DNA of 64,000 nucleotides, taken from the NCBI RefSeq assembly GCF_009671205.1, contig NZ_CP045309.1, positions 6,156,001 through 6,220,000 on the forward strand, read 5' to 3'. The number at the start of each line of letters is the position of its first letter. The first letter of the stretch is position 1. Of the stretch, positions 1 through 64,000 are shown in pieces. The position numbers and the translations under genes were made by a program. Source of the DNA: Micromonospora terminaliae (GTDB taxonomy: Bacteria > Actinomycetota > Actinomycetes > Mycobacteriales > Micromonosporaceae). The notes below the pieces were generated by a model that saw only the letters and a list, made by a program, of their open reading frames with translations, did no database searches and was not told the origin of the DNA.

Positions 1-481
1 GTTGCCCCCACTCGAACAGGTCGGTGTACCGGCGGTTAGCGATCACCACGAACGCCAACACGTGCGCCGTGCGGGCGATCTCCTCCAGCGCCCGCGGGGC
101 GGGCTCGTCCGGCAGGATCATCTCGAGCAGGCCGATCGCCTCACCGCGGTCGGTCACCGGCGCCAACACCGCCCACCCGTCAGGCTGCGGGACAACCTGC
201 ACCGTCTGGGTGCGCAGCGCCTGTTCGGCGGGGCCGCCGTCGAACGGCATCACCGTGGCGACCTCAGCACCGTCCCGGCGTCCCTCACCGGCACCCTCCA
301 GGGGCACGTGGGTCAACCGGACCAGCGCCCGGCCGCTGAGATCCGCGATCAAGAACGCGACCTTACGTGCTCCCAGCGCCGCACCGAGTTCCCGGGTGAC
401 CGCCTCGACCGCCTCGACCGGCGAGGCGTTCTCCGCCGCATCCAACATATGAGCCGTGAGCCGCTCTCGACCGCTTTCCAC
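1..481 (-). CDS. GAF-domain N-terminus of a SpoIIE-type PP2C phosphatase (partial)
   Basis: Only the first 160 codons are present; the frame stays open to the left edge. The start is GTG at 481 (MESGRERLTAH), 12 bases after an in-frame TAG; ATG at 448 is an alternative. The N-terminus runs MLDAAENASPVEAVEAV and then a GAF-like fold (HVLAFVVIANRRYTDLFEW near the edge). It matches the sensory part of actinomycete GAF-SpoIIE serine/threonine phosphatases, which act on anti-sigma-factor antagonists. The catalytic domain lies outside the window, so the phosphatase assignment is inferred from the family. No clear ribosome-binding site precedes the GTG. Confidence 0.7.
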   Translation of the reverse strand, partial: MESGRERLTAHMLDAAENASPVEAVEAVTRELGAALGARKVAFLIADLSGRALVRLTHVPLEGAGEGRRDGAEVATVMPFDGGPAEQALRTQTVQVVPQPDGWAVLAPVTDRGEAIGLLEMILPDEPAPRALEEIARTAHVLAFVVIANRRYTDLFEWGQ

Positions 482-1173
482 GGTCGGAGCCTACGAGACC
501 CGGCCGCTCATCGCCGAGCACGAGGAACGTCACGCGCGGACCCATAGTCCCGCCCAGAAGAAGAGAACAAGGAGCAGCAGATCATCACTCGCAGCGGATC
601 ACAGGCCGCCGGCGCGGGTCCCGACTGGGCTCCGTTGCGTCGTGATGCCTAACGGGTCGTCGGCTTCCGGTCGTCGTCACCCTCGACACGGAACGGGGTG
701 CGCAGGCGGGTCATCGCAGCCGAACTCACGTCGACGGCAGGGGTGTGGTCGAAAGCCGCATCTGCTCCCGGTGCTTCACGGAACAAATCCGAGTCAGGCG
801 CTGTCACATCAGTCAAGAGCTGCTCCAAGCTTGCGCGCCAACGCGCGATCCACCCGCTCGCACATGCAAGCCGGGTGCGGAAAATGAGCGGGGCCGATCC
901 TGCCGCTCGCAGGGGGCGTTGGATCCGTTTCGCTCGACCCGTCGAACCCTAACCCAGAAAGCCATCGTGTGCGGCCTGGGTCGGGCGACGCTTCCGGAGT
1001 CACTCGCCGGACGCGGCGGCACCGACCGTACTTGCGGCGAGCAGCGCGAGGCCTGCCCGGAAGACCCGGCGGCGGCCGAAGTCGTCGCCGAGGCTGTCGG
1101 CCACCGCGGTGGGCGCAGGTGACCACTCCTGGGTGCTCGTGGGTATCCGCTGGCAGGTAGGCTGAGCGCTCGC
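482..1173. other. 690-bp stretch without a secure gene
   Basis: No recognisable gene lies between the phosphatase start and the tRNA. Two short leftward frames have somewhat gene-like codon use. One spans 807-649 (52 codons, GTG start, ending DDDRKPTTR). The other spans 1104-1000 (34 codons, GTG start) and has an RRR motif followed by a hydrophobic stretch (AGLALLAASTVGAAASG), like a clipped signal peptide. Neither has a convincing ribosome-binding site. Gene remnants are as likely as functional small proteins. Confidence 0.3.
1158..1163 (+). promoter_or_regulatory. -10 box of the tRNA-Arg promoter
   Basis: TAGGCT lies 10 bases before the tRNA, the expected place for a housekeeping sigma-factor -10 box. 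The -35 region is not recognisable by eye. Confidence 0.5.
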
Positions 1174-1246
1174 GCCCTCGTAGCTCAGGGGATAGAGCAT
1201 CGGTTTCCTAAACCGTGTGTCGCAGGTTCGAATCCTGCCGGGGGCA
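1174..1246 (+). tRNA. tRNA-Arg (anticodon CCT)
   Basis: The sequence folds as a cloverleaf. The acceptor arm pairs GCCCTCG with CGGGGGC, the D stem pairs GCTC with GAGC, the anticodon loop is TTCCTAA (anticodon CCT), and the T arm is GCAGG-TTCGAAT-CCTGC. It reads the rare arginine codon AGG. The discriminator base is A and no complete CCA is encoded. The outer pair of the anticodon stem is a T-T mismatch. Confidence 0.95.
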
Positions 1247-1301
1247 CCGCGAAGGACCGCCCACTGACTCGGGGACACGACAGCCCGGAGGGAGTCGGCT
1301 G

Positions 1302-1799
1302 ATGGCCGGCAGCACCGTCCGACCGATGACGGCGGAGGACGCCGGCGCGGTGCTGGCGATCTACCAGGCCGGGCTCGACGCCGGCGACGCCAGCTTCGAG
1401 ACCACCGCACCCACCTGGCCGGCGTTCGACGCCACCAGGCTTCCCGAGCACCGCTTCGTCGCCGTCGACGGCGACGGCTCCGTCATCGGCTGGGTCGCCG
1501 TCTCGCCGACCTCGACCCGCGCCGTCTACGCGGGGGTGGTGGAGCATTCCGTGTACGTGAGTCCCGCCGCTCAGGGTCGGGGCGCCGGCCGGCTGCTGCT
1601 GGACGCGCTCATCGCCTCCACCGAGGCGGCCGGCGTGTGGACCATCCAGTCCGGTGTCTTCCCCGAGAACACCGCGAGCCTCGCGCTGCACCGGCGGGCC
1701 GGCTTCCGGGTCGTCGGCACGCGGGAGCGGATCGGCCTGCACCACGGCCGGTGGCGCGACGTCGTGCTCCTGGAACGCCGCAGCCCGGCCGTCGACTGA
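1302..1799 (+). CDS. GNAT N-acetyltransferase, phosphinothricin-acetyltransferase-like
   Basis: This 165-residue protein resembles the PAT branch of the GNAT superfamily, which uses acetyl-CoA to acetylate amino groups such as those of phosphinothricin or methionine sulfone. It shows the opening IRPM-type strand with AEDAGAVLAIYQAG, the acetyl-CoA loop AAQGRGAGRLLLDAL, and the typical ending FPENTASLALHRRAGFRVVG. The ATG at 1302 follows a strong GGAGGGAG site. The gene stands alone just after the tRNA and converges on the next gene. The real substrate cannot be read from sequence. Confidence 0.85.
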   Translation: MAGSTVRPMTAEDAGAVLAIYQAGLDAGDASFETTAPTWPAFDATRLPEHRFVAVDGDGSVIGWVAVSPTSTRAVYAGVVEHSVYVSPAAQGRGAGRLLLDALIASTEAAGVWTIQSGVFPENTASLALHRRAGFRVVGTRERIGLHHGRWRDVVLLERRSPAVD

Positions 1800-1819
1800 G
1801 GGCCGGGCCGAGTCGCCGG

Positions 1820-2557
1820 TCAGCCGGGCAGGCGGTAGACGGAGACGTGGGAGCGGGACTCGGCCGTGAACTCGGCCCCGGACCAGTCCGCGTGCCGCGA
1901 CTCCAGCTCGAATCCGGCGAGCTGGCCCATGAGGTCCAGCTCGGCGGGCCAGATGTACCGGTGCGGGCTCCGGCCCAGCCGCGCCTCGCGGCTCTCGCCG
2001 AAGTGGAAGTGGTGGGACACGACCTGCTGGTGCAGCACGTCGTAGGTGTCCAGGCCGATGTAGCCGGGCTCGGCGCACCACACCATGGCCTGCTGTCCGG
2101 GTGGCAGTTTGCGCAGCTCGGGCACCCACAGCTCGATCACGAACCGCCCGCCCGGCCGCAGGTGGCGGGCCGCGTTGCGGAAGCAGGCGACCTGTTCCGC
2201 CTGGTCGAGAAGGTTGGAGATGGTGTTGTAGACGAGGTAGACGAGGGTGTAGTCGCCGGGCGCCGTGGCGGTCGCCATGTCGCCGACGACCACGGGGATC
2301 GTCGCCTCGTCGGCCTTCGTCCGGAGCTTCGCGACCATCGGTGCGGACAACTCGATCCCGGTGACCGGCACGCCGCGTTCCGCCAGCGGGACGGCCACCC
2401 GGCCGGTGCCGACGGCGAACTCGAGGGCCCGTCCGCCGCCCGCGAGTGCGGCGAGGCGGTCGACCGTCGGCCCGAGGACCTCCGGCGCGAACATGCCGGT
2501 GCCTGGCGTGTCGTAGCGCTGGGCCGTCTCGGCGTCCCAGATCTCTTCCTGACGCAT
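1820..2557 (-). CDS. Class I SAM-dependent methyltransferase
   Basis: A 245-residue Rossmann-fold methyltransferase. Motif I is LEFAVGTGRVAVPLAERG with the acidic residue in GIELS, and the later strand LRPGGRFVIELWVPEL follows. The start is taken at ATG 2557 (MRQEEIWDAETAQRYD), where the family-like sequence begins; the frame stays open upstream, but that part reads as non-coding. The N-terminal WDAETAQRYD is common in actinomycete orphan methyltransferases. The substrate is unknown. It converges on the acetyltransferase with a 20-base gap. Confidence 0.8.
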   Translation of the reverse strand: MRQEEIWDAETAQRYDTPGTGMFAPEVLGPTVDRLAALAGGGRALEFAVGTGRVAVPLAERGVPVTGIELSAPMVAKLRTKADEATIPVVVGDMATATAPGDYTLVYLVYNTISNLLDQAEQVACFRNAARHLRPGGRFVIELWVPELRKLPPGQQAMVWCAEPGYIGLDTYDVLHQQVVSHHFHFGESREARLGRSPHRYIWPAELDLMGQLAGFELESRHADWSGAEFTAESRSHVSVYRLPG

Positions 2558-2760
2558 GGCGCCCACGATCGCCGTCGATGCCGGCCCTGTCCAACGGGTT
2601 TCTTCGGGTTTCCGCCCGTCCGCGCTGTTAGCCTGCGTGCGAGGGGCTGCGCTGCGGTCACGGCCCCGACCGGGCGCCAGCCCCGGGCCATCGGGGTGGC
2701 AGTGGTTCACGTCGGTACCCTGCTAGTCCTGGCCTGCCCGCGACGACATGGTGGTACTTC

Positions 2761-3537
2761 GTGAACGATCTTCGAGTGGTGGCGTTCGACCTGGACGACA
2801 CGCTGGCGGTTTCCAAGTCCCAGATCGATCGTCGGATGGCGGAACTCCTCGGCCATCTGCTCACCGAGGTGGATGTGCTGGTCATCTCCGGTGGCCGGTT
2901 CGAGCAGTTCCAGACCCAGATGCTGGCGCACCTCGACCTGACCGAGGAGCAGCGCCGCCGGCTGCACCTGATGCCGACCTGCGGCACCCGGTACTACCGG
3001 TGGCTGGACGGCGACTGGCGGCAGGTCTACGCCGAGGACCTGAGCGAGGCCGACAAGGCGCGGGTCGTCGCCGCGCTCACCGAGTCGGCGCAGGCGCTCG
3101 ACCTGTGGGAGCCGAAGACCTGGGGCGACATCATCGAGGACCGGGGCAGCCAGATCACCTTCTCGGCGCTGGGCCAGTCGGCGCCGCCGGCCGAGAAGTA
3201 CGGCTGGGACCCGGACGGCAGCAAGAAGAAGCGGCTGCGTGACGCGGTCGCCGCGAAGCTGCCCGACCTGGAGGTCCGGGGCGGCGGCTCGACCTCGATC
3301 GACGTCACCCGTAAGGGTGTGGACAAGGCGTACGGCATGCGGAAGCTGCTGGAGTGCCTCGACCTGAAGATCGACAACGTGCTCTTCGTCGGTGACCGGC
3401 TCGACGTGGGTGGCAACGACTACCCGGTGAAGGCCATGGGCATCCGCTGTGTCGCGGTCACCCGCTGGGAGGAGACGGCCGACTACGTGGAGAGCCTGGT
3501 CGACGACCTGGTGAAGCTGCGGGCCGAGCCGGCCTGA
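2761..3537 (+). CDS. HAD-superfamily (Cof/IIB-type) hydrolase
   Basis: A 258-residue haloacid-dehalogenase phosphatase. Motif I is AFDLDDTLAVSKSQ (nucleophile and acid/base Asp in DLDDT), motif II lies in VLVISGGRFEQF, and the C-terminal motif IV is LFVGDRLDVGGNDYPV. The large cap between the motifs fits the IIB group, related to phosphomannomutase and sucrose-phosphate phosphatase. The GTG start at 2761 lies directly before the conserved strand. It is followed by a strong hairpin. The substrate is probably a sugar phosphate, by analogy only. Confidence 0.8.
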   Translation: MNDLRVVAFDLDDTLAVSKSQIDRRMAELLGHLLTEVDVLVISGGRFEQFQTQMLAHLDLTEEQRRRLHLMPTCGTRYYRWLDGDWRQVYAEDLSEADKARVVAALTESAQALDLWEPKTWGDIIEDRGSQITFSALGQSAPPAEKYGWDPDGSKKKRLRDAVAAKLPDLEVRGGGSTSIDVTRKGVDKAYGMRKLLECLDLKIDNVLFVGDRLDVGGNDYPVKAMGIRCVAVTRWEETADYVESLVDDLVKLRAEPA

Positions 3538-3564
3538 CCGCCGCCCCGGATCGAGGGGCGGCGG
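3538..3564. terminator. Bidirectional hairpin terminator
   Basis: CCGCCGCCCC and GGGGCGGCGG form a perfect 10-bp stem around a 7-base loop, between the convergent HAD gene and the broken oxidoreductase gene. There is no T-run, as is usual in high-GC actinomycetes. Confidence 0.6.
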
Positions 3565-3577
3565 CCGGACGCGGGCG

Positions 3578-4423
3578 TCAGAGCGCGGCGCGGATCGCCT
3601 CGGCGAGCGTCGTCGGGGTGCGGCCGAGCAGCCGGGCCAGGTCGTCGCCGACCTCCAGCTCACCCTGGGCGATGCCCCGGTCGGCGTCGGCGAGCATGGC
3701 CGCGTACCCCTCGGGCAGGCCGGCCGCGACCAGCAGCTCGGTGTACTTGTCCACCGGCAGGTCGAGGTAGGAGACCGGGGCGCCGGTCTGCCGGGAGACC
3801 TCGGCGGCCAGCTCGGCCATGCTGAACGGCGCGCCGCCCAGCTCGTACACGCTGCCGGCCTGATCCTGCGCGGTGAGCACCGCCGCGGCGGCGGCCGCGT
3901 AGTCGGCGCGGGTGGCGGCGCTGACCCGCCCGTCACCCGCCGCCCCGGCCACCCCGTGCTCGCGGTACGTGGCGAGCTGGCCGGTGTAGTTCTCCAGGTA
4001 CCAGCTGTTGCGCAGGAACACGTACGGCAGGCCGGAGTCGCGGAGGAGCTGCTCGGTGGCCCGGTGCTCGGCGGCGAGCGCCAGCGTGGAGGTGTCCGCC
4101 TTCGCGATGCTGGTGTAGACGACCAGCCCGACGCCGGCCTCCCGGGCGGCGGTGATCACGTTCCCGTGCTGCGGCAGCCGCCGGCCGGCCTCGCTGCCGG
4201 AGACGAACATCAGCGTCTCGGCGCCCGCGAAGGCGGTGCGGAGCGACGCCGGGTCGTCCTAGTCGGCCCGCCGGGTCTCCACGCCCCGTTCGGCGAGCTG
4301 GGCGAGCCGGTCGGCGTCCCGGCCGACCGCCACGATCCGGTCCGCGGGTACGCCCCGGTCGAGCAACGACGAGATGATCAGGCGGCCGAGGTGGCCGGTG
4401 GCGCCGGTGACGACGATGGACAT
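3578..4423 (-). pseudogene. NmrA-like NAD(P)H:quinone oxidoreductase (YtfG/QorB type) with in-frame TAG
   Basis: Reading leftward from ATG 4423 gives MSIVVTGATGHLGRL, an NAD(P)-binding glycine motif. The frame continues for 281 codons in the style of YtfG-type SDR quinone oxidoreductases (VVYTSIAKAD, LRNSWYLENY, QTGAPVSYLDLPVDKY). Codon 55, at 4261-4259, is TAG. The context is R-A-D-stop-D-D-P, where relatives usually have Tyr, so one base change (TAC or TAT to TAG) explains it. The rest of the frame is intact. Without readthrough, only a 54-residue N-terminal fragment would be made; internal initiation at 4210 would lack the nucleotide-binding strand. A sequencing error cannot be excluded. 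The gene is divergent from the HxlR regulator, its probable controller. Confidence 0.75.
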
Positions 4424-4464
4424 GAGCACTCCCTGCTGGTGGCGACGTCAACTGTCTTCCCTCG

Positions 4465-4498
4465 CCAACGGGAACAACTCCTCGATACTTCCCGTTGG
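4465..4498. promoter_or_regulatory. Perfect inverted repeat, probable HxlR operator
   Basis: CCAACGGGAA and TTCCCGTTGG form a perfect 10-bp inverted repeat with a 14-base spacer in the 122-bp region between the oxidoreductase and the hxlR-type gene. HxlR dimers usually bind such sites between themselves and a divergent oxidoreductase gene. Binding is inferred. Confidence 0.6.
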
Positions 4499-4545
4499 AG
4501 AGTAGGCACCTTGAAGTTCGGTACGCACTGAAGGAGAGTGGTCGC

Positions 4546-4902
4546 GTGCAGGCGGACCCGTTCAACCGGAACTGCGGCAGCCGCAAGGTCCTCGACCGGA
4601 TCGGCGACCGCTGGAGCGTGCTGGTGGTGCTCACCCTCGCCGACGGCGACAAGCGCTACGGCGAACTGGCCGAGCGGGTCGACGGGATCAGCCAGAAGAT
4701 GCTCACCCAGACCCTGCGCGGCCTGGAGCGGGACGGTCTCGTCACCCGCACCGTGCACGCCAGCGTGCCGCCGCGGGTCGACTACGCGCTCACCCCGCTC
4801 GGCCGCAGCCTGCTCGACCTGGTCGCCGGCCTGGAGGCGTGGGCCACCACCCACCTGACCGAGGTGGAGGCCGCCCGGGCCCGCTACGACGCCCGGGGCT
4901 AG
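4546..4902 (+). CDS. HxlR-family winged-helix regulator
   Basis: A 118-residue single-domain regulator. It has the N-terminal Cys and helix typical of HxlR proteins (NRNCGSRKVLDRIGDRW), then the winged helix with RYGELAERVDGISQKML and a wing around DYALTPLGRSLLDLV. The GTG start at 4546 is chosen because AAGGAG lies 9 bases upstream. Such regulators often sense electrophiles or redox state through the N-terminal Cys and control a divergent quinone or aldehyde reductase gene. Here that target gene is interrupted. Confidence 0.88.
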   Translation: MQADPFNRNCGSRKVLDRIGDRWSVLVVLTLADGDKRYGELAERVDGISQKMLTQTLRGLERDGLVTRTVHASVPPRVDYALTPLGRSLLDLVAGLEAWATTHLTEVEAARARYDARG

Positions 4903-4956
4903 TTCCGGTACCGGCCATGTCTGGCGGGATCGGTGTCGATGCGGTAGGAACGCGCA

Positions 4957-4968
4957 GAGAGCGCTCTC
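4957..4968. promoter_or_regulatory. LacI/CebR-type palindromic operator
   Basis: GAGAGCGCTCTC is a perfect 12-bp palindrome centred about 34 bases before the ATG of the exported beta-helix protein. Its core, GAGCGCTC, is the core of actinomycete LacI-family sugar operators such as the CebR box. This suggests carbohydrate-responsive repression. No LacI gene is adjacent. Confidence 0.5.
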
Positions 4969-4995
4969 CGTCCCCATCACCGAACAGGCAGGCAG

Positions 4996-6792
4996 ATGAG
5001 ACCACTCGACCCCTCCCGCCGCCGTTTCCTCGCCCTCACCGCCGCCTCGGCGGCGTCGGTCACCGCCCTCGGGCTCCCGGCCGGCCCCGCCGCCGCGTCC
5101 CCGGCCGGCGACGCCACCGACGCCGAGCCCGACTTCGGCCCCAACGTCTTCGTGTACGACCCGGCCACCCCGGTCGAGGAGATCCAGTCCAACCTGGACC
5201 AGATCTTCGCCGTCCAGGAGCACAACGAGATGGGCTTCGACCGGTACGCCGTGCTGTTCAAGCCGGGCCGGTACGAGGTGAACGCCCGGCTCGGCTACTA
5301 CACCACCGTGGCCGGCCTCGGCGCGCACCCCGACGACGTGGAGATCCACGGTGCGGTGCGGGTCATCGGCCAGCCCGACCCGAACTCCGAGGCCGGCATC
5401 TCCGCGCTGACCAACTTCTGGCGCTCGGTGGAGAACCTCGCCGTCACCCCGACCGACTGGTCGAACCAGTGGGCGGTCTCCCAGGCGTCCCCGATGCGCC
5501 GGGTGCACATCAAGGGCATCCTCTGGCTGGAGCCCGGCCAGCAGGGCTTCTCCAGCGGCGGCTACATCGCCGACTCCAGGGTGGACGGCATCACCATCAA
5601 CGGCTCTCAGCAGCAGTGGCTGACCCGGGACAGCGAACTCGGCGGCGACTGGACCAACGGGGTCTGGAACCAGGTCTTCTCCGGTGTCGTCGGCGCGCCG
5701 GCGCAGGGCTTCCCCAACCCGCCGTACACGACGCTGCCGACCAGCCCGGTGACCCGGGAGAAGCCGTACCTCTTCGTGGACGGCGCGGGCTGCTGGCGGG
5801 TGGCCGTGCCCCGGCTGCGCCGCGACACCGCCGGCACCACCTGGGGCGCCGGCGCCGCGCCGGTGCCGTCGCTGCCGCTGGCCGACTTCTTCATCGCCAA
5901 GCCCACCGACTCGGCCAAGCGGATCAACCAGGAACTGTCCCGGCCGGGCCGGCACCTGCTGCTCACCCCGGGCGTCTACCACCTGGACCGGGCGCTGCGG
6001 GTCAAGCACCCGGACACCGTCGTGCTCGGCCTCGGCATGCCCAGCCTCGCACCGACCACCGGCGACGTCGCCCTGCGGATCGAGGACGTGGACGGCGTCC
6101 GCATCGCCGGGGTGCTTGTCGACGCCGGGCCGGTCGAGTCGGAGGTGCTCGTCGAGGTCGGCAAGCCGCACAGCCACCGGTCGCACGCGACCAACCCGAT
6201 CTCCCTCCAGGACGTCTTCTTCCGCATCGGCGGCCCGTACGCCGGCCGGGCCGTCACCAGCCTCGTGGTGAACAGCCGGCACACCCTGATCGACAACATC
6301 TGGGCCTGGCGCGGCGACCACGGCCGGCCGGGCACCATCGGCTGGACCGTCAACACCGCCGACACGGGCGTGGTGGTCAACGGCGACGACGTGACCGCGT
6401 ACGGGCTCTTCGTCGAGCACTACCAGCGCTGGCAGACGATCTGGAACGGTGAGCGCGGCCGGACCGTCTTCTACCAGAGCGAACTGCCCTACGACCCGCC
6501 GAGCCAGGCCGCCTGGCGCAGCCCGACCGGCAACGGCTGGGCCTCCTACAAGGTCGCGAGCCACGTGCGCGAGCACGAGGCGTGGGGGCTGGGCGTCTAC
6601 TCGTACTTCAACCAGCACGTGGACATCCGCTGCGACCGGGCCATCGAGGCGCCGCGTCGTGCCGGTGTGCGGTTCCACGACGCCATCACCGTCTTCCTGG
6701 ACGGCAGCGGCGGCATCGAGCGCACCGTCAACGAGGCCGGCACCCCGGTGGTCGGCTCCTACGGCACCAGCCCGGTGGTCAGCTACCCCTGA
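4996..6792 (+). CDS. Tat-exported right-handed beta-helix protein (pectate-lyase/GH55-like fold)
   Basis: A 598-residue secreted protein. The N-terminus has a twin-arginine signal (PSRRRFLALTAASAAS, ending near PAAASPAG). Two beta-helix segments follow, with typical Asn- and Asp-rich turns (ADSRVDGITINGS around residue 195; DVALRIEDVDGVRIAGVLVD around 360). Conserved family blocks include FKPGRYEV and LLTPGVYHLDRAL. Streptomyces homologues are often labelled coagulation-factor-5/8 or adenylyl cyclase proteins; I see no cyclase motif and regard the second label as unsupported. A role on an extracellular polysaccharide is inferred from the fold and the upstream LacI-type palindrome. Confidence 0.7.
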   Translation: MRPLDPSRRRFLALTAASAASVTALGLPAGPAAASPAGDATDAEPDFGPNVFVYDPATPVEEIQSNLDQIFAVQEHNEMGFDRYAVLFKPGRYEVNARLGYYTTVAGLGAHPDDVEIHGAVRVIGQPDPNSEAGISALTNFWRSVENLAVTPTDWSNQWAVSQASPMRRVHIKGILWLEPGQQGFSSGGYIADSRVDGITINGSQQQWLTRDSELGGDWTNGVWNQVFSGVVGAPAQGFPNPPYTTLPTSPVTREKPYLFVDGAGCWRVAVPRLRRDTAGTTWGAGAAPVPSLPLADFFIAKPTDSAKRINQELSRPGRHLLLTPGVYHLDRALRVKHPDTVVLGLGMPSLAPTTGDVALRIEDVDGVRIAGVLVDAGPVESEVLVEVGKPHSHRSHATNPISLQDVFFRIGGPYAGRAVTSLVVNSRHTLIDNIWAWRGDHGRPGTIGWTVNTADTGVVVNGDDVTAYGLFVEHYQRWQTIWNGERGRTVFYQSELPYDPPSQAAWRSPTGNGWASYKVASHVREHEAWGLGVYSYFNQHVDIRCDRAIEAPRRAGVRFHDAITVFLDGSGGIERTVNEAGTPVVGSYGTSPVVSYP

Positions 6793-6807
6793 TGCGCCGA
6801 TCGGGAT

Positions 6808-6839
6808 TCCCGGCCGGCCGCGCCCACGGCCGGCCGGGA
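6808..6839. terminator. Hairpin terminator between convergent genes
   Basis: TCCCGGCCGGCC and GGCCGGCCGGGA form a perfect 12-bp stem with an 8-base loop, 16 bases after the beta-helix gene and facing clpP. Confidence 0.6.
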
Positions 6840-7014
6840 GCGACCCGGTCGATGTAACGAGAATTCCCCCGAAGACGCTGCACTCCGCGCCCCATGCAGG
6901 CTGGGAATCCCGCCCATAGGCTCGATCCGGCGGCACCGCGGCCACCCGAGGGGGCGACGGACGCGATCGAGGGGGCGCGTCCGACGTCGGCCGGCCGCGT
7001 TGTCGGCCGCCCGT

Positions 7015-7608
7015 TCAGCCGGGGAGCTGCTCCGCGCGGGTGACCACCTGGTCGATGAGGCCGTACTCGCGGGCCTGCTCGGCGGTGAACCAGCGGTCCC
7101 GGTCCCAGTCGCGCTGGATCTCGTCCAGCGTGTGCCCGCTGTGCCGGGCGATCAGCTCCTGCATCGTCCGCTTCACGTGCAGCATGTTCTCCGCCTGGAT
7201 GGTGATGTCGGCGGCCGTGCCGCCCATCCCGCCGGACGGCTGGTGCATCATGACCCGCGAGTGCGGCAGCGCGAACCGCTTCCCCGCCGCGCCCGCGCAG
7301 AGCAGGAACTGCCCCATCGAGCCGGCCATCCCGAGGGCCAGCGTCGCCACGTCGTTCTTGACATACCGCATGGTGTCGTAGACGGCCATCCCGGCGCTGA
7401 CCGAGCCGCCGGGCGAGTTGATGTAGAGGAAGATGTCCCGCTCCGGATCCTCGGCGGCCAGCAGCAGGATCTGCGCGCAGATCTGATTGGCCGAAGCGTC
7501 GGTGACCTCGGTGCCGAGGAAGATGATCCGTTCCTTGAGCAGCCGCTCGAAGACCCGGTCCCCGAGGCTCGGCTGCGCGTCGTCCAGCATCCAGATGCCG
7601 TGTCCCAT
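7015..7608 (-). CDS. clpP: ATP-dependent Clp protease proteolytic subunit (ClpP3/4-type paralogue)
   Basis: A 197-residue serine peptidase that forms the barrel chamber worked by ClpX, ClpA or ClpC ATPases. The catalytic triad is visible as Ser97 (GMAGSMGQ), His122 (MMHQPSGG) and Asp171 (DRDRWFTAEQA). The substrate-binding strand YINSPGGSV is intact. Met replaces Gln in the usual GQAASMG context, a paralogue-like change. The ATG at 7608 is the only good start. It lies downstream of a PopR-like regulator on the same strand and behind two PopR-type boxes, which argues for the stress-induced ClpP3/ClpP4 role rather than the housekeeping ClpP1P2. Only one clpP is found here, while Streptomyces clpP3-clpP4 is a pair. 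Confidence 0.92.
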   Translation of the reverse strand: MGHGIWMLDDAQPSLGDRVFERLLKERIIFLGTEVTDASANQICAQILLLAAEDPERDIFLYINSPGGSVSAGMAVYDTMRYVKNDVATLALGMAGSMGQFLLCAGAAGKRFALPHSRVMMHQPSGGMGGTAADITIQAENMLHVKRTMQELIARHSGHTLDEIQRDWDRDRWFTAEQAREYGLIDQVVTRAEQLPG

Positions 7609-7704
7609 GACCTGACCACCCTCCGTGCCCGCCGGTGGGCGAGGGGCCGCCCGGCAACCGGCGGTCTCCAGCCTCCGGCGGGTGGCACCGGGCGGCCCAG
7701 GGTT

Positions 7705-7734
7705 TCTGCCCGGGGCAGATCCGCCCTGGGCAGA
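7705..7734 (-). promoter_or_regulatory. Two adjacent PopR-type boxes upstream of clpP
   Basis: TCTGCC-CGG-GGCAGA at 7705-7719 is a perfect match to TCTGCC-N3-GGCAGA, the PopR site I recall from the Streptomyces clpP3 promoter. A second copy directly follows at 7720-7734 (TCCGCC-CTG-GGCAGA, one mismatch). The two lie about 100-125 bases before the clpP start and just past the stop of the regulator gene. Confidence 0.7.
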
Positions 7735-7745
7735 ACCGGCCGGGC

Positions 7746-8318
7746 CTAGGCCGCGGCCAGGCGCCGCCGGCCCGCCCGGGCCCGCCGCCGGGCCAGCGTG
7801 ACCGAGGTACGCGGACGGTGGCGGGCGGCCGGCGCGGAGGGGATCAGCCAGATCCGGGTGCCGGTGCCGAACGCGGTGGGCGAGGCGTACCCGAGGTCCG
7901 GGCCGACCGGCGCGGGCGCGGTGCCGGGCAGCCGCAGCGCCCCGCCGAGCAGCGGGGTCGGGGCGACCGGCCGGCGGGTGGCGTGCAGCCGCGGCGCGCC
8001 GACCCGCAGCTGCGGCCCCGTCCGGGTGGCCGGCACCCGGTCCAGCCGGGCCAGCGTCACCCCGGAGGCCACCGGCGCCCGCCGCTCGACGCGGCGCAGC
8101 TCGTCGCGGGCCTCTTCGAGCAGGTCGGAGAGGTGGATGCCGAGGGCCCGGCAGATCGCCGCCAGCACCTCGGAGGAAGCCTCCTTGCGGCCGCGTTCCA
8201 CCTCGGAGAGGTAGGGCAGGGAGACGCCGGCCGCCAGCGCCACCTCGCGCAGGGTGCGGCCCTGGCGCAGGCGTACCCGGCGGAGCACCCCGCCGATCAC
8301 CCGTCGCAGCAACGACAT
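7746..8318 (-). CDS. popR: XRE-type activator of the ClgR/PopR family
   Basis: A 190-residue regulator. The helix-turn-helix occupies residues 15-70, with RQGRTLREVALAAGVSLPYL and SEVERGRKEASSEVL, the signature of ClgR and PopR. These proteins activate clp genes. The protein ends LAAA; in S. lividans the two terminal alanines of PopR are needed for its breakdown by ClpP1P2, so this tail probably works the same way. The middle is a long Pro/Arg-rich linker. The ATG at 8318 has GAGGAGG five bases before it. clpP and two PopR-type boxes lie immediately downstream, which favours PopR over ClgR. Confidence 0.8.
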   Translation of the reverse strand: MSLLRRVIGGVLRRVRLRQGRTLREVALAAGVSLPYLSEVERGRKEASSEVLAAICRALGIHLSDLLEEARDELRRVERRAPVASGVTLARLDRVPATRTGPQLRVGAPRLHATRRPVAPTPLLGGALRLPGTAPAPVGPDLGYASPTAFGTGTRIWLIPSAPAARHRPRTSVTLARRRARAGRRRLAAA

Positions 8319-8479
8319 GCGGGCCTCCTCGCGGTCGTGGTCCCCGGACGTCCCCATCATGCCCCGTCCCGGCGGCGCGGACCGGCCCGGCCGGCCCGCA
8401 TCTCGCCCCGGCAGGCCGGATCCCCGCGTACCCGCTATGTTGTGGGCGTGCAGGCGACGGTGGCGGAGCAGGGCCGACG

Positions 8480-9493
8480 GTGATCCATTTTCCCGCGCAA
8501 CGGCGGGGGCCGCTGAGCGCGCTGAGTCTGCGCCTGCTCGCCGCCCTGGGCCTGGTCCTCGCCGTGGTTGCGGCGGTCTGGATCGACCGCGACGGCTACC
8601 GCGACGTCAACGAGGACGGCCTCACCCTCCTCGACTGCTTCTACTACGCGGTGGTCTCGCTCTCCACCACGGGCTACGGCGACATCACCCCGGCCGCTTC
8701 GTCGGCACGCCTGGTGAACGTCCTGTTCGTGACCCCCGCCCGGGTGCTCTTCCTGATCATCCTGGTCGGCACCACCCTGGAAGTCCTGACCGAGCAGTAC
8801 CGGACCGGCCGTCGCCTGTCGCGGTGGAGGAGAATCGTGAAGGACCACGTCATCATCTGCGGCTACGGCACCAAGGGCCGCAGCGCCGTCTCCGCGCTGC
8901 TGGAGAACGGCCTGGACAAGTCCAAGATCGTGGTCGTGGAGCGGAGCGGCGCCGCGCTGCGGCAGGCCACCTCGGCCGGGCTGGTCGCCATCGAGGGCTC
9001 GGCGACCCGCTCCTCGGTGCTGGAGGAGGCGCACGTCCGCACCGCCAAGTCGGTGATCATCGCGACCGACAGCGACGACGCCTCGGTGCTGGTGGCGCTG
9101 ACCGTCCGGCAGCTCACCGCCGGCCAGGTGCGGATCATCGCGGCCGTCCGGGAGGCGGAGAACGCGCCGCTGCTCAAGCAGAGCGGCGCGCATCACGTGA
9201 TCGTCTCCTCGGCGACGGCCGGCCGCCTCCTCGGCCTGTCCACCTCCGCCCCGCCGCTGATCGACGTGGTGGAGGACCTGCTCACCCCCGGTCAGGGCAT
9301 GGCGCTGGCCATGCGCTCCGCCGAGCGCAGCGAGGTGGGCCGCTCGCCCCGTGAGCTGGAGTCGCTCGTCATCGCCCTGGTCCGCCGGGGCAAGGTGGTC
9401 ACGTTGAACGACAAGGCGGGTGCGGTGATCGAGACCGGCGACATGCTGGTCCACGTCCGTGACGACCGGCCGCAGTCCGCGGCGACGGTCTGA
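8480..9493 (+). CDS. Two-TM potassium channel with RCK/TrkA-N domain
   Basis: A 337-residue K+ channel or K+-conducting pore. A transmembrane helix (LRLLAALGLVLAVVAAV) leads to the pore helix and selectivity filter TTGYGD at about residues 63-68, then a second helix (LFLIILVGTTLEVL). A cytoplasmic TrkA-N Rossmann domain begins at HVIICGYGTKGRSAVSALL, and a TrkA-C-like part ends the protein. The RCK domain normally gates the pore in response to nucleotide or cation. The GTG at 8480 is used, since the in-frame region before it is closed. It is divergent from popR. Confidence 0.87.
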   Translation: MIHFPAQRRGPLSALSLRLLAALGLVLAVVAAVWIDRDGYRDVNEDGLTLLDCFYYAVVSLSTTGYGDITPAASSARLVNVLFVTPARVLFLIILVGTTLEVLTEQYRTGRRLSRWRRIVKDHVIICGYGTKGRSAVSALLENGLDKSKIVVVERSGAALRQATSAGLVAIEGSATRSSVLEEAHVRTAKSVIIATDSDDASVLVALTVRQLTAGQVRIIAAVREAENAPLLKQSGAHHVIVSSATAGRLLGLSTSAPPLIDVVEDLLTPGQGMALAMRSAERSEVGRSPRELESLVIALVRRGKVVTLNDKAGAVIETGDMLVHVRDDRPQSAATV

Positions 9494-9524
9494 CCTTCCC
9501 CCCATCCGGCCGGCCGCCCAGCGG

Positions 9525-10007
9525 TCAGCAGGTGGTGTCCGGCTCCTCCGCGGCCGCCTCGGCGCAGTTGAGCGGGCGCCCACTGGTCGCCCGCCGGAGC
9601 AGGTCGTAGAGCGTGTCCCGCTCGGCGGGCTCCAGCGCGCCGAGCACCTCGTCCTCGGCCACGGCCAGGGCGCACTCGGCCTCGCGGAGCCGCTTCGCGC
9701 CCGTGGCGGTGAGGATCACCACGTGACGGCGCCGGTCCTCGGGTGACCGTCGCCGCTCGACCAGGCCCTCCGCCTCCAGGTCGTTGAGCAGCCCCACCAC
9801 GTTCGTGCCGTCGATCTGGAGCGTGCCGGCCAGCCCCTGCTGGCTGATGCCGTCCGAGTCCCGCAGCACGGTGAGCGCCACGAGGTGGCGGGGGCGCAGG
9901 CCGAGCGGCGTCAGCACCGACTCCGAGCGCAGCCGCATCCGCCGGGCCAGGTGGTCGAGCAGGGGCCCGGAGCGGCGCTCCGACTCCTCGACCGGCAGGG
10001 CTGGCAT
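9525..10007 (-). CDS. MarR-family regulator
   Basis: A 160-residue winged-helix regulator. It has the alpha1 dimer helix, a recognition region near LAGTLQIDGTNVVGLLNDL, and the wing VERRRSPEDRRRHVV, with the conserved D-R-R of MarR proteins. The start ATG at 10007 gives MPALPVEESERRSG. It is divergent from azoR across 84 bp, so azoR is the likely target, as for many MarR proteins that sense quinones or phenolics. I see no clean operator palindrome in the gap. The tail CAEAAAEEPDTTC has two Cys that might be redox-active; this is speculative. Confidence 0.87.
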   Translation of the reverse strand: MPALPVEESERRSGPLLDHLARRMRLRSESVLTPLGLRPRHLVALTVLRDSDGISQQGLAGTLQIDGTNVVGLLNDLEAEGLVERRRSPEDRRRHVVILTATGAKRLREAECALAVAEDEVLGALEPAERDTLYDLLRRATSGRPLNCAEAAAEEPDTTC

Positions 10008-10091
10008 GTGACCCAGTTTACGCACCCCACGGAACATCGGCCTGCTATAAATGGTTGGCGCTACACAAACGATCCGTGGAGGGTTAACCAC

Positions 10092-10739
10092 ATGGCACAC
10101 CTGCTGTACATCGACTCCAGCATCCGGGGCGAGCACTCGGTCAGCCGGCGGCTCACCGCCCGCGCCGCGGCCGCCTGGCGTGCCGCTCACCCGGGCGGCA
10201 CGGTCACCCACCGCGACCTGGGCCGCGACCCGCTGCCGCACCTCGACGAGGCCGGTGGCCTGGCCCGGATGGTGCCGGCCGAGCAGCACACGCCGGCGCA
10301 GCGCGCCTCCTGGCAGCTCTCCGAGCGGCTGGTGGACGAGGTGAAGCGGGCCGACACGATCCTGCTCGGCCTCCCGCTCTACAACTACGGCGCGCCGAGC
10401 AGCGTGAAGACCTGGGTCGACCACCTGATCGCGCCGGGCATCGCGTACGACCCGGCGACCGGGACCGGTCTCCTGGGCGGTCGCGAGTTCATCGTGCTGG
10501 GCAGCCGGGGTGGCGGGTACGGCCCGGGCACCCCGCGGGAGGGCTGGGACCACGCCGAGCCCTGGCTGCCGCACGGCCTGTCGATGACCGGCCTGGAGCC
10601 GCGCTTCATCTCGGCCGAGCTGACCCTGGCCCCGGTCACCCCGGCCATGGCCGAGCTGATCCCGCTGCACGAGCAGAGCCTCGCGGCGGCCGAGCGGGCC
10701 ATCGACGAGCTGTGGGTGCCGGCCTCGGCGGTGGCCTGA
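10092..10739 (+). CDS. azoR: FMN-dependent NADH-azoreductase
   Basis: A 215-residue flavodoxin-fold quinone and azo reductase. The N-terminal strand and phosphate loop are LLYIDSSIRGEHSVSRRL, followed by the flavin-binding block LPLYNYGAPSSVKTWVDHL and the conserved SRGGGYGPGT. AzoR reduces quinones and azo dyes by two electrons using NADH and FMN. The ATG at 10092 is preceded by GTGGAGGGTTAACC. It is single-gene and divergent from marR, and a strong terminator follows. Confidence 0.9.
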   Translation: MAHLLYIDSSIRGEHSVSRRLTARAAAAWRAAHPGGTVTHRDLGRDPLPHLDEAGGLARMVPAEQHTPAQRASWQLSERLVDEVKRADTILLGLPLYNYGAPSSVKTWVDHLIAPGIAYDPATGTGLLGGREFIVLGSRGGGYGPGTPREGWDHAEPWLPHGLSMTGLEPRFISAELTLAPVTPAMAELIPLHEQSLAAAERAIDELWVPASAVA

Positions 10740-10749
10740 CCCGACGGGA

Positions 10750-10787
10750 AAAGGGCGGGCCGTCCCCTCGGGAACGGCCCGCCCTTT
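10750..10787. terminator. Bidirectional terminator between azoR and korB
   Basis: AAAGGGCGGGCCGT and ACGGCCCGCCCTTT form a 14-bp perfect stem around a 10-base loop. The A-run and T-run at the ends make it look like a classic intrinsic terminator in both directions. Confidence 0.8.
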
Positions 10788-10805
10788 CGCGTGCTCAGGG
10801 ACGCG

Positions 10806-11832
<1,027 letters not shown>

Positions 11833-11840
<8 letters not shown>

Positions 11841-13680
11841 TCTTCAGGACCTCTTCCAGCATCGTCTCCAGCTCGGCGGCGGTGAACGGCAGGCCGCGGA
11901 CCTGGTTGTAGCCGATCGCGTCGACCAGGTACTTCGCCCGGATCACGTGGGCGAGCTGGCCGAGGTTCATCTCCGGGATGACCACCCGGTCGTACGCGCG
12001 CAGCACCTCGCCGAGGTTGGCCGGCATCGGGGCCAGGTGGCGCAGGTGCGCCTGGGCGATGGAGAGCCCGCGCTGGCGCAGGCCCCGGCAGGCCGCCCCG
12101 ATCGGCCCGTACGTCGACCCCCAGCCGAGCACCAGCACCCGGGCGTCGCCGTCCGGGTCCTCCACCTCGACGTCCGGCACCGGGATCGTCTCGATCCGGG
12201 CCGCCCGGGTGCGCACCATGAAGTCGTGGTTCGCCGGGTCGTACGAGATGTCGCCGGTCTTGTCGGCCTTCTCCAGGCCGCCGATCCGGTGCTCCAGCCC
12301 CGGGGTGCCCGGGATGGCCCACGGCCGGGCCAGGGTCTCCGGGTCCCGCAGGTACGGCAGGAAGGTGGCGCCGTCCTCGCCGTTGGGCCGGGTGGCGAAC
12401 TCGACCCGCAGGTCGGGCAGGCTCTCCACGTCCGGCAGCAGCCACGGCTCGGAGCCGTTGGCCACGTAGTTGTCCGACAGCAGGAGCACGGGGGTGCGGT
12501 AGGTCAGCGCGATCCGCGCCGCCTCGATGGCCGCGTGGAAGCAGTCCGCGGGGGACTTCGGCGCGATCACCGCGACCGGGGCCTCGCCGTGCCGGCCGTA
12601 CAGGGCCATGTTGAGGTCGGCCTGCTCGGTCTTGGTGGGCATGCCGGTGGACGGCCCGGCGCGCTGCACGTCGACGATGACCAGCGGCAGCTCCAGCGCC
12701 ACGGCCAGCGAGATCGTCTCGCTCTTCAGGGCGACGCCCGGGCCGCTCGTGGTGGTGACGCCGAGCGAGCCGCCGTACGACGCGCCCAGCGCCGCGCCGA
12801 CCGCCGCGATCTCGTCCTCGGCCTGCATGGTGACCACGCCGAACTTCTTGTGCTTGCTCAGCTCGTGCAGGATGTCCGAGGCCGGGGTGATCGGGTACGC
12901 GCCCAGGAAGACCGGCAGCCCGGAGCGGACCCCGGCGGCCACGAGGCCCAGCGACAGCGCGGCGTTGCCGGTGATGTTCCGGTAGGTGCCCGGCACCATC
13001 TTCGCCGGCTTCACCTCGTAGCGGACCGAGAAGTCCTCGGTGGTCTCGCCGAAGTTCCAGCCGGCCCGGAAGGCGGCCACGTTCGCGGCGACCAGCTCCG
13101 GCCGGGCCGCGAACTTGCGCTCCAGGAAGCGCAGCGTCGACTCGTACGGCCGCGAGTACATCCAGCTCAGCAGGCCGAGCGCGAACATGTTCTTGGCCCG
13201 CTCGGCGTCCTTCTTGGACACCTCGTGCGCGGCCAGGGCGCCGATCGTCATCGAGGTCAGGGCGACCGGGTGCACCACGTAGCCGGCGAGGGAGTCGTCG
13301 TCCAGCGGGCTGGTCGTGTAACCCACCTTGGCCAGGTTGCGCCGGGTGAACTCGTCGGTGTTGACGATGATGTCCGCACCGCGCGGCAGGTCGGCCAGGT
13401 TGGCCTTGAGCGCGGCCGGGTTCATGGCCACCAGCACGTTCGGCGCGTCGCCGGGCGTCAGGATGTCGTAGTCGGCGAAGTGCACCTGGAAGCTCGACAC
13501 GCCCGGCAGGGTGCCGGCGGGGGCGCGGATCTCGGCGGGGAAGTTGGGCAGCGTGGAGATGTCGTTGCCGAGTTGCGCCGTCTCCGAGGTGAACCGGTCG
13601 CCGGTGAGCTGCATGCCGTCGCCGGAGTCGCCGGCGAACCGGATGACCACCCGGTCCAGTTGACGGATCTGCTTGGTCAC
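11833..13680 (-). CDS. korA: 2-oxoglutarate:ferredoxin oxidoreductase, alpha subunit with fused gamma domain
   Basis: A 615-residue subunit. The gamma (2-oxoacid:acceptor) domain is at the N-terminus (DRVVIRFAGDSGDGMQLTG, about residues 8-26) and the pyrimidine-binding alpha domain follows (GAYPITPASDILHELSKH; later TTTSGPGVALKSETISLA). GTG at 13680 (MTKQIRQLDRV) is chosen because the family begins here and GAGGTG precedes it; upstream codons read as low-complexity Arg-rich sequence. It is the first gene of korAB. No tight promoter is recognised in the 285-bp gap upstream. Confidence 0.93.
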
Positions 13681-13965
13681 GCCCGCACCTCGCTTCGCTG
13701 AGCGCCGTCGCAGGGGCGGCTGAACGTGATGGTGACCCCGCCTTGCCCGGCCACGTGCCCTCCTAGACGCGCTGCTGCTGCGGCCGTCCGTGACTCGGCC
13801 GGCCCGCTTCAATTCTCACGTCAGAGCCTACGTCGGTCCGTTAGGGCAACCTTGGTGGAGGTCCGACGTATGGGACCTGATCGGGCCGGTGTATGCCCGG
13901 CTTTGCGGCGTTTAGTACCGCAGCCGTAATTCAGATCACCGCAATCCGGAGGACGTTTCCGCGAC

Positions 13966-15411
13966 TCACTCCTCGGCGGGGCGGGCGACCGGGTCCGTCG
14001 CCGAGCCTCCGGCGCGGCGGCGCAGCGAGGTGGTCGCCAGCGCCAGCGCGAGCACGACCAGCACCCCGGACACCCCGATCAGGGTGACGGCGGTCCGGTG
14101 CACGGAGGTGTCGTCGTCCTCGGCCGCCGCCGCGGCGGCCACCACGCCCTGCGACCCGGTCGGGGCGGGCGCCCCGACCGCCGCCGGCGTGGCCAGCGCG
14201 GCCGCCGCGGTGATGCGGAAGCTCATCTGCACCTGCCGGTCCCGCCCGCTGCGCGGGTCGAGCCGGGCGACCACCGCGCCGGCCAGCGGGGCCCGGCGCT
14301 GGGCCTCCGCCGAGGCGGTCACCGGCAGGCTCAGGTCGACGGTCCGGCCGGCCGGCACGGTGCCCAGCTCGCACCGGGTCCGGTTCGGGGCCGCCGCGGC
14401 GCAGCCGGCCGGCGGGTCGGTGACGGTCACCCCCGCGGGCAGGACCACGTCGACCCGGCCGGCGGCGTCGACCTTGCCGGTGTTGCCGAGGCGGACGCCC
14501 AGGGTGGTCGGTGCGCCGCTGATGTCGAAGAGCACCTCGTCGGCGCGGAGCGAGATGCCGGGCACCGGCGGCCCGGGCGGAAAGAGGACCGCGAAGCCCT
14601 CGTCGTCGCCGGTCGCGGCCACGCCGGGCGCCGTGGCGGTGACCCGGACCGACCCGCTCAGCGGCATGGACCGCCAGGCGGTGCCGGCGACCCGCACGCG
14701 GATCGAGGCGCGGAACTGCGCTCCCGGCGCGGTGGTCCACTCGCCGCAGCGGTGGCTGCCGCCGCCGGCGGAGGCGCATCCCGGCGTGCCGGCGTCGGTC
14801 AGCCCGGGCGGCAGGGTGTAGGCGAGACGGATCTGCTCCGGCCGGCCGCCGGTGTTGGTCACCGTCACCCGCAGCGTCGTCACCGTGCTGGCCGCGTTCC
14901 AGTAGGCGGGTGTCAGCACCACGTCGTCGGTGGTGACCCGCACGCCCAGCGGGCTGGCCGCCGGCTGCCCCGGCGGGGGCGGGGCCACCACGGGCGGCGG
15001 CCCGACCGGCGGGGGAGCCGGCGCGGTCGTGGTGGGCGCCGTCGTGGTGGGCACCGGTTCGGGGGCCGTGGTCGTCGGCGCAGGCGGAGTGGTGGTCGCC
15101 GGCGGCGGCGTGGTCGGCGGGATCTCCTCCGTGGGCGGCGGGCTGGTCGGGGCCGGCTCCGTCGTCGTGGGGTCCACGGTGGGTGTCGCCTCGGTCGGGT
15201 CGGTGCCGGGATCGCCGCCCGGGTCACCCGGATCGCCCGGATCACCCGGTTCGGCCGCCAGCGCCACGGCGGTCACGGTCGGCGAGGCCACCGCCCAGGC
15301 CGGCGCCACCGCGAGGGCCGCCGCGACCCCGGCGACCAGCGCCGGCACGAGCAGGCCAGGAGTGCCGTGGAGCGCGGCGCGCCGAGCAGGCCGTACGCGG
15401 GGGCGGGCCAT
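13966..15411 (-). CDS. Exported, C-terminally anchored surface protein with DUF11-like repeats
   Basis: A 481-residue envelope protein of unknown job. It has a signal peptide (LLVPALVAGVAAALAVAPAWA). A Thr/Pro-rich wall-spanning stretch occupies about residues 55-150, then two beta-sandwich repeats resembling DUF11 (TTLRVTVTNTGGRPEQIRLAY; TTLGVRLGNTGKVDAAGRV), a TM helix (AVTLIGVSGVLVVLALALA) and a short basic tail. The ATG at 15411 follows GGAGGATAG closely. No LPXTG motif is visible, so the TM helix is the likely anchor. It is divergent from nuoA. Confidence 0.7.
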   Translation of the reverse strand: MARPRVRPARRAALHGTPGLLVPALVAGVAAALAVAPAWAVASPTVTAVALAAEPGDPGDPGDPGGDPGTDPTEATPTVDPTTTEPAPTSPPPTEEIPPTTPPPATTTPPAPTTTAPEPVPTTTAPTTTAPAPPPVGPPPVVAPPPPGQPAASPLGVRVTTDDVVLTPAYWNAASTVTTLRVTVTNTGGRPEQIRLAYTLPPGLTDAGTPGCASAGGGSHRCGEWTTAPGAQFRASIRVRVAGTAWRSMPLSGSVRVTATAPGVAATGDDEGFAVLFPPGPPVPGISLRADEVLFDISGAPTTLGVRLGNTGKVDAAGRVDVVLPAGVTVTDPPAGCAAAAPNRTRCELGTVPAGRTVDLSLPVTASAEAQRRAPLAGAVVARLDPRSGRDRQVQMSFRITAAAALATPAAVGAPAPTGSQGVVAAAAAAEDDDTSVHRTAVTLIGVSGVLVVLALALATTSLRRRAGGSATDPVARPAEE

Positions 15412-15540
15412 CTATCCTCCGTGACGCTCAGTGAAGTCTCATTATTCGGCAACAGTTGCCTTCGGGCACTAGTCCCGCAAGGAAACAAATCCGTAACGTG
15501 TTCGAGGCGGCCCGACGGCCCGACCGGTAGGCTCCCGACC

Positions 15541-15918
15541 GTGACCGGTTACCTCGGCTCGTACGCCACGCTCGGTCTCCTGCTCCTTGCCGCCGTGCTC
15601 TTCTTCGTTACGGCGTTCTCGGCCAATCGGGTGTTACGTCCTGGCCGTCCGGCTGATCCCTGGGGCAAGCGGGCCACCTATGAGTGCGGCCTCGACCCGG
15701 TCGGCGGCGACTGGGCCCAGATGCAGATCCGCTACTACGTCTACGCCTACCTGTACGTGCTCTTCGCCGTGGAGGCGGTCTTCCTCTTCCCCTGGGCGCT
15801 GGTCTTCGACCGGCCCGGGTTCGGCGTGACCACGGTGGTCGAGATGGGCGTGTTCGTCGCCGTGGTGGCGCTGGGCATCCTCTACGCCTGGCGCCGCAAC
15901 ATCCTCCGCTGGACCTGA
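15541..15918 (+). CDS. nuoA: NADH-quinone oxidoreductase subunit A, standing alone
   Basis: A 125-residue membrane subunit of complex I with three TM helices. Conserved motifs are KRATYECGLDPVG and the third-helix region after FDRPGFG. NuoA helps shape the quinone-binding area. The usual nuoB and later genes do not follow; the next gene is folP-like on the opposite strand. In Streptomyces a second, incomplete nuo cluster lies near korAB, so this may be its last remnant. The GTG at 15541 begins MTGYLGSYATLG. Confidence 0.88.
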   Translation: MTGYLGSYATLGLLLLAAVLFFVTAFSANRVLRPGRPADPWGKRATYECGLDPVGGDWAQMQIRYYVYAYLYVLFAVEAVFLFPWALVFDRPGFGVTTVVEMGVFVAVVALGILYAWRRNILRWT

Positions 15919-15924
15919 GCCGGC

Positions 15925-16794
15925 TCAGGCCAGCCCGCGCCGGGCCAGAGCCGGTGGCCGGTCCCCGCGGATCGAGGCCACCATGTCCAGCACCCGGCGG
16001 GTCTCGCGAACCTGGTGGGCGCGGAACACCCGCGCGCCGAGCCAGGCCGAGACGGCGGTGGCCGCCAGGGTGCCCTCCAACCGGTCGGGCACCGGCAGGT
16101 CCAGCGTCTCGCCGATGAAGTCCTTGTTCGACAGGGCCACCAGCAGCGGCCAGCCGGTGGCGGTCAGCTCGCCGAGCCGTCGGGTGATCTCCAACGAGTG
16201 CCGGGTGTTCTTGCCGAAGTCGTGCGCCGGGTCGATGAGGATGCCGTCCCGGCGTACGCCGAGGTCGGCCGCACGCTCCGCGAGGCCGGTGACCGTCCCC
16301 ACCACGTCCGCCACCACGTCGTCGAACGCGGCCCGGTGCGGCCGGGTCCGCGGGGCGAGCCCCCCGGCGTGCGAGCAGACCAGCCCGGCGCCCGTCGCCG
16401 CGGCGACCCGGGCCAGCGCGGGATCCGCCCCGGACCAGGTGTCGTTGAGCAGGTCGGCGCCGGCCGCCACCGCCTCCACCGCCACCTCGGCGCGCCAGGT
16501 GTCGATCGAGATCACCACGTCCGGGAAGGCGGCCCGGACCGCGGCGATGGTGTCCACCGTGCGGCGGATCTCCTCGGCCACGTCGACCTCGTCGCCCGGC
16601 CCGGCCTTCACCCCGCCGATGTCGATGATCTCCGCGCCCTCGGTCACCGCCCGCTCGACGGCGCGCAGGGCGCTGTCCTGCGCGAACGTCGCCCCCTTGT
16701 CGAAGAACGAGTCCGGCGTGCGGTTGACGATCGCCATCACGGTCAGCTCGCCGGGGGAGAAGGTCCGCCCGCCGAGCCGCAGCGCCCCGGTCAT
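15925..16794 (-). CDS. folP2: Dihydropteroate-synthase-like protein (FolP2 type)
   Basis: A 289-residue TIM-barrel protein of the DHPS family. It keeps MAIVNRTPDSFFDKG and the pterin-barrel strands (IDTWRAEVAVEAV; LLNDTWSGAD). The pABA loop, normally GGESTRPG, reads GGVKAGPG (residues 60-67), lacking the Thr and Arg that contact p-aminobenzoate. This matches mycobacterial FolP2 (Rv1207), reported to lack DHPS activity. The neighbouring Rv1209- and Rv1210-like genes support the same identity. The ATG at 16794 has GGAGG six bases before it. A true folP is expected elsewhere in the genome. Confidence 0.8.
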   Translation of the reverse strand: MTGALRLGGRTFSPGELTVMAIVNRTPDSFFDKGATFAQDSALRAVERAVTEGAEIIDIGGVKAGPGDEVDVAEEIRRTVDTIAAVRAAFPDVVISIDTWRAEVAVEAVAAGADLLNDTWSGADPALARVAAATGAGLVCSHAGGLAPRTRPHRAAFDDVVADVVGTVTGLAERAADLGVRRDGILIDPAHDFGKNTRHSLEITRRLGELTATGWPLLVALSNKDFIGETLDLPVPDRLEGTLAATAVSAWLGARVFRAHQVRETRRVLDMVASIRGDRPPALARRGLA

Positions 16795-16912
16795 GCCCGC
16801 CTCCTCGTCGCCGATCTTCCCCCGGTCGCCCCCGACGCTATCCGGTCCGGCGATTCCGATCGGAGGCGGCGGAGGGCTCGCCCGATCCCCGCCCGCATGC
16901 CACGATCTCCCC

Positions 16913-17650
16913 ATGGGTGAGGTTCTGCTCCTCTTGGTCGTCGCGCTGACCGTGGCGGCGGTGGTGTTCGGGGTGACGGTGCTGGTCTCCGGGCGGGATC
17001 CGGGCCTGGTGCCGGCCGAGCCGGACGGGCGGGCCGTGCCCCTGCCGGGCAGCCGCCCGCTGGACGAGTCGGACGTCGCCGAGGTGCGCTTCGACACCGC
17101 GCTGCGCGGCTACCGGATGGCCCAGGTCGACGCCGCCATGCGCCGGGCCGCCTACGACATCGGCTACAAGACCGAGCTGATCGGCGTGCTGGAGGCCGAG
17201 AACACCGCGCTCCGCGAGGGCCGGATCGAGGAGGCCGACGCGCTGCGCCGGGCCCGTGCGGAGGCCGCCGCGACCGGTTCGGACGCCGCCGCCCCCGCCG
17301 CGCCGCCCCCCGCCGCGCCGCCCACCGTCGACCCGCCCGCCGACGGGCCGCTCACGGCCGAGGCCGGCGTGGCGGAGGCCCCGGCCGCCGCCGCCGTCGA
17401 GGACGTGGCCACGCTGCCGTCCACCGCCCCGGCGGCGGCCACCGGCGGGCCCGCTCCCATCGCCCCGGTGGCGGCCCCGGTCGACCAGAACCCGCCTGAG
17501 GTCGGCCTCCGGCCGCCCACCGACGCGTCCGCCACTCCGGCCGACCACGACCCCACCGCCGAAGCGCCCGGCGAGGTGTCCGACGAGGCGGACCGGGACG
17601 CCGACGCCGACCGGGAGCGGGGGCCGGTGGTCCGCTCGGAGTCCGCGTGA
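16913..17650 (+). CDS. Membrane-anchored DivIVA-domain protein (Rv1209-like)
   Basis: A 245-residue protein. A single N-terminal TM helix (LLLLVVALTVAAVVFGVTVLV) is followed by a short DivIVA-type motif (FDTALRGYRMAQVDAAMRR, about residues 61-79), a helix with coiled-coil character to about residue 120, and a long Ala/Pro-rich disordered tail. DivIVA-like motifs often sit at curved or growing membranes. Its place between folP2 and tag matches Rv1209 in mycobacteria, but the gpgS gene found there (Rv1208) is absent here. The function is not established. Confidence 0.75.
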   Translation: MGEVLLLLVVALTVAAVVFGVTVLVSGRDPGLVPAEPDGRAVPLPGSRPLDESDVAEVRFDTALRGYRMAQVDAAMRRAAYDIGYKTELIGVLEAENTALREGRIEEADALRRARAEAAATGSDAAAPAAPPPAAPPTVDPPADGPLTAEAGVAEAPAAAAVEDVATLPSTAPAAATGGPAPIAPVAAPVDQNPPEVGLRPPTDASATPADHDPTAEAPGEVSDEADRDADADRERGPVVRSESA

Positions 17651-18144
17651 CCGGCGCGGCCGACGGCGCCGGCTTCGCCGAGGCGGCGCGGGCCGGGGCC
17701 GCCGAGGTCACCGCCACGGTGATCGTCGACGCGCCGGCCGAGCGCGTCTTCGCCGCGCTGACCGCCTGGGAGCGGCAGTCCGACTGGATCCCGCTCACCA
17801 CCGTCCGGGTGGTCCAGGGTGACGGCGGCGAGGGGAGCCTGGTCGAGGCGGTCACCGCGCTCGGCCCGGCCGTGCTCCGCGACGAGATGCGGGTGGTCCG
17901 GGTGGACGCGCCGTACGAGGTCGGCGTGGTGCACTGCGGCAAGCTGCTGCGCGGCCCCGGCGTGCTGCGCTGCACCCCGCTGGGACGGGACCGGACCCAG
18001 GTGGTCTGGCACGAGTGGTTCCACCTGCCCGGCGGGAGGGCCGGTCGGGTGGCCTGGCCGGTGCTCTGGCCCGGCTCGAAGTTCAGCCTCACGCAGGCGC
18101 TGAAGAAGTTCGCGCGGCTGGTCGAGCAGGGCCGGCTGCCCTGA
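17647..18144 (+). CDS. SRPBCC-fold (START/polyketide-cyclase-like) protein
   Basis: A 165-residue protein with the helix-grip pattern of SRPBCC proteins: ATVIVDAPAERVFAALTAW at the N-terminus, then SDWIPLTTVRVV, a central sheet, and a long C-terminal helix (LTQALKKFARLVEQG). Such proteins bind hydrophobic ligands or lipids; the ligand is not predictable. The GTG start overlaps the stop of the DivIVA-like gene by 4 bases, so the two are probably co-translated. Confidence 0.78.
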   Translation: MTGAADGAGFAEAARAGAAEVTATVIVDAPAERVFAALTAWERQSDWIPLTTVRVVQGDGGEGSLVEAVTALGPAVLRDEMRVVRVDAPYEVGVVHCGKLLRGPGVLRCTPLGRDRTQVVWHEWFHLPGGRAGRVAWPVLWPGSKFSLTQALKKFARLVEQGRLP

Positions 18145-18190
18145 CCGCCGGTCACCGCCGTTGTCGGTGGGCTGACCTACCGTGTACGGC

Positions 18191-18775
18191 GTGACTGACC
18201 TGGTGACCGGCGCCGACGGGCTGCCCCGCTGCGCCTGGGGGGCGAGCACCCCGGACTACGCCGTCTACCACGACGAGGAGTGGGGCCGGCCGCTGCGCGG
18301 CGACGACGCGCTCTACGAGCGGCTGACCCTGGAGGCCTTCCAGTCCGGCCTGTCCTGGCTGACCATCCTGCGCAAGCGGCCCGCGTTCCGGCTCGCCTTC
18401 GACGAATTCCGGATCGAGAAGGTCGCCGGCTACGGCGAGGCCGACGTGGCCCGGCTGCTGGCCGACGCGGGGATCGTCCGCAACCGGGCCAAGGTCGAGG
18501 CGGCCGTCGCCAACGCCCGGGCCGCCCTGGCGCTGCCCGACGGCCTCTCCGCGCTGCTGTGGTCGTTCGCGCCGCCGCCCCGGGCGGCCCGGCCGCGCTC
18601 GTTCGCCGAGGTGCCGGCGCTCACCCCGGAGTCCACGGCGATGGCCAAGGCGCTCAAGAAGAGCGGCTTCCGCTTCGTGGGCCCGACCACGGCCTACGCG
18701 CTGATGCAGGCCACCGGCATGGTCGACGACCACCTCGCCGGCTGCCACGTGGCCGGCGACCGTCCGGGGGCATGA
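18191..18775 (+). CDS. tag: DNA-3-methyladenine glycosylase I
   Basis: A 194-residue base-excision-repair enzyme that removes 3-methyladenine from alkylated DNA. The zinc-snap ligands are visible: Cys in RCAWG, His in YHDEEWG, and His/Cys in HLAGCHVAG near the C-terminus. The conserved acidic pocket is LTLEAFQSGLSWLTIL. GTG at 18191 is chosen as the start; GTG at 18182 would add three residues. Its position after the SRPBCC gene parallels Rv1210 (tagA). Confidence 0.9.
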   Translation: MTDLVTGADGLPRCAWGASTPDYAVYHDEEWGRPLRGDDALYERLTLEAFQSGLSWLTILRKRPAFRLAFDEFRIEKVAGYGEADVARLLADAGIVRNRAKVEAAVANARAALALPDGLSALLWSFAPPPRAARPRSFAEVPALTPESTAMAKALKKSGFRFVGPTTAYALMQATGMVDDHLAGCHVAGDRPGA

Positions 18776-18830
18776 GCCGGCCGGCGGACGTGCCGGGACC
18801 GGCCCCGGTCCGGCGTGATGGGATTGAGAC

Positions 18831-19454
18831 ATGACCGACACCGAGCCGCGGACGAGCGGGACGATCGAGGGCGGCGCCGGGCCGGGTGCCTGGGCGGTGC
18901 TGCTGCCCGCCGAGCGCTACGAGGCCGAGCGGCTCGTGCACCACGACACGCTGGAGCTGACCGGGCTCGACGAGACCGTGCGGCCCCGGCCCGGTGACCC
19001 GGTCGCCGTGCTGGTCGACGAGCCGCTGCGGCTCGTGGCGCTCGGCCGGGTCGCCCTCGCCACAGGGGAGACCCGGGAGGACCCGGACGACCCGCAGTCC
19101 GAGGCCGGTCCGGGGGTGCTCGTGGTGACGTACACCCGGCGGGTGCTCGACGAGCCGGTGCCGGTCGGCGGCCTGGCGCTCGACGGGCCGGTCAGCGGCC
19201 TCGACGCGGCCGGCTTCCGCGAGCTGGCCGACCGGCTCGGCCCGCCGCCGGCCCGCCGCTCCTGGCTGGTCAGCCTCGACCTGCCGATCGAGGCGGCCTC
19301 GCCCGCCGAGGCGGTCCGGCTCTTCTGGGCCTACGTGCAGGAGCTGGGCCCGCGCGAGCTGCCCGCCTTCGTCTCGCCGGCCGGGAACGAGCTGGCCATG
19401 CAGGCCTTCGTGCTCGGCGCCGAGGCCAACCAGGACCCCGAGGAGGACGACTGA
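18831..19454 (+). CDS. Uncharacterised protein with a PUA/EVE-like N-terminal half
   Basis: A 207-residue soluble protein not securely recognised. The first 80 residues (AWAVLLPAERYEAERLV; RPGDPVAVLVDEPLRLVALG) resemble the strand order of EVE/PUA folds that bind modified bases, but this is weak. The C-terminal half is helical, with no signal or TM segment and an acidic end (NQDPEEDD). It begins 55 bases after tag in the same direction and may share its transcript. Confidence 0.6.
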   Translation: MTDTEPRTSGTIEGGAGPGAWAVLLPAERYEAERLVHHDTLELTGLDETVRPRPGDPVAVLVDEPLRLVALGRVALATGETREDPDDPQSEAGPGVLVVTYTRRVLDEPVPVGGLALDGPVSGLDAAGFRELADRLGPPPARRSWLVSLDLPIEAASPAEAVRLFWAYVQELGPRELPAFVSPAGNELAMQAFVLGAEANQDPEEDD

Positions 19455-19462
19455 CCCGCGGG

Positions 19463-20254
19463 TCAGCGACCCTCGAAGACCGGCTTCTGCTTGTTCACGA
19501 AGGCCATGGTCGCGGCCCGGTGGTCGGCGGTGGCGCCGCAGATCGACTGGGCCTGCGCCTCGGCGGCCAGGGCGTCGGCCAGGGTGCCGGCGTCGGCGAT
19601 GGAGAGCTGCCGCTTGATCGCCCCGTACGCGACGGTCGGGCCGGCCGCGAGCCGGGCGGCCAGCTCCTGCGCGGCCGGGAGCACCTGCTCGTCGTCGTCC
19701 ACGAGCCGGGTCAGCAGGCCCAGCCGGCAGGCGTCCTCGGCGCCCACCGGCTCGGCGAGCATCAGCAGCTCGACGGCCTTGGCGTGGCCGACCAGGCGGG
19801 GCAGCGTCCAGGAGGCGCCGGTGTCGGCGGCGAGCCCGACGCCGGCGAACGCCATGAGGAAGCGGGTCTTCGGGCCACCGATGCGGAAGTCGGCGAGGAA
19901 CGCCAGTGAGGCGCCGGCCCCGGCGGCCATGCCCCGGACCGCGGCGACCACCGGCTTGGGCAGGTTGGCCAGCCGGGCGGCGATCGGGTTGTAGTGGGCC
20001 CGTACGGTGCCCAGCGGGTCGGCGTCGGCGGATTCCAGGGTCTGCACGTGCTCCCGCAGGTCCTGCCCGGCGCTGAACGCGTTGCCCGCCCCGGCCAGCA
20101 CGACCGCCCGGCAGGACCGGTCGGCCTCCAGCTCGGCGAGGGTGTCCCGGAGCGCCTCCTTGAGCGCCACGTCGAGCGAGTTCAGCGCGGTCGGGCGGTT
20201 CATGGTCAGGGTGACGACGGCGTCGGTGCGGTCGACGAGCAGCGGCTCGGTCAC
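19463..20254 (-). CDS. Enoyl-CoA hydratase/isomerase family protein (PaaG-like)
   Basis: A 263-residue crotonase-fold enzyme. The oxyanion-hole parts are AGNAFSAGQDLREH and VRGMAAGAGASLAF. The active-site strand reads LAADTGASWTLPRLVG, with Asp where hydratases have Glu, as in PaaG-type ring-epoxide and Delta3-Delta2-enoyl-CoA isomerases. It therefore fits an isomerase rather than a hydratase. It lies 4 bases downstream of a PaaX regulator in a two-gene operon, which points to phenylacetyl-CoA or related aromatic or fatty acyl-CoA metabolism. No other paa genes are in the window. Confidence 0.82.
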   Translation of the reverse strand: MTEPLLVDRTDAVVTLTMNRPTALNSLDVALKEALRDTLAELEADRSCRAVVLAGAGNAFSAGQDLREHVQTLESADADPLGTVRAHYNPIAARLANLPKPVVAAVRGMAAGAGASLAFLADFRIGGPKTRFLMAFAGVGLAADTGASWTLPRLVGHAKAVELLMLAEPVGAEDACRLGLLTRLVDDDEQVLPAAQELAARLAAGPTVAYGAIKRQLSIADAGTLADALAAEAQAQSICGATADHRAATMAFVNKQKPVFEGR

Positions 20255-20258
20255 GTGT

Positions 20259-21077
20259 CTAACGACCCTTCTGTCGGGCGAGGCGGTTGCCGGCGTCGAG
20301 GCACTGCTCGACGTACCGGTCGGCGGCCGGCCGGAGCCGGGCCGCGTGCCGGTCGAAGAAACTGGCGGCGCTGCTGCCCGGCCAGCGCTCGGGGAGCAGC
20401 GCCGGCGGCAGCTGCGGGTCCCGGAACAGGAAGGTACGCCACGCGTGCACGAGCCGGAACCGGGCGGCGTACGCCTCCTCGTCGCTGCTGCGCACGGTGA
20501 CCCCGCTGAGCAACGGCTTCTGCTCGGCGACGAACCGCTCGTAGGCGCGGCCGATCTCGGCCAGGTCCCAGGCGCGGCGGACCACCCCCATGGCGCCGGG
20601 GGTGCCGGCGGCGTGCGCGGCGGTGAACCGCTCGTACCGCACCCCGGCCTCGGCGAGCAGGACGTCCACGTCCTCGCCCGGCCGGGTCGCCACCCAGGTG
20701 CAGTCGTCCAGCGTGCCGTAGCCGAGGAAGGTCAGGTTCGCGGCGAGCCGCTGCCGGTCCCGGCGGGACGCGGGGGCGTCCAGCACCAGGAGGTCGAAGC
20801 GGCCGTCCCAGGCGTGCCGCCCGGTGCGGTAGATCCGGGCGCCCGCCTCGTCGAGCCGGCGGGCCGCCTTCGGTGTGATCGAATATCCGGGCCCCGACGC
20901 GAGCCGGAGCGGTTCGAGCCAGCCCTGACGGACCATCCGGGAGACCGCCGTACGGACCGCCGGCGGGGCGATCCCGAGCGGTGCCAGCAGCTTCACCAGG
21001 GCGGCGACCGGTGCGCGGCCGCCCCTCGCCCGGAGGTGGTCGCCGTACAGGTCGAAGAGTGCCGACCGTGCCTGCAT
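20259..21077 (-). CDS. paaX: PaaX-family repressor
   Basis: A 272-residue regulator with the PaaX arrangement. The N-terminal winged helix is ALFDLYGDHLRARGG, with recognition near GIAPPAVRTAVSRMVRQGW. A central PaaX domain (RFDLLVLDAPASRRDRQRL) and the C-terminal helical domain (FRLVHAWRTFLFRDPQLPPALLPERWPG) follow. PaaX represses phenylacetate genes and releases DNA on binding phenylacetyl-CoA. It is the first gene of the paaX-paaG pair. The upstream region contains TGTGACA and TGTTACA, possible half-sites. Confidence 0.88.
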   Translation of the reverse strand: MQARSALFDLYGDHLRARGGRAPVAALVKLLAPLGIAPPAVRTAVSRMVRQGWLEPLRLASGPGYSITPKAARRLDEAGARIYRTGRHAWDGRFDLLVLDAPASRRDRQRLAANLTFLGYGTLDDCTWVATRPGEDVDVLLAEAGVRYERFTAAHAAGTPGAMGVVRRAWDLAEIGRAYERFVAEQKPLLSGVTVRSSDEEAYAARFRLVHAWRTFLFRDPQLPPALLPERWPGSSAASFFDRHAARLRPAADRYVEQCLDAGNRLARQKGR

Positions 21078-21267
21078 GACCGCACATTGTGACAGGCCTA
21101 TCCAAGATAAGCTAGATGCTGTTACATCAATGCTGCTTCGGTTTGGGTCCGGCGGTGTTCATCAGGGAAAATCATTGGTCGACGCCCCCGCGATGGCTGC
21201 GGGTGGTCATGACGAAGTGGCTGTGGGGCAACCCACCGACCCTGGTGTAGGTCTGAGGGGAGACAAC

Positions 21268-21435
21268 ATGGCGGCGATGAAGCCGCGGACGGGCGACGGT
21301 CCGCTGGAGGTCACCAAGGAGGGCCGGGGCATCGTCATGCGGGTCCCGCTGGAGGGTGGTGGCCGGCTCGTCGTCGAGATGACTCCCGACGAGGCCACCG
21401 CGCTGGGTGACGCGCTGAAGGCGGCTGCCGGCTGA
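21268..21435 (+). CDS. DUF3117 small protein (Rv1211-like)
   Basis: A 55-residue protein (MAAMKPRTGDGPLEVTKEG onward) that is highly conserved in actinobacteria. It has a two-strand, one-helix pattern, with RLVVEMTPDEATALGDAL at the end. ATG at 21268 follows GAGGGGAGACAAC. Its mycobacterial counterpart Rv1211 also lies after tag and has been described as calmodulin-like; the sequence here has no EF-hand loop. The function is unknown. Confidence 0.88.
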   Translation: MAAMKPRTGDGPLEVTKEGRGIVMRVPLEGGGRLVVEMTPDEATALGDALKAAAG

Positions 21436-21485
21436 TTGCGGAGAGCGGTCCGCGCGACGTCCGTCGCGCGGACGGTTCGTCCTAC

Positions 21486-21518
21486 CCTGAGCCACCGGCC
21501 GAGCCGGTGGCTCAGGGC
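21486..21518 (+). terminator. Terminator after the DUF3117 gene
   Basis: CCCTGAGCCACCGGC and GCCGGTGGCTCAGGG form a perfect 15-bp stem with a 3-base loop, 51 bases past the stop and before pepA. Confidence 0.75.
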
Positions 21519-21580
21519 CTTCCGCAGCCGGTAACCGGCAAAGTGTCCCGCTTCAAGCAGTTTCGGAGGTACGGTCCAGC

Positions 21581-23041
21581 GTGCTGGCCATTCGTCTGGT
21601 GAGCGGGCCCGCGCGGCCCGACACCCTCGTCCTGCCCGTTCGTCCCGAAGGGCCGGACGCCCCGGCCACGCTGGTCCCCACCGCCGCCCCGCCCGCTGAC
21701 GACGTCCGGGCCGAGGCGGCGGCGCTGGTGCCCGCCGCCCGGCTCACCGGCGCCCCCGGCGAGGTGCGGGAGCACCTGCGGCCCGGCGGCACCCCCGCCC
21801 GGCTCTGGCTGCTCGGCGTCGGCGACGGCGACGAGCACGGCTGGCGGGTCGCCGGAGCGGCGCTGGTCCGGGCCGCCAAGGATGAGACGCACATCACGAT
21901 CGCGCTGCCGGACGACGCCACGGACGCGCTGCGCGGCCTCGCCGAGGGGCTGCTGCTCGGCTCCTACCGGTACCGGCTGACCGAGGCCGGCGGCACGCCC
22001 GCCCTGGCCGAGGTGGACGTCGTGGTGGGGGACCCGGAGGCGCTCGCGCCCACCCTGGCCACCGCCCAGACCACCGCCGAGATGACCCGGCTGGCCCGGG
22101 ACCTGACCAACACCCCCTCGTCCACCAAGAACCCGGAGTGGTTCGCCGCCCAGGTGGCCGCCGCCGCGTCCGGCCGCGCCGACCTGCACCTGCGGGTACG
22201 CGAGCCGGAGGAGCTGGTCGCCGAGGGCTTCGGCGGCATCCTGGCCGTCGGCGGCGGCTCGGCCAGCGGCCCCCGCCTGGTCGAGCTGGACTGGCGGCCG
22301 GCCGGCGCGCGTACGCACGTGGTGCTGGTGGGCAAGGGGATCACCTTCGACACCGGCGGCATCTCGATCAAGCCGGTGCCGGCCATGAAGCTGATGCGCA
22401 AGGACATGGCCGGGGCCGCCGCGGTGGTCGCCGCCACCCTGGGCGCCGCCGCGCTGGGGCTGCCCGTGCGGGTCACCACGCTGGCCCCGCTCGCCGAGAA
22501 CATGGTCAGCGGCTCGGCGTTCCGCCCCGGCGACATCGTCCGCCACTACGGCGGCCGGACCAGCGAGAGCACCAACTCCGACGCCGAGGGCCGGCTGGTG
22601 CTCGCCGACGCCATGGCGTACGCCGTCCGGGAGCTGAAGCCCGACCTGCTGGTCGACCTGGCCACGCTGACGGGGGCGAACGCGGTGGCGCTGGGCAAGC
22701 GGCACGCCGCCCTCTACAGCGAGAACGACGACCTCGCCGCCGACCTGCTGGGCGCGATCACGGCGGCCGGCGAGCGCGCCTGGCGGATGCCGCTGGCCGA
22801 CGACTACGTCGAGTACCTGAGCAGCGACATCGCCGACCTGCACAGCTCCCCGGCCCGGGGCGCCGGCTCGGTCGTCGCCGCGCTCTTCCTCCGCGAGTTC
22901 ACCGGCGAGCTGCGCGACCGCTGGGTGCACGTGGACATGTCCGCACCCTCCTGGTCGGACGACGTGCACGGCGAGCTGGTCAAGGGCGCCACCGGCTGGG
23001 GCGTCCGCGGGCTGCTGCGCTGGCTGGCCACGCTGGGCTGA
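21581..23041 (+). CDS. pepA: Leucyl aminopeptidase (M17)
   Basis: A 486-residue dizinc or dimanganese aminopeptidase that releases N-terminal residues. The M17 active-site blocks are present: GKGITFDTGGISIKP (metal ligands and catalytic Lys), KLMRKDMAGAAAV and NSDAEGRLVLADAMAYA, with the catalytic Arg in the last block. The N-terminal domain is variable, as usual. The GTG at 21581 has GGAGG upstream. It is single-gene, bounded by a terminator upstream and converging on the O-methyltransferase gene. Confidence 0.93.
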   Translation: MLAIRLVSGPARPDTLVLPVRPEGPDAPATLVPTAAPPADDVRAEAAALVPAARLTGAPGEVREHLRPGGTPARLWLLGVGDGDEHGWRVAGAALVRAAKDETHITIALPDDATDALRGLAEGLLLGSYRYRLTEAGGTPALAEVDVVVGDPEALAPTLATAQTTAEMTRLARDLTNTPSSTKNPEWFAAQVAAAASGRADLHLRVREPEELVAEGFGGILAVGGGSASGPRLVELDWRPAGARTHVVLVGKGITFDTGGISIKPVPAMKLMRKDMAGAAAVVAATLGAAALGLPVRVTTLAPLAENMVSGSAFRPGDIVRHYGGRTSESTNSDAEGRLVLADAMAYAVRELKPDLLVDLATLTGANAVALGKRHAALYSENDDLAADLLGAITAAGERAWRMPLADDYVEYLSSDIADLHSSPARGAGSVVAALFLREFTGELRDRWVHVDMSAPSWSDDVHGELVKGATGWGVRGLLRWLATLG

Positions 23042-23054
23042 CCGGCCGGGGCGG

Positions 23055-23747
23055 TCAGCCCTTCACGGCCGCGAGCAGGCCGTGCCCGACGGGCAGCAGC
23101 GCCGGCACCCAGTGCTCCGACTCGCGGATGGCCTTGATGGTCTCCCGTACGGTCACCGTCTCCACGTCGCGGGCGGCCGGGTCACCGATTCGGCCGCCGG
23201 CCAGGGCGCCGTTGAGCGCGAGCACGCCGCCCGGGCGCAGCAGCCGCAGCGCCGCGTCCACGCAGGCCGCGAAGCCGGCCGCCTCGGCGTCGACGAAGAC
23301 CAGGTCGTAGGCGCCGTCCGCGAGCCGCGGCAGCACGTCGAGGGACCGCCCGGTGATGATCCGGGTACGCCCCGATGCGAAACCCGCCTCCTGGAACAGC
23401 CGCCGGGCGATGCGCTGGTGCTCGACCTCCACGTCGATCGTGGTGAGCACCCCGTCGGGGCGCATGCCCCGGAGCAGCCAGACGCCGCTCACCCCCGTGC
23501 CGGTGCCGATCTCGACGACCGCCCGGGCGTTCCCGGCGGCGGCGAGCAGGCGCAGCGCGGCGCCGGCGCCCGGCGTCACCGCGTCCACGCCCACCTCGTG
23601 GGCCAGGGCGCGGGCGGTCCGGAGCACGAGATCCTCGGTGACGTACGACTCGGCGAACTGGAGCACCTGGGCGGTCGAGTTGCCGGAGCCGGCGACCGTG
23701 GCGATGGGACACCTCCGGGCGGACTGGTGCGAGGGGTCGGTTGGCAC
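23055..23747 (-). CDS. O-methyltransferase family protein (Rv1220c-like)
   Basis: A 230-residue class I methyltransferase of the catechol/caffeoyl-CoA O-methyltransferase type. It has ESYVTEDLVLRTARALA at the N-terminus, SAM motif I as VVEIGTGTGVSGVWLLRG, the acidic ligand in TTIDVEVEHQRIA, and the metal-site Asp in YDLVFVDAEA. The start GTG at 23747 (MPTDPSHQSA) lies 4 bases after TAGGCT on this strand, suggesting a leaderless message. In mycobacteria the same gene lies opposite sigE-rseA-htrA-tatB; here it lies directly opposite htrA. The substrate is unknown. Confidence 0.82.
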   Translation of the reverse strand: MPTDPSHQSARRCPIATVAGSGNSTAQVLQFAESYVTEDLVLRTARALAHEVGVDAVTPGAGAALRLLAAAGNARAVVEIGTGTGVSGVWLLRGMRPDGVLTTIDVEVEHQRIARRLFQEAGFASGRTRIITGRSLDVLPRLADGAYDLVFVDAEAAGFAACVDAALRLLRPGGVLALNGALAGGRIGDPAARDVETVTVRETIKAIRESEHWVPALLPVGHGLLAAVKG

Positions 23748-23928
23748 TGAGAGCCTAGAGGCGTGCCTCCACGGGCGCAGCCGCGAGTCGGCCCTCAGAC
23801 GATCACGCGCGGCAACCCCTGACTCCACTCGGGGCATCCGTGCAATCCTGGACGGAGTCCCGCGCTCCACGGCCGGCTCCACCGACCGCCCGGCGCGGGG
23901 CGTGGGGGACGGACTGGGAGGCACCGAC

Positions 23929-25221
23929 GTGACCGACGGCTGGGACTGGCGCCAGCCCGGCGGGAGCCCGGCGCCGGCGGGAGGGCCGGCGCAGGGGCAG
24001 CCGCCGCAGGGCGCCGGGGGCGGCACCTCGCCCTGGTGGTCCGACGCGCTCGCCGATCCCTGGCGCGACCCGTACGCGCCCGCCGCCGTGGTGGTGCCGG
24101 CCGCCCCGGTCACCGGCAGCGGCGAGCCGGAACCGGTGACCGACCCCGACGCGCCGAGGCGCCCCGGCCTGCGTCAGGTGGTGCTGGTCTCGCTGATCAC
24201 CGCCCTGCTCGCCGGCTCGCTCGGCAGCGCCCTGACCTACGCGTTCCTGCGCGGCGGCGGGGGCGTGCCGACCCTGGGGGCGCAGTCGGGCCAGGCCCCG
24301 GCGCTCGCCCAGCGCAAGCCCGAGTCACTGGCCGGGGTCGCCGAGAAGGTGCTGCCCAGCGTGGTCACGGTCCGCGTGGCCAGCCTCGGCGGCACCAGCG
24401 AGGGCTCCGGCTTCGTGGTGAGCGCCGACGGGCACATCGTCACCAACGACCACGTGGTGGCGGGCGGCCCGGGCAAGGCCACGGTGGTCTTCAACGACGG
24501 CAGCACCGCCCCCGGAACGGTGGTCGGGCAGGACCCGGAGTCGGACATCGCGGTGATCAAGGTGACCCGTACCGGGCTGAAGCCGGTGGAGTTCGGCGAC
24601 TCCGACGCGCTCGCCGTCGGTGATCCGGTGCTCGCCATCGGCTCGCCGCTCTCCCTGGCCAACACGGTGACCGCCGGCATCGTCAGCGCGCTGGACCGCA
24701 CCATGATGGCCGGCGAGCCGGGCGGCCCGACCCGCTACTACGCCGCGATCCAGACCGACGCGGCGGTCAACCACGGCAACTCGGGCGGCCCGCTGGTCGA
24801 CGGGGCCGGCCGGGTGGTCGGGGTCAACTCGACGATCAAGTCCCTGGTCGCCGACGGGCAGGAGGCCGGCAACATCGGCCTCGCCTTCGCCATCCCGATC
24901 AACCAGGCGAAGCGGGTCACCGAGGACATCATCGGCACCGGCAAGGCCCGGCGTACGGTGATCGGCGCCCAGGTCGGCGGCACCGGCGTGAGCGGCGGCG
25001 GCGTACGCCTCAACGGCGTCGAGCCGGCCGGGCCGGCCGCGGCGGCCGGGCTGCGTACCGGGGACGTGGTGCTCCGGCTCGACCGGCACCCGATGAACGA
25101 TCCGACCGACCTCGTGGCCCTCGTCCGCAAGTACGCCCCCGGTTCGGTGGTGACGGTGGAGTACCGGCGCGGGTCGGATCGGCAGAACGCCTCGGTGACG
25201 CTCGCCGCAGACGCCAAGTGA
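23929..25221 (+). CDS. htrA: Membrane-anchored HtrA/DegP serine protease (S1C)
   Basis: A 430-residue envelope quality-control protease. A Gly/Pro-rich cytoplasmic head of about 80 residues precedes one TM helix (about 84-106) and an extracytoplasmic trypsin-like domain. The triad is His175 (TNDHVV), Asp206 (ESDIAVI) and Ser285 (GNSGGPLV). One PDZ domain runs from about residue 330 (GVRLNGVEPAGPAAAAGLRT). GTG at 23929 has GGGAGG eight bases before it. It lies 74 bases upstream of tatB, matching the mycobacterial order, but the sigE and rseA genes that usually precede it are missing. Confidence 0.92.
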   Translation: MTDGWDWRQPGGSPAPAGGPAQGQPPQGAGGGTSPWWSDALADPWRDPYAPAAVVVPAAPVTGSGEPEPVTDPDAPRRPGLRQVVLVSLITALLAGSLGSALTYAFLRGGGGVPTLGAQSGQAPALAQRKPESLAGVAEKVLPSVVTVRVASLGGTSEGSGFVVSADGHIVTNDHVVAGGPGKATVVFNDGSTAPGTVVGQDPESDIAVIKVTRTGLKPVEFGDSDALAVGDPVLAIGSPLSLANTVTAGIVSALDRTMMAGEPGGPTRYYAAIQTDAAVNHGNSGGPLVDGAGRVVGVNSTIKSLVADGQEAGNIGLAFAIPINQAKRVTEDIIGTGKARRTVIGAQVGGTGVSGGGVRLNGVEPAGPAAAAGLRTGDVVLRLDRHPMNDPTDLVALVRKYAPGSVVTVEYRRGSDRQNASVTLAADAK

Positions 25222-25295
25222 GCATGCCTCACCCCCTCCCGGCCGGCCACCTGACGTGCGTAGTCTTGCCCTGACGCGCCACGAGGAGGCCGAGT

Positions 25296-25718
25296 GTGTT
25301 CGAGAACCTGAACTGGTGGGAGATCGGCGCCCTGCTGCTCCTGGCACTGCTGATCTTCGGGGACCGGCTGCCCACGGTGATCAACGACGGCCTCCGGATG
25401 GTCCGTAACCTGCGCAACATGGCGCGGAACGCCACCGGTGACCTGAGCCGCGAGCTGGGCACGGACATCCAGCTGGAGGACCTGCACCCGAAGGCGTTCA
25501 TCCGGAAGCACCTGCTCAGCGAGGAGGACGAGCAGGCCCTCCGGAAGCCGCTGCAGAGCATGTACGACAACCTGCGTTCGGACGTCACCGGCGTGCACGA
25601 CGACCTGAAGGACGTGGCCAAGGCGGCCGACCTGCGGACCAACGGCACCCGCCCGGCCACCGCCACGGGCGGGTCCCCGGCCCCGGCTCCGCGCCCCTCC
25701 TACGACGACGCCACCTGA
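25296..25718 (+). CDS. tatB: Sec-independent protein translocase subunit TatB
   Basis: A 140-residue protein with the TatB plan: an N-terminal TM helix (WWEIGALLLLALLIFGDRLP) with the conserved Glu and the hinge FGDRLP, an amphipathic helix (VINDGLRMVRNLRNMAR), and a charged, disordered tail. TatB with TatC recognises twin-arginine signals, such as the one on the beta-helix protein in this window. GTG at 25296 follows GAGGAGG. It is probably co-transcribed with htrA. Confidence 0.9.
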   Translation: MFENLNWWEIGALLLLALLIFGDRLPTVINDGLRMVRNLRNMARNATGDLSRELGTDIQLEDLHPKAFIRKHLLSEEDEQALRKPLQSMYDNLRSDVTGVHDDLKDVAKAADLRTNGTRPATATGGSPAPAPRPSYDDAT

Positions 25719-25733
25719 GCCCCACGAACCGAG

Positions 25734-25765
25734 CGACCCTCCCCGGCCAGGGCCGGAGAGGGTCG
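25734..25765. terminator. Bidirectional terminator between tatB and mrp
   Basis: Two 15-base arms (CGACCCTCCCCGGCC and GGCCGGAGAGGGTCG) pair with one mismatch around a 2-base gap between the convergent genes; the real hairpin loop must open one or two pairs. Confidence 0.6.
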
Positions 25766-25784
25766 TCGGCTGAGCGTTCCGGGG

Positions 25785-26930
25785 TCAGCGACCGGAGGGC
25801 TTGAGCCCCAGGGGCTTGCCGAGCAGGGATTCGCGGCGCACCGCGAGGCGGTCGGCGACCTGCGCCAGCGCGCGGGCGGCCGGGGCGTCCGGCTGGGCCA
25901 GCACGATCGGGGTGCCGGCGTCGCCGCCCTCGCGCACCCGGGTGTCCATGGGGATCTGCCCGAGCACCGGCACCTGCGCGCCGATGGTCCGGGTCAGCGA
26001 CTCGGCGACGGCCGCGCCGCCCCCGGCCCCGAAGACCTCCATGCGGGAGCCGTCCGGCAGCTCCAGCCAGGACATGTTCTCGATCACACCGACCACCCGC
26101 TGGTGGGTCTGCAGCGCGATGGCGCCGGCCCGCTCGGCCACCTCGGCGGCGGCCGCCTGCGGGGTGGTGACGACCAGGATCTCGGCGTTCGGCAGGAGCT
26201 GGGCCACCGAGATCGCGATGTCGCCGGTGCCCGGGGGCAGGTCGAGCAGGAGGACGTCCAGGTCACCCCAGTAGACGTCGGCGAGGAACTGCTGCAGGGC
26301 CCGGTGCAGCATCGGGCCGCGCCAGACGACGGCCGCGTTGCCCGGGGTGAACATGCCGATCGAGATGACCTTCACGCCGTGCGACTGCGGCGGCATGATC
26401 ATGTCCTCGACCCGGGTGGGCGCGCCGTCGGCGCCGAGCATCCGGGGCACCGAGTGGCCGTAGATGTCGGCGTCCACCACGCCGACCGAGAGGCCGCGGG
26501 CGGCCAGCGCGGCGGCCAGGTTGACCGTGACGCTGGACTTGCCGACGCCACCCTTGCCGCTGGCGACCGCGTAGACCCGGGTGCGGGAGCCGGGCTGGGC
26601 GAACGGGATGACCGGCTCGGTGCCGCCCCCGCCGCGCAGCTTGGACTGGAGCTCCTGGCGCTGCTCGGGGCTCATCACGCCGAACTCGATCTCGACGCCG
26701 GTCACGCCGGGCACCGCCCCGACGGCGGCGGTGATGTCGGTACGCAGCTTGTCCTTCAGCGGGCAGCCGGCCACGGTGAGCAGCAGCTCGACCCGGACCA
26801 CGCCGTCGTCGCCGACCGCGGCGGAACGGACCATGCCCAGCTCGGTGATCGGCCGACGGATCTCCGGGTCGTTGACGGTGGCCAGGGCGGCCTGGATCGC
26901 GTCGGAGATGGTGCTGACGGGTGCTGACAT
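25785..26930 (-). CDS. mrp: Mrp/NBP35-family iron-sulfur carrier ATPase
   Basis: A 381-residue P-loop protein. An N-terminal MIP18/DUF59 domain (residues 1-90; LTVAGCPLKDKL) is joined to an ATPase with the deviant Walker A GKGGVGKSSVTVNLAAAL and Walker B LDVLLLDLPPGTGD. Mrp proteins hold and hand over Fe-S clusters. The C-terminal CXXC found in many homologues is not seen, as in some actinobacterial forms. ATG at 26930 begins MSAPVSTISDAIQ. Its position matches Rv1229c. Confidence 0.9.
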   Translation of the reverse strand: MSAPVSTISDAIQAALATVNDPEIRRPITELGMVRSAAVGDDGVVRVELLLTVAGCPLKDKLRTDITAAVGAVPGVTGVEIEFGVMSPEQRQELQSKLRGGGGTEPVIPFAQPGSRTRVYAVASGKGGVGKSSVTVNLAAALAARGLSVGVVDADIYGHSVPRMLGADGAPTRVEDMIMPPQSHGVKVISIGMFTPGNAAVVWRGPMLHRALQQFLADVYWGDLDVLLLDLPPGTGDIAISVAQLLPNAEILVVTTPQAAAAEVAERAGAIALQTHQRVVGVIENMSWLELPDGSRMEVFGAGGGAAVAESLTRTIGAQVPVLGQIPMDTRVREGGDAGTPIVLAQPDAPAARALAQVADRLAVRRESLLGKPLGLKPSGR

Positions 26931-27100
26931 GTCCGCAATGCTACGTCGGCGGTCATCGGCGTCCGCCGCTGGCGGTGGCCGGTGTGAGCGAATCGATGGC
27001 CGCCCGAGGGGTGGACGGGCCATGCCGCGAAGTGGGACGATCGAGGCGAACGCCGCTCGCCTGGCCCCTTGAGGCGCGCGGCGTTCAATACGTTCCGGGC

Positions 27101-27709
27101 TCAGCCGTCGAAGCGCCCGTCGTGGGCGAAGTCCCCGTCGAGGTCGTCGCGGGGCTCGTCGAGCGGCTCCCCGCCGGCCTGCCGGCGGGCCTCCCGCTCC
27201 TGCTGGCGGCGCTCCAGCTTCCGCCGCCGCTCGGCCGCCTCGTCCAGCTCCTCGGCCAGCCGGGCCAGCTCGGAGCGCAGGAAGTCCCGGGTCGCCACCT
27301 CGCCCAGCGCGATGCGCAGCGCGGCGATCTCCCGGGCCAGGTACTCCGTGTCGGCCTTCTGCATGGTGGCCCGCCGCCGGTCCTCCTCCAGCGCGATCCG
27401 GTCCCGGTCGGCCTGCCGGTTCTGCGCGAGCAGGATCAGCGGGGCCGCGTAGGAGGCCTGCAGGGACAGCACCAGGGTCAGGAACGTGAAGGTGTACGGG
27501 TCGAAGCGCAGGTTCTCCGGCGCCAGGGTGTTCCAGGCGAACCAGGCGGCGATCACCAGCGTCATGTAGACGATGAAGTTCGCCGTGCCCATGCCCCGGG
27601 CGATGCCCTCCGACCAGCGGCCGAAGGTCTCCGCGTCGATCCGGGGCAGCCGGAGGCCCCGGGGCGCGCGCGGCTGGTCCAGCCGCTCGGTGCGTCGCTG
27701 GTCAGCCAT
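27101..27709 (-). CDS. DUF1003 membrane protein
   Basis: A 202-residue protein with two TM helices (FIVYMTLVIAAWFAWNTL; FTFLTLVLSLQASYAAPLIL) at about residues 46-95, followed by a long charged helix with coiled-coil character (ELARLAEELDEAAERRRKLE). This is the DUF1003 plan; the function is unknown. Its ATG lies inside the last codons of the MgtE-N/CBS gene (8-base overlap), so the two are co-translated and may act together. Confidence 0.85.
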   Translation of the reverse strand: MADQRRTERLDQPRAPRGLRLPRIDAETFGRWSEGIARGMGTANFIVYMTLVIAAWFAWNTLAPENLRFDPYTFTFLTLVLSLQASYAAPLILLAQNRQADRDRIALEEDRRRATMQKADTEYLAREIAALRIALGEVATRDFLRSELARLAEELDEAAERRRKLERRQQEREARRQAGGEPLDEPRDDLDGDFAHDGRFDG

Positions 27710-28988
27710 TGCCGCCGTCCAGGGTCTCCTCGTCGGCGGCGGGCGCGGCGGCCATGGCGTCCCGGTCCCGCCAGTCCCGGGGCAGCGAGTGGTCGAGCAC
27801 GTCGTCCACGGTCACCGCGCCGACCAGCCGCATGGACCGGTCGACCACCGGCATGGCGACCAGGTCGTACGTGGCCATCCGGCGGGTGATCTCGGGCAAC
27901 GGGGTGGTCGGCCGCAGCGGGTCGATGTCGTTGACGACGATCCCGCCGAGCAGGTCGGCCGGTGGCTCCCGGAGCAGCGCCTGGAAGTGCACCATGCCCA
28001 GGTAGCGCCCGGTCGGCGTGGTGAGCGGGGCGCGGGTGACGAAGATCTGCGCGGCCACGGCGGGGGAGAGCTGCGGCTCGCGGATGCGGGCCAGCGCCTC
28101 GGCCACCGTGGCGTCCGGCGGCAGGATCACCGGCTCGGAGGTCATCACGCTGCCGGCGGTGCCGGAGGCGTAGCGCAGCAGCTGGCGGACCGGGGTGGCC
28201 TCGTCCGGCTCCATGAGGTCGAGCAGCACGTCCTGTTCCGGCGGGGGCAGCTCGTTGAGCAGGTCGGCCGCGTCGTCCGGGTCCATCTCCTCCAGCACGT
28301 CCGCGGCACGTTCCCGGTCCAGCGCGGCCAGGATCTCCACCTGGTCGTGCTCGGGCAGCTCGCCCAGCACGTCGGCGAGGCGCTCGTCGTCCAGCGCGGC
28401 GGCCACCTCGTTGCGGCGGGCGTCGGGCAGGTCCTGCAGGGCGTTGGCCAGGTCGGCCGGGCGCATGTCCTCCAGCACGGCGAGCAGGTTGGCCGTACCC
28501 CGGTTGTCGGCGATGCCGCCGAGGCCGCGCACCCGGTCCCACTCCACCTGGTGCAGGTGGCCGCGGCGGGCGAGCCGGCTGGTCTGCTCGCGGACGGCGA
28601 CCCGGGTCAGCGCCCACTCGCCGCCGCGGCTGCGCTCCATGGCCACGTCGACCACCGAGCCGGCCTGCCCGGTGTCCAGCTGGACCCGCCGGTCCAGCAG
28701 CTCCTGGAGCACCAGCAGCTCGTTGGGGCGCTTCTCGAACCGGCGCAGGTTGAGCGTGCCGCTGCCGAGCACCACGGCGTCCGGGTCGATGGAGGTGATC
28801 CGGTTGATGGAGAGGAAGATGCGCCGCCGCATCGGCATCTCGGCGACCAGCCCCACCACCTCCGGCGGGCGTTGGGTCGGCCGCACCCGGGCGACGGCGT
28901 CCCGGATCCGGCCCACCTGGTCGCCGTTCGGGTCGAAGACGGCGACTCCGGCGAGTCGAGCGATGTAGACCCGGTTCGGCGTGCTCAC
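27702..28988 (-). CDS. MgtE-N and CBS-domain protein without a transporter domain (Rv1232c-like)
   Basis: A 428-residue soluble protein. A PRC-barrel-like N-terminal part (RLAGVAVFDPNGDQVGRIRD) leads to helical MgtE-N repeats (LANALQDLPDARRNEVAAAL; LDRERAADVLEEMDPDDAAD, about residues 175-260) and two CBS domains (residues 270-400). In MgtE these parts sense cytoplasmic Mg2+ and gate the pore, but here the five-TM pore is missing. The GTG at 28988 lies 7 bases after TAGGCT on this strand, which favours it over GTG 28994. The DUF1003 partner may supply the membrane part. Confidence 0.82.
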   Translation of the reverse strand: MSTPNRVYIARLAGVAVFDPNGDQVGRIRDAVARVRPTQRPPEVVGLVAEMPMRRRIFLSINRITSIDPDAVVLGSGTLNLRRFEKRPNELLVLQELLDRRVQLDTGQAGSVVDVAMERSRGGEWALTRVAVREQTSRLARRGHLHQVEWDRVRGLGGIADNRGTANLLAVLEDMRPADLANALQDLPDARRNEVAAALDDERLADVLGELPEHDQVEILAALDRERAADVLEEMDPDDAADLLNELPPPEQDVLLDLMEPDEATPVRQLLRYASGTAGSVMTSEPVILPPDATVAEALARIREPQLSPAVAAQIFVTRAPLTTPTGRYLGMVHFQALLREPPADLLGGIVVNDIDPLRPTTPLPEITRRMATYDLVAMPVVDRSMRLVGAVTVDDVLDHSLPRDWRDRDAMAAAPAADEETLDGGNG

Positions 28989-28995
28989 GGGCACC

Positions 28996-29013
28996 AGCCT
29001 AAGGGCCTAGTGT
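28996..29013. promoter_or_regulatory. Divergent -10 boxes of two leaderless genes
   Basis: On the minus strand TAGGCT (29001-28996) lies 7 bases before the GTG of the MgtE-N/CBS gene. On the plus strand TAGTGT (29008-29013) lies 8 bases before the ATG of the PhzF gene. The spacing leaves no room for a leader, so both transcripts probably begin at or near the start codon. Confidence 0.5.
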
Positions 29014-29021
29014 TTATCAAC

Positions 29022-29891
29022 ATGTCGACCTTGGCCTACGAGATCGTGGACGTCTTCACCGATCGCCCGTTCGCCGGCAACCCGCTGGCCGTGGTGTTCG
29101 GTGCGGAGGGGCTCGCCACCGAGCAGATGCAGGCGCTCGCGCTGGAGTTCAACCTGTCCGAGACGGTGTTCGTGCTTCCGCCCACGCAGGTCGGCGCGAC
29201 GTACCGGGCGCGGATCTTCACCCCGGCCGAGGAGTTGCCGTTCGCCGGGCACCCCAGTGTGGGCGCCGCGGTGACCGCGAGCCGGCGCGGCCTGTTCGAT
29301 GTGGGCAGGGTCACCCAGGAGTGCGGCGCCGGCGTGCTGCCCGTCGAGGTCACCCCGACCGGCGCGACGCTCACCGGCGGCACCCCGACCCTGGGACCCG
29401 AGCTGGACCCGGAGCCGCTGCTGGAGATGGCCGGCCTCACCGCCGCGGACCACGCCGGCCCGGCGCCCCGGGTCGCCGGCTGCGGCCTGGAGTTCCCCTA
29501 TCTTCCGGTACGCCCCGACGCGGTGGCCCGCGCCAAGGTGAACGCGGCGGCGGCGGAGCGGTACGGCGTGGAGCACGTCAGCGTCTTCTCCTGGGACGCC
29601 GGCACGCAAACCGCGCACGCCCGGGTCTTCGTGCCGGGCCTCGGGGTGCCGGAGGACCCGGCGACCGGCTCGGCCGCCCTGGGCCTGGGCGTGTGGCTGG
29701 TGGCCAGCGGGCTGCTGCCCGGCGAGGGCCGCTCCGAGTACGCGGTCCGGCAGGGCATCGAGATCAACCGGCCGTCCGCGCTCGCCTGCACGGTGACCGC
29801 GGCCGGTGGGGTGGCGGTGGGCGCGACCGTCGCCGGCCACGTGATGCCGGTGGCCCGGGGCGAGATCGCCGTCCCGCCCTTCGTGGGCTGA
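29022..29891 (+). CDS. PhzF-family isomerase-like protein
   Basis: A 289-residue protein with the two-lobed diaminopimelate-epimerase-like fold of PhzF. It has IVDVFTDRPFAGNPLAVVF at the start, the active-site Glu in EFNLSETVFV, ELPFAGHPSVGAA in lobe one, and VPEDPATGSAALGLGVWL in lobe two. PhzF itself isomerises dihydro-hydroxyanthranilate in phenazine biosynthesis, but no phenazine genes are near, so this is a general family member of unknown substrate. Confidence 0.85.
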   Translation: MSTLAYEIVDVFTDRPFAGNPLAVVFGAEGLATEQMQALALEFNLSETVFVLPPTQVGATYRARIFTPAEELPFAGHPSVGAAVTASRRGLFDVGRVTQECGAGVLPVEVTPTGATLTGGTPTLGPELDPEPLLEMAGLTAADHAGPAPRVAGCGLEFPYLPVRPDAVARAKVNAAAAERYGVEHVSVFSWDAGTQTAHARVFVPGLGVPEDPATGSAALGLGVWLVASGLLPGEGRSEYAVRQGIEINRPSALACTVTAAGGVAVGATVAGHVMPVARGEIAVPPFVG

Positions 29892-29965
29892 GGTGGCCGG
29901 TCGCGGCGCGGTAGCGTGCCGCTGAGGACGTCCCCGGCCGGGCCGGGATGCGGGAGGATGCCGGA

Positions 29966-30478
29966 GTGAGCGACGAGGTCGAGCGGGCCGCCACACCGCT
30001 CGTGGACGAGGCCGTGAAGAAGGCGGCCGTCTGCTGGGTCAGCGTCGACGGCGGCCCGGCGTACGGCCTCTGGTGCCTGCCGCTGGACGGCGCGCTGCTG
30101 GTGGTGAGCGGCCCGGGTGAGCAGTCCGCCCCCGGGCTGGCCGACGCGGGCGCGGCCGAGGTGACCCTGCGCGGCGACCACGGCGGCCGGATCGTCACCT
30201 GGCCGGCCCGGGTCACCCGCCTGCGGCCCGGCAGCGAGGAGTGGGAGACCGCCGCGCCGCTGGTCGCCGCGAAGCGGCTGAACGCCCCCGGCCCCTCCGC
30301 CGACCTGGTGGCCCGCTGGGCGGCCGAGGGCTGCGCCCTCACCCGGCTGAGCCCGGCGGCCGGCGCCGTGGCCGGCGCCGACCTGCCGGCCGGCTCGCTG
30401 GCCGAGCAGCCCCGGGAGACGCCGGTGGTCCGGGCCACCCGCAAGCCGTTCCGGCTGCACCGGGTCCGCCGCCGCTGA
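29966..30478 (+). CDS. Uncharacterised protein, possible flavin split-barrel fold
   Basis: A 170-residue protein. The strand pattern (AVCWVSVDGGPAYGLWCLPL; ALLVVSGPGEQ; RIVTWPARVTRLRPGSEEW) is similar to pyridoxamine-phosphate-oxidase-like barrels, with an AAKRLNAPGPS helix region and a basic tail (RKPFRLHRVRRR). No cofactor residues can be assigned, so the fold is a guess. GTG at 29966 follows GGGAGGATGCCGGA. It is in the same direction as the PhzF gene, 74 bases away. Confidence 0.55.
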   Translation: MSDEVERAATPLVDEAVKKAAVCWVSVDGGPAYGLWCLPLDGALLVVSGPGEQSAPGLADAGAAEVTLRGDHGGRIVTWPARVTRLRPGSEEWETAAPLVAAKRLNAPGPSADLVARWAAEGCALTRLSPAAGAVAGADLPAGSLAEQPRETPVVRATRKPFRLHRVRRR

Positions 30479-30496
30479 GCCGCCGCGCCCGGCCGG

Positions 30497-31192
30497 TCAT
30501 CCCACGGCGACCGGTTCGAGCAGGTCGAGCACCTCGGTGAGCGAGGTCAGCACCGGGCCGTGCCAGCCGTGGTCGGCGTTGAAGACCATGTGACCGGCCA
30601 GGTCCGGTGCGGCCAGCCGCACCGCTGTCATGCCGGCCCGCTCGGCGCCGGTGAGCTCCTGGCTGCCGCCGTCGCCGACGTAGAGGCAGTCGGCCGGCGT
30701 GAGGTCGAGCCGGTGGCAGGCGGCCAGGTAGAGCGCCGGGTCGGGTTTGCAGCGCCCGACCTGCACCGAGAAGATCCGCACGTCGAGCAGTGGCGCGACC
30801 GCCAGTTGCGGCAGGAACGCCGGCAGCTCGTGGGTGCAGTCGCTGATGAGGCCGGTGCGCACACCCTGCCGGCGCAGCGCGGCCAGCACCGGCACCGCCT
30901 CGGCGCGCAGCCGGGTGTCGGCGCGTACGGCCCGGTGCCGGGAGGCGACGGCGGCGCGTACCGCCTCGTCGGAGGGGTGCACGCCGGCCTGCCCGCAGAC
31001 CCAGCGCAGCGTCGCCTCGGCATTGCCGAACCGCCCGCTGGCCCGCTGGTAGTAGCTGCGGTCGAGGACGTCGATGAGGGTGTCGACCGAGCAACCGAGC
31101 AGCTCGGCGATGGTGCGGTGCGCGGACCCGCGCTGGACGCAGCGGGTCAGCGTGCCGAAGAAGTCGAACAGCACCGCCTGGAACCTGGGCAT
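30497..31192 (-). CDS. HAD-superfamily hydrolase (phosphatase-like)
   Basis: A 231-residue HAD protein. Motif I is AVLFDFFGTLTR, with Phe between the nucleophile Asp and the second acidic position; this is common in haloacid-dehalogenase-like members but weakens a phosphatase call. Motif II lies in GLISDCTHELPA, the conserved Lys in GRCKPDPALYLAA, and motif IV in YVGDGGSQELTGA. The cap is a small helical bundle. The substrate is unknown. Confidence 0.82.
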   Translation of the reverse strand: MPRFQAVLFDFFGTLTRCVQRGSAHRTIAELLGCSVDTLIDVLDRSYYQRASGRFGNAEATLRWVCGQAGVHPSDEAVRAAVASRHRAVRADTRLRAEAVPVLAALRRQGVRTGLISDCTHELPAFLPQLAVAPLLDVRIFSVQVGRCKPDPALYLAACHRLDLTPADCLYVGDGGSQELTGAERAGMTAVRLAAPDLAGHMVFNADHGWHGPVLTSLTEVLDLLEPVAVG

Positions 31193-31296
31193 GGGGAAAC
31201 GCCTCCGGACGTCGAGGGGGGATCGCCGGGACGCGCATGATCGTAACGGAGTGATGACGGTCCGTGGTGCCGGGCGGCGTGTGAGTATTGCTCTCC

Positions 31297-32253
31297 GTGT
31301 CCCACCCTCCGCACCGCCCGCCGCTCGACGCGCTGACCGTCGGTGCGCTCGCGCTGGCCGTCACGGCCGTCTCGTCCTCCGCGCCGCTGGTCGCGTTCGC
31401 CGCCGCGCCGGCCCTCGCCATCGCCTTCTGGCGCAACGTGCTCTCGCTGGCCGTCCTCGGCCCGGTCTCGCTGACCCGGCGGCGGGCGGAGTTCCGGGCG
31501 CTGACCGTCGGCGCGGGCCGGCGGGAGGGGCTCTACTGCGTACTCTCCGGGGTGGCGCTCGCCGCCCACTTCGCCACCTGGATGCCGAGCGCGCAGCTCA
31601 CCTCGGTGGCCGCGGCCACCGCGCTGGGCGCCACCCAGCCGGTGTGGCAGGGGCTGATCGCCCGCTGGCAGGGACGACGGCTGCCCACGGCGGTCTGGGC
31701 CGGCATCGCGGTGGCCGTGCTCGGCGCGGTGCTCGCCACCGGCGCCGACTTCGGCGTCTCCGGCCGGGCGTTCGCCGGTGACCTGCTGGCCGTCGCGGGC
31801 GGCATGTTCGCCGCGGTCTACACGGCCTTCGGCGAGCGCGCCCGCGCCAGCATCAGCACCACGACCTACACCACCATCTGCTACGGGGTCTGCGGCGCGA
31901 TCCTGCTGGTCGTGTGCCTGCTCGGTGGGGTACGCCTGCACGGCTACGACGGCGGGACCTGGCTGGCGATCCTCGGCCTCGTGGCCGGCGCCCAACTGCT
32001 CGGCCACTCGATGTTCAACTACGCCCTGCACCGCGTCTCGGCCACCACGATCAGCGTGCTGATCCTGCTGGAGGCGCCCGGCGCGGCACTGATCGCCGGG
32101 GTCTGGCTCGGGCAGTTCCCCCGCCCGCTCGCCCTGCCGGGACTGGCGCTGCTGCTGGCCGGTGTCGCCGTCGTCATCCTGGGCGGGGCCCGGGCCGGCC
32201 GCCGCACCGAACCGGTCGCGGTGCCCGCCGACCCCGCACCGCTGACCGACTGA
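31297..32253 (+). CDS. EamA/DMT-family transporter
   Basis: A 318-residue membrane protein with ten predicted helices in two EamA repeats. The first repeat includes AFWRNVLSLAVLGPVSL and AAHFATWMPSAQLTSVAAAT; the second includes AQLLGHSMFNYALHRVSATT and ends LALLLAGVAVVILGGA. These are drug/metabolite exporters, often for amino acids or purines. GTG at 31297 (MSHPPHRPPLD) is chosen over TTG at 31288. The cargo is unknown. Confidence 0.87.
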   Translation: MSHPPHRPPLDALTVGALALAVTAVSSSAPLVAFAAAPALAIAFWRNVLSLAVLGPVSLTRRRAEFRALTVGAGRREGLYCVLSGVALAAHFATWMPSAQLTSVAAATALGATQPVWQGLIARWQGRRLPTAVWAGIAVAVLGAVLATGADFGVSGRAFAGDLLAVAGGMFAAVYTAFGERARASISTTTYTTICYGVCGAILLVVCLLGGVRLHGYDGGTWLAILGLVAGAQLLGHSMFNYALHRVSATTISVLILLEAPGAALIAGVWLGQFPRPLALPGLALLLAGVAVVILGGARAGRRTEPVAVPADPAPLTD

Positions 32254-32307
32254 CCCGCTTTCCCGGAAAGTGCTGCCTGCCGGACCAGTTTCCGTGACAG
32301 TGCGGGG

Positions 32308-34461
32308 GTGGGGGCGGCAGCGAAGGGTGGCGACGAGGCCGAGCGGGGGACGGTCGTCACCCCGTCGGCCGAGTTCCCGCCGCTCGGCCGGGAGGAGCGG
32401 GCGGCCCTGGGCCGGATCGGGGAACGCTGGCGGGAGCCGCGCCGCCCGGACGACCTGCCCGTCGACCCGACACTCGGCCGCAGCGGCCGGCCGCCGCAGC
32501 CCACCCGGTTCGGCCGGCTGGCACCGATCGAGATGTTCACCGTCGAGGAGCCGGACGAACTGGTCGCCAGCGGTCCGGCCCACCTGCCCGGCTCGCGGGC
32601 CGGGCGGCTGCTCAGCCGTGCGCGACGGGCGCTGTTCGGCCCGCCGATCTCCAGCGCCTCGGTGCTCTACGAGCGGATGCGCAAGCTGGTCGCCCTGCCC
32701 GTGCTCTCCTCCGACCTGCTCAGCTCGGTGGCGTACGGGCCGGAGGCGATGCTGGGCGTACTGGTGCTGGCCGGCGGCTCGGCGCTCGGGCTCTCCCTGC
32801 CGCTGGCCGGCCTGCTGGTGGTGCTGATGATCGCGGTCGGAGTGTCCTACCGGCAGACCATTCCGGCGTACCCGCACGGGGCCGGTTCGTACATCGTGGC
32901 CGGCGACAACCTCGGACCTACCGCGGGGCTGGCGGCGGCGGCCGGTCTGATGCTCGACTACGTGCTGACCGTGTCGGTGTCGGTGGCGGCCGGGGTCGGT
33001 GCGGTCACCTCGGCGCTGCCGGGGCTCGCCCCGCTCACGGTGCCGCTCGGGGTGCTGGTGATCGCCGTGCTGCTGGCCGGCAACCTGCGGGGCGTGCGCA
33101 CCGCGGGAAACCTCTTCGTGCTCCCCACGTACGCCTTCGTGGTCGCGGTCCTCGCGCTGCTGGTGGTCGGCTACGCGCGGGCGGCGGGCCGGGGCTTCGC
33201 ACCGGTGTCACCGCCGCCGGTGCCGGCCGCCGAAGGCCTCGGCCTGCTGCTGGTGCTGCGCGCGTTCTCCTCCGGCGCGGTGTCGATGACCGGCATCGAG
33301 GCGGTGTCGAACGCGGTCCCCGCCTTCCGGCCGACCGAGTGGCGCAACGCCCGCACCACGCTGGGCTGGATGGTCGCCATGCTGGTCACGCTCTTCGCCG
33401 GCCTGGTCGGGCTGATCCATCTGGCCGGCCTGGTCCCGCGGCCGGGCGAGACGCTGCTCTCCCAGTTGGGCCGGGTGACCTTCCCGACCGGCCCCTGGTA
33501 CGTGCTCCTCCAGGCCACCACCGCGCTGATCCTGCTGCTGGCCGCGAACACCGCGTTCAACGACTTCCCCCGCCTGCTCTTCTTCATGGCGCGGGACGGC
33601 CACGCCCCCCGCCGCTTCCTGCACATGGGCGACCGCCTGGCGTTCAGCAACGGCCTGGTCGCGCTGTCCCTCGCCGCAGGGCTGATCTTCGTCGCCTTCC
33701 GCGGCACCACCGCGTCGCTGATCCCGCTCTACGCCGTCGGTGTCTTCCTCGCCTTCACCCTGTCCCAGGCCGGCATGGTGGTGCACTGGCGGCGGCGCCG
33801 CGGGCGGGGCTGGCGCCGGCGCCTGGCGGTCAACGCCGTCGGCGCGACCCTGTCCGGGCTGGTCCTGCTGACCGCCGCGGTGTCGAAGTTCGCCGAGGGC
33901 GCCTGGGTGGTGGTGGTCGCCGTGCCGCTGCTGGTGCTGCTGTTCCGGCGGATCCACCGCCACTACGCCACGCTGAACGAGGCGCTGGCGCTGCACCCGC
34001 CGGCCACCGCGCCCGGGCCCGCCGGGTCCGCCGAGGGCGAGGAGCTGCCCCAGGAGGTACGCCACCTGGTCGTCGTGCCGGTGGCCCGGCTGAACCGGGC
34101 GTCGCTGCGTGCCCTGGCGTACGCGGCGTCGCTGGGCCAGCCGACGCTGGCCGTGCACATCGCACCGGAGGAGGTCGAGGCGGACCGGTTCCGCGAACAG
34201 TGGCAGGCCTGGGGTGACCACCTGCGGCTGGAGACCATCGTGTCGCCGTACCGGGCGGTGATCGGGCCGCTCGCGCACTACCTGGAGGCGCTGCGCAGCA
34301 CCCGGCCCGAGCTGACGCTGACGGTGATCGTGCCGGAGGTGGTGCTCCGCCGCCGCTGGCACCGCCCGCTGCACAGCCGCGCCGAGCAGCGGCTCCGCGC
34401 CGCCCTGCGGGCGCTGCCCGGCGTGGTGGTCACCAGCGTCCCGGTCCACCTCGCCGAGTGA
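32308..34461 (+). CDS. APC-superfamily permease resembling K+ importer KimA
   Basis: A 717-residue protein. A disordered N-terminal region of about 100 residues precedes 12 TM helices and a soluble C-terminal domain from about residue 570 (EVRHLVVVPVARLNRASLRA). TM1 reads LPVLSSDLLSSVAYGPEAML, and PAYPHGAGSYIVAGDNLG and MLDYVLTVSVSVAAGVGAV follow. This is the pattern of KimA/YdaO-type proton-coupled K+ importers, with their cytoplasmic USP-like tail. Many annotations say amino-acid permease; the KimA match seems better to me. The 54-bp gap upstream is too short for a c-di-AMP riboswitch. Confidence 0.72.
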   Translation: MGAAAKGGDEAERGTVVTPSAEFPPLGREERAALGRIGERWREPRRPDDLPVDPTLGRSGRPPQPTRFGRLAPIEMFTVEEPDELVASGPAHLPGSRAGRLLSRARRALFGPPISSASVLYERMRKLVALPVLSSDLLSSVAYGPEAMLGVLVLAGGSALGLSLPLAGLLVVLMIAVGVSYRQTIPAYPHGAGSYIVAGDNLGPTAGLAAAAGLMLDYVLTVSVSVAAGVGAVTSALPGLAPLTVPLGVLVIAVLLAGNLRGVRTAGNLFVLPTYAFVVAVLALLVVGYARAAGRGFAPVSPPPVPAAEGLGLLLVLRAFSSGAVSMTGIEAVSNAVPAFRPTEWRNARTTLGWMVAMLVTLFAGLVGLIHLAGLVPRPGETLLSQLGRVTFPTGPWYVLLQATTALILLLAANTAFNDFPRLLFFMARDGHAPRRFLHMGDRLAFSNGLVALSLAAGLIFVAFRGTTASLIPLYAVGVFLAFTLSQAGMVVHWRRRRGRGWRRRLAVNAVGATLSGLVLLTAAVSKFAEGAWVVVVAVPLLVLLFRRIHRHYATLNEALALHPPATAPGPAGSAEGEELPQEVRHLVVVPVARLNRASLRALAYAASLGQPTLAVHIAPEEVEADRFREQWQAWGDHLRLETIVSPYRAVIGPLAHYLEALRSTRPELTLTVIVPEVVLRRRWHRPLHSRAEQRLRAALRALPGVVVTSVPVHLAE

Positions 34462-34464
34462 CGC

Positions 34465-34755
34465 TCAGACGTCGTGGACGTCGAGGACCCGGGTGGTCGG
34501 GGCCGCGGCGCCCAGTGCGGACCGCAGCGCGACCCGCTCCGGGTCGACCAGGAAGGCGTCGTAGCCGGCCCGCGCCGCGAACCGGATCACGTGCACCTCG
34601 GTCGTCCCGTCCCCGGTGCGCAGCCGGCGCTCCAGCCGCCCGCCGTGCCGCCCGAGCAGGGCGAGCACCGCGTCCTCGTAGCGCCGTCCGGCCTCGGGAT
34701 CGGCGCCCAGGTCGACCAGGGCGACCAGCAGGGGCGCTTCCGCGTGTTCGGTCAT
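34465..34755 (-). CDS. Small ferredoxin-like-fold protein (DUF1330-like)
   Basis: A 96-residue protein whose strand-helix-strand pattern (LLVALVDLGADPEAGRRYED; TEVHVIRFAARAGYDAFLVD) is that of dimeric alpha-beta barrel proteins near DUF1330 and antibiotic-biosynthesis monooxygenases. No catalytic residue can be named. It starts at ATG 34755 and converges on the permease gene 3 bases away. Confidence 0.6.
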   Translation of the reverse strand: MTEHAEAPLLVALVDLGADPEAGRRYEDAVLALLGRHGGRLERRLRTGDGTTEVHVIRFAARAGYDAFLVDPERVALRSALGAAAPTTRVLDVHDV

Positions 34756-34804
34756 GCGGCGGAGTATGGCAGCGACCCGCCCGGTGAAGGGCCCCGGAAA
34801 CGGC

Positions 34805-35650
34805 TCAGGCGTCGAGCCCGACGGCCTTGGCGCTGGCGGTCCAGAGCCGGGCCGCGAGAGCGGGGTCGGCCGCCTTGGGCAGCGGCCGGCGGAGCCGCCG
34901 GTCGGCGTAGTAGCCGCCGGTGACCAGCCGGGCCGGATCCTGGTTGGTCAGCCAGACCAGCGTCTCCGCACCCTTCTCGGGGCTGCGGAACGGCAGCAGC
35001 CGCATGCCGAGGGCGACCAGCCGGCTGTCGTTGCCGAACCGGGTCCGCACCACGCCCGGGTGGAACGAGTGCGCCGGGATCTCCGGCCAGCGCCGCGCCG
35101 CCTCGGCGGTGAACAGGATGTTCGCCTGCTTGCTGGTGCCGTACGCGCGCATCGGCCGGTAGCGGCGCAGCGCGGCGTTGAGGTCGTCCGGGTCCAGCAC
35201 GCCGCTGCGGTGCGCGCCCGAGGCGGTCACCACCATCCGACCGACCCGGTCCCGCAGCAGGTTGCTGAGCAGGAACGGCGCGAGGTGGTTGGCCTGCATG
35301 CTCAGCTCGAAACCGTCGACCGTGGTGACCGGCTGGAGCACGATCGCCCCGGCGTTGTTGGCCAGCACGTCGATCCGGTCGTACGCGGCGCGCAGCCGCT
35401 CGGCGAGCCCGCGTACGTCGTCCAGCACCGCGAAGTCGGCGCGGAACAGTTCGGGCTGCTCGCCACAGCACTCGCGTACCCGCTCCCCGGCGGCGCGCAG
35501 CCGGGCCGGATCGCGTCCCACGAGTACCACCCGGTCGCCCCGGCGCGCCAGGTCGACCGCGGCGGCCAGGCCGATGCCCGAGCTGGCGCCGGTCACCACC
35601 ACGGTCCGCCGCTCAGTGAGATCTTCCACAGGTCCATTCACCCCGGTCAC
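34805..35650 (-). CDS. Short-chain dehydrogenase (retinol-dehydrogenase-like)
   Basis: A 281-residue SDR. The NADP-binding motif is TVVVTGASSGIGLAAAVDLA, and NNAG is present. The catalytic Ser lies in MVVTASGAHRSG, and Tyr/Lys in YGTSKQANILF. The length and the C-terminal half (SFHPGVVRTRFGN) resemble the retinol/light-dependent protochlorophyllide group; bacterial substrates vary. GTG at 35650 is used; an in-frame GTG 7 codons later is an alternative. It is divergent from the CoA-ester lyase gene. Confidence 0.85.
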   Translation of the reverse strand: MTGVNGPVEDLTERRTVVVTGASSGIGLAAAVDLARRGDRVVLVGRDPARLRAAGERVRECCGEQPELFRADFAVLDDVRGLAERLRAAYDRIDVLANNAGAIVLQPVTTVDGFELSMQANHLAPFLLSNLLRDRVGRMVVTASGAHRSGVLDPDDLNAALRRYRPMRAYGTSKQANILFTAEAARRWPEIPAHSFHPGVVRTRFGNDSRLVALGMRLLPFRSPEKGAETLVWLTNQDPARLVTGGYYADRRLRRPLPKAADPALAARLWTASAKAVGLDA

Positions 35651-35755
35651 GGCACGAGGTTACCGTGGCGTCACAACGCCCTTTGGGATCGTTAAGTTCT
35701 CGTCTTTCACCTGGTGGCGTCGGCGTGCCCGCCGGACGCTGGAAGGAGCGCACCC

Positions 35756-36712
35756 ATGGCCGCAGTCGGTCGCCCCCGCCGGTCCTGCCTCGCGGTACCC
35801 GGCTCCAGCGTCAAGATGCTCGGCAAGGCCCAGGGCCTTCCCGCCGACCAGGTCTTCCTCGACCTGGAGGACGCGGTCGCCCCGCTGGCCAAGCCGGACG
35901 CCCGCAAGAACATCGTCGCCGCGCTGAACGAGGGCGACTGGGCGGGCAAGACCCGGGTGGTCCGGGTGAACGACCTGACCACGCCGTGGACCTACCGGGA
36001 CGTCATCGAGGTGGTCGAGGGCGCGGGGGCCAACCTGGACTGCATCATGCTGCCCAAGGTGCAGAACGCCGAGCAGGTCCACTGGCTGGACCTGCTGCTG
36101 ACCCAGATCGAGAAGACGCTCGGCCTGGAGGTGGGCCGGATCGGCATCGAGGCGCAGATCGAGAACGCTGCCGGCCTGGTCAACGTCGACGCCATCGCGG
36201 CCGCCTCGCCCCGGGTCGAGACGATCATCTTCGGCCCGGCCGACTTCATGGCCTCGATCAACATGAAGTCGCTGGTGGTCGGCGCGCTGATCCCGGACTA
36301 CCCGGGCGACCCCTACCACTACATCCTCATGCGGATCCTGATGGCCGCCCGGATGCACGACAAGCAGGCCATCGACGGCCCGTTCCTGCAGATCCGGGAC
36401 GTGGACGCGTTCCGCGAGGTGGCGAAGCGCTCGGCGGCGCTGGGCTTCGACGGCAAGTGGGTGCTGCACCCGGGCCAGATCGACGCGGCGAACGAGGTCT
36501 ACTCCCCGGCCCAGGCCGACTACGACCACGCCGAGCTCATCCTCGACGCCTACGACTTCTACACGTCCGAGGCGGGCGGGAAGCTCGGCGCCGTGATGCT
36601 CGGCGACGAGATGATCGACGAGGCGTCCCGCAAGATGGCGCTGGTGATCGCGGCCAAGGGCCGGGCCGCCGGGATGAGCCGCACCTCGTCGTTCACCCCG
36701 CCGTCGGAGTGA
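35756..36712 (+). CDS. HpcH/HpaI-family CoA-ester lyase (malyl-CoA/citramalyl-CoA lyase-like)
   Basis: A 318-residue TIM-barrel enzyme of the CitE/malyl-CoA lyase group. It has RRSCLAVPGSSVKMLGKAQG, the acidic metal ligands in VFLDLEDAVAPLAK, the active-site Arg-containing strand (VVRVNDLTTPW), IEAQIENAAGLVN and WVLHPGQID. Relatives cleave beta-hydroxyacyl-CoA to glyoxylate or acetate plus an acyl-CoA. In Streptomyces the same type is clustered with ccr, meaA, a MaoC hydratase and an acyl-CoA dehydrogenase of the ethylmalonyl-CoA pathway. The latter two types are found in this window at 59.5 and 39 kb. ATG at 35756 follows GGAAGGAG. Confidence 0.82.
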   Translation: MAAVGRPRRSCLAVPGSSVKMLGKAQGLPADQVFLDLEDAVAPLAKPDARKNIVAALNEGDWAGKTRVVRVNDLTTPWTYRDVIEVVEGAGANLDCIMLPKVQNAEQVHWLDLLLTQIEKTLGLEVGRIGIEAQIENAAGLVNVDAIAAASPRVETIIFGPADFMASINMKSLVVGALIPDYPGDPYHYILMRILMAARMHDKQAIDGPFLQIRDVDAFREVAKRSAALGFDGKWVLHPGQIDAANEVYSPAQADYDHAELILDAYDFYTSEAGGKLGAVMLGDEMIDEASRKMALVIAAKGRAAGMSRTSSFTPPSE

Positions 36713-36730
36713 CCGCCGGCCGCTGACCGC

Positions 36731-36764
36731 GACGGGCCGCCCCGGCCGACCGGGGCGGCCCGTC
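36731..36764. terminator. Bidirectional terminator
   Basis: GACGGGCCGCCCCGG and CCGGGGCGGCCCGTC form a perfect 15-bp stem with a CCGA loop between the convergent lyase and DUF4190 genes. Confidence 0.75.
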
Positions 36765-36770
36765 CGCGTC

Positions 36771-37304
36771 TCAGTAGGTGCTGGAGCTGTCCGAGTTGAT
36801 GGCGATGACGATCATCACGACGTAGAAGATGATCAGGAGCACCAGCAGGGCGGTGAGGATCCAGCCCACGATGATGGCCGCCTTGGCCATGCCCTCGCCC
36901 TGCTCGCCGGTCTGCCGGATCTGCTTGCGGGCGACGTGGCCCATGATCGCGCCGACCGGCGCGGTGATGCAGGAGGTGAAGCCGACCAGCGAGAGCACCA
37001 GCGCCACGATGGCCAGGGTGTTCGTCTTGCTGGACGGGGGCGCGTAGCCGGGGTACGCGGGCGCGTGGCCCGCCGCGGCGTAGGGGTCGCCGGGCGGCGG
37101 GTAGCCGGGCACGGCGTACGGGGTGGCGGGCGGCGGGTAGCCGGGTGCGGCGTACGGGTCGACGGGCGCGTAGGGGTCCGCCGACGTCGGCTGGGTCGGG
37201 ATGGGGTTGCCGGCCATCGGCAGCGTCGGATCGACCGGCGGGCTCGACTGTGGCCCGGCCCCCGACGGGTCGTGCCAACCACCGGGTGGTGGGGGATAGC
37301 TCAT
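36771..37304 (-). CDS. DUF4190 membrane protein, copy 1
   Basis: A 177-residue protein. A Pro/Tyr/Gly-rich cytoplasmic head (repeated YAxPGYPPP-like units, residues 1-90) is followed by two TM helices (LAIVALVLSLVGFTSCITAP; IIVGWILTALLVLLIIFYVV). Between them lies HVARKQIRQTGEQGEG, the DUF4190 signature. The function is unknown; such proteins resemble tail-rich membrane scaffolds. It has a paralogue 1 kb away, and both end in Ser-Thr-Tyr. Confidence 0.82.
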   Translation of the reverse strand: MSYPPPPGGWHDPSGAGPQSSPPVDPTLPMAGNPIPTQPTSADPYAPVDPYAAPGYPPPATPYAVPGYPPPGDPYAAAGHAPAYPGYAPPSSKTNTLAIVALVLSLVGFTSCITAPVGAIMGHVARKQIRQTGEQGEGMAKAAIIVGWILTALLVLLIIFYVVMIVIAINSDSSSTY

Positions 37305-37553
37305 CAGATCATCTCCATGGACGTGGTGCGGTCAGGGTAGCCACCACCGGGCAAGTCGCAGGTACCCCTTTCCGGGTGCCGCGTTGCCCGGAACGTCCAC
37401 AGCGGGCAGGATCGCGGCATGGCACTTGACGCGCGCGGTGGTCGGTCGCGACGGGACGTCAGCCGGCCGGGCCTGGTGCGCCGGCCGCGCGGCGGCGCCC
37501 CGGCCGGCTCCGCCGACCAGGACCAGCCGGCGCCGCTCGCCGAGCCGACCACG

Positions 37554-38309
37554 ATGCGCCTGGACGGCCGGGTCGCGTTGGTCACCGGCGCGGGGAGTGC
37601 GGACGGCATCGGGTACGCGACCGCGCGCCGCCTGGCCGACCTCGGCGCGCGGGTGGCCATCGTCTCCACCACGCGGCGCATCCACGACCGGGCCGGCGAG
37701 CTGGGCGTGACCGGCTTCGTCGCCGATCTCACTGACGAGTCCGAGGTGGGCGCGCTCGCCGACGCGGTGGCCGAGCAGCTCGGTGACGTCGAGGTGCTGG
37801 TCAACAACGCGGGCCTGGCCAGCCGGGCCAGCCCGGAGGTGCTGCGGCCGGTGGCCCAGCTGACCTACGACGAGTGGCGCGGCGAGATCGACCGCAACCT
37901 CACCACGGGCTTCCTGTGCAGCCGCGCGTTCATCGGCGGGATGGCCGAGCGGGGCTGGGGGCGGATCGTCAACCTGGCGGCCACCGCCGGGCCGGTCAAC
38001 GCGCTGCCCACCGAGGCCGCCTACGCGGTCGCGAAGGCCGGCGTGGTCGGGCTGACCCGGGCGCTGGCCATGGAGATGATCGCCGACGGGGTGACCGTGA
38101 ACGCGGTGGCGCCGGGCATCATCCACACGGCGGCGTCCACGATGGTCGAGATCAAGCAGGGCCTCGGCACCCCGGTCGGCCGCCCCGGCACACCCGACGA
38201 GGTGGCCGCGGCGATCGCCTTCCTGTGCTCGCCGGCCGCCTCCTACATCACCGGGCAGATGCTGGTGGTCGACGGCGGCAACAGCGTGCGGGAGGCCGAG
38301 TTCCGCTGA
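37554..38309 (+). CDS. Short-chain dehydrogenase, 3-oxoacyl-ACP-reductase-like
   Basis: A 251-residue SDR. It has [46 protein letters not shown] and the classical C-terminal [18 protein letters not shown]. The position of the catalytic Ser, 13 residues before Tyr, is Thr (NLAATAG), which could still work but is unusual. ATG at 37554 fits the family start; the frame extends back to ATG 37419 and would add 45 low-complexity residues. It lies between two DUF4190 genes on the other strand. The substrate is unknown. Confidence 0.82.
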
Positions 38310-38312
38310 CGG

Positions 38313-38771
38313 TCAGTAGGTGCTGCCGTTGTCCGAGTTCGCCCAGAAGGCCAGGCCGATCCAGCCGCAGCAGATCAGCAGGCCGAGTGCGGTGAAGACG
38401 TAGCTGAGGATGAGCCCCCAGGTGGCGAGCTGGTCGCCCTCCTCGCCGGTCTGCCGGATCTGCCGCTTGGCCAGGTGGCCGCAGACGATGCCGGCCGGGG
38501 CGAAGACGAAGGCGAAGACCAGCGACAGGATGGCGAGCACGTTCGGCCCGCCGCCGCGCGGCTGCGGTGCGGGGCCGGGTGGCCCGTACTGCCCGTACGG
38601 GGGTTGCGGGGCGTAGGGCGGCTGGGCGCCTCCGGGCGGCTGGTGCCCCCAGTGCGGCTGCTGTTGCGGCTGCCCGTACGGCTGCTGCTGCGGCTCCCCG
38701 TACGGCTGGCCGTAGGCCGGCGGCTCGTACGGCGACGGTGGCTGCTCGGGCTCACCGGGTGGTTGGCTCAC
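38313..38771 (-). CDS. DUF4190 membrane protein, copy 2
   Basis: A 152-residue paralogue of the protein at 36771. It has a Gln/Pro/Tyr-rich head (YGEPQQQPYGQPQQQ, residues 1-75), two TM helices (VLAILSLVFAFVFAPAGIV; LILSYVFTALGLLICCGWIG) and the same central HLAKRQIRQTGEEGD block. GTG at 38771 is the only start before the head. The pair probably arose by duplication, with the SDR gene between them. Confidence 0.82.
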   Translation of the reverse strand: MSQPPGEPEQPPSPYEPPAYGQPYGEPQQQPYGQPQQQPHWGHQPPGGAQPPYAPQPPYGQYGPPGPAPQPRGGGPNVLAILSLVFAFVFAPAGIVCGHLAKRQIRQTGEEGDQLATWGLILSYVFTALGLLICCGWIGLAFWANSDNGSTY

Positions 38772-38952
38772 GTCCCTCCCCGCCCTCTCGTCGCAGGTCG
38801 ACGGCCCTCTCTCTTGCGGACGCTACCCGCAGCGGTGAACCTTTTCACAGCGGTTGTGTGGACTGGTCACCTTGGCTCCGCGGGTCCCGGGGCCGATACT
38901 GACCCAGCGTTCAGTTACCCACGAGTAATGCGCCGATCCCCCGGAGGCTGAG

Positions 38953-40149
38953 ATGGCTCGACTCGCCCAGACGCCCGGCCTGACCGACGTGCAGCGGTCG
39001 ATCCTGGAAACGGTCCGGGAGTTCGCCGACAAGGAGATCATCCCGCACGCCCAGCGGCTGGAGCACGCCGACGAGTACCCCACCGACATCCTCGACGGGA
39101 TGCGCGAGATGGGGCTGTTCGGCCTCACCATCGACGAGGAGTACGGCGGTCTCGGCGAGTCCCTGCTGACCTACGCCCTCGTGGTCGAGGAGCTGTCCCG
39201 GGGCTGGATGTCGATCTCCGGCATCGTCAACACCCACTTCATCGTGGCGTACCTGATCTCGCAGCACGGCTCGGCCGACCAGAAGGCCCGGCTGCTGCCC
39301 CGGATGGCCACCGGCGAGGTGCGCGGCGCCTTCTCGATGTCGGAGCCCGAGTGCGGCTCGGACGTCTCGGCCATCAAGTCGAAGGCCGTCCGCGACGGCG
39401 ACAACTACGTGCTCAACGGCCAGAAGATGTGGCTGACCAACGGCGCGTACTCCTCGGTGGTCGCCACCCTCGTGAAGACCGACACCGGGGCCGACTCGGT
39501 GTACGGCAACATGAGCACCTTCCTGCTGGAGAAGGAGCCGGGCTTCGGCGAGACCGCCCCCGGCCTGACCATCCCCGGCAAGATCGACAAGATGGGCTAC
39601 AAGGGCGTCGAGACCACCGAGATGGTGCTCGACGGCGTCACCGTCCCCGCCTCGGCCGTCCTCGGCGGCGAGGAGAAGGTCGGTCGCGGCTTCTACCAGA
39701 TGATGGACGGCATCGAGGTCGGCCGGGTCAACGTGGCCGCCCGCGCGTGCGGCATCTCGATCCGCGCCTTCGAGCTGGCCGTCGCGTACGCCCAGCAGCG
39801 CCGCACCTTCGGCCAGCCCCTCGCGAAGCACCAGGCCGTCGCGTTCAAGCTCGCCGAGATGGGCACGAAGATCGAGGCGGCCCACGCCCTCATGGTCAAC
39901 GCGGCCCGGCTCAAGGACGCCGGCCAGCGCAACGACGTCGAGGCCGGGATGGCCAAGCTGCTCGCCTCGGAATACTGCGCCGAGGTCGTCCAGGAGGCGT
40001 TCCGCATCCACGGTGGCTACGGCTACTCGAAGGAGTACGAGATCGAGCGGCTGATGCGGGAGGCCCCGTTCCTGCTCATCGGCGAGGGCACCTCGGAGAT
40101 CCAGAAGACCATCATCAGCCGTGGCCTGCTGAAGGAGTACAAGCTCTGA
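38953..40149 (+). CDS. Acyl-CoA dehydrogenase (possible methylsuccinyl-CoA dehydrogenase)
   Basis: A 398-residue flavoenzyme with the full ACAD plan: FGLTIDEEYGGLGES, the FAD-binding strand AFSMSEPECGSDVSAI, KMWLTNGAYS, YAQQRRTFGQPLAKHQAVAF, and the catalytic-base region LLIGEGTSEIQKTII with its Glu. It oxidises an acyl-CoA to the 2,3-enoyl form and passes electrons to ETF. In Streptomyces a close type belongs to the ethylmalonyl-CoA cluster, so methylsuccinyl-CoA is a candidate substrate; branched- or short-chain acyl-CoA is equally possible from sequence. Confidence 0.88.
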   Translation: MARLAQTPGLTDVQRSILETVREFADKEIIPHAQRLEHADEYPTDILDGMREMGLFGLTIDEEYGGLGESLLTYALVVEELSRGWMSISGIVNTHFIVAYLISQHGSADQKARLLPRMATGEVRGAFSMSEPECGSDVSAIKSKAVRDGDNYVLNGQKMWLTNGAYSSVVATLVKTDTGADSVYGNMSTFLLEKEPGFGETAPGLTIPGKIDKMGYKGVETTEMVLDGVTVPASAVLGGEEKVGRGFYQMMDGIEVGRVNVAARACGISIRAFELAVAYAQQRRTFGQPLAKHQAVAFKLAEMGTKIEAAHALMVNAARLKDAGQRNDVEAGMAKLLASEYCAEVVQEAFRIHGGYGYSKEYEIERLMREAPFLLIGEGTSEIQKTIISRGLLKEYKL

Positions 40150-40160
40150 GCTCGCGTCGG

Positions 40161-40823
40161 TCATGAACCCGGCGGCCGCCCCCCGGGTGCCTCGGTCACC
40201 GGGAGGTGCCGGCGGGCCCGGGTCACCAGGGCCTTCGGGTCGTCGGCGTACAGCCGGATCTCCCGTACCGGTTCGCTCGGGCCCTTCGGCAGGCGCACCG
40301 ACAGCGGTTCCCGCAGCACCACGTCGACCGCGGTCTGGCTGCCGACGCCGAGGTTGAGCACGGTCGGGTCGTCCGGGTCGTACTGCACCGCGCGGCTGGA
40401 CGGCAGCGACCGGTAGCGCGCCTCCACCCGGGCGACGGCGGACCACGGGATCAGCACGTCGATCGAGATGCCGTTGCGGATGCGCAGGCCGGCGTCGCCG
40501 ACGACGTGCGGGTGGAGCCGGAGGCTGGCGAACAGCCCGAACATCCACAGCACGCCCCAGACGCCGAGCCCGATGAAGGCGTGCCGGACCGTCGGCCAGC
40601 CGACGGTGTGCCGGAGGATCAGGTCGAGAACCGGGATCTCGATGACGGACAGCGCGATGAACACGCCGAGGATCGGCTGCACCACCCCGACGTAGCGGAA
40701 CGTCTCGGCGCCCGGTGCCACCGGATAGGGCCGCCGCAGGACCCACCGGGCGAGGCTGCGCCACATGCCCCACTCGTAGACGACCGCACGGCGGGCCAGC
40801 CGGACCACGTCGATCTGTGCCAT
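40161..40823 (-). CDS. Uncharacterised membrane protein with a PH-like tail
   Basis: A 220-residue protein with two TM helices (YVGVVQPILGVFIALSVIEI; AFIGLGVWGVLWMFGLFASL) around residues 43-105. A PH/DUF304-like beta domain follows (LRIRNGISIDVLIPWSAVARVEARY). ATG at 40823 gives MAQIDVVRLARRAV; an in-frame ATG 8 codons upstream is possible. It is divergent from a TetR gene across a 90-bp region with two repeated sites, so it is probably the TetR target. The function is unknown. Confidence 0.7.
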   Translation of the reverse strand: MAQIDVVRLARRAVVYEWGMWRSLARWVLRRPYPVAPGAETFRYVGVVQPILGVFIALSVIEIPVLDLILRHTVGWPTVRHAFIGLGVWGVLWMFGLFASLRLHPHVVGDAGLRIRNGISIDVLIPWSAVARVEARYRSLPSSRAVQYDPDDPTVLNLGVGSQTAVDVVLREPLSVRLPKGPSEPVREIRLYADDPKALVTRARRHLPVTEAPGGRPPGS

Positions 40824-40841
40824 ACCCAGCCCACCCTTCTT

Positions 40842-40898
40842 TTGCATTGCAGTTGCAACGTAAACGCTCGGGGCCGGCGTGTCAATGCAGTCGCATTG
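40842..40898. promoter_or_regulatory. Two related TetR-type sites
   Basis: CAATGC-AGTC-GCATTG at 40883-40898 is a perfect inverted repeat. A related site at about 40844-40860 (CATTGCAGTTGCAACG) shares the core TGCAGTYGCA. Both lie between the divergent membrane-protein and TetR genes, the usual position for autoregulation. Confidence 0.55.
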
Positions 40899-40913
40899 TG
40901 AAAGCATGGGGGG

Positions 40914-41501
40914 ATGCCGAAGCGGGTCGACCACCGGGAACGCCGGGCGCTCATCGCGGACGCCCTCATGCGGGTCGCGGCCGAGCAGGGCCTGGAGGCG
41001 GTCAGCCTCCGGCACGTGGCCGCCGCGGCCGGGGTCAGCGCCGGAATGGTGCAGCACTACTTCCGCACCCGCGACGAGATGATGACCTTCGCGCTCGCCG
41101 TGGTCCGCGAACGCAACGAGGCCCGGGTCACCCGGGCGGTCGAGGCGCTCGGCGCGACGCCGGCACCGCGCACGCTGCTGCGGACCATGCTGGCCGCACT
41201 GCTGCCCCTCGACGAGGAACGCCGTGCCGACGGCCGGGTCGCGCTGGCGTTCCTGGCCTACACGGCCGTACGCCCCGCCGTCGCCGCCGCGCTGCACGAC
41301 GAGACGGCCGCCCTGCTGGGCTTCGTCGCCGCCCAGATCCGCGCCGGTTCCGGCGAGCGGGTCGACGCGGAGCGGGCCGCGGTCGGGTTGCTGGCCGTGC
41401 TGGAAGGGCTCGGCATCTACCTGCTCGGCGGGCACTACCCGCCGGAGACCGCGCTGGCCGCCCTCGACACCCAGCTCGACCTGCTCTTCGGCCCCGCCTG
41501 A
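40914..41501 (+). CDS. TetR-family repressor
   Basis: A 195-residue TetR protein. The DNA-binding helices are at residues 10-55 (ALIADALMRVAAEQGLEAVS; HVAAAAGVSAGMVQHYF), followed by a helical ligand domain with the TetR_C pattern (AFLAYTAVRPAVAAALHDET). The recognition sequence SAGMVQHYF is typical. ATG at 40914 is preceded by GGGG. It probably controls itself and the divergent membrane protein. The ligand is unknown. Confidence 0.88.
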   Translation: MPKRVDHRERRALIADALMRVAAEQGLEAVSLRHVAAAAGVSAGMVQHYFRTRDEMMTFALAVVRERNEARVTRAVEALGATPAPRTLLRTMLAALLPLDEERRADGRVALAFLAYTAVRPAVAAALHDETAALLGFVAAQIRAGSGERVDAERAAVGLLAVLEGLGIYLLGGHYPPETALAALDTQLDLLFGPA

Positions 41502-41511
41502 GGTCTCGGGG

Positions 41512-41919
41512 TCAGCCCAGTCGGGTCAGGCCCCCGGCCGCGCGCTCGATGATGAGGCAGCGGTCCTCGACGTAGTCGATCCCGGCCTCCTCGGCGATCC
41601 GCCGCGCCTCGTCCGAGAAGATCCCGAGCTGCAGCCAGACCGCCGGCGCGCCGATCGCCACCGCCTGCCGGACCACCTCGACGGCGTCCCGGGCCGGGCG
41701 GAACACGTCGACCAGGTCGACCGGGTGCGGGATGTCGGCCAGCGACGGGTACGCCTTCTCGCCGAACAGCTCGTCCACGGTCGGATTCACCGGGATGATC
41801 CGCCAGCCGTGCCGCTGCATCTCCAGCGGCACGCGGTGCGCGGCCTTGCCCGGGTCGCGGGACGCGCCCACGACGGCGATCACGGCGGAGTCGGCGAGGA
41901 TCTGCTGGGCGGAACGCAT
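41512..41919 (-). CDS. CoA-binding domain protein (YccU-like)
   Basis: A 135-residue Rossmann-fold CoA-binding protein: VIAVVGASRDPGKAAHRVPL, RIIPVNPTVDELFGEKAYPS, and the region WLQLGIFSDEARRIAEEAGI with VEDRCLIIE, where the Cys aligns with the conserved CoA-pocket residue. It is the stand-alone form of the domain found in succinyl-CoA synthetase alpha. The role is unknown, perhaps CoA sensing or protein CoAlation. Confidence 0.87.
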   Translation of the reverse strand: MRSAQQILADSAVIAVVGASRDPGKAAHRVPLEMQRHGWRIIPVNPTVDELFGEKAYPSLADIPHPVDLVDVFRPARDAVEVVRQAVAIGAPAVWLQLGIFSDEARRIAEEAGIDYVEDRCLIIERAAGGLTRLG

Positions 41920-41968
41920 TCCACGAGCCTAGCCCGGCCGACCCCCGGCGACCCCGGAGTGTCGCTCG

Positions 41969-42715
41969 TCAGGCTGTGCCCTGAGCGACCGCGGTGAGGG
42001 CGTGCCGGAGTCGGGTGTACTCCTCCGGGGTGCCGATGGCCGCCCGATGCTGTGGGTGAGTGGCGTAGTGCTGGATGGCGACGGCCAGGAGCGCCGGGGC
42101 GACGGTCAGCTCCCGGACCGCCACGAAGACGCCTGGTCGTGGTCCCCGGCCGGCCCGGCGTACCAGGTCCGGCCGGACGATCGGCAGGCGCAGGTAGCGG
42201 CCGGACGCGCCCGGCCCGACCGGCAGTTCCCCGCCGAGTGCCTCCCACGGCACGACCGCCAGCGGACGCGGCGCGCCGTAGGTGACGCCCGCCGCGGTCA
42301 GCGCGACGAACGGCAACCGCCGCCAGTGGCCGGCTGCGATCGCGAGACAGAGCACCGCGTACACGGTGACCAGCGTCCACCGCAGTGGGTCGTCGCCGGC
42401 CCGGTGCGCGCTGTCGACCGCCATGAACACGAGCCAGCCGCAGAGGATCGGCGGGAAGGTGAGGGCCCGGTTCGGTGGCGAGAAGAAGGCCCGGGCGGTC
42501 TCGTCGATCCGCAACTCGGCGGTGCCCGGCCGGCGCACCAGCTCCCTGATCGACAAGACGAGGAGAAGGACCGGCGGGACGAGGGTCAGCAGGCCGACGG
42601 CTCCGCCGGCCGCGTCCGCCCACCGGGAGAGCAGACCACCGCCGAACCCCACCGCCGGTGCGATCACGGCGGCTGTCCGGCGGCGGCGCAGCGCCCCAGC
42701 GATGATCTCCTGCAC
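41969..42715 (-). CDS. Uncharacterised membrane protein
   Basis: A 248-residue protein with three or four TM helices (VGLLTLVPPVLLLVLSIREL; FPPILCGWLVFMAVDSAHRA; LVTVYAVLCLAIAAGHW) followed by a PH-like beta region (VVPWEALGGELPVG). The tail ends ALTAVAQGTA. GTG at 42715 lies 6 bases after TACGAT on this strand, which suggests a leaderless transcript. No family is recognised with confidence; the layout resembles the protein at 40161. Confidence 0.65.
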   Translation of the reverse strand: MQEIIAGALRRRRTAAVIAPAVGFGGGLLSRWADAAGGAVGLLTLVPPVLLLVLSIRELVRRPGTAELRIDETARAFFSPPNRALTFPPILCGWLVFMAVDSAHRAGDDPLRWTLVTVYAVLCLAIAAGHWRRLPFVALTAAGVTYGAPRPLAVVPWEALGGELPVGPGASGRYLRLPIVRPDLVRRAGRGPRPGVFVAVRELTVAPALLAVAIQHYATHPQHRAAIGTPEEYTRLRHALTAVAQGTA

Positions 42716-42721
42716 GGGCGG

Positions 42722-42727
42722 ATCGTA
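42722..42727 (-). promoter_or_regulatory. -10 box of a leaderless gene
   Basis: TACGAT on the minus strand ends 6 bases before the GTG of the 41969-42715 gene, the spacing expected when transcription starts at the start codon. Confidence 0.4.
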
Positions 42728-42738
42728 GGCGGTCCCGG

Positions 42739-44787
42739 CTACAGCAGCGAGAGCTGTTCGGCCGCCGGGGCGGGCGGCGCCTCGGGCACCTGACGGTTGT
42801 CGCCGGGCTCGCCCCGGTGCAGCCCGTGCCGGCGGGCCGCCATCCGCACCCGCGCGGTCACCTCCCGCTGGTACGCCTGCGGGGCGTAGGACCCGGCCTG
42901 GTAGAGCCGGCGGTAGCGGGGGACCAGGTGCGGGTACTCGCGGGCCAGCCAGCGCGCGTACCACTCGCGGGCGCCGGGGCGCAGGTGCAGCGGCAGCGGG
43001 GTGACGCTGGTGGCGCCGGACGCGGCGATCGCGGCCACCGTCGCGTCGATCGACTCGTCGTCGTCGCTGAGCCCCGGCAGGATCGGCGCCATGAGCACCC
43101 CGACGGAGAACCCGGCGTCGGTGAGCCGGCGGACGGCGTCGAGGCGGCGACGCGGGCTCGGTGTGCCCGGCTCGACCGCCCGCCACAGCGCCTCGTCGAC
43201 GAACCCCACGGAGTAGGACAGCCCGACCCGGGTCATCTCGGCGGCCTGGCGCAGCAGCGGCAGGTCCCGCAGCAGCAGCGTGCCCTTGGTCAGGATGGAG
43301 AACGGGTTGGCGAAGTCGCGCAGCGCCGCGAGGATCTGGGGCATGAGCGCGTAGCGTCCCTCGGCCCGCTGGTAGCAGTCCACGTTGGTGCCCATGGCGA
43401 TGTGCGCGCCGCGCCACTTCGGGGCCGCCAGCTCACGGCGTACCAGCTCGCCGGCGTTGACCTTGACGATCACCCGGCGGTCGAAGTCGGCCCCGGCATC
43501 GAGGTCGAGGTAGGTGTGCGTGTTGCGGGCGAAGCAGTTGTGGCTGACCACCCCGTTGGCGATGAAGTCGCCGGTGCCGGTGGTGATGTCCCACAGCGGG
43601 AGCTCCAGCCCGAGATCCTCGATGCTCGCCACCCGCAGCCGGGCCCGGCACTTGAGCGCCGTGCCCTCGATCGAGCGCTTGCGGGTGACCGCCGGGTCGG
43701 TCAGGTGGAAGAAGCGCAGCCGCTCCGGCAGGCCGCCGGTCAGCCGGACCTGGCGGGCCCGGTTGACGTTGCCCGGGTCGTCGAGCGCCCAGCGGAAGCC
43801 GAACCGGTCGAGGGCTTCGGCCGCCCGGCGCAGGCTCTCGTCGTCGGTGACGCCGATCCGGAACACGCCCTGCCGGCAACTGCCCACGGCGTCGAAGCTG
43901 CCGGCGAGGAAACCCAGCCACCAGTCGTCCGTCGGCTCGTCGGCCGGGCTGACGAGCTCGGCGACCGCCTCGTCGTCACCGGGCCGGGCGGTGCGGATCG
44001 CGGTCGTCGACCGGCGGCCGGCCCGCACCGGCTGGCCGGGCATCCGTCCGGTGCCGATCCCGGCGTCGGCGAGGAACCGCTCCGCGCGCTCCAGCGCCTC
44101 GTCGTCGCCAGTGGCCAGCCGGAAGCGGCTGCCCGGGTGGTCGGCGTCCCGCACCAGCGCGCAGAGGTAGCCCCGCCGGTAGTCGGCCGAGCGCTTCGGG
44201 GCGGTGGCGAACGCGCCGGTGCCGAGCAGGCGGTTGCGGGTGGTCAGGTAGGGCCGCCGGTCGCCACCCCGCATGCTGCCGGTGACGTGCTTCCAGCCGC
44301 GCTCCGTGAGGAACCGGTGGTCGCCGCTGGCGACCAGCGTGGTGCCGTCCTCCAGGGTCACCCGGTAGGCCCGCTTCACCGTCGACCACTTGTCGCGCAC
44401 GGTGGTGACCACGTAGTGCCGGTAGGCGCCCCGCCGCTCGGTGCCGTAGATCCGGTCGCCGACCTCCAGTTCACTGATCGGCTTCGTGCGGCCGTCGGCC
44501 ATGAGGATCGGCGTGTCACCAGAGACGCAGTAAACGCAGGCATGGGAACAGCCCCGGTAGGGGTTGATCGTCCACTCGAACGGGACGCGGGACTGCCCCG
44601 GTACCCGGTTGATGATCGACTTGGCCCGCACCTCGTAGAAGGTCATGCCGGCGAAGCCCGGGGTGTCGAACGTGCGGGCGATGGCGCCGGGGAGCGCCAG
44701 CGGCAGGGGTGGAGCCGCTGGCGCTGCCCCGTCGGGAGTCCCCTCGTCCGGGGGAGCGGAGAGGTTGTCCCAGCGCATGTGCTTCAT
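42739..44787 (-). CDS. Rv2578c-family radical SAM protein carrying an intein
   Basis: A 682-residue precursor. The host protein (about 351 residues after splicing) starts MKHMRWDNLSAPPDEG, has the family block EWTINPYRGCSHACVYC, and continues FARNTHTYLDLDAG to the end. CxxxCxxC in CSHACVYC binds the [4Fe-4S] cluster that cleaves SAM. The intein (43537-44529, 331 residues) begins CVSGDTPILM and ends GVVSHN. It sits so that the third Cys of the cluster motif is its +1 extein residue. The host would therefore be inactive until splicing. The role of the Rv2578c family is unknown; relation to spore-photoproduct-lyase-like repair is sometimes suggested. ATG at 44787 is used; ATG at 44778 is an alternative. 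Confidence 0.9.
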   Translation of the reverse strand: MKHMRWDNLSAPPDEGTPDGAAPAAPPLPLALPGAIARTFDTPGFAGMTFYEVRAKSIINRVPGQSRVPFEWTINPYRGCSHACVYCVSGDTPILMADGRTKPISELEVGDRIYGTERRGAYRHYVVTTVRDKWSTVKRAYRVTLEDGTTLVASGDHRFLTERGWKHVTGSMRGGDRRPYLTTRNRLLGTGAFATAPKRSADYRRGYLCALVRDADHPGSRFRLATGDDEALERAERFLADAGIGTGRMPGQPVRAGRRSTTAIRTARPGDDEAVAELVSPADEPTDDWWLGFLAGSFDAVGSCRQGVFRIGVTDDESLRRAAEALDRFGFRWALDDPGNVNRARQVRLTGGLPERLRFFHLTDPAVTRKRSIEGTALKCRARLRVASIEDLGLELPLWDITTGTGDFIANGVVSHNCFARNTHTYLDLDAGADFDRRVIVKVNAGELVRRELAAPKWRGAHIAMGTNVDCYQRAEGRYALMPQILAALRDFANPFSILTKGTLLLRDLPLLRQAAEMTRVGLSYSVGFVDEALWRAVEPGTPSPRRRLDAVRRLTDAGFSVGVLMAPILPGLSDDDESIDATVAAIAASGATSVTPLPLHLRPGAREWYARWLAREYPHLVPRYRRLYQAGSYAPQAYQREVTARVRMAARRHGLHRGEPGDNRQVPEAPPAPAAEQLSLL
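43537..44529 (-). mobile_element. Intein with degenerate LAGLIDADG endonuclease
   Basis: Splicing blocks are visible: A is CVSGDTPILMADG (Cys1), B is TLVASGDHRFL with the TxxH pattern, and G is GVVSHN followed by Cys+1. The middle part contains GYLCALVRDADH and WWLGFLAGSFDAVGS, which align with the two LAGLIDADG helices but have lost an acidic residue in the second copy. The homing nuclease may therefore be weak or dead while splicing remains possible. Confidence 0.88.
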
Positions 44788-44870
44788 TCGAACACGCGTA
44801 CGAACGAAGCGCAAGTGACCCGCCGAACACCGGGCACCGGAGCGGGGCGGGCGGGGTGCAGGATGGAGGC

Positions 44871-45251
44871 ATGGAGACGTCGACCTTCGTCTACGACGGC
44901 GACTGCGCGTTCTGCACGCAGTGCGCACGGGTCATCGAGCGCTGGATCCCGACCGGGGCCCGGGTGCTGCCCTGGCAGTTCGCCGACCTCGACACGCTCG
45001 GCCTCACCGCCGCCGAGTGCGAGGAGGCGGTGCAGTGGGTCGGCGTGGACGGCGTACGCGCCGCGGGCCCGGACGCCATCGCCCGGCTGCTCGGCGACAG
45101 CAACCCGCTCTGGCGCGTCGCCGGGGCCGGTCTCCGATTCGCTCCGGTGCGCGCGGCGGCCTGGCCGGCGTACCGCTGGGTGGCCCGCAACCGCCACCGT
45201 CTGCCCGGCGGCACGGCGGCCTGCGCGGTGCCGTCCGCCGGGCGTGACTGA
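44871..45251 (+). CDS. DUF393 (DCC-family) thiol-disulfide oxidoreductase-like protein
   Basis: A 126-residue protein of the DCC family, named for the N-terminal D-C-C motif seen here as VYDGDCAFCTQC. The second half has the family pattern (DAIARLLGDSNPLWRVAGAG; AAWPAYRWVARNRHRLPGG). The fold is thioredoxin-like and the CxxC supports redox activity; physiological partners are unknown. ATG at 44871 has GGATGGAGGC directly upstream. It is divergent from the intein-bearing gene. Confidence 0.82.
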   Translation: METSTFVYDGDCAFCTQCARVIERWIPTGARVLPWQFADLDTLGLTAAECEEAVQWVGVDGVRAAGPDAIARLLGDSNPLWRVAGAGLRFAPVRAAAWPAYRWVARNRHRLPGGTAACAVPSAGRD

Positions 45252-45284
45252 CGCCCCGACCCGACCGACGCACCAGCCCGCCGG

Positions 45285-46034
45285 TCAGCCCGGTACGCCC
45301 GTGCAGGCCGCGCCGTCGATGGTGCACGCCGTGGGCGTGGCGCTGAGCGCCGCGCCGTTAACCCGGAACGTGACCCGGACCGTGCCGTGGCCGGGCACCC
45401 CGGCAGCGTCCTCCTCCGGCACGAAGGTCCACGTCGCGCCGTCCCCGGTGGCCCGCGCCCCGGTGACCGAGGTGACCCGGAGCGAATCGCGGGGCAGCAC
45501 GACGACCAGGGTCCAGGTCGGCGCCGGAGCCGTACCGGGGTTGTCGATCGTCACCGCGGCGCCGTAGCTGAGTAGGGCGTTGTCCTCGACCGCGAAGGCG
45601 GCACCCAGCGGGACGGGCGGTGGTGGGGCCGGGGTGGTGGTCCCCGGCGGTGCCCCGGCCGAGGGCCGGGTGGCCGGCGGGGCTGGGACCGCGGGCGCGG
45701 CCGTGGTCACGGGCGGTACGGACGTGCGGGGGTGGGCCACCGTCGGCGCCGGGTGGTCCTCCGGCGTTCCGGTCGCGACCGGCCCGGTCGCCGGCACGCT
45801 GCCGCCAGGACCCACGGCGACCGGCGTCAACCGCTCCGGGGTGCGCAGCACCGTGACGATCGAGTACGCCGTCGCGAGCAGCACGCCCAGCGCGGCGACG
45901 ATGGCCACGTAGGCGAGTCGCGAGCCGTCCCGCCGGCCGGCGGCCGCGCGGCGCACGGCCCGGGCCGCGGCCACGAGCCCGTCCAGCAGGATGATCGGCA
46001 GCGTCCGCCGTGGCGGGGACGGTGGTGCCGGCAC
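45285..46034 (-). CDS. Single-pass membrane protein with CBM2-like outer domain
   Basis: A 249-residue protein. It has a short basic cytoplasmic head, one TM helix (LAYVAIVAALGVLLATAYSI, about residues 40-59), a Pro/Thr/Ala-rich linker to about residue 140, and a C-terminal beta-sandwich (SYGAAVTIDNPGTAPAPTWT; VRVTFRVNGAALSATPTACT) with spacing like carbohydrate-binding module 2. Two Cys near the end could form a disulfide. It lies 58 bases after the DUF742 gene on the same strand and is probably the last member of the hsp70-to-DUF742 operon. It may be the wall- or glycan-facing part of that system. GTG at 46034. Confidence 0.6.
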   Translation of the reverse strand: MPAPPSPPRRTLPIILLDGLVAAARAVRRAAAGRRDGSRLAYVAIVAALGVLLATAYSIVTVLRTPERLTPVAVGPGGSVPATGPVATGTPEDHPAPTVAHPRTSVPPVTTAAPAVPAPPATRPSAGAPPGTTTPAPPPPVPLGAAFAVEDNALLSYGAAVTIDNPGTAPAPTWTLVVVLPRDSLRVTSVTGARATGDGATWTFVPEEDAAGVPGHGTVRVTFRVNGAALSATPTACTIDGAACTGVPG

Positions 46035-46092
46035 TGGGCCTTTCCCCCTTCAGGTCGTCCCTCGGGCCGGAGCCCGCGGTTTCCGCCGCACC

Positions 46093-46473
46093 TCACAGCG
46101 TGCGGAGACCGTCGAGCAGCGCCTCGAGCAGTTCCCTGGACGGCGCCCCGGACAGTGACGGCGGCTCGTGCGTCTCGATCAACCCCACCTCCAGCAGATC
46201 GCCGAGCAGCACCCGGACGGTACCCAACGGAAGCTCCAGGTCGGCGGCGACCTCCGCCACCGACAGTGGACGGTGGCACCGGTCGACGATACGCGCCTGC
46301 TCGGGAAACAACCGCGCCGAGGGAGGCACGCTCCGCCGGGTCACCACGAGGGAGATCAGGTCGAGCTGGCCGTGCTCGGACGTGAGGCGCCCGCGCGTCA
46401 CCGTGTACGGCCGGGCCACCGGCCCGGCGTCCTCGTCGTACCACGCCTCGTCACGGTCTCCAGTGGTGCGCAC
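46093..46473 (-). CDS. DUF742 protein (conservon CvnC-like)
   Basis: A 126-residue protein of the DUF742 family. It shows VARPYTVTRGRLTSEHGQLD, ISLVVTRRSVPPSARLFPEQ, and a winged-helix-like end (LSVAEVAADLELPLGTVRVL). In Streptomyces conservons DUF742 proteins (CvnC) lie between a roadblock protein and a small GTPase and form part of a membrane-associated signalling complex. Here the gene overlaps the roadblock gene by 23 bases, but no GTPase gene follows. GTG at 46473. Confidence 0.87.
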   Translation of the reverse strand: MRTTGDRDEAWYDEDAGPVARPYTVTRGRLTSEHGQLDLISLVVTRRSVPPSARLFPEQARIVDRCHRPLSVAEVAADLELPLGTVRVLLGDLLEVGLIETHEPPSLSGAPSRELLEALLDGLRTL

Positions 46474-46894
46474 CGCTGGTCCCGCCGGTTGCCGTCCGGG
46501 CTTCGAGGTAGACGGGCAGCGCGCGCTCGGCCTGTGCCGCGAACAGCGCCACCTCGTACGCCATGTCGCCGACGTCGGCGTCTCCGCTCATCCGGACGGT
46601 GAGGATCGCGCCGCCCCGCGTGGTGGCGACGAACACGAACGAGCGCGCCATCTGCACGACGACCTGCCGGAGCCCGCCGGCGAGGCACACCCGCCCGGCG
46701 GCCTGCCCCAGCGCGTACAGCCCGCTGACCAGGCTGGCGAGATGCTCCGCGAGTTGGTCCGCCAGGTGCCCGGACCGGCCGAGCAGCAGGCCGTCGGGGG
46801 AGAGGACCACGGCGACCTCGGCCCCCGGGACCCGGTCGACCAGGCCGTCGAGGGCGTCGGTCAGGCTGTCGGTGGCGACCGCTGAATGCGTCAT
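46451..46894 (-). CDS. Roadblock/LC7-domain protein (conservon CvnB-like)
   Basis: A 147-residue protein with the roadblock fold: LDGLVDRVPGAEVAVVLSPD, GLLLGRSGHLADQLAEHLAS, VVQMARSFVFVATTRGGAIL. Such proteins normally regulate a small Ras-like GTPase. The ATG at 46894 shares a 4-base ATGA overlap with the stop of the kinase gene, and the gene end overlaps the DUF742 gene. ATG is chosen because the family begins at this point and a GAGAGGACC site precedes it. Confidence 0.9.
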   Translation of the reverse strand: MTHSAVATDSLTDALDGLVDRVPGAEVAVVLSPDGLLLGRSGHLADQLAEHLASLVSGLYALGQAAGRVCLAGGLRQVVVQMARSFVFVATTRGGAILTVRMSGDADVGDMAYEVALFAAQAERALPVYLEARTATGGTSGAHHWRP

Positions 46895-48732
46895 ACAGGT
46901 CCTCTCCCGCTGTTGCGGAGCGTTGTGGCGAGGTTGTCGGGGACGGTGGGCGCGGGCGGGACCGCGCCGGACGGGCGGACCCGTGTGGGCAGCCCGCTCT
47001 CGTCGACCGCCGGAGCCGGCGGGTGCGAGGCCGGCACACCGTCGCCGGCGGGCGTGGCCGGGGTGACGAGACCGGGCGGGAGCAGTACGACGGCGGCGGT
47101 CCCGCCGCGCGGGCCGGGACGGAGCGAGACCCGGGCGCGGCACCGGGCGGCGAGCAGGCCGGCGACGCGCAACCCGGTGTGGCCGGCCTGCGAACCGTCC
47201 AGGAGCGCGTTCGCCTCGGCCAGCGCGGCGGTGCCCAGGCCCGGCCCGTCGTCCAGGATCACCACGGCGCAGCCCTGCGGCCCCGGCTCACCGGCGACCC
47301 GCACCGTGGTGTGCTCCGGCGAGCAGGCCAGCCCGTTCTCGATCAGCTCGGCCAGCAGGTGGACGACGTCGGTGACGGCGGTCCCCGCGAGCGTCCACGG
47401 CCAGTGCGGAGCGATCAGCACCCGGTGGTAGTCGGGCACCTCGGCCACCGCCCCGCGGACCACGTCGAGCAGCGGCACGGGCCGCCGCCAGCGGCGGGCC
47501 GGCACCGCACCGGCGAGGATCACCAGCTTCTCCACGTTCCGCCGGACCCGGGTGGCGAGGTGGTCGAGCCGGAACAGGTCGGCCGTCTCCTCCGCCGTCC
47601 GCTCGCGCCGCTCCATGGTGCCCAGCAGGGTGAGCTGCTCGTGCAGGAGGGCCTGGTTGCGCCGGGTCAGCCGCAGGAAGAGCTCGCCGGCCCCGGCCGG
47701 CTCCGACGCCGCGTCGCCGGTTGGGCGGCGGACGGCACGGGCCCAGCCGACCAGCACGACGAGCACGGCGATGAGCCCGAGCCCCACCACCACGCCGGTA
47801 CGGGTGACCACCAGGGCGGCGCCGGGGGCGGCCCGCTCGACGCTGCCGCGTGCCGTGCTGGTCACCAGGTCCCGCAGCCCGCTCAGGGCCGGGTCGACCG
47901 CCTCCCGCCAGCCCTGCGCACCGATCCCGGCCGTGCCGCCGGCGCCCGCCGTCCGCAGCAGCCGGTCCTCGATCCGCAGCAGGCCGGCGAACCGGGGGCT
48001 CTCCACCAGCCGCTGGTGCCGGTCGCGTCCGTCCGGCGGCAGCGCCGCGGCGGCGGCCGTGCGGGCGTACCGCTGGGTGGTGACCAGCTCGACCAGGCGG
48101 CGCCGGTCGTCGTCGCCGAGCCCGGCGCCGGCCAGGGCCGCGGTCATCAGGGTGTCCTCGCGGGCGAGCAGCTCGCGGGCCCGGGCCAGCGCGACGACGG
48201 CCCGGGTTTCGGCGGCCAGCTCGTCCTCGCGCCCGCCCCACTCCGGCCCGTACACCGCGAAGGCGGTGTCGATCAGCCGGTCGTACGCCGCCACCGCGCC
48301 GGGCCGGTCGAGCCGCCCGCTGTCCACCTCGGACCGGAGGGTGGCCAGCCCGGCCAACTGCCGGACCAGCTCGTCGGCGCGGCGCCGCACCGCGCCCGCC
48401 GTGAGCAGCCGCGGGTCGTGGCCCTCGGTGAACCCGCGCACGGGGGCGACCGCGCCGTCCGTCCGGTCGCGCGCCCCGGCCAGTGCGTCCCGGGTGCGCC
48501 CCGCATCGGCGAGCGTCTCGGCGGTCAGCCGGCGTTCGGACTGGAGGGTGAGGATCAGCAGGTCGGTGGGCTGTCCGAGGGTGTTCGCCAGGGCCCGGAC
48601 CCGGACCAGGCCGGCGGCGTCCCGGACGGTCAGCACCGCCGCGTACGCCCAGAGGGTCAGCAGCACGGCGGCCAGCGCGCCGAGCCTCAGCCGCAGGCCG
48701 GGGTCACCGGGTCGCCCCGCCGGCCGGTTCAC
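46891..48732 (-). CDS. Nitrate-sensing-type histidine kinase (conservon CvnA-like)
   Basis: A 613-residue membrane kinase. A first TM helix lies at residues 13-30 (GALAAVLLTLWAYAAVLTV). A long extracytoplasmic helical NIT-type sensor follows (LILTLQSERRLTAETLADA), then a second TM helix (VVVGLGLIAVLVVLVGWARA), a DHp-like helix (FRLDHLATRVRRNVEKLVIL) and a HATPase domain with N-box ELIENGLA and G1 box DDGPGLG. No HAMP domain is seen. The C-terminus is Pro-rich. Kinases of this kind head conservons. GTG at 48732 overlaps the stop of the LuxR gene by 4 bases (GTGA), so all these genes are translationally chained. Confidence 0.85.
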   Translation of the reverse strand: MNRPAGRPGDPGLRLRLGALAAVLLTLWAYAAVLTVRDAAGLVRVRALANTLGQPTDLLILTLQSERRLTAETLADAGRTRDALAGARDRTDGAVAPVRGFTEGHDPRLLTAGAVRRRADELVRQLAGLATLRSEVDSGRLDRPGAVAAYDRLIDTAFAVYGPEWGGREDELAAETRAVVALARARELLAREDTLMTAALAGAGLGDDDRRRLVELVTTQRYARTAAAAALPPDGRDRHQRLVESPRFAGLLRIEDRLLRTAGAGGTAGIGAQGWREAVDPALSGLRDLVTSTARGSVERAAPGAALVVTRTGVVVGLGLIAVLVVLVGWARAVRRPTGDAASEPAGAGELFLRLTRRNQALLHEQLTLLGTMERRERTAEETADLFRLDHLATRVRRNVEKLVILAGAVPARRWRRPVPLLDVVRGAVAEVPDYHRVLIAPHWPWTLAGTAVTDVVHLLAELIENGLACSPEHTTVRVAGEPGPQGCAVVILDDGPGLGTAALAEANALLDGSQAGHTGLRVAGLLAARCRARVSLRPGPRGGTAAVVLLPPGLVTPATPAGDGVPASHPPAPAVDESGLPTRVRPSGAVPPAPTVPDNLATTLRNSGRGPV

Positions 48733-51293
48733 CGCGGCTCCCGTTCCGGCCAGGGTTGCCGGCCCGGCGCGCTCGACCGGTCGGCGACGACGGTGCGCAG
48801 CAGGGCCAGCAGCTCCGCCCGGTTGGCGCAGTTCAGCCGCGACCGCATCCGTGCGACGTGATGCTCGACCGTCTTCGCCGAGATGAAGAGCCGGTCGCCG
48901 ATCTCCCGGTAGGTCAGGCCGGCCAGCACCAGCTCGGCCACCTCGTGCTCCCGGTCGCTGAGCCGGTAGCGGGTGGGACCGGTGCCGGCGTCGGTCGCCG
49001 GTGCGTCGTCCGCCTCGCCCGTGCGGGCGGCCGGCCGCGCCTGGAGCACCCGGGCGCACTCCAGCAGGGTGGTCATGGCCCGCCGGTCCGAGGTGCGGAT
49101 CGCGGCCTGCCCGGCCAGGCGGGCGGCGTCCCAGCACAGGCCGGCGTCGTGCAGCCCGCGGGCGGCGGCCTCCACCCGGACCGGGTCCACGACGCCGCGC
49201 AGCACCTCGACCCAGCTCGCGGCGGCCGCGGCGGCCACGGCGGCGTACCGGCTGTGGTCGGCGGCGGCGAGCAGGGCGGCGACGTGGGCGTCGGCGACGG
49301 CCGGCTCCTCGGTGAGGATCGCGGCGTGCAGCCCGGTCCAGTGCAGCGGCGCGCTCCACAGCGCCGGGCCGTCGAGCCGGTCCAGCAGCAGCCAGGCCTC
49401 CCGCAGGTAGGGCTTCAGGCGGTCCAGGTCGCCCAGCCGGGCGCCCGCGACCGCCAGCTCGCCCAGCGGCAGCAGCGTGAACAGGTCCACCGGGTGCCGG
49501 ACCACCGCCTCCAGCGCCGGGCCCCAACCGCGTTGCAAGGCCCCGACGTCGCTGGTGCGCCGGGCGATGCCGAGCCGGAGCGCACTGGCCAGGAGCAGGT
49601 CACGCGACTCCAGTGGCCGGCCGCCGGCCGTCACCGCGGCGAGCCGGTCGGCCGCGGCGGCCGTCTGGCCGCGGACCATCAGGATCCAGGCCTGCAACAG
49701 CCGGTGGCGGCAGACCATCAGGGGCCCGCCGATGCCGGTGGCGACGGCCCGGTCCAGCACCCCCTCCGCGATGTCCAGCTCGGCACAGTGGACGGCGGTC
49801 AACGCGGCGAGCGCGGCCGGGCTGTCCGGCAGGAGCACCCGCCGCCCGTCCGGCTCCAGCAGCGCGGTCGCCTGCACCAGCCGGGACAGCGCGGTGGTGG
49901 GCGGGCCGCTGACGCTCTCCCGTACCCCCTCGGCCATCAGCCGCGCGGCGCTGGCGTGCAGGGTCGGCGGCCCGCCGGCCGGGTCGTCGGGCAGGTCCGC
50001 GCCCGTGGGCGGACGGCCGAGGGCGAGCGCGCCGACGGCGGCGAAGGCGGCGGACGGGGCGAGGCGAGACCACCGGTACAGCTCGACGCTGCGCTCCACC
50101 TGGCCCCGGTGCGCCAGCGCCGTCGCGGCCACCGTGGCCGCCTCCGCCCGCACGGGCGGCGGGGCCGTCGCCAGCAGGCGGTTCGCCAGCCGCAGCGCGG
50201 CCTCCAGGTCGCCGGCGAGCGCGGCGGCGACGGCCTCCCGGGCACCGGCCGGCAGGCCGGCCGCGGTGGCCGCGGCGAACAGCTCGGCGGAGAGCGCGGG
50301 CTCGCCGCCCAGCGCCTCCTCGGCGGCGGCCTCCAGCGCCGCGGCCGGGCAGTCGGCCAACGCGCCCGCCGCCCGCAGGGACCGGACCAGCGGAAGCACC
50401 GCGGCGCCACGACCGAGCTGCACCTCGGTGAGACGGCGCCAGATCGCCGTGCGGTCGGTGGCCGGGCTCAGCGCGACGACCGCCCGCCGCACGACCGGCG
50501 CGAGCCGGCCATCGGCCCCGAGCAGGCCGGCCGCCCTGGTGTACGCCACCAGGTCGTCCACCGCCGCCGGCTCCCGGTCGAGCAGCGGGCCGAGCAGGTC
50601 CACGGGCAGCGGCACGCCCGCGGCGACGGCCAGCAGCAGCCGCCGGGCGTCCGGCGGCAGTTCCTCCAGGTCGGTGCCGAACGCCAGGACGGCCGCCCGC
50701 GGCGGCTCGGCCGGGAGTCCGGGTGGGCGCTCCGGCCCGCGCAGCCCGCGGACCAGCCGCTCGACGTCCCGCGGGACTCCGCCGGTCTGCCCGTGCACGA
50801 ACGCCGCCAGCTCGTCGCCCCGGTCGAGGTCGGGCACGCCGGCGAGGTAGTCGCGCGTCTGCTCGGCGGTGAACGGGCCCAGCACGACCTGCTGCCCGTC
50901 CCGTTTCAGCGCGTCGGCCAGCCGGGCCAGCGCGGCCGACCGGGGCCACGGCCGGTAGCCGATCAGCAGCCGGTGCCGGCGGCCGACCACCAGCCGGCGC
51001 AGCGTCTCCAGCCGCGCGTCGTCCAGCAGGTGCGCGTCGTCGACCACCAGCGCGGTCTCCGGGTCGACCGGCTGGTCCGGGCTCGGGGCGCCGTCCCGCA
51101 CGGCCCCGCCCGCGTCCCGGTGGACGCGCGCCAGCTCCCGGAGCAGGACGCTCTTGCCGTGGCCGCCGGGGCCCGTCACGCCGAGGGCGAGGGGGCGCCC
51201 GGGATCCGCCGCGACCGCGCCGAGCAGGGCGGTCGGCTCGGGGCCCAGCACGAGCCGGGCGTCCGTGGCGGCACTCATGATCATGACGGTCAT
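48729..51293 (-). CDS. Large ATP-binding LuxR/MalT-type regulator, IniR-like
   Basis: An 854-residue regulator. Walker A is GPGGHGKS at residues 41-48, and Walker B ALVVDDAHLL is near residues 81-90. A STAND-like winged helix follows, then about 450 residues of helical repeats and a C-terminal LuxR helix-turn-helix (LSDREHEVAELVLAGLTYRE; LFISAKTVEHHVARMRSRL). MalT-type regulators bind a small ligand and ATP, assemble and activate transcription. Its size and its place opposite iniBAC match mycobacterial Rv0339c (IniR, 832 residues), the activator of iniBAC reported to respond to free trehalose. ATG at 51293 overlaps the hsp70 stop (ATGA). Confidence 0.82.
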   Translation of the reverse strand: MTVMIMSAATDARLVLGPEPTALLGAVAADPGRPLALGVTGPGGHGKSVLLRELARVHRDAGGAVRDGAPSPDQPVDPETALVVDDAHLLDDARLETLRRLVVGRRHRLLIGYRPWPRSAALARLADALKRDGQQVVLGPFTAEQTRDYLAGVPDLDRGDELAAFVHGQTGGVPRDVERLVRGLRGPERPPGLPAEPPRAAVLAFGTDLEELPPDARRLLLAVAAGVPLPVDLLGPLLDREPAAVDDLVAYTRAAGLLGADGRLAPVVRRAVVALSPATDRTAIWRRLTEVQLGRGAAVLPLVRSLRAAGALADCPAAALEAAAEEALGGEPALSAELFAAATAAGLPAGAREAVAAALAGDLEAALRLANRLLATAPPPVRAEAATVAATALAHRGQVERSVELYRWSRLAPSAAFAAVGALALGRPPTGADLPDDPAGGPPTLHASAARLMAEGVRESVSGPPTTALSRLVQATALLEPDGRRVLLPDSPAALAALTAVHCAELDIAEGVLDRAVATGIGGPLMVCRHRLLQAWILMVRGQTAAAADRLAAVTAGGRPLESRDLLLASALRLGIARRTSDVGALQRGWGPALEAVVRHPVDLFTLLPLGELAVAGARLGDLDRLKPYLREAWLLLDRLDGPALWSAPLHWTGLHAAILTEEPAVADAHVAALLAAADHSRYAAVAAAAAASWVEVLRGVVDPVRVEAAARGLHDAGLCWDAARLAGQAAIRTSDRRAMTTLLECARVLQARPAARTGEADDAPATDAGTGPTRYRLSDREHEVAELVLAGLTYREIGDRLFISAKTVEHHVARMRSRLNCANRAELLALLRTVVADRSSAPGRQPWPEREPR

Positions 51294-52522
51294 CCTTCGC
51301 GATCCCGGCCGCGCCCCCGGGCCAGCGCCAGGCGGGACGTCTTCGGCAGGGTCAGCGGGGTGATCCGGACCGGGGGGCGGGCCGGCGGCTCGCCGTGCCG
51401 GGGCTGGTCGGGTTCGGTGTGCCGCCGGGCCGGGACGGGAGGCCCGGCGTCGCTGACGGGTGCGGCGGCCGGCGCGGGGCGGCGCGGGCGCGGGGACACC
51501 ACCTGGCCGGCGGCCAGCGCCGCGCCGGTGGCGGCGGTCAGCTGGGGGTCCGGCTCCACCTCGACGGGAACGGGCAGGGCCGCGGTGAGCAGTTCGCGGA
51601 CCAGCGGGATCCGGGCCGAGCCGCCCGCCAGGAGGACGGCGTCGAGCTGCGCCGGCGTCAGCCCGGCGGAGTGCACGGTCCGCACCAGCAGGTCGACGGT
51701 GGCGCGCACCGCGGGCCGGATCAGGTCCTCGAACCGGGCCCGGGTCACCGGCACCCGCACCGGCCCGTCCACCAGGGTGAGCACGACGTCGGTCTCCGTG
51801 CCGATGGTCAGCTCGCGCTTGACGCGCTCGCACTCCGCCAGCAGCCCGTGCGGCGCGAGCCCGGGGCCGAGCGCGGCCCGCACGTGTTCGGCGAGCGCCT
51901 CGTCGAAGTCGGTGCCGCCGAGCGACTCGAGGCCCTGCGGGAGGCCGAACGTCTCATATCTGCCCCGCGCGTTGCGGCGGACCAGCGCCGCCTCGAAGGT
52001 GTCGCCGCCGAGGGCGTAGACCGCGGCCGTGGTGCCCGGGAAGCCTCGGGCGGCGTGGCTCTCGGCCACCGTGACCGTGCGGGGGAGCAGCGTCACAGTG
52101 CGCAGGTCGAGGGTCCACAGCGCCCGGTACAGCAGGTCGCGCCGGTGCGGGCCCCACCCGGCGGCATGGCTGAGCACGACGGCCTCGGGGAAGGCGCCCT
52201 CGTGGGCGGCCACGCGGTGCACCACCCACGCCGCCAGCTCCGCGACCAGCGTCTCCGGCGGGCACGGTTCACCGCCGAGCAGGAGGGGCACGTCGTCGCC
52301 GACCCGGCGGACGAAGTCGCGGGTGGTGCGGCTGCCGTCGTCGGTGGCGGGCTCGCCGACCACCAGCGCTCCGTCGGGCGCCAGGTGCAGCACCGACGGT
52401 ACGACCGGGGACCCGCCGCCCAGCGCGACGACCTCGGGACGGGCCCAGGTCTCGCCCCGCCGTCTCGCGACGGTGGCGGCCGTGCCGGTGTTTCCGATGT
52501 CCAACCCCAGGACGTACGGCAT
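51290..52522 (-). CDS. Hsp70-like ATPase lacking the substrate-binding domain
   Basis: A 410-residue protein. The actin-like ATPase fold is complete to about residue 345: phosphate-1 GLDIGNTGTAATV (residues 6-18), phosphate-2 VYALGGDTFEAAL (168-180, with Ala where DnaK has Asp), and the adenosine motif LLAGGSARIPLVRELL. After this comes only a Pro/Arg-rich tail; the peptide-binding domain is missing (DnaK is about 640). It may be a regulatory or cytoskeleton-like ATPase rather than a general chaperone. ATG at 52522 has GGAGGAAG 7 bases before it. It is the first gene of the leftward operon, divergent from iniB. Confidence 0.85.
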   Translation of the reverse strand: MPYVLGLDIGNTGTAATVARRRGETWARPEVVALGGGSPVVPSVLHLAPDGALVVGEPATDDGSRTTRDFVRRVGDDVPLLLGGEPCPPETLVAELAAWVVHRVAAHEGAFPEAVVLSHAAGWGPHRRDLLYRALWTLDLRTVTLLPRTVTVAESHAARGFPGTTAAVYALGGDTFEAALVRRNARGRYETFGLPQGLESLGGTDFDEALAEHVRAALGPGLAPHGLLAECERVKRELTIGTETDVVLTLVDGPVRVPVTRARFEDLIRPAVRATVDLLVRTVHSAGLTPAQLDAVLLAGGSARIPLVRELLTAALPVPVEVEPDPQLTAATGAALAAGQVVSPRPRRPAPAAAPVSDAGPPVPARRHTEPDQPRHGEPPARPPVRITPLTLPKTSRLALARGRGRDREG

Positions 52523-52636
52523 TCGTTCTTCCTCCACCGCGAGTGGCCTGGGGACGGTGTCGGCACCGTGTGGACCCACCCCCGGCGAACCCCGTGGGCT
52601 CCTACGTTCGTACCAGAGATCACCGCCGACCCGGTA

Positions 52637-52759
52637 CCCTAACTCCGGCCGGCCCGGCTCCCCCTGTCCCCCTAACGCACGAGGGGGCGAGGGCCCTAAT
52701 CGGCGGGGGGCGGTTGCGGGTCGCGCCCCGATGACGGCACGGATCCCCGGCCCTAGCGT
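52637..52759 (+). promoter_or_regulatory. Array of CCCTAA/G repeats in the iniB-hsp70 divergent region
   Basis: CCCTAA occurs at 52637, 52670 and 52694, and CCCTAG at 52751. The last overlaps a possible -10 box (TAGCGT, 52754-52759) about 49 bases before the iniB start. The copies have the same direction, as expected for direct-repeat sites of a MalT/LuxR-type activator. The 285-bp region has no other gene. Binding by the IniR-like protein is an inference. Confidence 0.5.
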
Positions 52760-52807
52760 CACTGTCGCGGCACGACGGTGCTGACGCTACTTCGAGGAGA
52801 CGCCCCC

Positions 52808-53737
52808 ATGGATTCGCACCAGACCCTGCACGACTTCGTGCTCAACCTGCTCACCGACCCCGACGCGCGGTCGGCCTTCGACCTCGACCCGGAGGGTGCG
52901 CTGCAGGCCGCGGGGCTCACCGACGTCACCGCCGCCGACGTGCAGGACGTCGTTCCGCTGGTGGTCGACTACGCCCCCGGCGCGGCCGGGCTCGCGCCGG
53001 TGGCCCCGGTGGCCGGGCAGCTCGGGCTCGACCCGCTCACGAGCGACGCCACCGACGTGGTCGGCCAGCTCCAGGCGCTGCCGTACCAGGTCGGCGTGAG
53101 CAGCTCCCACAGCGGCGTGGACGTCTCGGCCGGCGCGCTGGGCGCCATCGCGGTCGACCCGGCCGGCCTGTACGCGGGTGCGTCGCTGGTCCCGGGCGTC
53201 GGCCTGGGCGTCGGGCCCGGCGGGCTCGGCACCGACCTGACCGCGGTGCACGACGTGGCGGACACCCTCGACTCGGACGTGGTGGGCGCCGTGGACACCG
53301 CCGCCGACCCGGTCGTCGGGGACATCGCCGGGACGGCCGGCGACCCGCTCGGCACCACGTCCGGCGTGGACGTGCTGCACGACGGTGGCCTGCTGGGCGG
53401 CGGCGACCTGGGCGTCCTGGGCGGCACGCAGGCCCAGGTCGACGGCGTCGTCGGCTCGCTCGGCGTCGACCACACCCTGGGCGGGCTCGGCCTGGGCGAC
53501 GGCTCGGGCGTGGTTCCGCCGGTGCACGTCCCGGCCACCGTGGACGGTGTGACGCACCAGGTGGACAGCACCCTCTCCGGCGTCACCGGCACGGTCAGCG
53601 GTGTGACGGGCACGGTCGGTGGCCTGACCGGCGGGATCACCGACGGGGTGAGCGGCGACGCCGGGGCGCACGCCGCCGGGGTCCACGGCGACGTGCACGG
53701 CTCGACCGACGGCGGCCTGCTGGGCGGGCTGCTCTGA
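52808..53737 (+). CDS. iniB: IniB-like Gly/Val/Asp-rich protein
   Basis: A 309-residue protein. The N-terminal 50 residues form the IniB domain (LHDFVLNLLTDPDARSAFDL; ALQAAGLTDVTAADVQDVVP). The rest is low complexity, rich in Gly, Val, Asp and Ala, with imperfect repeats (SGVTGTVSGVTGTVGGLTGG). There is no signal peptide or TM helix. M. tuberculosis IniB (479 residues) has the same N-terminal domain and glycine-rich body and is strongly induced by cell-wall inhibitors; its function is unknown. ATG at 52808 follows GAGGAG. It is the first gene of the rightward ini-like operon. Confidence 0.87.
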   Translation: MDSHQTLHDFVLNLLTDPDARSAFDLDPEGALQAAGLTDVTAADVQDVVPLVVDYAPGAAGLAPVAPVAGQLGLDPLTSDATDVVGQLQALPYQVGVSSSHSGVDVSAGALGAIAVDPAGLYAGASLVPGVGLGVGPGGLGTDLTAVHDVADTLDSDVVGAVDTAADPVVGDIAGTAGDPLGTTSGVDVLHDGGLLGGGDLGVLGGTQAQVDGVVGSLGVDHTLGGLGLGDGSGVVPPVHVPATVDGVTHQVDSTLSGVTGTVSGVTGTVGGLTGGITDGVSGDAGAHAAGVHGDVHGSTDGGLLGGLL

Positions 53738-53755
53738 CCGAGTGCTCAGCCAGGG

Positions 53756-53781
53756 ACGGGAGGCCCGATCCGGCCTCCCGT
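53756..53781 (+). terminator. Hairpin between iniB and iniA (terminator or attenuator)
   Basis: ACGGGAGGCC and GGCCTCCCGT form a perfect 10-bp stem with a 6-base loop, 19 bases after the iniB stop and 57 before iniA. It could lower iniA/iniC transcription relative to iniB. Confidence 0.6.
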
Positions 53782-53812
53782 TCCGGTTGGCGTTCACGAC
53801 CCTCTTGATAAT

Positions 53813-53828
53813 TGCGCTGAAATGCGCA
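53813..53828. promoter_or_regulatory. Short inverted repeat just before iniA
   Basis: TGCGC-TGAAAT-GCGCA lies 11-26 bases before the GTG of iniA, next to TTGATA (53805-53810), a possible -35 box. It may mark a second promoter or operator for iniAC. Confidence 0.35.
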
Positions 53829-53838
53829 CACTTGGTGC

Positions 53839-55695
53839 GTGATCGCGGGGATCTGGCTGGACGTGCTCGACGAGATCGCCCGTACGTGCGGCGCACACGG
53901 GCGGGGCGACCTGCTCCAGACGGTGCGCCAGAAGCGGGTGCAACTGCTGGACCCCCGGCTGCGCGTCCTGGTCGTCGGCGAGTCGCAGCAGGGCAAGAGC
54001 CAGCTCATCAACGCCATCGTCAACGCACCGGCCTGCCCGGTCGGCGACGGCCGCACCACCGTGCTCCCCACCGTTGTGCAGCACGCGGAGGTCCCGTCGG
54101 CCGCCCTGGTCCAGGCGCCGCCGCCCGCCCCGGGCCGGACCGCCGCGGCGCTCCCGGGAACCGGCGAGCGGACCCCGGTGCCGCTGGACCAGGTCGCCGC
54201 CGGGGTGGCCGGCACGTTCGGTCGGCGGCCTGGCGGCGGTCCCGCGTACGTCGAGATCGGACTGCCGCGCGCGCTGCTCGGCTCCGGGCTGGTGCTGGTG
54301 GACACCCCGGGCACGGAGGAGGCGGCCGCGCTGGTCGCCGCCGGCCCGACCGCCGCGCCGGCGTGGGCGGACACCGTGCTGCTGGTCTCCGACTCCACCC
54401 GGGAACTCTCGGCCGGTGAGCTGACCATGCTGCTGCACGTCGCGCGCTCGCACCCGAACGTGGTGCTGGTGCAGACCAAGACGGATCTCGTGCCGGACTG
54501 GCGCGCGGTCGCCGAGCGCAACCGGCAGCACCTCGCCGAGGCCGGTGTGGCGGCGCCGGTCATCCCGGTCTCGGCGGCCCTGCGGCTGCGCGCGGCCGCC
54601 GGCGACGACCGGGAGCTGAACGCCGAGTCGGGCTTTCCCGTGCTGATCGCCCGGCTGCAGCGGGACCTCGCCGGCAAGTCCGACCGCCTGGCCCGGGCCG
54701 CGGTCGGCGTGATCGCCCGGACCGTGGTGGAACAGCTGGCCGCGCCGTTGCGCGCCGAGCTGGAGAGCCAGGAGGTCGAGGAGCAGTCCGGACCCATCTC
54801 CCGGCTCCACGCGGCGCAGCGGGAGGTCGACGAGCTGCGCCGCTGCTCCACCAGGTGGCAGAACACGCTGGCCGACGAGATGGCCGACCTGCTCTCCGAC
54901 ATCGAGTACGACCTGCGCGACCGCACCCGGCAGATCCTGCGGGAGGTGGACGACGCCTTCGACAGCGCCGATCCGCTGGTCAGCTGGGACACGTTCCAGG
55001 AGTGGCTGGAGCGCAGCCTCACGGAGGCGGCGGAGGCAAACCACGAGTGGCTCGTCCGGCGCTGCGACTGGGCCGCCCGCCGGGTGGCCGACACCTTCGC
55101 CCGGTACGGCGGCGACGTGCTGCCGCCCTGGTCGGCGACGGCGCCCCCGGACCCGGGTGCGGGCCTGCCGGAACTGGAGAGGCCCACCGTCGACCGGTTC
55201 ACCACGAGCCAGAAGCTGATCAGCGGCATGCGGGGTTCGTACGGCGGCCTGCTCATGGTCGGGCTGGCGACGACGCTGGCCGGGATGCCCATGATCAACC
55301 CGCTGTCGGTGGGGGTCGGCGCCCTGTTCGGCGGCAAGAGCATCCGCGACGAGAGCAAGCAACTGCTCCGCCGCCGCCAGGCGGTCGTCAAGACGGCGAT
55401 CCAGCGGCACGTGGACGACTTCTTCGTCCGGGTCACCAAGGACCGCCGGGACGCCGTGCGGCAGGTCCAGCGGATGCTGCGGGACCACTTCACGGCGCTG
55501 ACCGAGGAACTCCAGGAGGCCATCATCCGGTCGTTCCGCAGCGCCAAGCAGGCCGCCGACACCGACGCGGCCGTCCGCGACCAGCGGCAGCGCGAGATCC
55601 GGCTGAAGATGACCCGGCTGGCCGGCCTCTTCGACCAGGCCCAGCAGCTGACCGGCGCCCGGCCGGCCCCGGCGCCGCTGGAGCCCCGGCCATGA
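53839..55695 (+). CDS. iniA: Dynamin-like GTPase, IniA-like
   Basis: A 618-residue bacterial dynamin-like protein (IniA is 640). The GTPase domain shows G1 GESQQGKS (residues 47-54), a likely G2 Thr in GRTTVLPTVV, G3 DTPG (155-158) and G4 TKTD (213-216). Long helical bundles follow, with a hydrophobic paddle (LMVGLATTLAGMPMINPLSV, about 470-490) that would insert in the membrane. IniA homologues bind and remodel membranes and protect against envelope-acting drugs. GTG at 53839. The stop overlaps the iniC start (ATGA), so equal production of the two GTPases is likely. Confidence 0.9.
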   Translation: MIAGIWLDVLDEIARTCGAHGRGDLLQTVRQKRVQLLDPRLRVLVVGESQQGKSQLINAIVNAPACPVGDGRTTVLPTVVQHAEVPSAALVQAPPPAPGRTAAALPGTGERTPVPLDQVAAGVAGTFGRRPGGGPAYVEIGLPRALLGSGLVLVDTPGTEEAAALVAAGPTAAPAWADTVLLVSDSTRELSAGELTMLLHVARSHPNVVLVQTKTDLVPDWRAVAERNRQHLAEAGVAAPVIPVSAALRLRAAAGDDRELNAESGFPVLIARLQRDLAGKSDRLARAAVGVIARTVVEQLAAPLRAELESQEVEEQSGPISRLHAAQREVDELRRCSTRWQNTLADEMADLLSDIEYDLRDRTRQILREVDDAFDSADPLVSWDTFQEWLERSLTEAAEANHEWLVRRCDWAARRVADTFARYGGDVLPPWSATAPPDPGAGLPELERPTVDRFTTSQKLISGMRGSYGGLLMVGLATTLAGMPMINPLSVGVGALFGGKSIRDESKQLLRRRQAVVKTAIQRHVDDFFVRVTKDRRDAVRQVQRMLRDHFTALTEELQEAIIRSFRSAKQAADTDAAVRDQRQREIRLKMTRLAGLFDQAQQLTGARPAPAPLEPRP

Positions 55696-57158
55696 CGGTC
55701 GGGCTGCGGCTGGACGAGGCGGTCTGGGGGTTGCTGCACGAGGCGCTCCAGCACTACCGGGACAATCCCCGGGCGACGGACCACCTGCGGCACCAGCTGG
55801 CCCGGCTGGAGCAACCGCTGCGGATCGCGATCGCGGGCCCGTGGCGGTCCGGCAAGTCGACCCTGCTCAACGCGATCATGGGCGAGGAGGTCGCGCCGGT
55901 CGACGGCGTGGACGGCAGCACCGTCTTCACCTGGTACGAGGACGGGCCGCAGCCGAGCGCCACCGCGTACGCGAGCGGGCAGCCGCCGCAGGAGCTGGCG
56001 ATCGCCAAGTCGGCGACCGGGATGCGGGTGGACCTGGTCGGCTGGCGGGCGGGCGAGCTGCGCGACATCGTGGTGCAGTGGCCCACCCGGACGCTGCGCC
56101 AGGTGACGCTCATCGACACCCCGGCCACCGGCCGCGACGAGCAGGGCCGGGCGCCGGTGATGGAGCGGGTGCTGCGGGACGCCGACGCGGTGCTGTACCT
56201 GACCCGCGACGGGCGCGACAGCGACCTGCGCGTGCTGGAGACCAGCCGGGAGAGCGCGGTCGGGCAGGCCGCCGCCGTGCACGTGATCATGGTGCTGTCC
56301 CGGGTGGACGAGACCGGCGGTGGCCGGATCGACGGCCTGCTCACCGCTCGCCGGCTCGCCCGCCGACAGCACCGGGACCCCCGGGTGAACGAGCTCAGCG
56401 TGCACGTCGTCCCGTGCAGCGGCCTGCTCGGGCTGGCCGGCCGGATCCTCAGCGAGTCCGACCACGCGGTGCTCGCGGCGCTGGCCCGGGTGCCCCGTCC
56501 GGAGCTGGAGACGCACCTGCTCTCGGCCGACCGCTTCCTCCGCGGCGACCTGCCCGTCCGGATCGACACCGGCGTACGCGCCGCGCTGCTGGACCGGCTC
56601 GGGCTCTTCGGGATCCGGCTGGCGACCACGCTGGTCCGCACCGGCTGCGACAGCCGGGCGAAGCTCTCCGCCGAGCTGATCCGGCGCAGCGGCCTGGCCG
56701 AGCTGCGCGAGTCGATGGCCCGCCTCCTGATCGACCGGCGGGACACCCTCAAGGCGCGCTCGGCGCTGGCGGCCGTCGAGGCGCTGGTGCGGGCCGAGCC
56801 CGGCCCCGGTACGGAAGACCTGCTGGGCCGGGTCGAGCAGATCCTCGTCGGGGCGCACGAGTTCCGCGAGCTGCGCCTGCTCGCCGCGTTGCGGACCACC
56901 CGGCTCGGGTTCGACGCCGACCTGGCGGCCGAGGCGGCGCGGCTGGTCGGCGGCGACGGGATCGGCCTCGCGGCCCGGCTCGGCGTGGAGCACGACGCCA
57001 CGGTGCACCGGCTGTGGGACGTCGCCTCGGAGGCCCAGTGGCGGTGGCGGAACCGCGCCGAGGATCCGCTGCTACGGCTGGCCCAGCGGCGCGGCGCCCA
57101 GGTCGTCGTCCGCAGCTGCGAGGGGATGCTCGCCGAGCTGGCCGAGGGAGGCCGGTGA
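55692..57158 (+). CDS. iniC: Dynamin-like GTPase, IniC-like
   Basis: A 488-residue dynamin-like protein (IniC is 493). G1 is GPWRSGKST (residues 49-57) and G3 is DTPA (142-145). The G4 position reads SRVD (203-206) instead of N/TKxD, so guanine recognition may be altered. The helical remainder lacks an obvious hydrophobic paddle, as expected for the partner of a membrane-binding IniA. It is translationally coupled to iniA. The last 87 bases overlap the end of the HTTM gene on the opposite strand. Confidence 0.88.
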   Translation: MTVGLRLDEAVWGLLHEALQHYRDNPRATDHLRHQLARLEQPLRIAIAGPWRSGKSTLLNAIMGEEVAPVDGVDGSTVFTWYEDGPQPSATAYASGQPPQELAIAKSATGMRVDLVGWRAGELRDIVVQWPTRTLRQVTLIDTPATGRDEQGRAPVMERVLRDADAVLYLTRDGRDSDLRVLETSRESAVGQAAAVHVIMVLSRVDETGGGRIDGLLTARRLARRQHRDPRVNELSVHVVPCSGLLGLAGRILSESDHAVLAALARVPRPELETHLLSADRFLRGDLPVRIDTGVRAALLDRLGLFGIRLATTLVRTGCDSRAKLSAELIRRSGLAELRESMARLLIDRRDTLKARSALAAVEALVRAEPGPGTEDLLGRVEQILVGAHEFRELRLLAALRTTRLGFDADLAAEAARLVGGDGIGLAARLGVEHDATVHRLWDVASEAQWRWRNRAEDPLLRLAQRRGAQVVVRSCEGMLAELAEGGR

Positions 57159-57974
57159 CCGGCGCCGGCGGAGCCAGGCGATCGGGCGGACCTTCTCCAG
57201 GGGCAGGAAGCTGGTCATGGCCGCCAGGTGCGGCGCGAACGAGATGGTGATCGTCGCGATGGTCACCAGGTGGAACGAGTAGAAGAAGCCGACGGCGGCG
57301 AGCCGCCACCGCTCCCGTAGCAGGAAGACCACCGGGCTGAGCAGCTCGAAGGCCAGGATGCCGAACTGGGCGACGATCAGCAGGTGCGGCACCTGGGCGA
57401 CCACGTCGGCCAGGTCGGTGCCCCGCCGGATGATCGCCCGGGCCAGCACCGAGCCGGTGGCCCAGTCCAGGCCGCCGAAGCGGAACTTGGCCCAGGCCGC
57501 CAGAAAGTAGGTGCAGATGACCGCGATCTGGGTGACCCGCAGCGCCCAGCCACCCGCCTCGGTGCGGGTCGGGTCGCCGTGCCGGGCCCGCCCGGCGGTG
57601 GGCAGCGCGGCCAGCGCGACGAGCAGCCCGAACCGGTCGTGGTCGACCTTGCCGTAGCTCATCGCGACGATCATCCACTCGAAGTAGAGGGCGAAGACCG
57701 TCCAGCCGAGCAGCCGGGGCGCCCGGCCGGTGGCGGCGAGCAGGGAGACCGCCAGCAGCACCCAGAAGACCACGCCGACCAGGGCCGGAGTGGGGGTGGG
57801 CAGCGGAAGCAGCCGCCCGATCAGCAGCGGCTGGTAGAGGTCGCCGGGCACGTCGACCCGGGTGCGTACCCAGGGGGTGAAGACCAGGAGGTCGGCGGCG
57901 ACGAAGAGGTAGACGAGGGTGCGGAAGGCGGCCACCCGGCCGCGCGGGACCGCCTCGGTCAGCCAGCCGGTCAC
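57072..57974 (-). CDS. HTTM-domain membrane protein
   Basis: A 300-residue multi-TM protein resembling the horizontally transferred transmembrane (HTTM) family, which is related to vitamin-K-dependent gamma-carboxylases. Helices include VAAFRTLVYLFVAADLLVF, LVGVVFWVLLAVSLLAATG and FGILAFELLSPVVFLL, with FHLVTIATITISF near the end. The final 28 residues are encoded antisense to iniC and are probably a neutral extension. GTG at 57974 overlaps the stop of the upstream small gene (GTGA). The catalytic residues of true carboxylases are not evident. Confidence 0.75.
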   Translation of the reverse strand: MTGWLTEAVPRGRVAAFRTLVYLFVAADLLVFTPWVRTRVDVPGDLYQPLLIGRLLPLPTPTPALVGVVFWVLLAVSLLAATGRAPRLLGWTVFALYFEWMIVAMSYGKVDHDRFGLLVALAALPTAGRARHGDPTRTEAGGWALRVTQIAVICTYFLAAWAKFRFGGLDWATGSVLARAIIRRGTDLADVVAQVPHLLIVAQFGILAFELLSPVVFLLRERWRLAAVGFFYSFHLVTIATITISFAPHLAAMTSFLPLEKVRPIAWLRRRRSPASLGQLGEHPLAAADDDLGAAPLGQP

Positions 57975-58411
57975 GGAACGGTCTCCCAGCGCACGGCGGT
58001 GCGGTCGGTCCAGCGGCCGGTCGGCCGGCCGCCCTGGATGTCGTACCAGCGGACCACGATGCGGACCTCGACCAGCGCGGGGGCGGCCGGGTGGCGCTCG
58101 GCGTACGCCTCGGCGACCTGGCGCAGCAGGCTCGGGTCGGCGGCGTACCGGTCCTGCTGGCCCTCGATCTCGGCGCGCCGGATTCCGGTGGCGTCCTGGC
58201 CGAGGGCCACCACGGCCCCGGTGCGGTCCACGCCCTCGACCCGGGTGTCGGGTGCGGGCGCGTCCGGCGGCTCGGAGGTGGAGTACATCCGGAACGGCCC
58301 GAACGGGAAGTCGTCGTCGACCCCGCGCACCGTGCCGAGGAGGAGCAGCGCCAGCCCGAGCAGCGTGGCGCCCAGCCGGACGGCACGCCCGCGGGTGGTC
58401 AAGGTCTCCAT
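57971..58411 (-). CDS. Single-pass membrane protein paired with the HTTM protein
   Basis: A 146-residue protein with an N-terminal TM helix (GATLLGLALLLLGTVRGV) and an extracytoplasmic domain (EPPDAPAPDTRVEGVDRTG; VRIVVRWYDIQGGRPTGRW). Such small proteins commonly precede HTTM genes in actinobacteria and share a GTGA overlap with them, as here. The function is unknown; a partner role is inferred. ATG at 58411. Confidence 0.7.
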   Translation of the reverse strand: METLTTRGRAVRLGATLLGLALLLLGTVRGVDDDFPFGPFRMYSTSEPPDAPAPDTRVEGVDRTGAVVALGQDATGIRRAEIEGQQDRYAADPSLLRQVAEAYAERHPAAPALVEVRIVVRWYDIQGGRPTGRWTDRTAVRWETVP

Positions 58412-58507
58412 CGGCTCGTGACGATACGGGATGAACGTGGCTAGAAGGCGTCGGTCCGTCGTCCATTCCTGGCTGCCCGTGTCGCTCTTTCCGGGCGGCA
58501 CGGACGG

Positions 58508-58543
58508 CACCGGCCGGGCCCCCCGTTGGGGACCCGGCCGGTG
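58508..58543 (-). terminator. Terminator of trxA
   Basis: CACCGGCCGGG and CCCGGCCGGTG form a perfect 11-bp stem with a 14-base loop, 17 bases after the trxA stop. Confidence 0.7.
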
Positions 58544-58559
58544 TGTCGGAGCCGGTGGC

Positions 58560-58928
58560 TCAGTGCTTGTGGCCGTGCTCGGCGAGCTTCTTGCGGACGT
58601 CCTCCATGTCGAGCTGCTCGACCTGCTCGATCAGGTTCTCCAGCGCCGACTCGGGCAGGGCGCCCGGCTGGGCGTAGACGATCACGCCGTCGCGGATGGC
58701 CATCACCGTCGGGATGGAGCTGATGTTGAACTTGGCGCCCAGCTCCTGCTGTGCCTCGGTGTCGACCTTGCCGAAGACGATGTCCGGGTGCTTCTCGGAC
58801 GAGCGCTCGTAGACGGGGGCGAAGCGCTTGCAGGGGCCGCACCAGTCCGCCCAGAAGTCGAGCAGCACGATGCCGTCGCGTTCGGTCACCTCGTCGAAGT
58901 TGGCCGTGGTCAGCTCAACCGTTGCCAT
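58560..58928 (-). CDS. trxA: Thioredoxin
   Basis: A 122-residue cytoplasmic thioredoxin. The active site is WADWCGPCKRF, the buried acidic residue lies in the first helix/strand region, and the cis-Pro loop is ISSIPTVMAI. The C-terminal extension (LDMEDVRKKLAEHGHKH) is His- and Lys-rich. It reduces protein disulfides with electrons from thioredoxin reductase. ATG at 58928. It is single-gene and followed by a good terminator. Confidence 0.93.
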   Translation of the reverse strand: MATVELTTANFDEVTERDGIVLLDFWADWCGPCKRFAPVYERSSEKHPDIVFGKVDTEAQQELGAKFNISSIPTVMAIRDGVIVYAQPGALPESALENLIEQVEQLDMEDVRKKLAEHGHKH

Positions 58929-59474
58929 TGCACTCTCCGATCAGCGCGGATTTCCTACGTCCCGTGGAACCAGGGTGGATGCCTCCGCATTCCCGTGACG
59001 TGCGCGACGAAACACTCCGCAGCCTGGCGGTGACGCTGCGACGCATCGAGCGAGGTCTCTCCGCCTGGCCCTGCGGAACGCAAGTGCATGCCGCATTTGC
59101 GTGACGGGACGTGATGGGAGCGTTCCCAACACGATCACGCGGACTGCGCGCTACGAATCGGTAACTTGACGCTTGACAAGCGGCGATCGAGCCTGCGGAG
59201 ATCGCTTGTGGAGTGATCGCGAGTCACTACGAGTAGTGTTACGAAAAGATAAATGTGACGTCCGTCTCTGTCGTCACAGTACCGGCGTACGGCAGAATCT
59301 CCTGCATCAGAGCGTGGGCGGCGGGTGCCGGGGAGGGCCCCGCCGCTCATTGCGTCTCCACCCGGGTCGGTCCGGGTGTGACTTTTCCGCACCGGCAGCG
59401 CCCCGCCCCTCGCCTTAACAAGCGGTAAGGCATGCTGTGCCGAACTCCATCGCCGCCCGTCGAAGGGGACAAGG
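58929..59474. other. 546-bp intergenic region upstream of the MaoC gene
   Basis: No credible gene is seen; short frames here have poor codon use. The part 59160-59290 is unusually AT-rich for the window and probably holds promoters. It contains three GATCGC/GCGATC copies within about 45 bp and the palindrome CACTAC-GA-GTAGTG (59225-59238). Confidence 0.5.
59225..59238. promoter_or_regulatory. Palindrome CACTAC-GA-GTAGTG
   Basis: A perfect 6+2+6 inverted repeat in the AT-rich stretch about 240 bases before the MaoC gene. It is a candidate binding site for an unknown dimeric regulator. Confidence 0.35.
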
Positions 59475-59990
59475 ATGCAGTTCGGCCGCTACTACGAGGA
59501 GTTCGAGGTCGGCGCCGTCTACCGGCACTGGCCCGGCAAGACGGTCACCGAGTACGACGACCACCTCTTCTGCCTGCTCACCATGAACCACCACCCGCTG
59601 CACATGGACGCCCACTACGCCGAGTCGGCGAGCCAGTTCAAGCGCAACGTGGTGGTCGGCAACTACATCTACTCGCTCCTGCTCGGCATGTCGGTGCCGG
59701 ACGTCAGCGGAAAGGCGATCGCCAACCTGGAGATCGAGTCGCTGCGGCACGTGGCGCCGACCTTCCACGGCGACACCATCTACGGCGAGACCACCGTGCT
59801 GGACAAGCGGGAGTCCTCCTCGAAGCCGGACCGCGGCGTGGTCGCGGTGGAGACCCGGGGCTACAACCAGGACGGCACGCTGGTCTGCGTGTTCCGCCGC
59901 AAGGTCATGGTCCCCAAGAGGGAGTACGCGGCCGCGGCCCTGCCCGAGGGCGTCGACCCCGAGCGGCCCAGCTTCCCCGAGCCGCGCTGA
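59475..59990 (+). CDS. MaoC-like hydratase (possible mesaconyl-CoA hydratase)
   Basis: A 171-residue hot-dog-fold hydratase. The active-site motif is TMNHHPLHMDAHYAES (catalytic Asp and His), then VVVGNYIYSLLLGMSVPD and IANLEIESLRHVAPTFHGDT. In Streptomyces a protein of this size and sequence style lies in the ethylmalonyl-CoA cluster, where it converts mesaconyl-CoA to beta-methylmalyl-CoA. The CoA-ester lyase at 35.8 kb would then cleave that product. The assignment is by analogy. ATG at 59475 follows AAGGGGACAAGG; a hairpin follows the gene. Confidence 0.82.
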   Translation: MQFGRYYEEFEVGAVYRHWPGKTVTEYDDHLFCLLTMNHHPLHMDAHYAESASQFKRNVVVGNYIYSLLLGMSVPDVSGKAIANLEIESLRHVAPTFHGDTIYGETTVLDKRESSSKPDRGVVAVETRGYNQDGTLVCVFRRKVMVPKREYAAAALPEGVDPERPSFPEPR

Positions 59991-60007
59991 CCCCTCCCGT
60001 ACGCCCG

Positions 60008-60046
60008 GAAGGGCCTCTTTTCCGATCCGCGGGGAAGGGGCCCTTT
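60008..60046 (+). terminator. Terminator after the MaoC gene
   Basis: AAGGGCCTCTTTTCC pairs with GGGGAAGGGGCCCTT over 15 positions, with several G-T wobbles, and TTTTCCC follows. Confidence 0.6.
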
Positions 60047-60083
60047 TCCCGTTCCGGGGCATATGCTGACGCCGGAGGTCACC

Positions 60084-60575
60084 ATGAGCCACTCCGTCGC
60101 CGGAGAGCCGCCCTCTGCCGGCCGCCGTGCCGCACCGCTGACCACCGCCGTCTACTCCGCGGCGGAGTGGGATCTGTTGACCGACCTGCCGGGCCGCGTC
60201 CTCGTCGCCGCCGCCACGCCCGGTCCGGGGCGCCCGCCGCGCGGCGTCGCCGCCGGGCTGGCCGGGCTCGACGCGGTTGCCGCCGGCCGGGCCTTCGACA
60301 GCGACCTGGTCCGAGCCGTGGTCGCCACGATCTACGCCCGCCACGACGGCGCCGCCGAGCGGGACGAGCGCCTCACCGACCTGGTCGACCTGCTCGCGGC
60401 CGCCCGGGCCGCCGTGCGGGTGCTCCAGCGGCGCGCCGACCCCGCCGACTCGGCCGCGTACCGGCAGTGGGTGGAGTCGGTGGCGGCCCGGGTGTGCCGG
60501 GCCGGCGAGCCCGCACCGAGCCCCGCCGACCGGCGCTTCCTCGACCGGCTCGCCGGCGCGCTGGACCTCCGCTGA
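60084..60575 (+). CDS. Uncharacterised helical protein
   Basis: A 163-residue soluble protein of unknown function, mainly helical and Ala/Arg-rich (AAEWDLLTDLPGRVLVAAAT; LVDLLAAARAAVRVLQRRAD; ADRRFLDRLAGALDLR). The layout resembles actinobacterial proteins of about the same size with an AEWDLL start, but I cannot name a family. ATG at 60084 is chosen for the CCGGAGG site 5 bases before it. It lies 54 bases before the RNA methyltransferase gene and may share its transcript. Confidence 0.6.
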   Translation: MSHSVAGEPPSAGRRAAPLTTAVYSAAEWDLLTDLPGRVLVAAATPGPGRPPRGVAAGLAGLDAVAAGRAFDSDLVRAVVATIYARHDGAAERDERLTDLVDLLAAARAAVRVLQRRADPADSAAYRQWVESVAARVCRAGEPAPSPADRRFLDRLAGALDLR

Positions 60576-60628
60576 CCGTCGAACCCGTGGCGGCCGGCCC
60601 GCCGGACGGGCCGTACCCTCTTCAGACC

Positions 60629-61252
60629 GTGACCGACGACCAGCTCGACGTGGGTGTGGGGCCCTGGCCCGGCGACCCGCCGGACGACCCGCGCTACGAC
60701 CCGGAGCTGCTCGCCCAGGGTGACCGGCGCAACGTCGTGGACCGCTACCGCTACTGGCGGCGCGAGGCCGTGGTGGCCGACCTCGACCGGCGCCGGCACG
60801 ACTTCCACGTGGCCGTCGAGAACTGGCAGCACGACTTCAACATCGGCACGGTCGTCCGCAACGCCAACGCCTTCCTCGCCGCCGAGGTGCACATCGTCGG
60901 GCGCCGGCGGTGGAACCGGCGGGGCGCCATGGTGACCGACCGCTACCAGCACGTCCGGCACCACCCGACGATCGAGGAGTTCGTGGCCTGGGCGGCGGGG
61001 GAGCGCCTGCCGGTCGTCGGCATCGACAACCTGCCCGGCTCGAAGCCGCTGGAGACCGGCACCCTGCCCCGGCGCTGCGTGCTGCTCTTCGGCCAGGAGG
61101 GGCCGGGCCTCTCCGAGGTCGCGAGGACCGCCTGCGATCAGCTGTTCTCGATCGCCCAGTACGGCTCGACCCGCTCGATCAACGCGGGCGTGGCCAGCGG
61201 GATCGCCATGCACGCCTGGATCCGGACGTACGCCGGACCGCCACCGGAGTGA
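60629..61252 (+). CDS. TrmH/SpoU-family RNA 2'-O-methyltransferase
   Basis: A 207-residue SPOUT methyltransferase. The three SpoU motifs are visible: NWQHDFNIGTVVRNANAFLA (motif 1 Asn/Arg), CVLLFGQEGPGLSEVA (motif 2) and IAQYGSTRSINAGVASGIAM (motif 3), which make the knot and SAM site. The enzyme methylates ribose in tRNA or rRNA; the target is not predictable. GTG at 60629. Its stop overlaps a GTG that could begin a longer form of the next gene. Confidence 0.87.
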   Translation: MTDDQLDVGVGPWPGDPPDDPRYDPELLAQGDRRNVVDRYRYWRREAVVADLDRRRHDFHVAVENWQHDFNIGTVVRNANAFLAAEVHIVGRRRWNRRGAMVTDRYQHVRHHPTIEEFVAWAAGERLPVVGIDNLPGSKPLETGTLPRRCVLLFGQEGPGLSEVARTACDQLFSIAQYGSTRSINAGVASGIAMHAWIRTYAGPPPE

Positions 61253-61305
61253 CCGATCCGGCCGCTCCGCTTGACGGCCCGCCGGTCCGGGGTGACGGTG
61301 AAGAC

Positions 61306-62004
61306 GTGAGTGTCGCGGTGAGTTGTCCCAGGTGCGCGGGCCCGGTCCGGGAGCCGGACCTGATGCACGGCGAATACCGGTGCCTGCGCTGCGGTCCGGT
61401 GCCGCCGCTGCACGTGCCGGGGCACATCGGTGCCGAGATCATGGCGAGCGTGGTGGAGCGGGTGGCCGCCGGCGCGGACCCGGACGGGCGGCCGGGAATG
61501 CCGCTGTGGTGCCCGTGGCCGCTGCCCACGGGGTGGACGCTGACCGGGGTCGCCTGGGCGGGGGACGACCGGTCCGGCGTCCGCGCCACGGCGGTCGCCT
61601 GCGCCGGTCCGGCCCCACTCGACGGTGGGCCGGCCGATCTCCTCTTCGTCGCCGAGGAGCCCGGCGTCGGGCTCGGATCCCGTCTCGCGGGCCTGCCCGG
61701 CCCCGACCCGGGGCCCGAGGTGGCGGAGGCGCTCGCCGATCCCGGCCCTGGTCACCCCGAACGGGTGCCGCACGCCAAGATCCGCGTGGGCGGCCACCCC
61801 ACTCCACTGTGGCTCGTGAATTCTCCGACGGATCGAAGCGCGTACGCCGGCGAGGCTCGGGGAATGTGGCTCCATGCGATAGCCTGGCCGGCGAGTGCGG
61901 GTCACCTCCTCGCGGAAGAAGTCGTGCTGCACGACCTCACCGAGTGGACACCGCCCGAACTCGTGTACGGCGCACCATCTCCGTACCTGCACGGGCGGGC
62001 CTGA
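61306..62004 (+). CDS. DUF6758 protein with a zinc-ribbon-like N-terminus
   Basis: A 232-residue protein found widely in actinobacteria. The N-terminus has two CxxC-type pairs (SCPRCAGPVREP; YRCLRCGPVPPL) forming a likely zinc ribbon. Conserved core blocks follow (PLWCPWPLPTGWTLTGVAWA; DLLFVAEEPGVGLGSRLAGL; PHAKIRVGGHPTPLW). The function is unknown. GTG at 61306 (MSVAVSCPRC) fits family starts; GTG at 61249, which overlaps the stop of the methyltransferase gene, would add 19 residues. Confidence 0.78.
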   Translation: MSVAVSCPRCAGPVREPDLMHGEYRCLRCGPVPPLHVPGHIGAEIMASVVERVAAGADPDGRPGMPLWCPWPLPTGWTLTGVAWAGDDRSGVRATAVACAGPAPLDGGPADLLFVAEEPGVGLGSRLAGLPGPDPGPEVAEALADPGPGHPERVPHAKIRVGGHPTPLWLVNSPTDRSAYAGEARGMWLHAIAWPASAGHLLAEEVVLHDLTEWTPPELVYGAPSPYLHGRA

Positions 62005-62123
62005 CCGGCCGGCACCGGCGAGTCGGAGAACGGACGCAGATATTCACTGTACGACACTGCACTGATACTCTGGGTATCCCCGGTGATAATGGGGCCCGGC
62101 GCCGCGCGAGAGGATGGCCCATC

Positions 62124-62282
62124 ATGGTCAAGAAGGTCCTCACCTGGGCCCTGGTCGCATTCTTGATCTTCTTTATCGCCTACCGGCCCAACTCCGCCGC
62201 GGACGTGGCCAAGTCCCTCGGCGGCGGAATCATGGACATCGCCCAGGGCTTCGGCGACTTCTTCACCAACCTGGTCGCCTAA
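62124..62282 (+). CDS. Conserved 52-residue single-pass membrane protein
   Basis: MVKKVLTWALVAFLIFFIAY is a TM helix with a basic start. It is followed by a short amphipathic part (SLGGGIMDIAQGFGDFFTNL). Close relatives of the same length occur in many actinobacteria just before a PH-domain membrane protein, as here (6-bp gap). The function is unknown; it may be a small subunit or regulator of that protein. Confidence 0.75.
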   Translation: MVKKVLTWALVAFLIFFIAYRPNSAADVAKSLGGGIMDIAQGFGDFFTNLVA

Positions 62283-62288
62283 CCGCCC

Positions 62289-63164
62289 ATGGGAAGCCCC
62301 GCCGGTCCGCCGTTCGACCCCGACGATCCCGACCGGGAGCGCCGGGAGCGCGACACCGAGCCCATCCCGCGGATCGACCCCGACGACGGGCCGGGCTTCG
62401 GCGCGGGCACCGGCTACGGCCCCGGTCCTTCCCTTTCGGACGACGCCGCCTTCGGTGACGGCCCGGCCTACGCCGGGGAGGGGCGGTCCGGCCGCGGCTG
62501 GATCCGCGACCCGGAGGCCGGCTACCAGAGCCCGCAGATCTCCGAGGAGGAGCTCGCCGGCCTGCGCGCCGACGCCTCCGGCATGGCCCCCCGCCGGGTG
62601 CTGCCGATGGAGGACGAGCCGAGCGCCCTGGCGGCCCGGTACCTCTTCCCCACCGAGCGCTTCCGGGGCGAGTGGAAGCGGCACTGGGTCCACCTCTCCA
62701 CCCCGATCATCGTCGGCATCGCGGCGACCTTCGTGCTCGGCTACCTCTCCGGCTTCCTCGCCGGGCGCGACGTCGGGGCGCTGACCACCGTCGCGGTCCT
62801 GCTCTGGTTCGCCGTGATGGGCTGGGTCGCCTGGCGGGTCGCCGACTGGTGGTACGACCGCTTCATCCTCACCAACAAGCGGGTCATGGTGGTCAACGGG
62901 ATCATCACCCGCCGGGTGGCCATGATGCCGCTGGTCCGGGTCACCGACATGAAGTACGAGCAGACCCCGAGCGGCCGGGCGCTCAACTACGGCACCTTCG
63001 TGCTCGAGTCGGCCGGCCAGGAGCAGGCGCTCCGCGAGATCAAGAACCTGCCCAACCCGAACGAGCTCTACCTGCGCGTCGTCGAAGAGATGTACGAGCC
63101 GCAGGCCGTCGAGGCGCGGATCGGCAAGGAGCAGGACGAGGCGAAGGCCGACGACGGCGCCTGA
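62289..63164 (+). CDS. PH-domain (DUF304/bPH2) membrane protein
   Basis: A 291-residue protein. A disordered acidic head of about 120 residues precedes two TM helices (TPIIVGIAATFVLGYLSGFL; LTTVAVLLWFAVMGWVAWRV) and a bPH2 domain (RFILTNKRVMVVNGIITRRV; MMPLVRVTDMKYEQTPSGRA; YGTFVLESAGQEQALREI). Bacterial PH-like domains of this class are membrane-linked and of unknown role, perhaps in envelope stress. ATG at 62289. It is probably co-transcribed with the 52-residue gene. Confidence 0.85.
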   Translation: MGSPAGPPFDPDDPDRERRERDTEPIPRIDPDDGPGFGAGTGYGPGPSLSDDAAFGDGPAYAGEGRSGRGWIRDPEAGYQSPQISEEELAGLRADASGMAPRRVLPMEDEPSALAARYLFPTERFRGEWKRHWVHLSTPIIVGIAATFVLGYLSGFLAGRDVGALTTVAVLLWFAVMGWVAWRVADWWYDRFILTNKRVMVVNGIITRRVAMMPLVRVTDMKYEQTPSGRALNYGTFVLESAGQEQALREIKNLPNPNELYLRVVEEMYEPQAVEARIGKEQDEAKADDGA

Positions 63165-63266
63165 AGCTTTCTGTCCGAACATCGGAGGAACTGCGCACCT
63201 TTTGCCGTCGCCCCACCGCGCTCTACCGTGGGAGCCTGCCAGGCAGAACGGGGTGTGGAGGTGGGC

Positions 63267-63965
63267 GTGGCCAGCAGGGATCCGCTGGAGGAGGAGTTCC
63301 GCGACTTCGTCGCGGCCCGCTCCGGCGCCCTGCTGCGCACCGCGTACCTGCTGGCCGGTGACTGGGCCACCGCCGAGGACCTGCTCCAGACCGCGCTCAC
63401 CAAGACCTACCTGGCCTGGAAGCGGCTCGGCGGGATCGACGCCATCGAGCCGTACGCCCGCCGGGTCCTGGTCAACACCTCGACCAGCTGGTGGCGCCGG
63501 CGCTGGCACGGCGAACGCCCCACCGAGGTGCTGCCCGAGCGGGCCGGGGTCGACGAGATCGAGCAGCAGCTCGACCGGGACGCGCTGTGGCGGCACCTCC
63601 AGGCGCTCCCGGCCCGGCAACGGGCCGTGCTCGTGCTCCGCTTCTACGAGGACATGTCCGAGGCGCAGACCGCCGCCCTGCTGGAGATCTCCCCGGGCAC
63701 GGTGAAGAGCCAGACCTCGCGGGCGTTGAACACGCTGCGCCGCCGACTCGGCTCCGAGGAGGCCCTCGGCCTGCCGGCCGCGCCCGAGGAGCAGACCGCG
63801 CCGCCCGCGCCGCGTACCCCGCCGCGGGTGGTCCGGCAGCCGGCCGCGCCGCCGGCCGCCCCGGCGCCGCCGTCCGTCCCCGCGCCGCCGGTGGTCCGGC
63901 CGGCCACGCTCCCCGGCGCGGCCCCCGCGCGGCCCGCCGCGTCCGTCCCGGTGCAGTCCCGATGA
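63267..63965 (+). CDS. SigE-family ECF sigma factor
   Basis: A 232-residue ECF sigma of the actinomycete SigE (SigE_famT-type) group. Region 2 is FVAARSGALLRTAYLLAGDW and AEDLLQTALTKTYLAWKRLG; region 4 is LPARQRAVLVLRFYEDMSEA and ISPGTVKSQTSRALNTLRRR. A Pro/Ala-rich tail of about 70 residues follows region 4, which is longer than usual. GTG at 63267 is chosen because GGAGG is 5 bases upstream; GTG at 63261 and 63228 are alternatives. The stop overlaps the next start (ATGA), typical for a sigma factor and its cognate partner gene. Confidence 0.87.
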   Translation: MASRDPLEEEFRDFVAARSGALLRTAYLLAGDWATAEDLLQTALTKTYLAWKRLGGIDAIEPYARRVLVNTSTSWWRRRWHGERPTEVLPERAGVDEIEQQLDRDALWRHLQALPARQRAVLVLRFYEDMSEAQTAALLEISPGTVKSQTSRALNTLRRRLGSEEALGLPAAPEEQTAPPAPRTPPRVVRQPAAPPAAPAPPSVPAPPVVRPATLPGAAPARPAASVPVQSR

Positions 63966-64000
63966 GCCGCACGCCGGGGGACTGCGACAACCGGACGGGC
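63962..64000 (+). CDS. Start of the gene downstream of the ECF sigma factor (partial)
   Basis: Thirteen codons (MSRTPGDCDNRTG) to the right edge, starting in an ATGA overlap with the sigma-factor stop. The position suggests an anti-sigma factor or other partner, but too little is present to identify it. Confidence 0.45.
   Translation, partial: MSRTPGDCDNRTG

What the first reader, a model, noticed from the sequence alone, without database searches (positions are those of the whole stretch)
45285..57158. IniBAC-like dynamin module joined to Hsp70, an IniR-like regulator and a kinase/roadblock/DUF742 chain
Rightward genes match IniB (N-terminal domain plus Gly-rich body), IniA and IniC (618 and 488 residues against 640 and 493, with GTPase motifs). 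Leftward, every junction from hsp70 to DUF742 is an overlap (ATGA, GTGA, ATGA, 23 bases), so the Hsp70-like ATPase, the MalT-like regulator (854 against 832 residues in Rv0339c) and the signalling proteins are made together. Mycobacteria have iniR and iniBAC but, as far as I know, not the Hsp70-kinase-roadblock-DUF742 part. I infer an envelope-stress system in which the kinase/roadblock branch and the ATP-binding regulator control or work with membrane-remodelling dynamins.
Basis: partly seen in the sequence, partly recalled or inferred. Interest (0 to 1): 0.85.

Follow-up and report, generated by a model that had tools for sequence, protein, structure and literature searches.

The report
Hsp70-linked dynamin envelope-stress gene cluster
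A soil actinomycete carries the drug-inducible membrane-remodelling genes known from mycobacteria joined to a crippled Hsp70-like protein and a sensor-kinase set, and comparing genomes suggests that the Hsp70 partner is an old, overlooked core part of this system while the sensor set is a later local addition.

Summary
They divide into an old core and a young addition. Core: 53 of 55 IniA+IniC loci found through IniR or IniA (29 genera, 7 families) have an ini-type Hsp70 gene although gene order is shuffled; 0 of 9 distant dynamin loci do. In type II Micromonosporaceae loci and other classes it is predicted to span the membrane with catalytic residues intact (21 of 21 rows). In mycobacterial-family loci the residues are eroded; in type I Micromonosporaceae (window included) 0 of 52 rows keep them and 47 show no membrane segment. 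Addition: the kinase, roadblock and DUF742 genes are a conservon without its Ras-like GTPase, seen only in Micromonosporaceae, in variable subsets. New lead: same-strand CCCTAA repeats in the shared hsp70/iniB promoter, also upstream of 14 of 14 IniB-domain genes of the mycobacterial family, are a candidate IniR operator. Function is inferred, not tested.

The parts
45285..46034 (-). membrane protein: short cytoplasmic part, one hydrophobic segment (read by eye), Pro/Thr-rich linker, CBM_2-like domain; stands where a conservon has its GTPase
   Evidence: Pfam CBM_2 30.1 bits, cut-off 24; sequence; relatives downstream of DUF742
46093..46473 (-). DUF742 protein (CvnC-like)
   Evidence: Pfam DUF742 113 bits
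46451..46894 (-). roadblock/LC7 protein (CvnB-like)
   Evidence: Pfam Robl_LC7 61 bits
46891..48732 (-). NIT-domain sensor kinase (CvnA-like), GTG start overlapping the iniR stop
   Evidence: Pfam NIT 132.7 bits; HATPase_c 24.2 bits, just under cut-off (run on 46891-48711); overlap read on the sequence, -4 in 20 of 20
48729..51293 (-). IniR-like signal-transduction ATPase with LuxR-type DNA-binding end
   Evidence: NF038181 481.6 bits, cut-off 750, residues 22-837
51290..52522 (-). Hsp70-like protein: nucleotide-binding domain only, catalytic residues eroded, low-confidence proline-rich tail with a conserved motif
52523..52807 (.). shared divergent promoter region of hsp70 and iniB
   Evidence: sequence; alignment across Micromonospora
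52603..52621 (+). conserved block TACGTTCGTACCAGAGATC, recognised in Micromonosporaceae
52637..52642 (+). CCCTAA repeat 1, candidate IniR box
52670..52675 (+). CCCTAA repeat 2, candidate IniR box
52694..52699 (+). CCCTAA repeat 3, candidate IniR box
52808..53737 (+). IniB-like protein: IniB N-terminal domain plus Gly-rich body
   Evidence: NF038175 75 bits, cut-off 40
53839..55695 (+). IniA, dynamin-like GTPase
   Evidence: 6j72 IniA E 3.6e-92 over residues 4-607; Dynamin_N
55692..57158 (+). IniC, second dynamin-like protein; P-loop clear, later GTPase motifs look weak by eye
   Evidence: Dynamin_N 35.4 bits, cut-off 27; sequence

Best explanation
The locus is the Micromonospora form of the IniR-IniBAC envelope-stress system. 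SHOWN (by sequence): a core of IniR-like regulator, IniB-domain protein, dynamin pair IniA-IniC and an Hsp70-type protein tends to stay together in 7 families and at least two classes of the phylum despite shuffled gene order. In type II Micromonosporaceae loci and in other classes the Hsp70 is a predicted single-pass membrane protein with intact catalytic residues; in the mycobacterial family and in type I Micromonosporaceae the residues are eroded, and in type I the membrane segment and outer part are mostly gone too. In part of that family a conservon lacking its Ras-like GTPase, plus a CBM2 membrane protein, is appended in the same overlapping operon. INFERRED: IniR, on sensing an envelope-stress signal, binds the CCCTAA repeats in the shared promoter and turns on iniBAC (and perhaps its own arm); IniA and IniC then cut or reshape damaged membrane. 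The Hsp70 protein is the coupling part: originally a membrane-spanning, ATP-driven sensor or clamp for IniR or the dynamins, here a soluble pseudo-ATPase that binds and holds a partner. The NIT kinase, roadblock, DUF742 and CBM2 proteins supply an outside-in signal in place of the lost membrane part.
For: Hsp70 linkage with loci not chosen by Hsp70: 54 of 55 pair loci have Hsp70 over 100 bits; in one of these, L137, it is DnaK proper by tree, so 53 of 55, counting L135, whose Hsp70 is a long branch of unsure grouping. The miss, L073, has two Hsp70 pieces under 100 bits. Control: 0 of 9 distant dynamin loci over 30 bits; this genome has Hsp70 at only 4 places. 44 ini-Hsp70 and kin rows group apart from DnaK (SH-aLRT 89, quick tree). 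Residues: all six kept, with a membrane segment, in 21 of 21 type II and other-class rows; 0 of 52 type I rows; 0 of 11 mycobacterial-family ini-Hsp70 rows, 9 of which keep a segment. Operator: CCCTAA on the coding strand within 350 bp of 69 of 80 IniB-domain genes, reverse strand 2 of 80, random segments 43 of 4000; doubled site only here in the own genome; 31 of 150 listed doubled sites in the family sample lie 0.9-2.2 kb from a type I IniR. In M. tuberculosis IniR binds directly upstream of iniBAC, and M. smegmatis IniA cuts membranes (PMC5760070, PMC6715688; passages). Conservon: 7 DUF742 over cut-off but 6 CvnD in the genome; 30 ini kinase rows form one group (SH-aLRT 99, quick tree).
Against: No expression, binding or activity data for any Micromonospora gene. 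Accessory genes are absent from 10 of 45 type I loci with room to see them, including genera whose Hsp70 is just as eroded, so erosion and conservon gain are not tightly linked; of six such loci looked at, only L077 has a same-strand protein with a hydrophobic segment close behind IniR. L028 (family f8, no conservon genes) also has an eroded Hsp70 without a segment, and L135 an intact one without a segment. About half of the family sample has no IniR match (99 of 200 have one at E 1e-40). The repeats are missing upstream of 11 of 80 IniB-domain genes. The motif was noticed in these loci before it was counted, many type I loci are close kin, and the random segments include coding DNA. Doubled sites also occur by chance: 128 of 200 genomes have one or more, and the reversed control pattern is at least as common. 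Loss of catalytic residues does not exclude ATP binding; the K70 position rests on a weakly aligned stretch. Membrane segments come from a simple hydropathy scan, which also marks 5 of the 52 type I rows.
Confidence: 0.5

Rival explanations
1. Conservon-to-dynamin wiring: the roadblock/DUF742/kinase proteins have lost their Ras-like GTPase because their GTPase partner is now the dynamin pair, and the roadblock protein regulates IniA/IniC GTP turnover directly.
For: Only GTPase-less one of the 7 DUF742 loci over cut-off in this genome; the 27 ini roadblock rows lie on one side of the tree, including those standing beside IniR without a kinase (SH-aLRT 93, quick tree); overlaps conserved.
Against: Roadblock is missing in some loci that keep the kinase and DUF742 (L058, L070, L076, L100) and all conservon genes are missing in others; 18 of 18 pair loci outside the family have the dynamins without them. 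No interaction evidence.
Confidence: 0.15
2. Hsp70 acts only on IniR: as a holding partner that keeps the STAND-type regulator off (or folded), comparable to the inhibitors of MalT; the dynamins are merely its targets.
For: Hsp70 and IniR overlap by 4 bases in 19 of 27 Micromonospora loci and are neighbours in most type I and mycobacterial-family loci seen. The MalT comparison is recalled, not from a call.
Against: Hsp70 stays with IniA-IniC in genomes without an IniR match at E 1e-40 (L130, L134, L135) and sits next to the dynamins rather than IniR in many type II and other-class loci.
Confidence: 0.2
3. The conservon genes are an unrelated neighbour that drifted into the operon and is decaying; they have no role in the ini response.
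For: Patchy composition: full set in 21 of 45 type I loci, subsets in 14, none in 10 (41 distinct contigs).
Against: The genes that remain have open frames, the kinases form one group kept across genera, and the iniR-kinase overlap is exact in 20 of 20 Micromonospora loci.
Confidence: 0.15

Closest known systems
Mycobacterial iniR-iniBAC system
   Same: IniB domain, IniA matching 6j72, IniC, divergent IniR-like regulator, and (mycobacterial-family loci here) an Hsp70-like gene and CCCTAA repeats before iniB
   Different: window has the overlapping kinase-roadblock-DUF742 set and a CBM2 protein; its Hsp70 lacks membrane segment and outer tail; regulator scores below NCBI's IniR cut-off
Conservon / actinobacterial G protein system (CvnA-D)
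   Same: NIT-type sensor kinase, roadblock protein and DUF742 protein in the usual order
   Different: no CvnD GTPase; a CBM2 membrane protein in its place; sits behind hsp70-iniR
DnaK/Hsc70 chaperones
   Different: no substrate-binding domain; of six checked catalytic positions one kept, one Asp to Glu, four changed in kind; not in a dnaK operon

Membership tests
IniBAC (IniB, IniA, IniC) | IniB N-terminal domain | tested here: met
   NF038175 75 bits, cut-off 40
IniBAC (IniB, IniA, IniC) | IniA similar end to end to solved IniA | tested here: met
   6j72, E 3.6e-92, residues 4-607 of 618
IniBAC (IniB, IniA, IniC) | second dynamin-type protein directly after IniA | tested here: met
   Dynamin_N over cut-off; 4-base overlap by coordinates
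IniBAC (IniB, IniA, IniC) | induction by cell-wall inhibitors | not testable with these tools
   needs expression data
IniR | score over the curated equivalog cut-off | tested here: not met
   481.6 of 750 bits, near full length; 0 of 200 family genomes pass it
IniR | binds upstream of iniBAC | not testable with these tools
   only the conserved repeats speak for it
Conservon / AGPS | CvnA-like kinase, CvnB-like roadblock, CvnC-like DUF742 in order | tested here: met
Conservon / AGPS | CvnD Ras-like GTPase after DUF742 | tested here: not met
   no hit in the window; six CvnD in the genome, none here
Hsp70 chaperone | Hsp70 nucleotide-binding domain | tested here: met
Hsp70 chaperone | substrate-binding domain | tested here: not met
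   410 aa; Pfam match ends at profile position 376 of 599; residues after about 350 are of low confidence in the model
Hsp70 chaperone | catalytic residues D8 T11 K70 E171 D194 D201 (numbering and list recalled) | tested here: not met
   window DNVRAE; K70 position in a weakly aligned stretch

The most novel reading that the evidence does not exclude
A membrane-spanning Hsp70 is the ancestral partner of a bacterial dynamin pair: an ATP-driven clamp that reports envelope damage through the membrane and loads, holds or disassembles IniA-IniC. In mycobacteria and Micromonospora it became a pseudo-ATPase sensor, and in Micromonospora a conservon that discarded its own G protein was wired onto the dynamin GTPases instead.
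Probability: 0.17. Interest if true: 0.87.

Novelty: new variant of a known kind. Interest (0 to 1): 0.64.

Why it matters
IniBAC is the classic drug-induced operon of mycobacteria, yet how envelope damage reaches IniR and what helps the dynamins is open. A conserved Hsp70-type partner, present in mycobacterial-family loci and mentioned only in one passage of the texts seen here, and a short predicted IniR operator make both questions directly testable, in harmless actinomycetes. It would also be a natural case of an Hsp70 turning into a pseudo-ATPase, and of a conservon working without its G protein.

Tried and rejected
An early idea that eroded Hsp70 goes with presence of IniB was dropped: with a model of the IniB N-terminal domain IniB-domain genes turn up in 73 of 82 pair loci. 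The doubled CCCTAA site as a unique mark of the regulon was dropped: unique in the own genome, not in others. A replacement sensor gene downstream of IniR was looked for in six type I loci without conservon genes (L063, L077, L078, L086, L087, L096; also L083 and L028): no shared gene was seen; L077 has a membrane-type protein close behind IniR, L086 one 2.2 kb away. The DUF742 tree did not separate ini and other copies cleanly. The trees are quick trees; the careful kinase tree did not finish. Label slips: the scripts took families f14 and f16 for f1; one search recounted (0 of 13 became 0 of 18; 'none' 11 became 10). Rows dropped: L036-L064 from the Hsp70 linkage count (found by Hsp70); 10 truncated loci from the composition count; L082, L099, L100, L101, L108 and L073 from the residue table (Hsp70 in short pieces); IniB-domain genes with under 250 bp upstream from the promoter count. 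Contigs seen twice (L090=L064, L093=L047, L094=L050, L095=L040) were left out once of trees and promoter counts; the composition count is 45 loci, 41 distinct contigs. A fold search with the plain 'pdb' library was not obtained.

Full report
What is there. The window is Micromonospora (genome of 6.74 Mb; window at C1 6156001-6220000; nearest named kin are Micromonospora). Leftward from 52522: Hsp70-like protein, IniR-like regulator, NIT kinase, roadblock, DUF742, CBM2 protein. Rightward from 52808: IniB, IniA, IniC. Start sites corrected: hsp70 52522, kinase 48732.

The old core. I collected loci through IniR and IniA, so that Hsp70 was not the bait, and annotated them with profiles built from the window genes and their relatives. 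Of 55 loci with an IniA+IniC pair, 54 have an Hsp70 over 100 bits. In one of the 54 (L137) it is DnaK proper by the tree, leaving 53 of 55; L137 is from a genome whose ini Hsp70, IniR and IniB domain lie on another contig (L027). The count includes L135, whose Hsp70 is a long branch of unsure grouping. The remaining miss, L073, has two Hsp70 pieces of 20 and 87 bits. The 55 span 29 genera and 7 families, some in other classes of the phylum; 37 of the 55 are in the window's family. Nine distant dynamin loci have no Hsp70 over 30 bits (0 of 9). Gene order differs strongly between lineages (for example IniR-IniB-IniA-IniC-Hsp70 against Hsp70-IniR with divergent IniB-IniA-IniC), which speaks for a functional tie. 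In the 55, an IniB-domain gene is found in 46 and IniR over 150 bits in 49 (most were chosen by IniR).

The young addition. The kinase-roadblock-DUF742 set is a conservon without the GTPase. The genome has 7 DUF742 genes over cut-off and 6 CvnD-type GTPases; each of the other six DUF742 loci has a CvnD, this one has none. Conservon genes over 30 bits were seen in 0 of 18 pair loci outside Micromonosporaceae. Among 45 type I loci with room to see them (41 distinct contigs), 21 have all four genes, 14 a subset, 10 none. 30 ini kinase rows form one group (SH-aLRT 99, quick tree), so the set was probably gained once and lost in parts. Two loci (L099, L108) have a separate full conservon right behind it.

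The promoter. The 285-bp divergent region holds three same-strand CCCTAA repeats (52637, 52670, 52694). CCCTAA occurs on the coding strand within 350 bp upstream of 14 of 14 IniB-domain genes of the mycobacterial family, 49 of 52 of type I, 4 of 7 of type II, 2 of 6 of other classes and 0 of 1 of family f8; on the reverse strand in 2 of 80; in 43 of 4000 random segments of the same loci. Resampled versions of the hsp70-iniB regions themselves give 0.01 to 0.17 copies per region (both strands) against up to 4 observed. The motif was noticed before it was counted, and many type I loci are close kin. In the own genome the doubled site occurs only here (2 overlapping matches, reversed control 0). 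In 200 family genomes it is not unique (128 have one or more, control at least as frequent), but 31 of the 150 listed sites lie 0.9-2.2 kb from a type I IniR, in 25 of the 33 listed genomes that have one (the tool cut its list short). IniR of M. tuberculosis gives a strong ChIP peak directly before iniBAC (PMC5760070, passages); the passages seen there and in PMC13413693 give no IniR binding sequence.

How it may work. Shown: architecture, linkage, residue loss, conserved repeats. Known from papers: M. smegmatis IniA cuts membranes with GTP (PMC6715688, passages); trehalose activates iniBAC in M. marinum, attributed to IniR (PMC5760070, passages). Inferred: IniR acts at the repeats; the Hsp70 part couples envelope state to IniR or the dynamins; in Micromonospora the NIT kinase and the CBM2 protein supply the outside signal. 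A link of Hsp70 to the dynamins rather than to IniR alone is favoured because it stays with the pair in genomes with no IniR match at E 1e-40 (L130, L134; L135 with a diverged trio) and often lies next to the pair when the order changes.

What is known. Searches of the open PMC library (listings, of which four papers were opened in part) showed no paper with both iniBAC and Micromonospora (0 papers), and I saw none linking Hsp70 with the dynamin pair apart from the remark on a dnaK-like gene beside iniR in M. smegmatis. Subscription papers are mostly not in that library. Conservon background: PMC13343842 (abstract, one section, passages).

Noticed in passing
window 42739-44784 (-): Intein-containing Rv2578c-family radical SAM protein (NF038136 909 bits, cut-off 700); several Micromonospora relatives score much lower in the same place, perhaps without the intein.
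   Followed up: partly
L135 (G204, same genus, no IniR match): A diverged IniC-IniA-Hsp70 trio without IniR or IniB; its Hsp70 has intact catalytic residues but no predicted membrane segment and a long branch.
   Followed up: partly
L099 14765-18587, L108 2371-6069: A complete conservon with GTPase directly behind the GTPase-less ini set.
   Followed up: partly
L020, L021, L025: A second eroded Hsp70 copy near the ini genes of mycobacterial-family genomes.
   Followed up: no
window 52603-52621: Block TACGTTCGTACCAGAGATC, highly conserved in Micromonospora and recognisable in other genera of the family, on the hsp70 side of the promoter; role unknown.
   Followed up: partly
G592, contigs C52, C66, C82, C85: Repeated CCCTAACGTTGGCG-like units at several places, not near the IniR match of that genome.
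   Followed up: no
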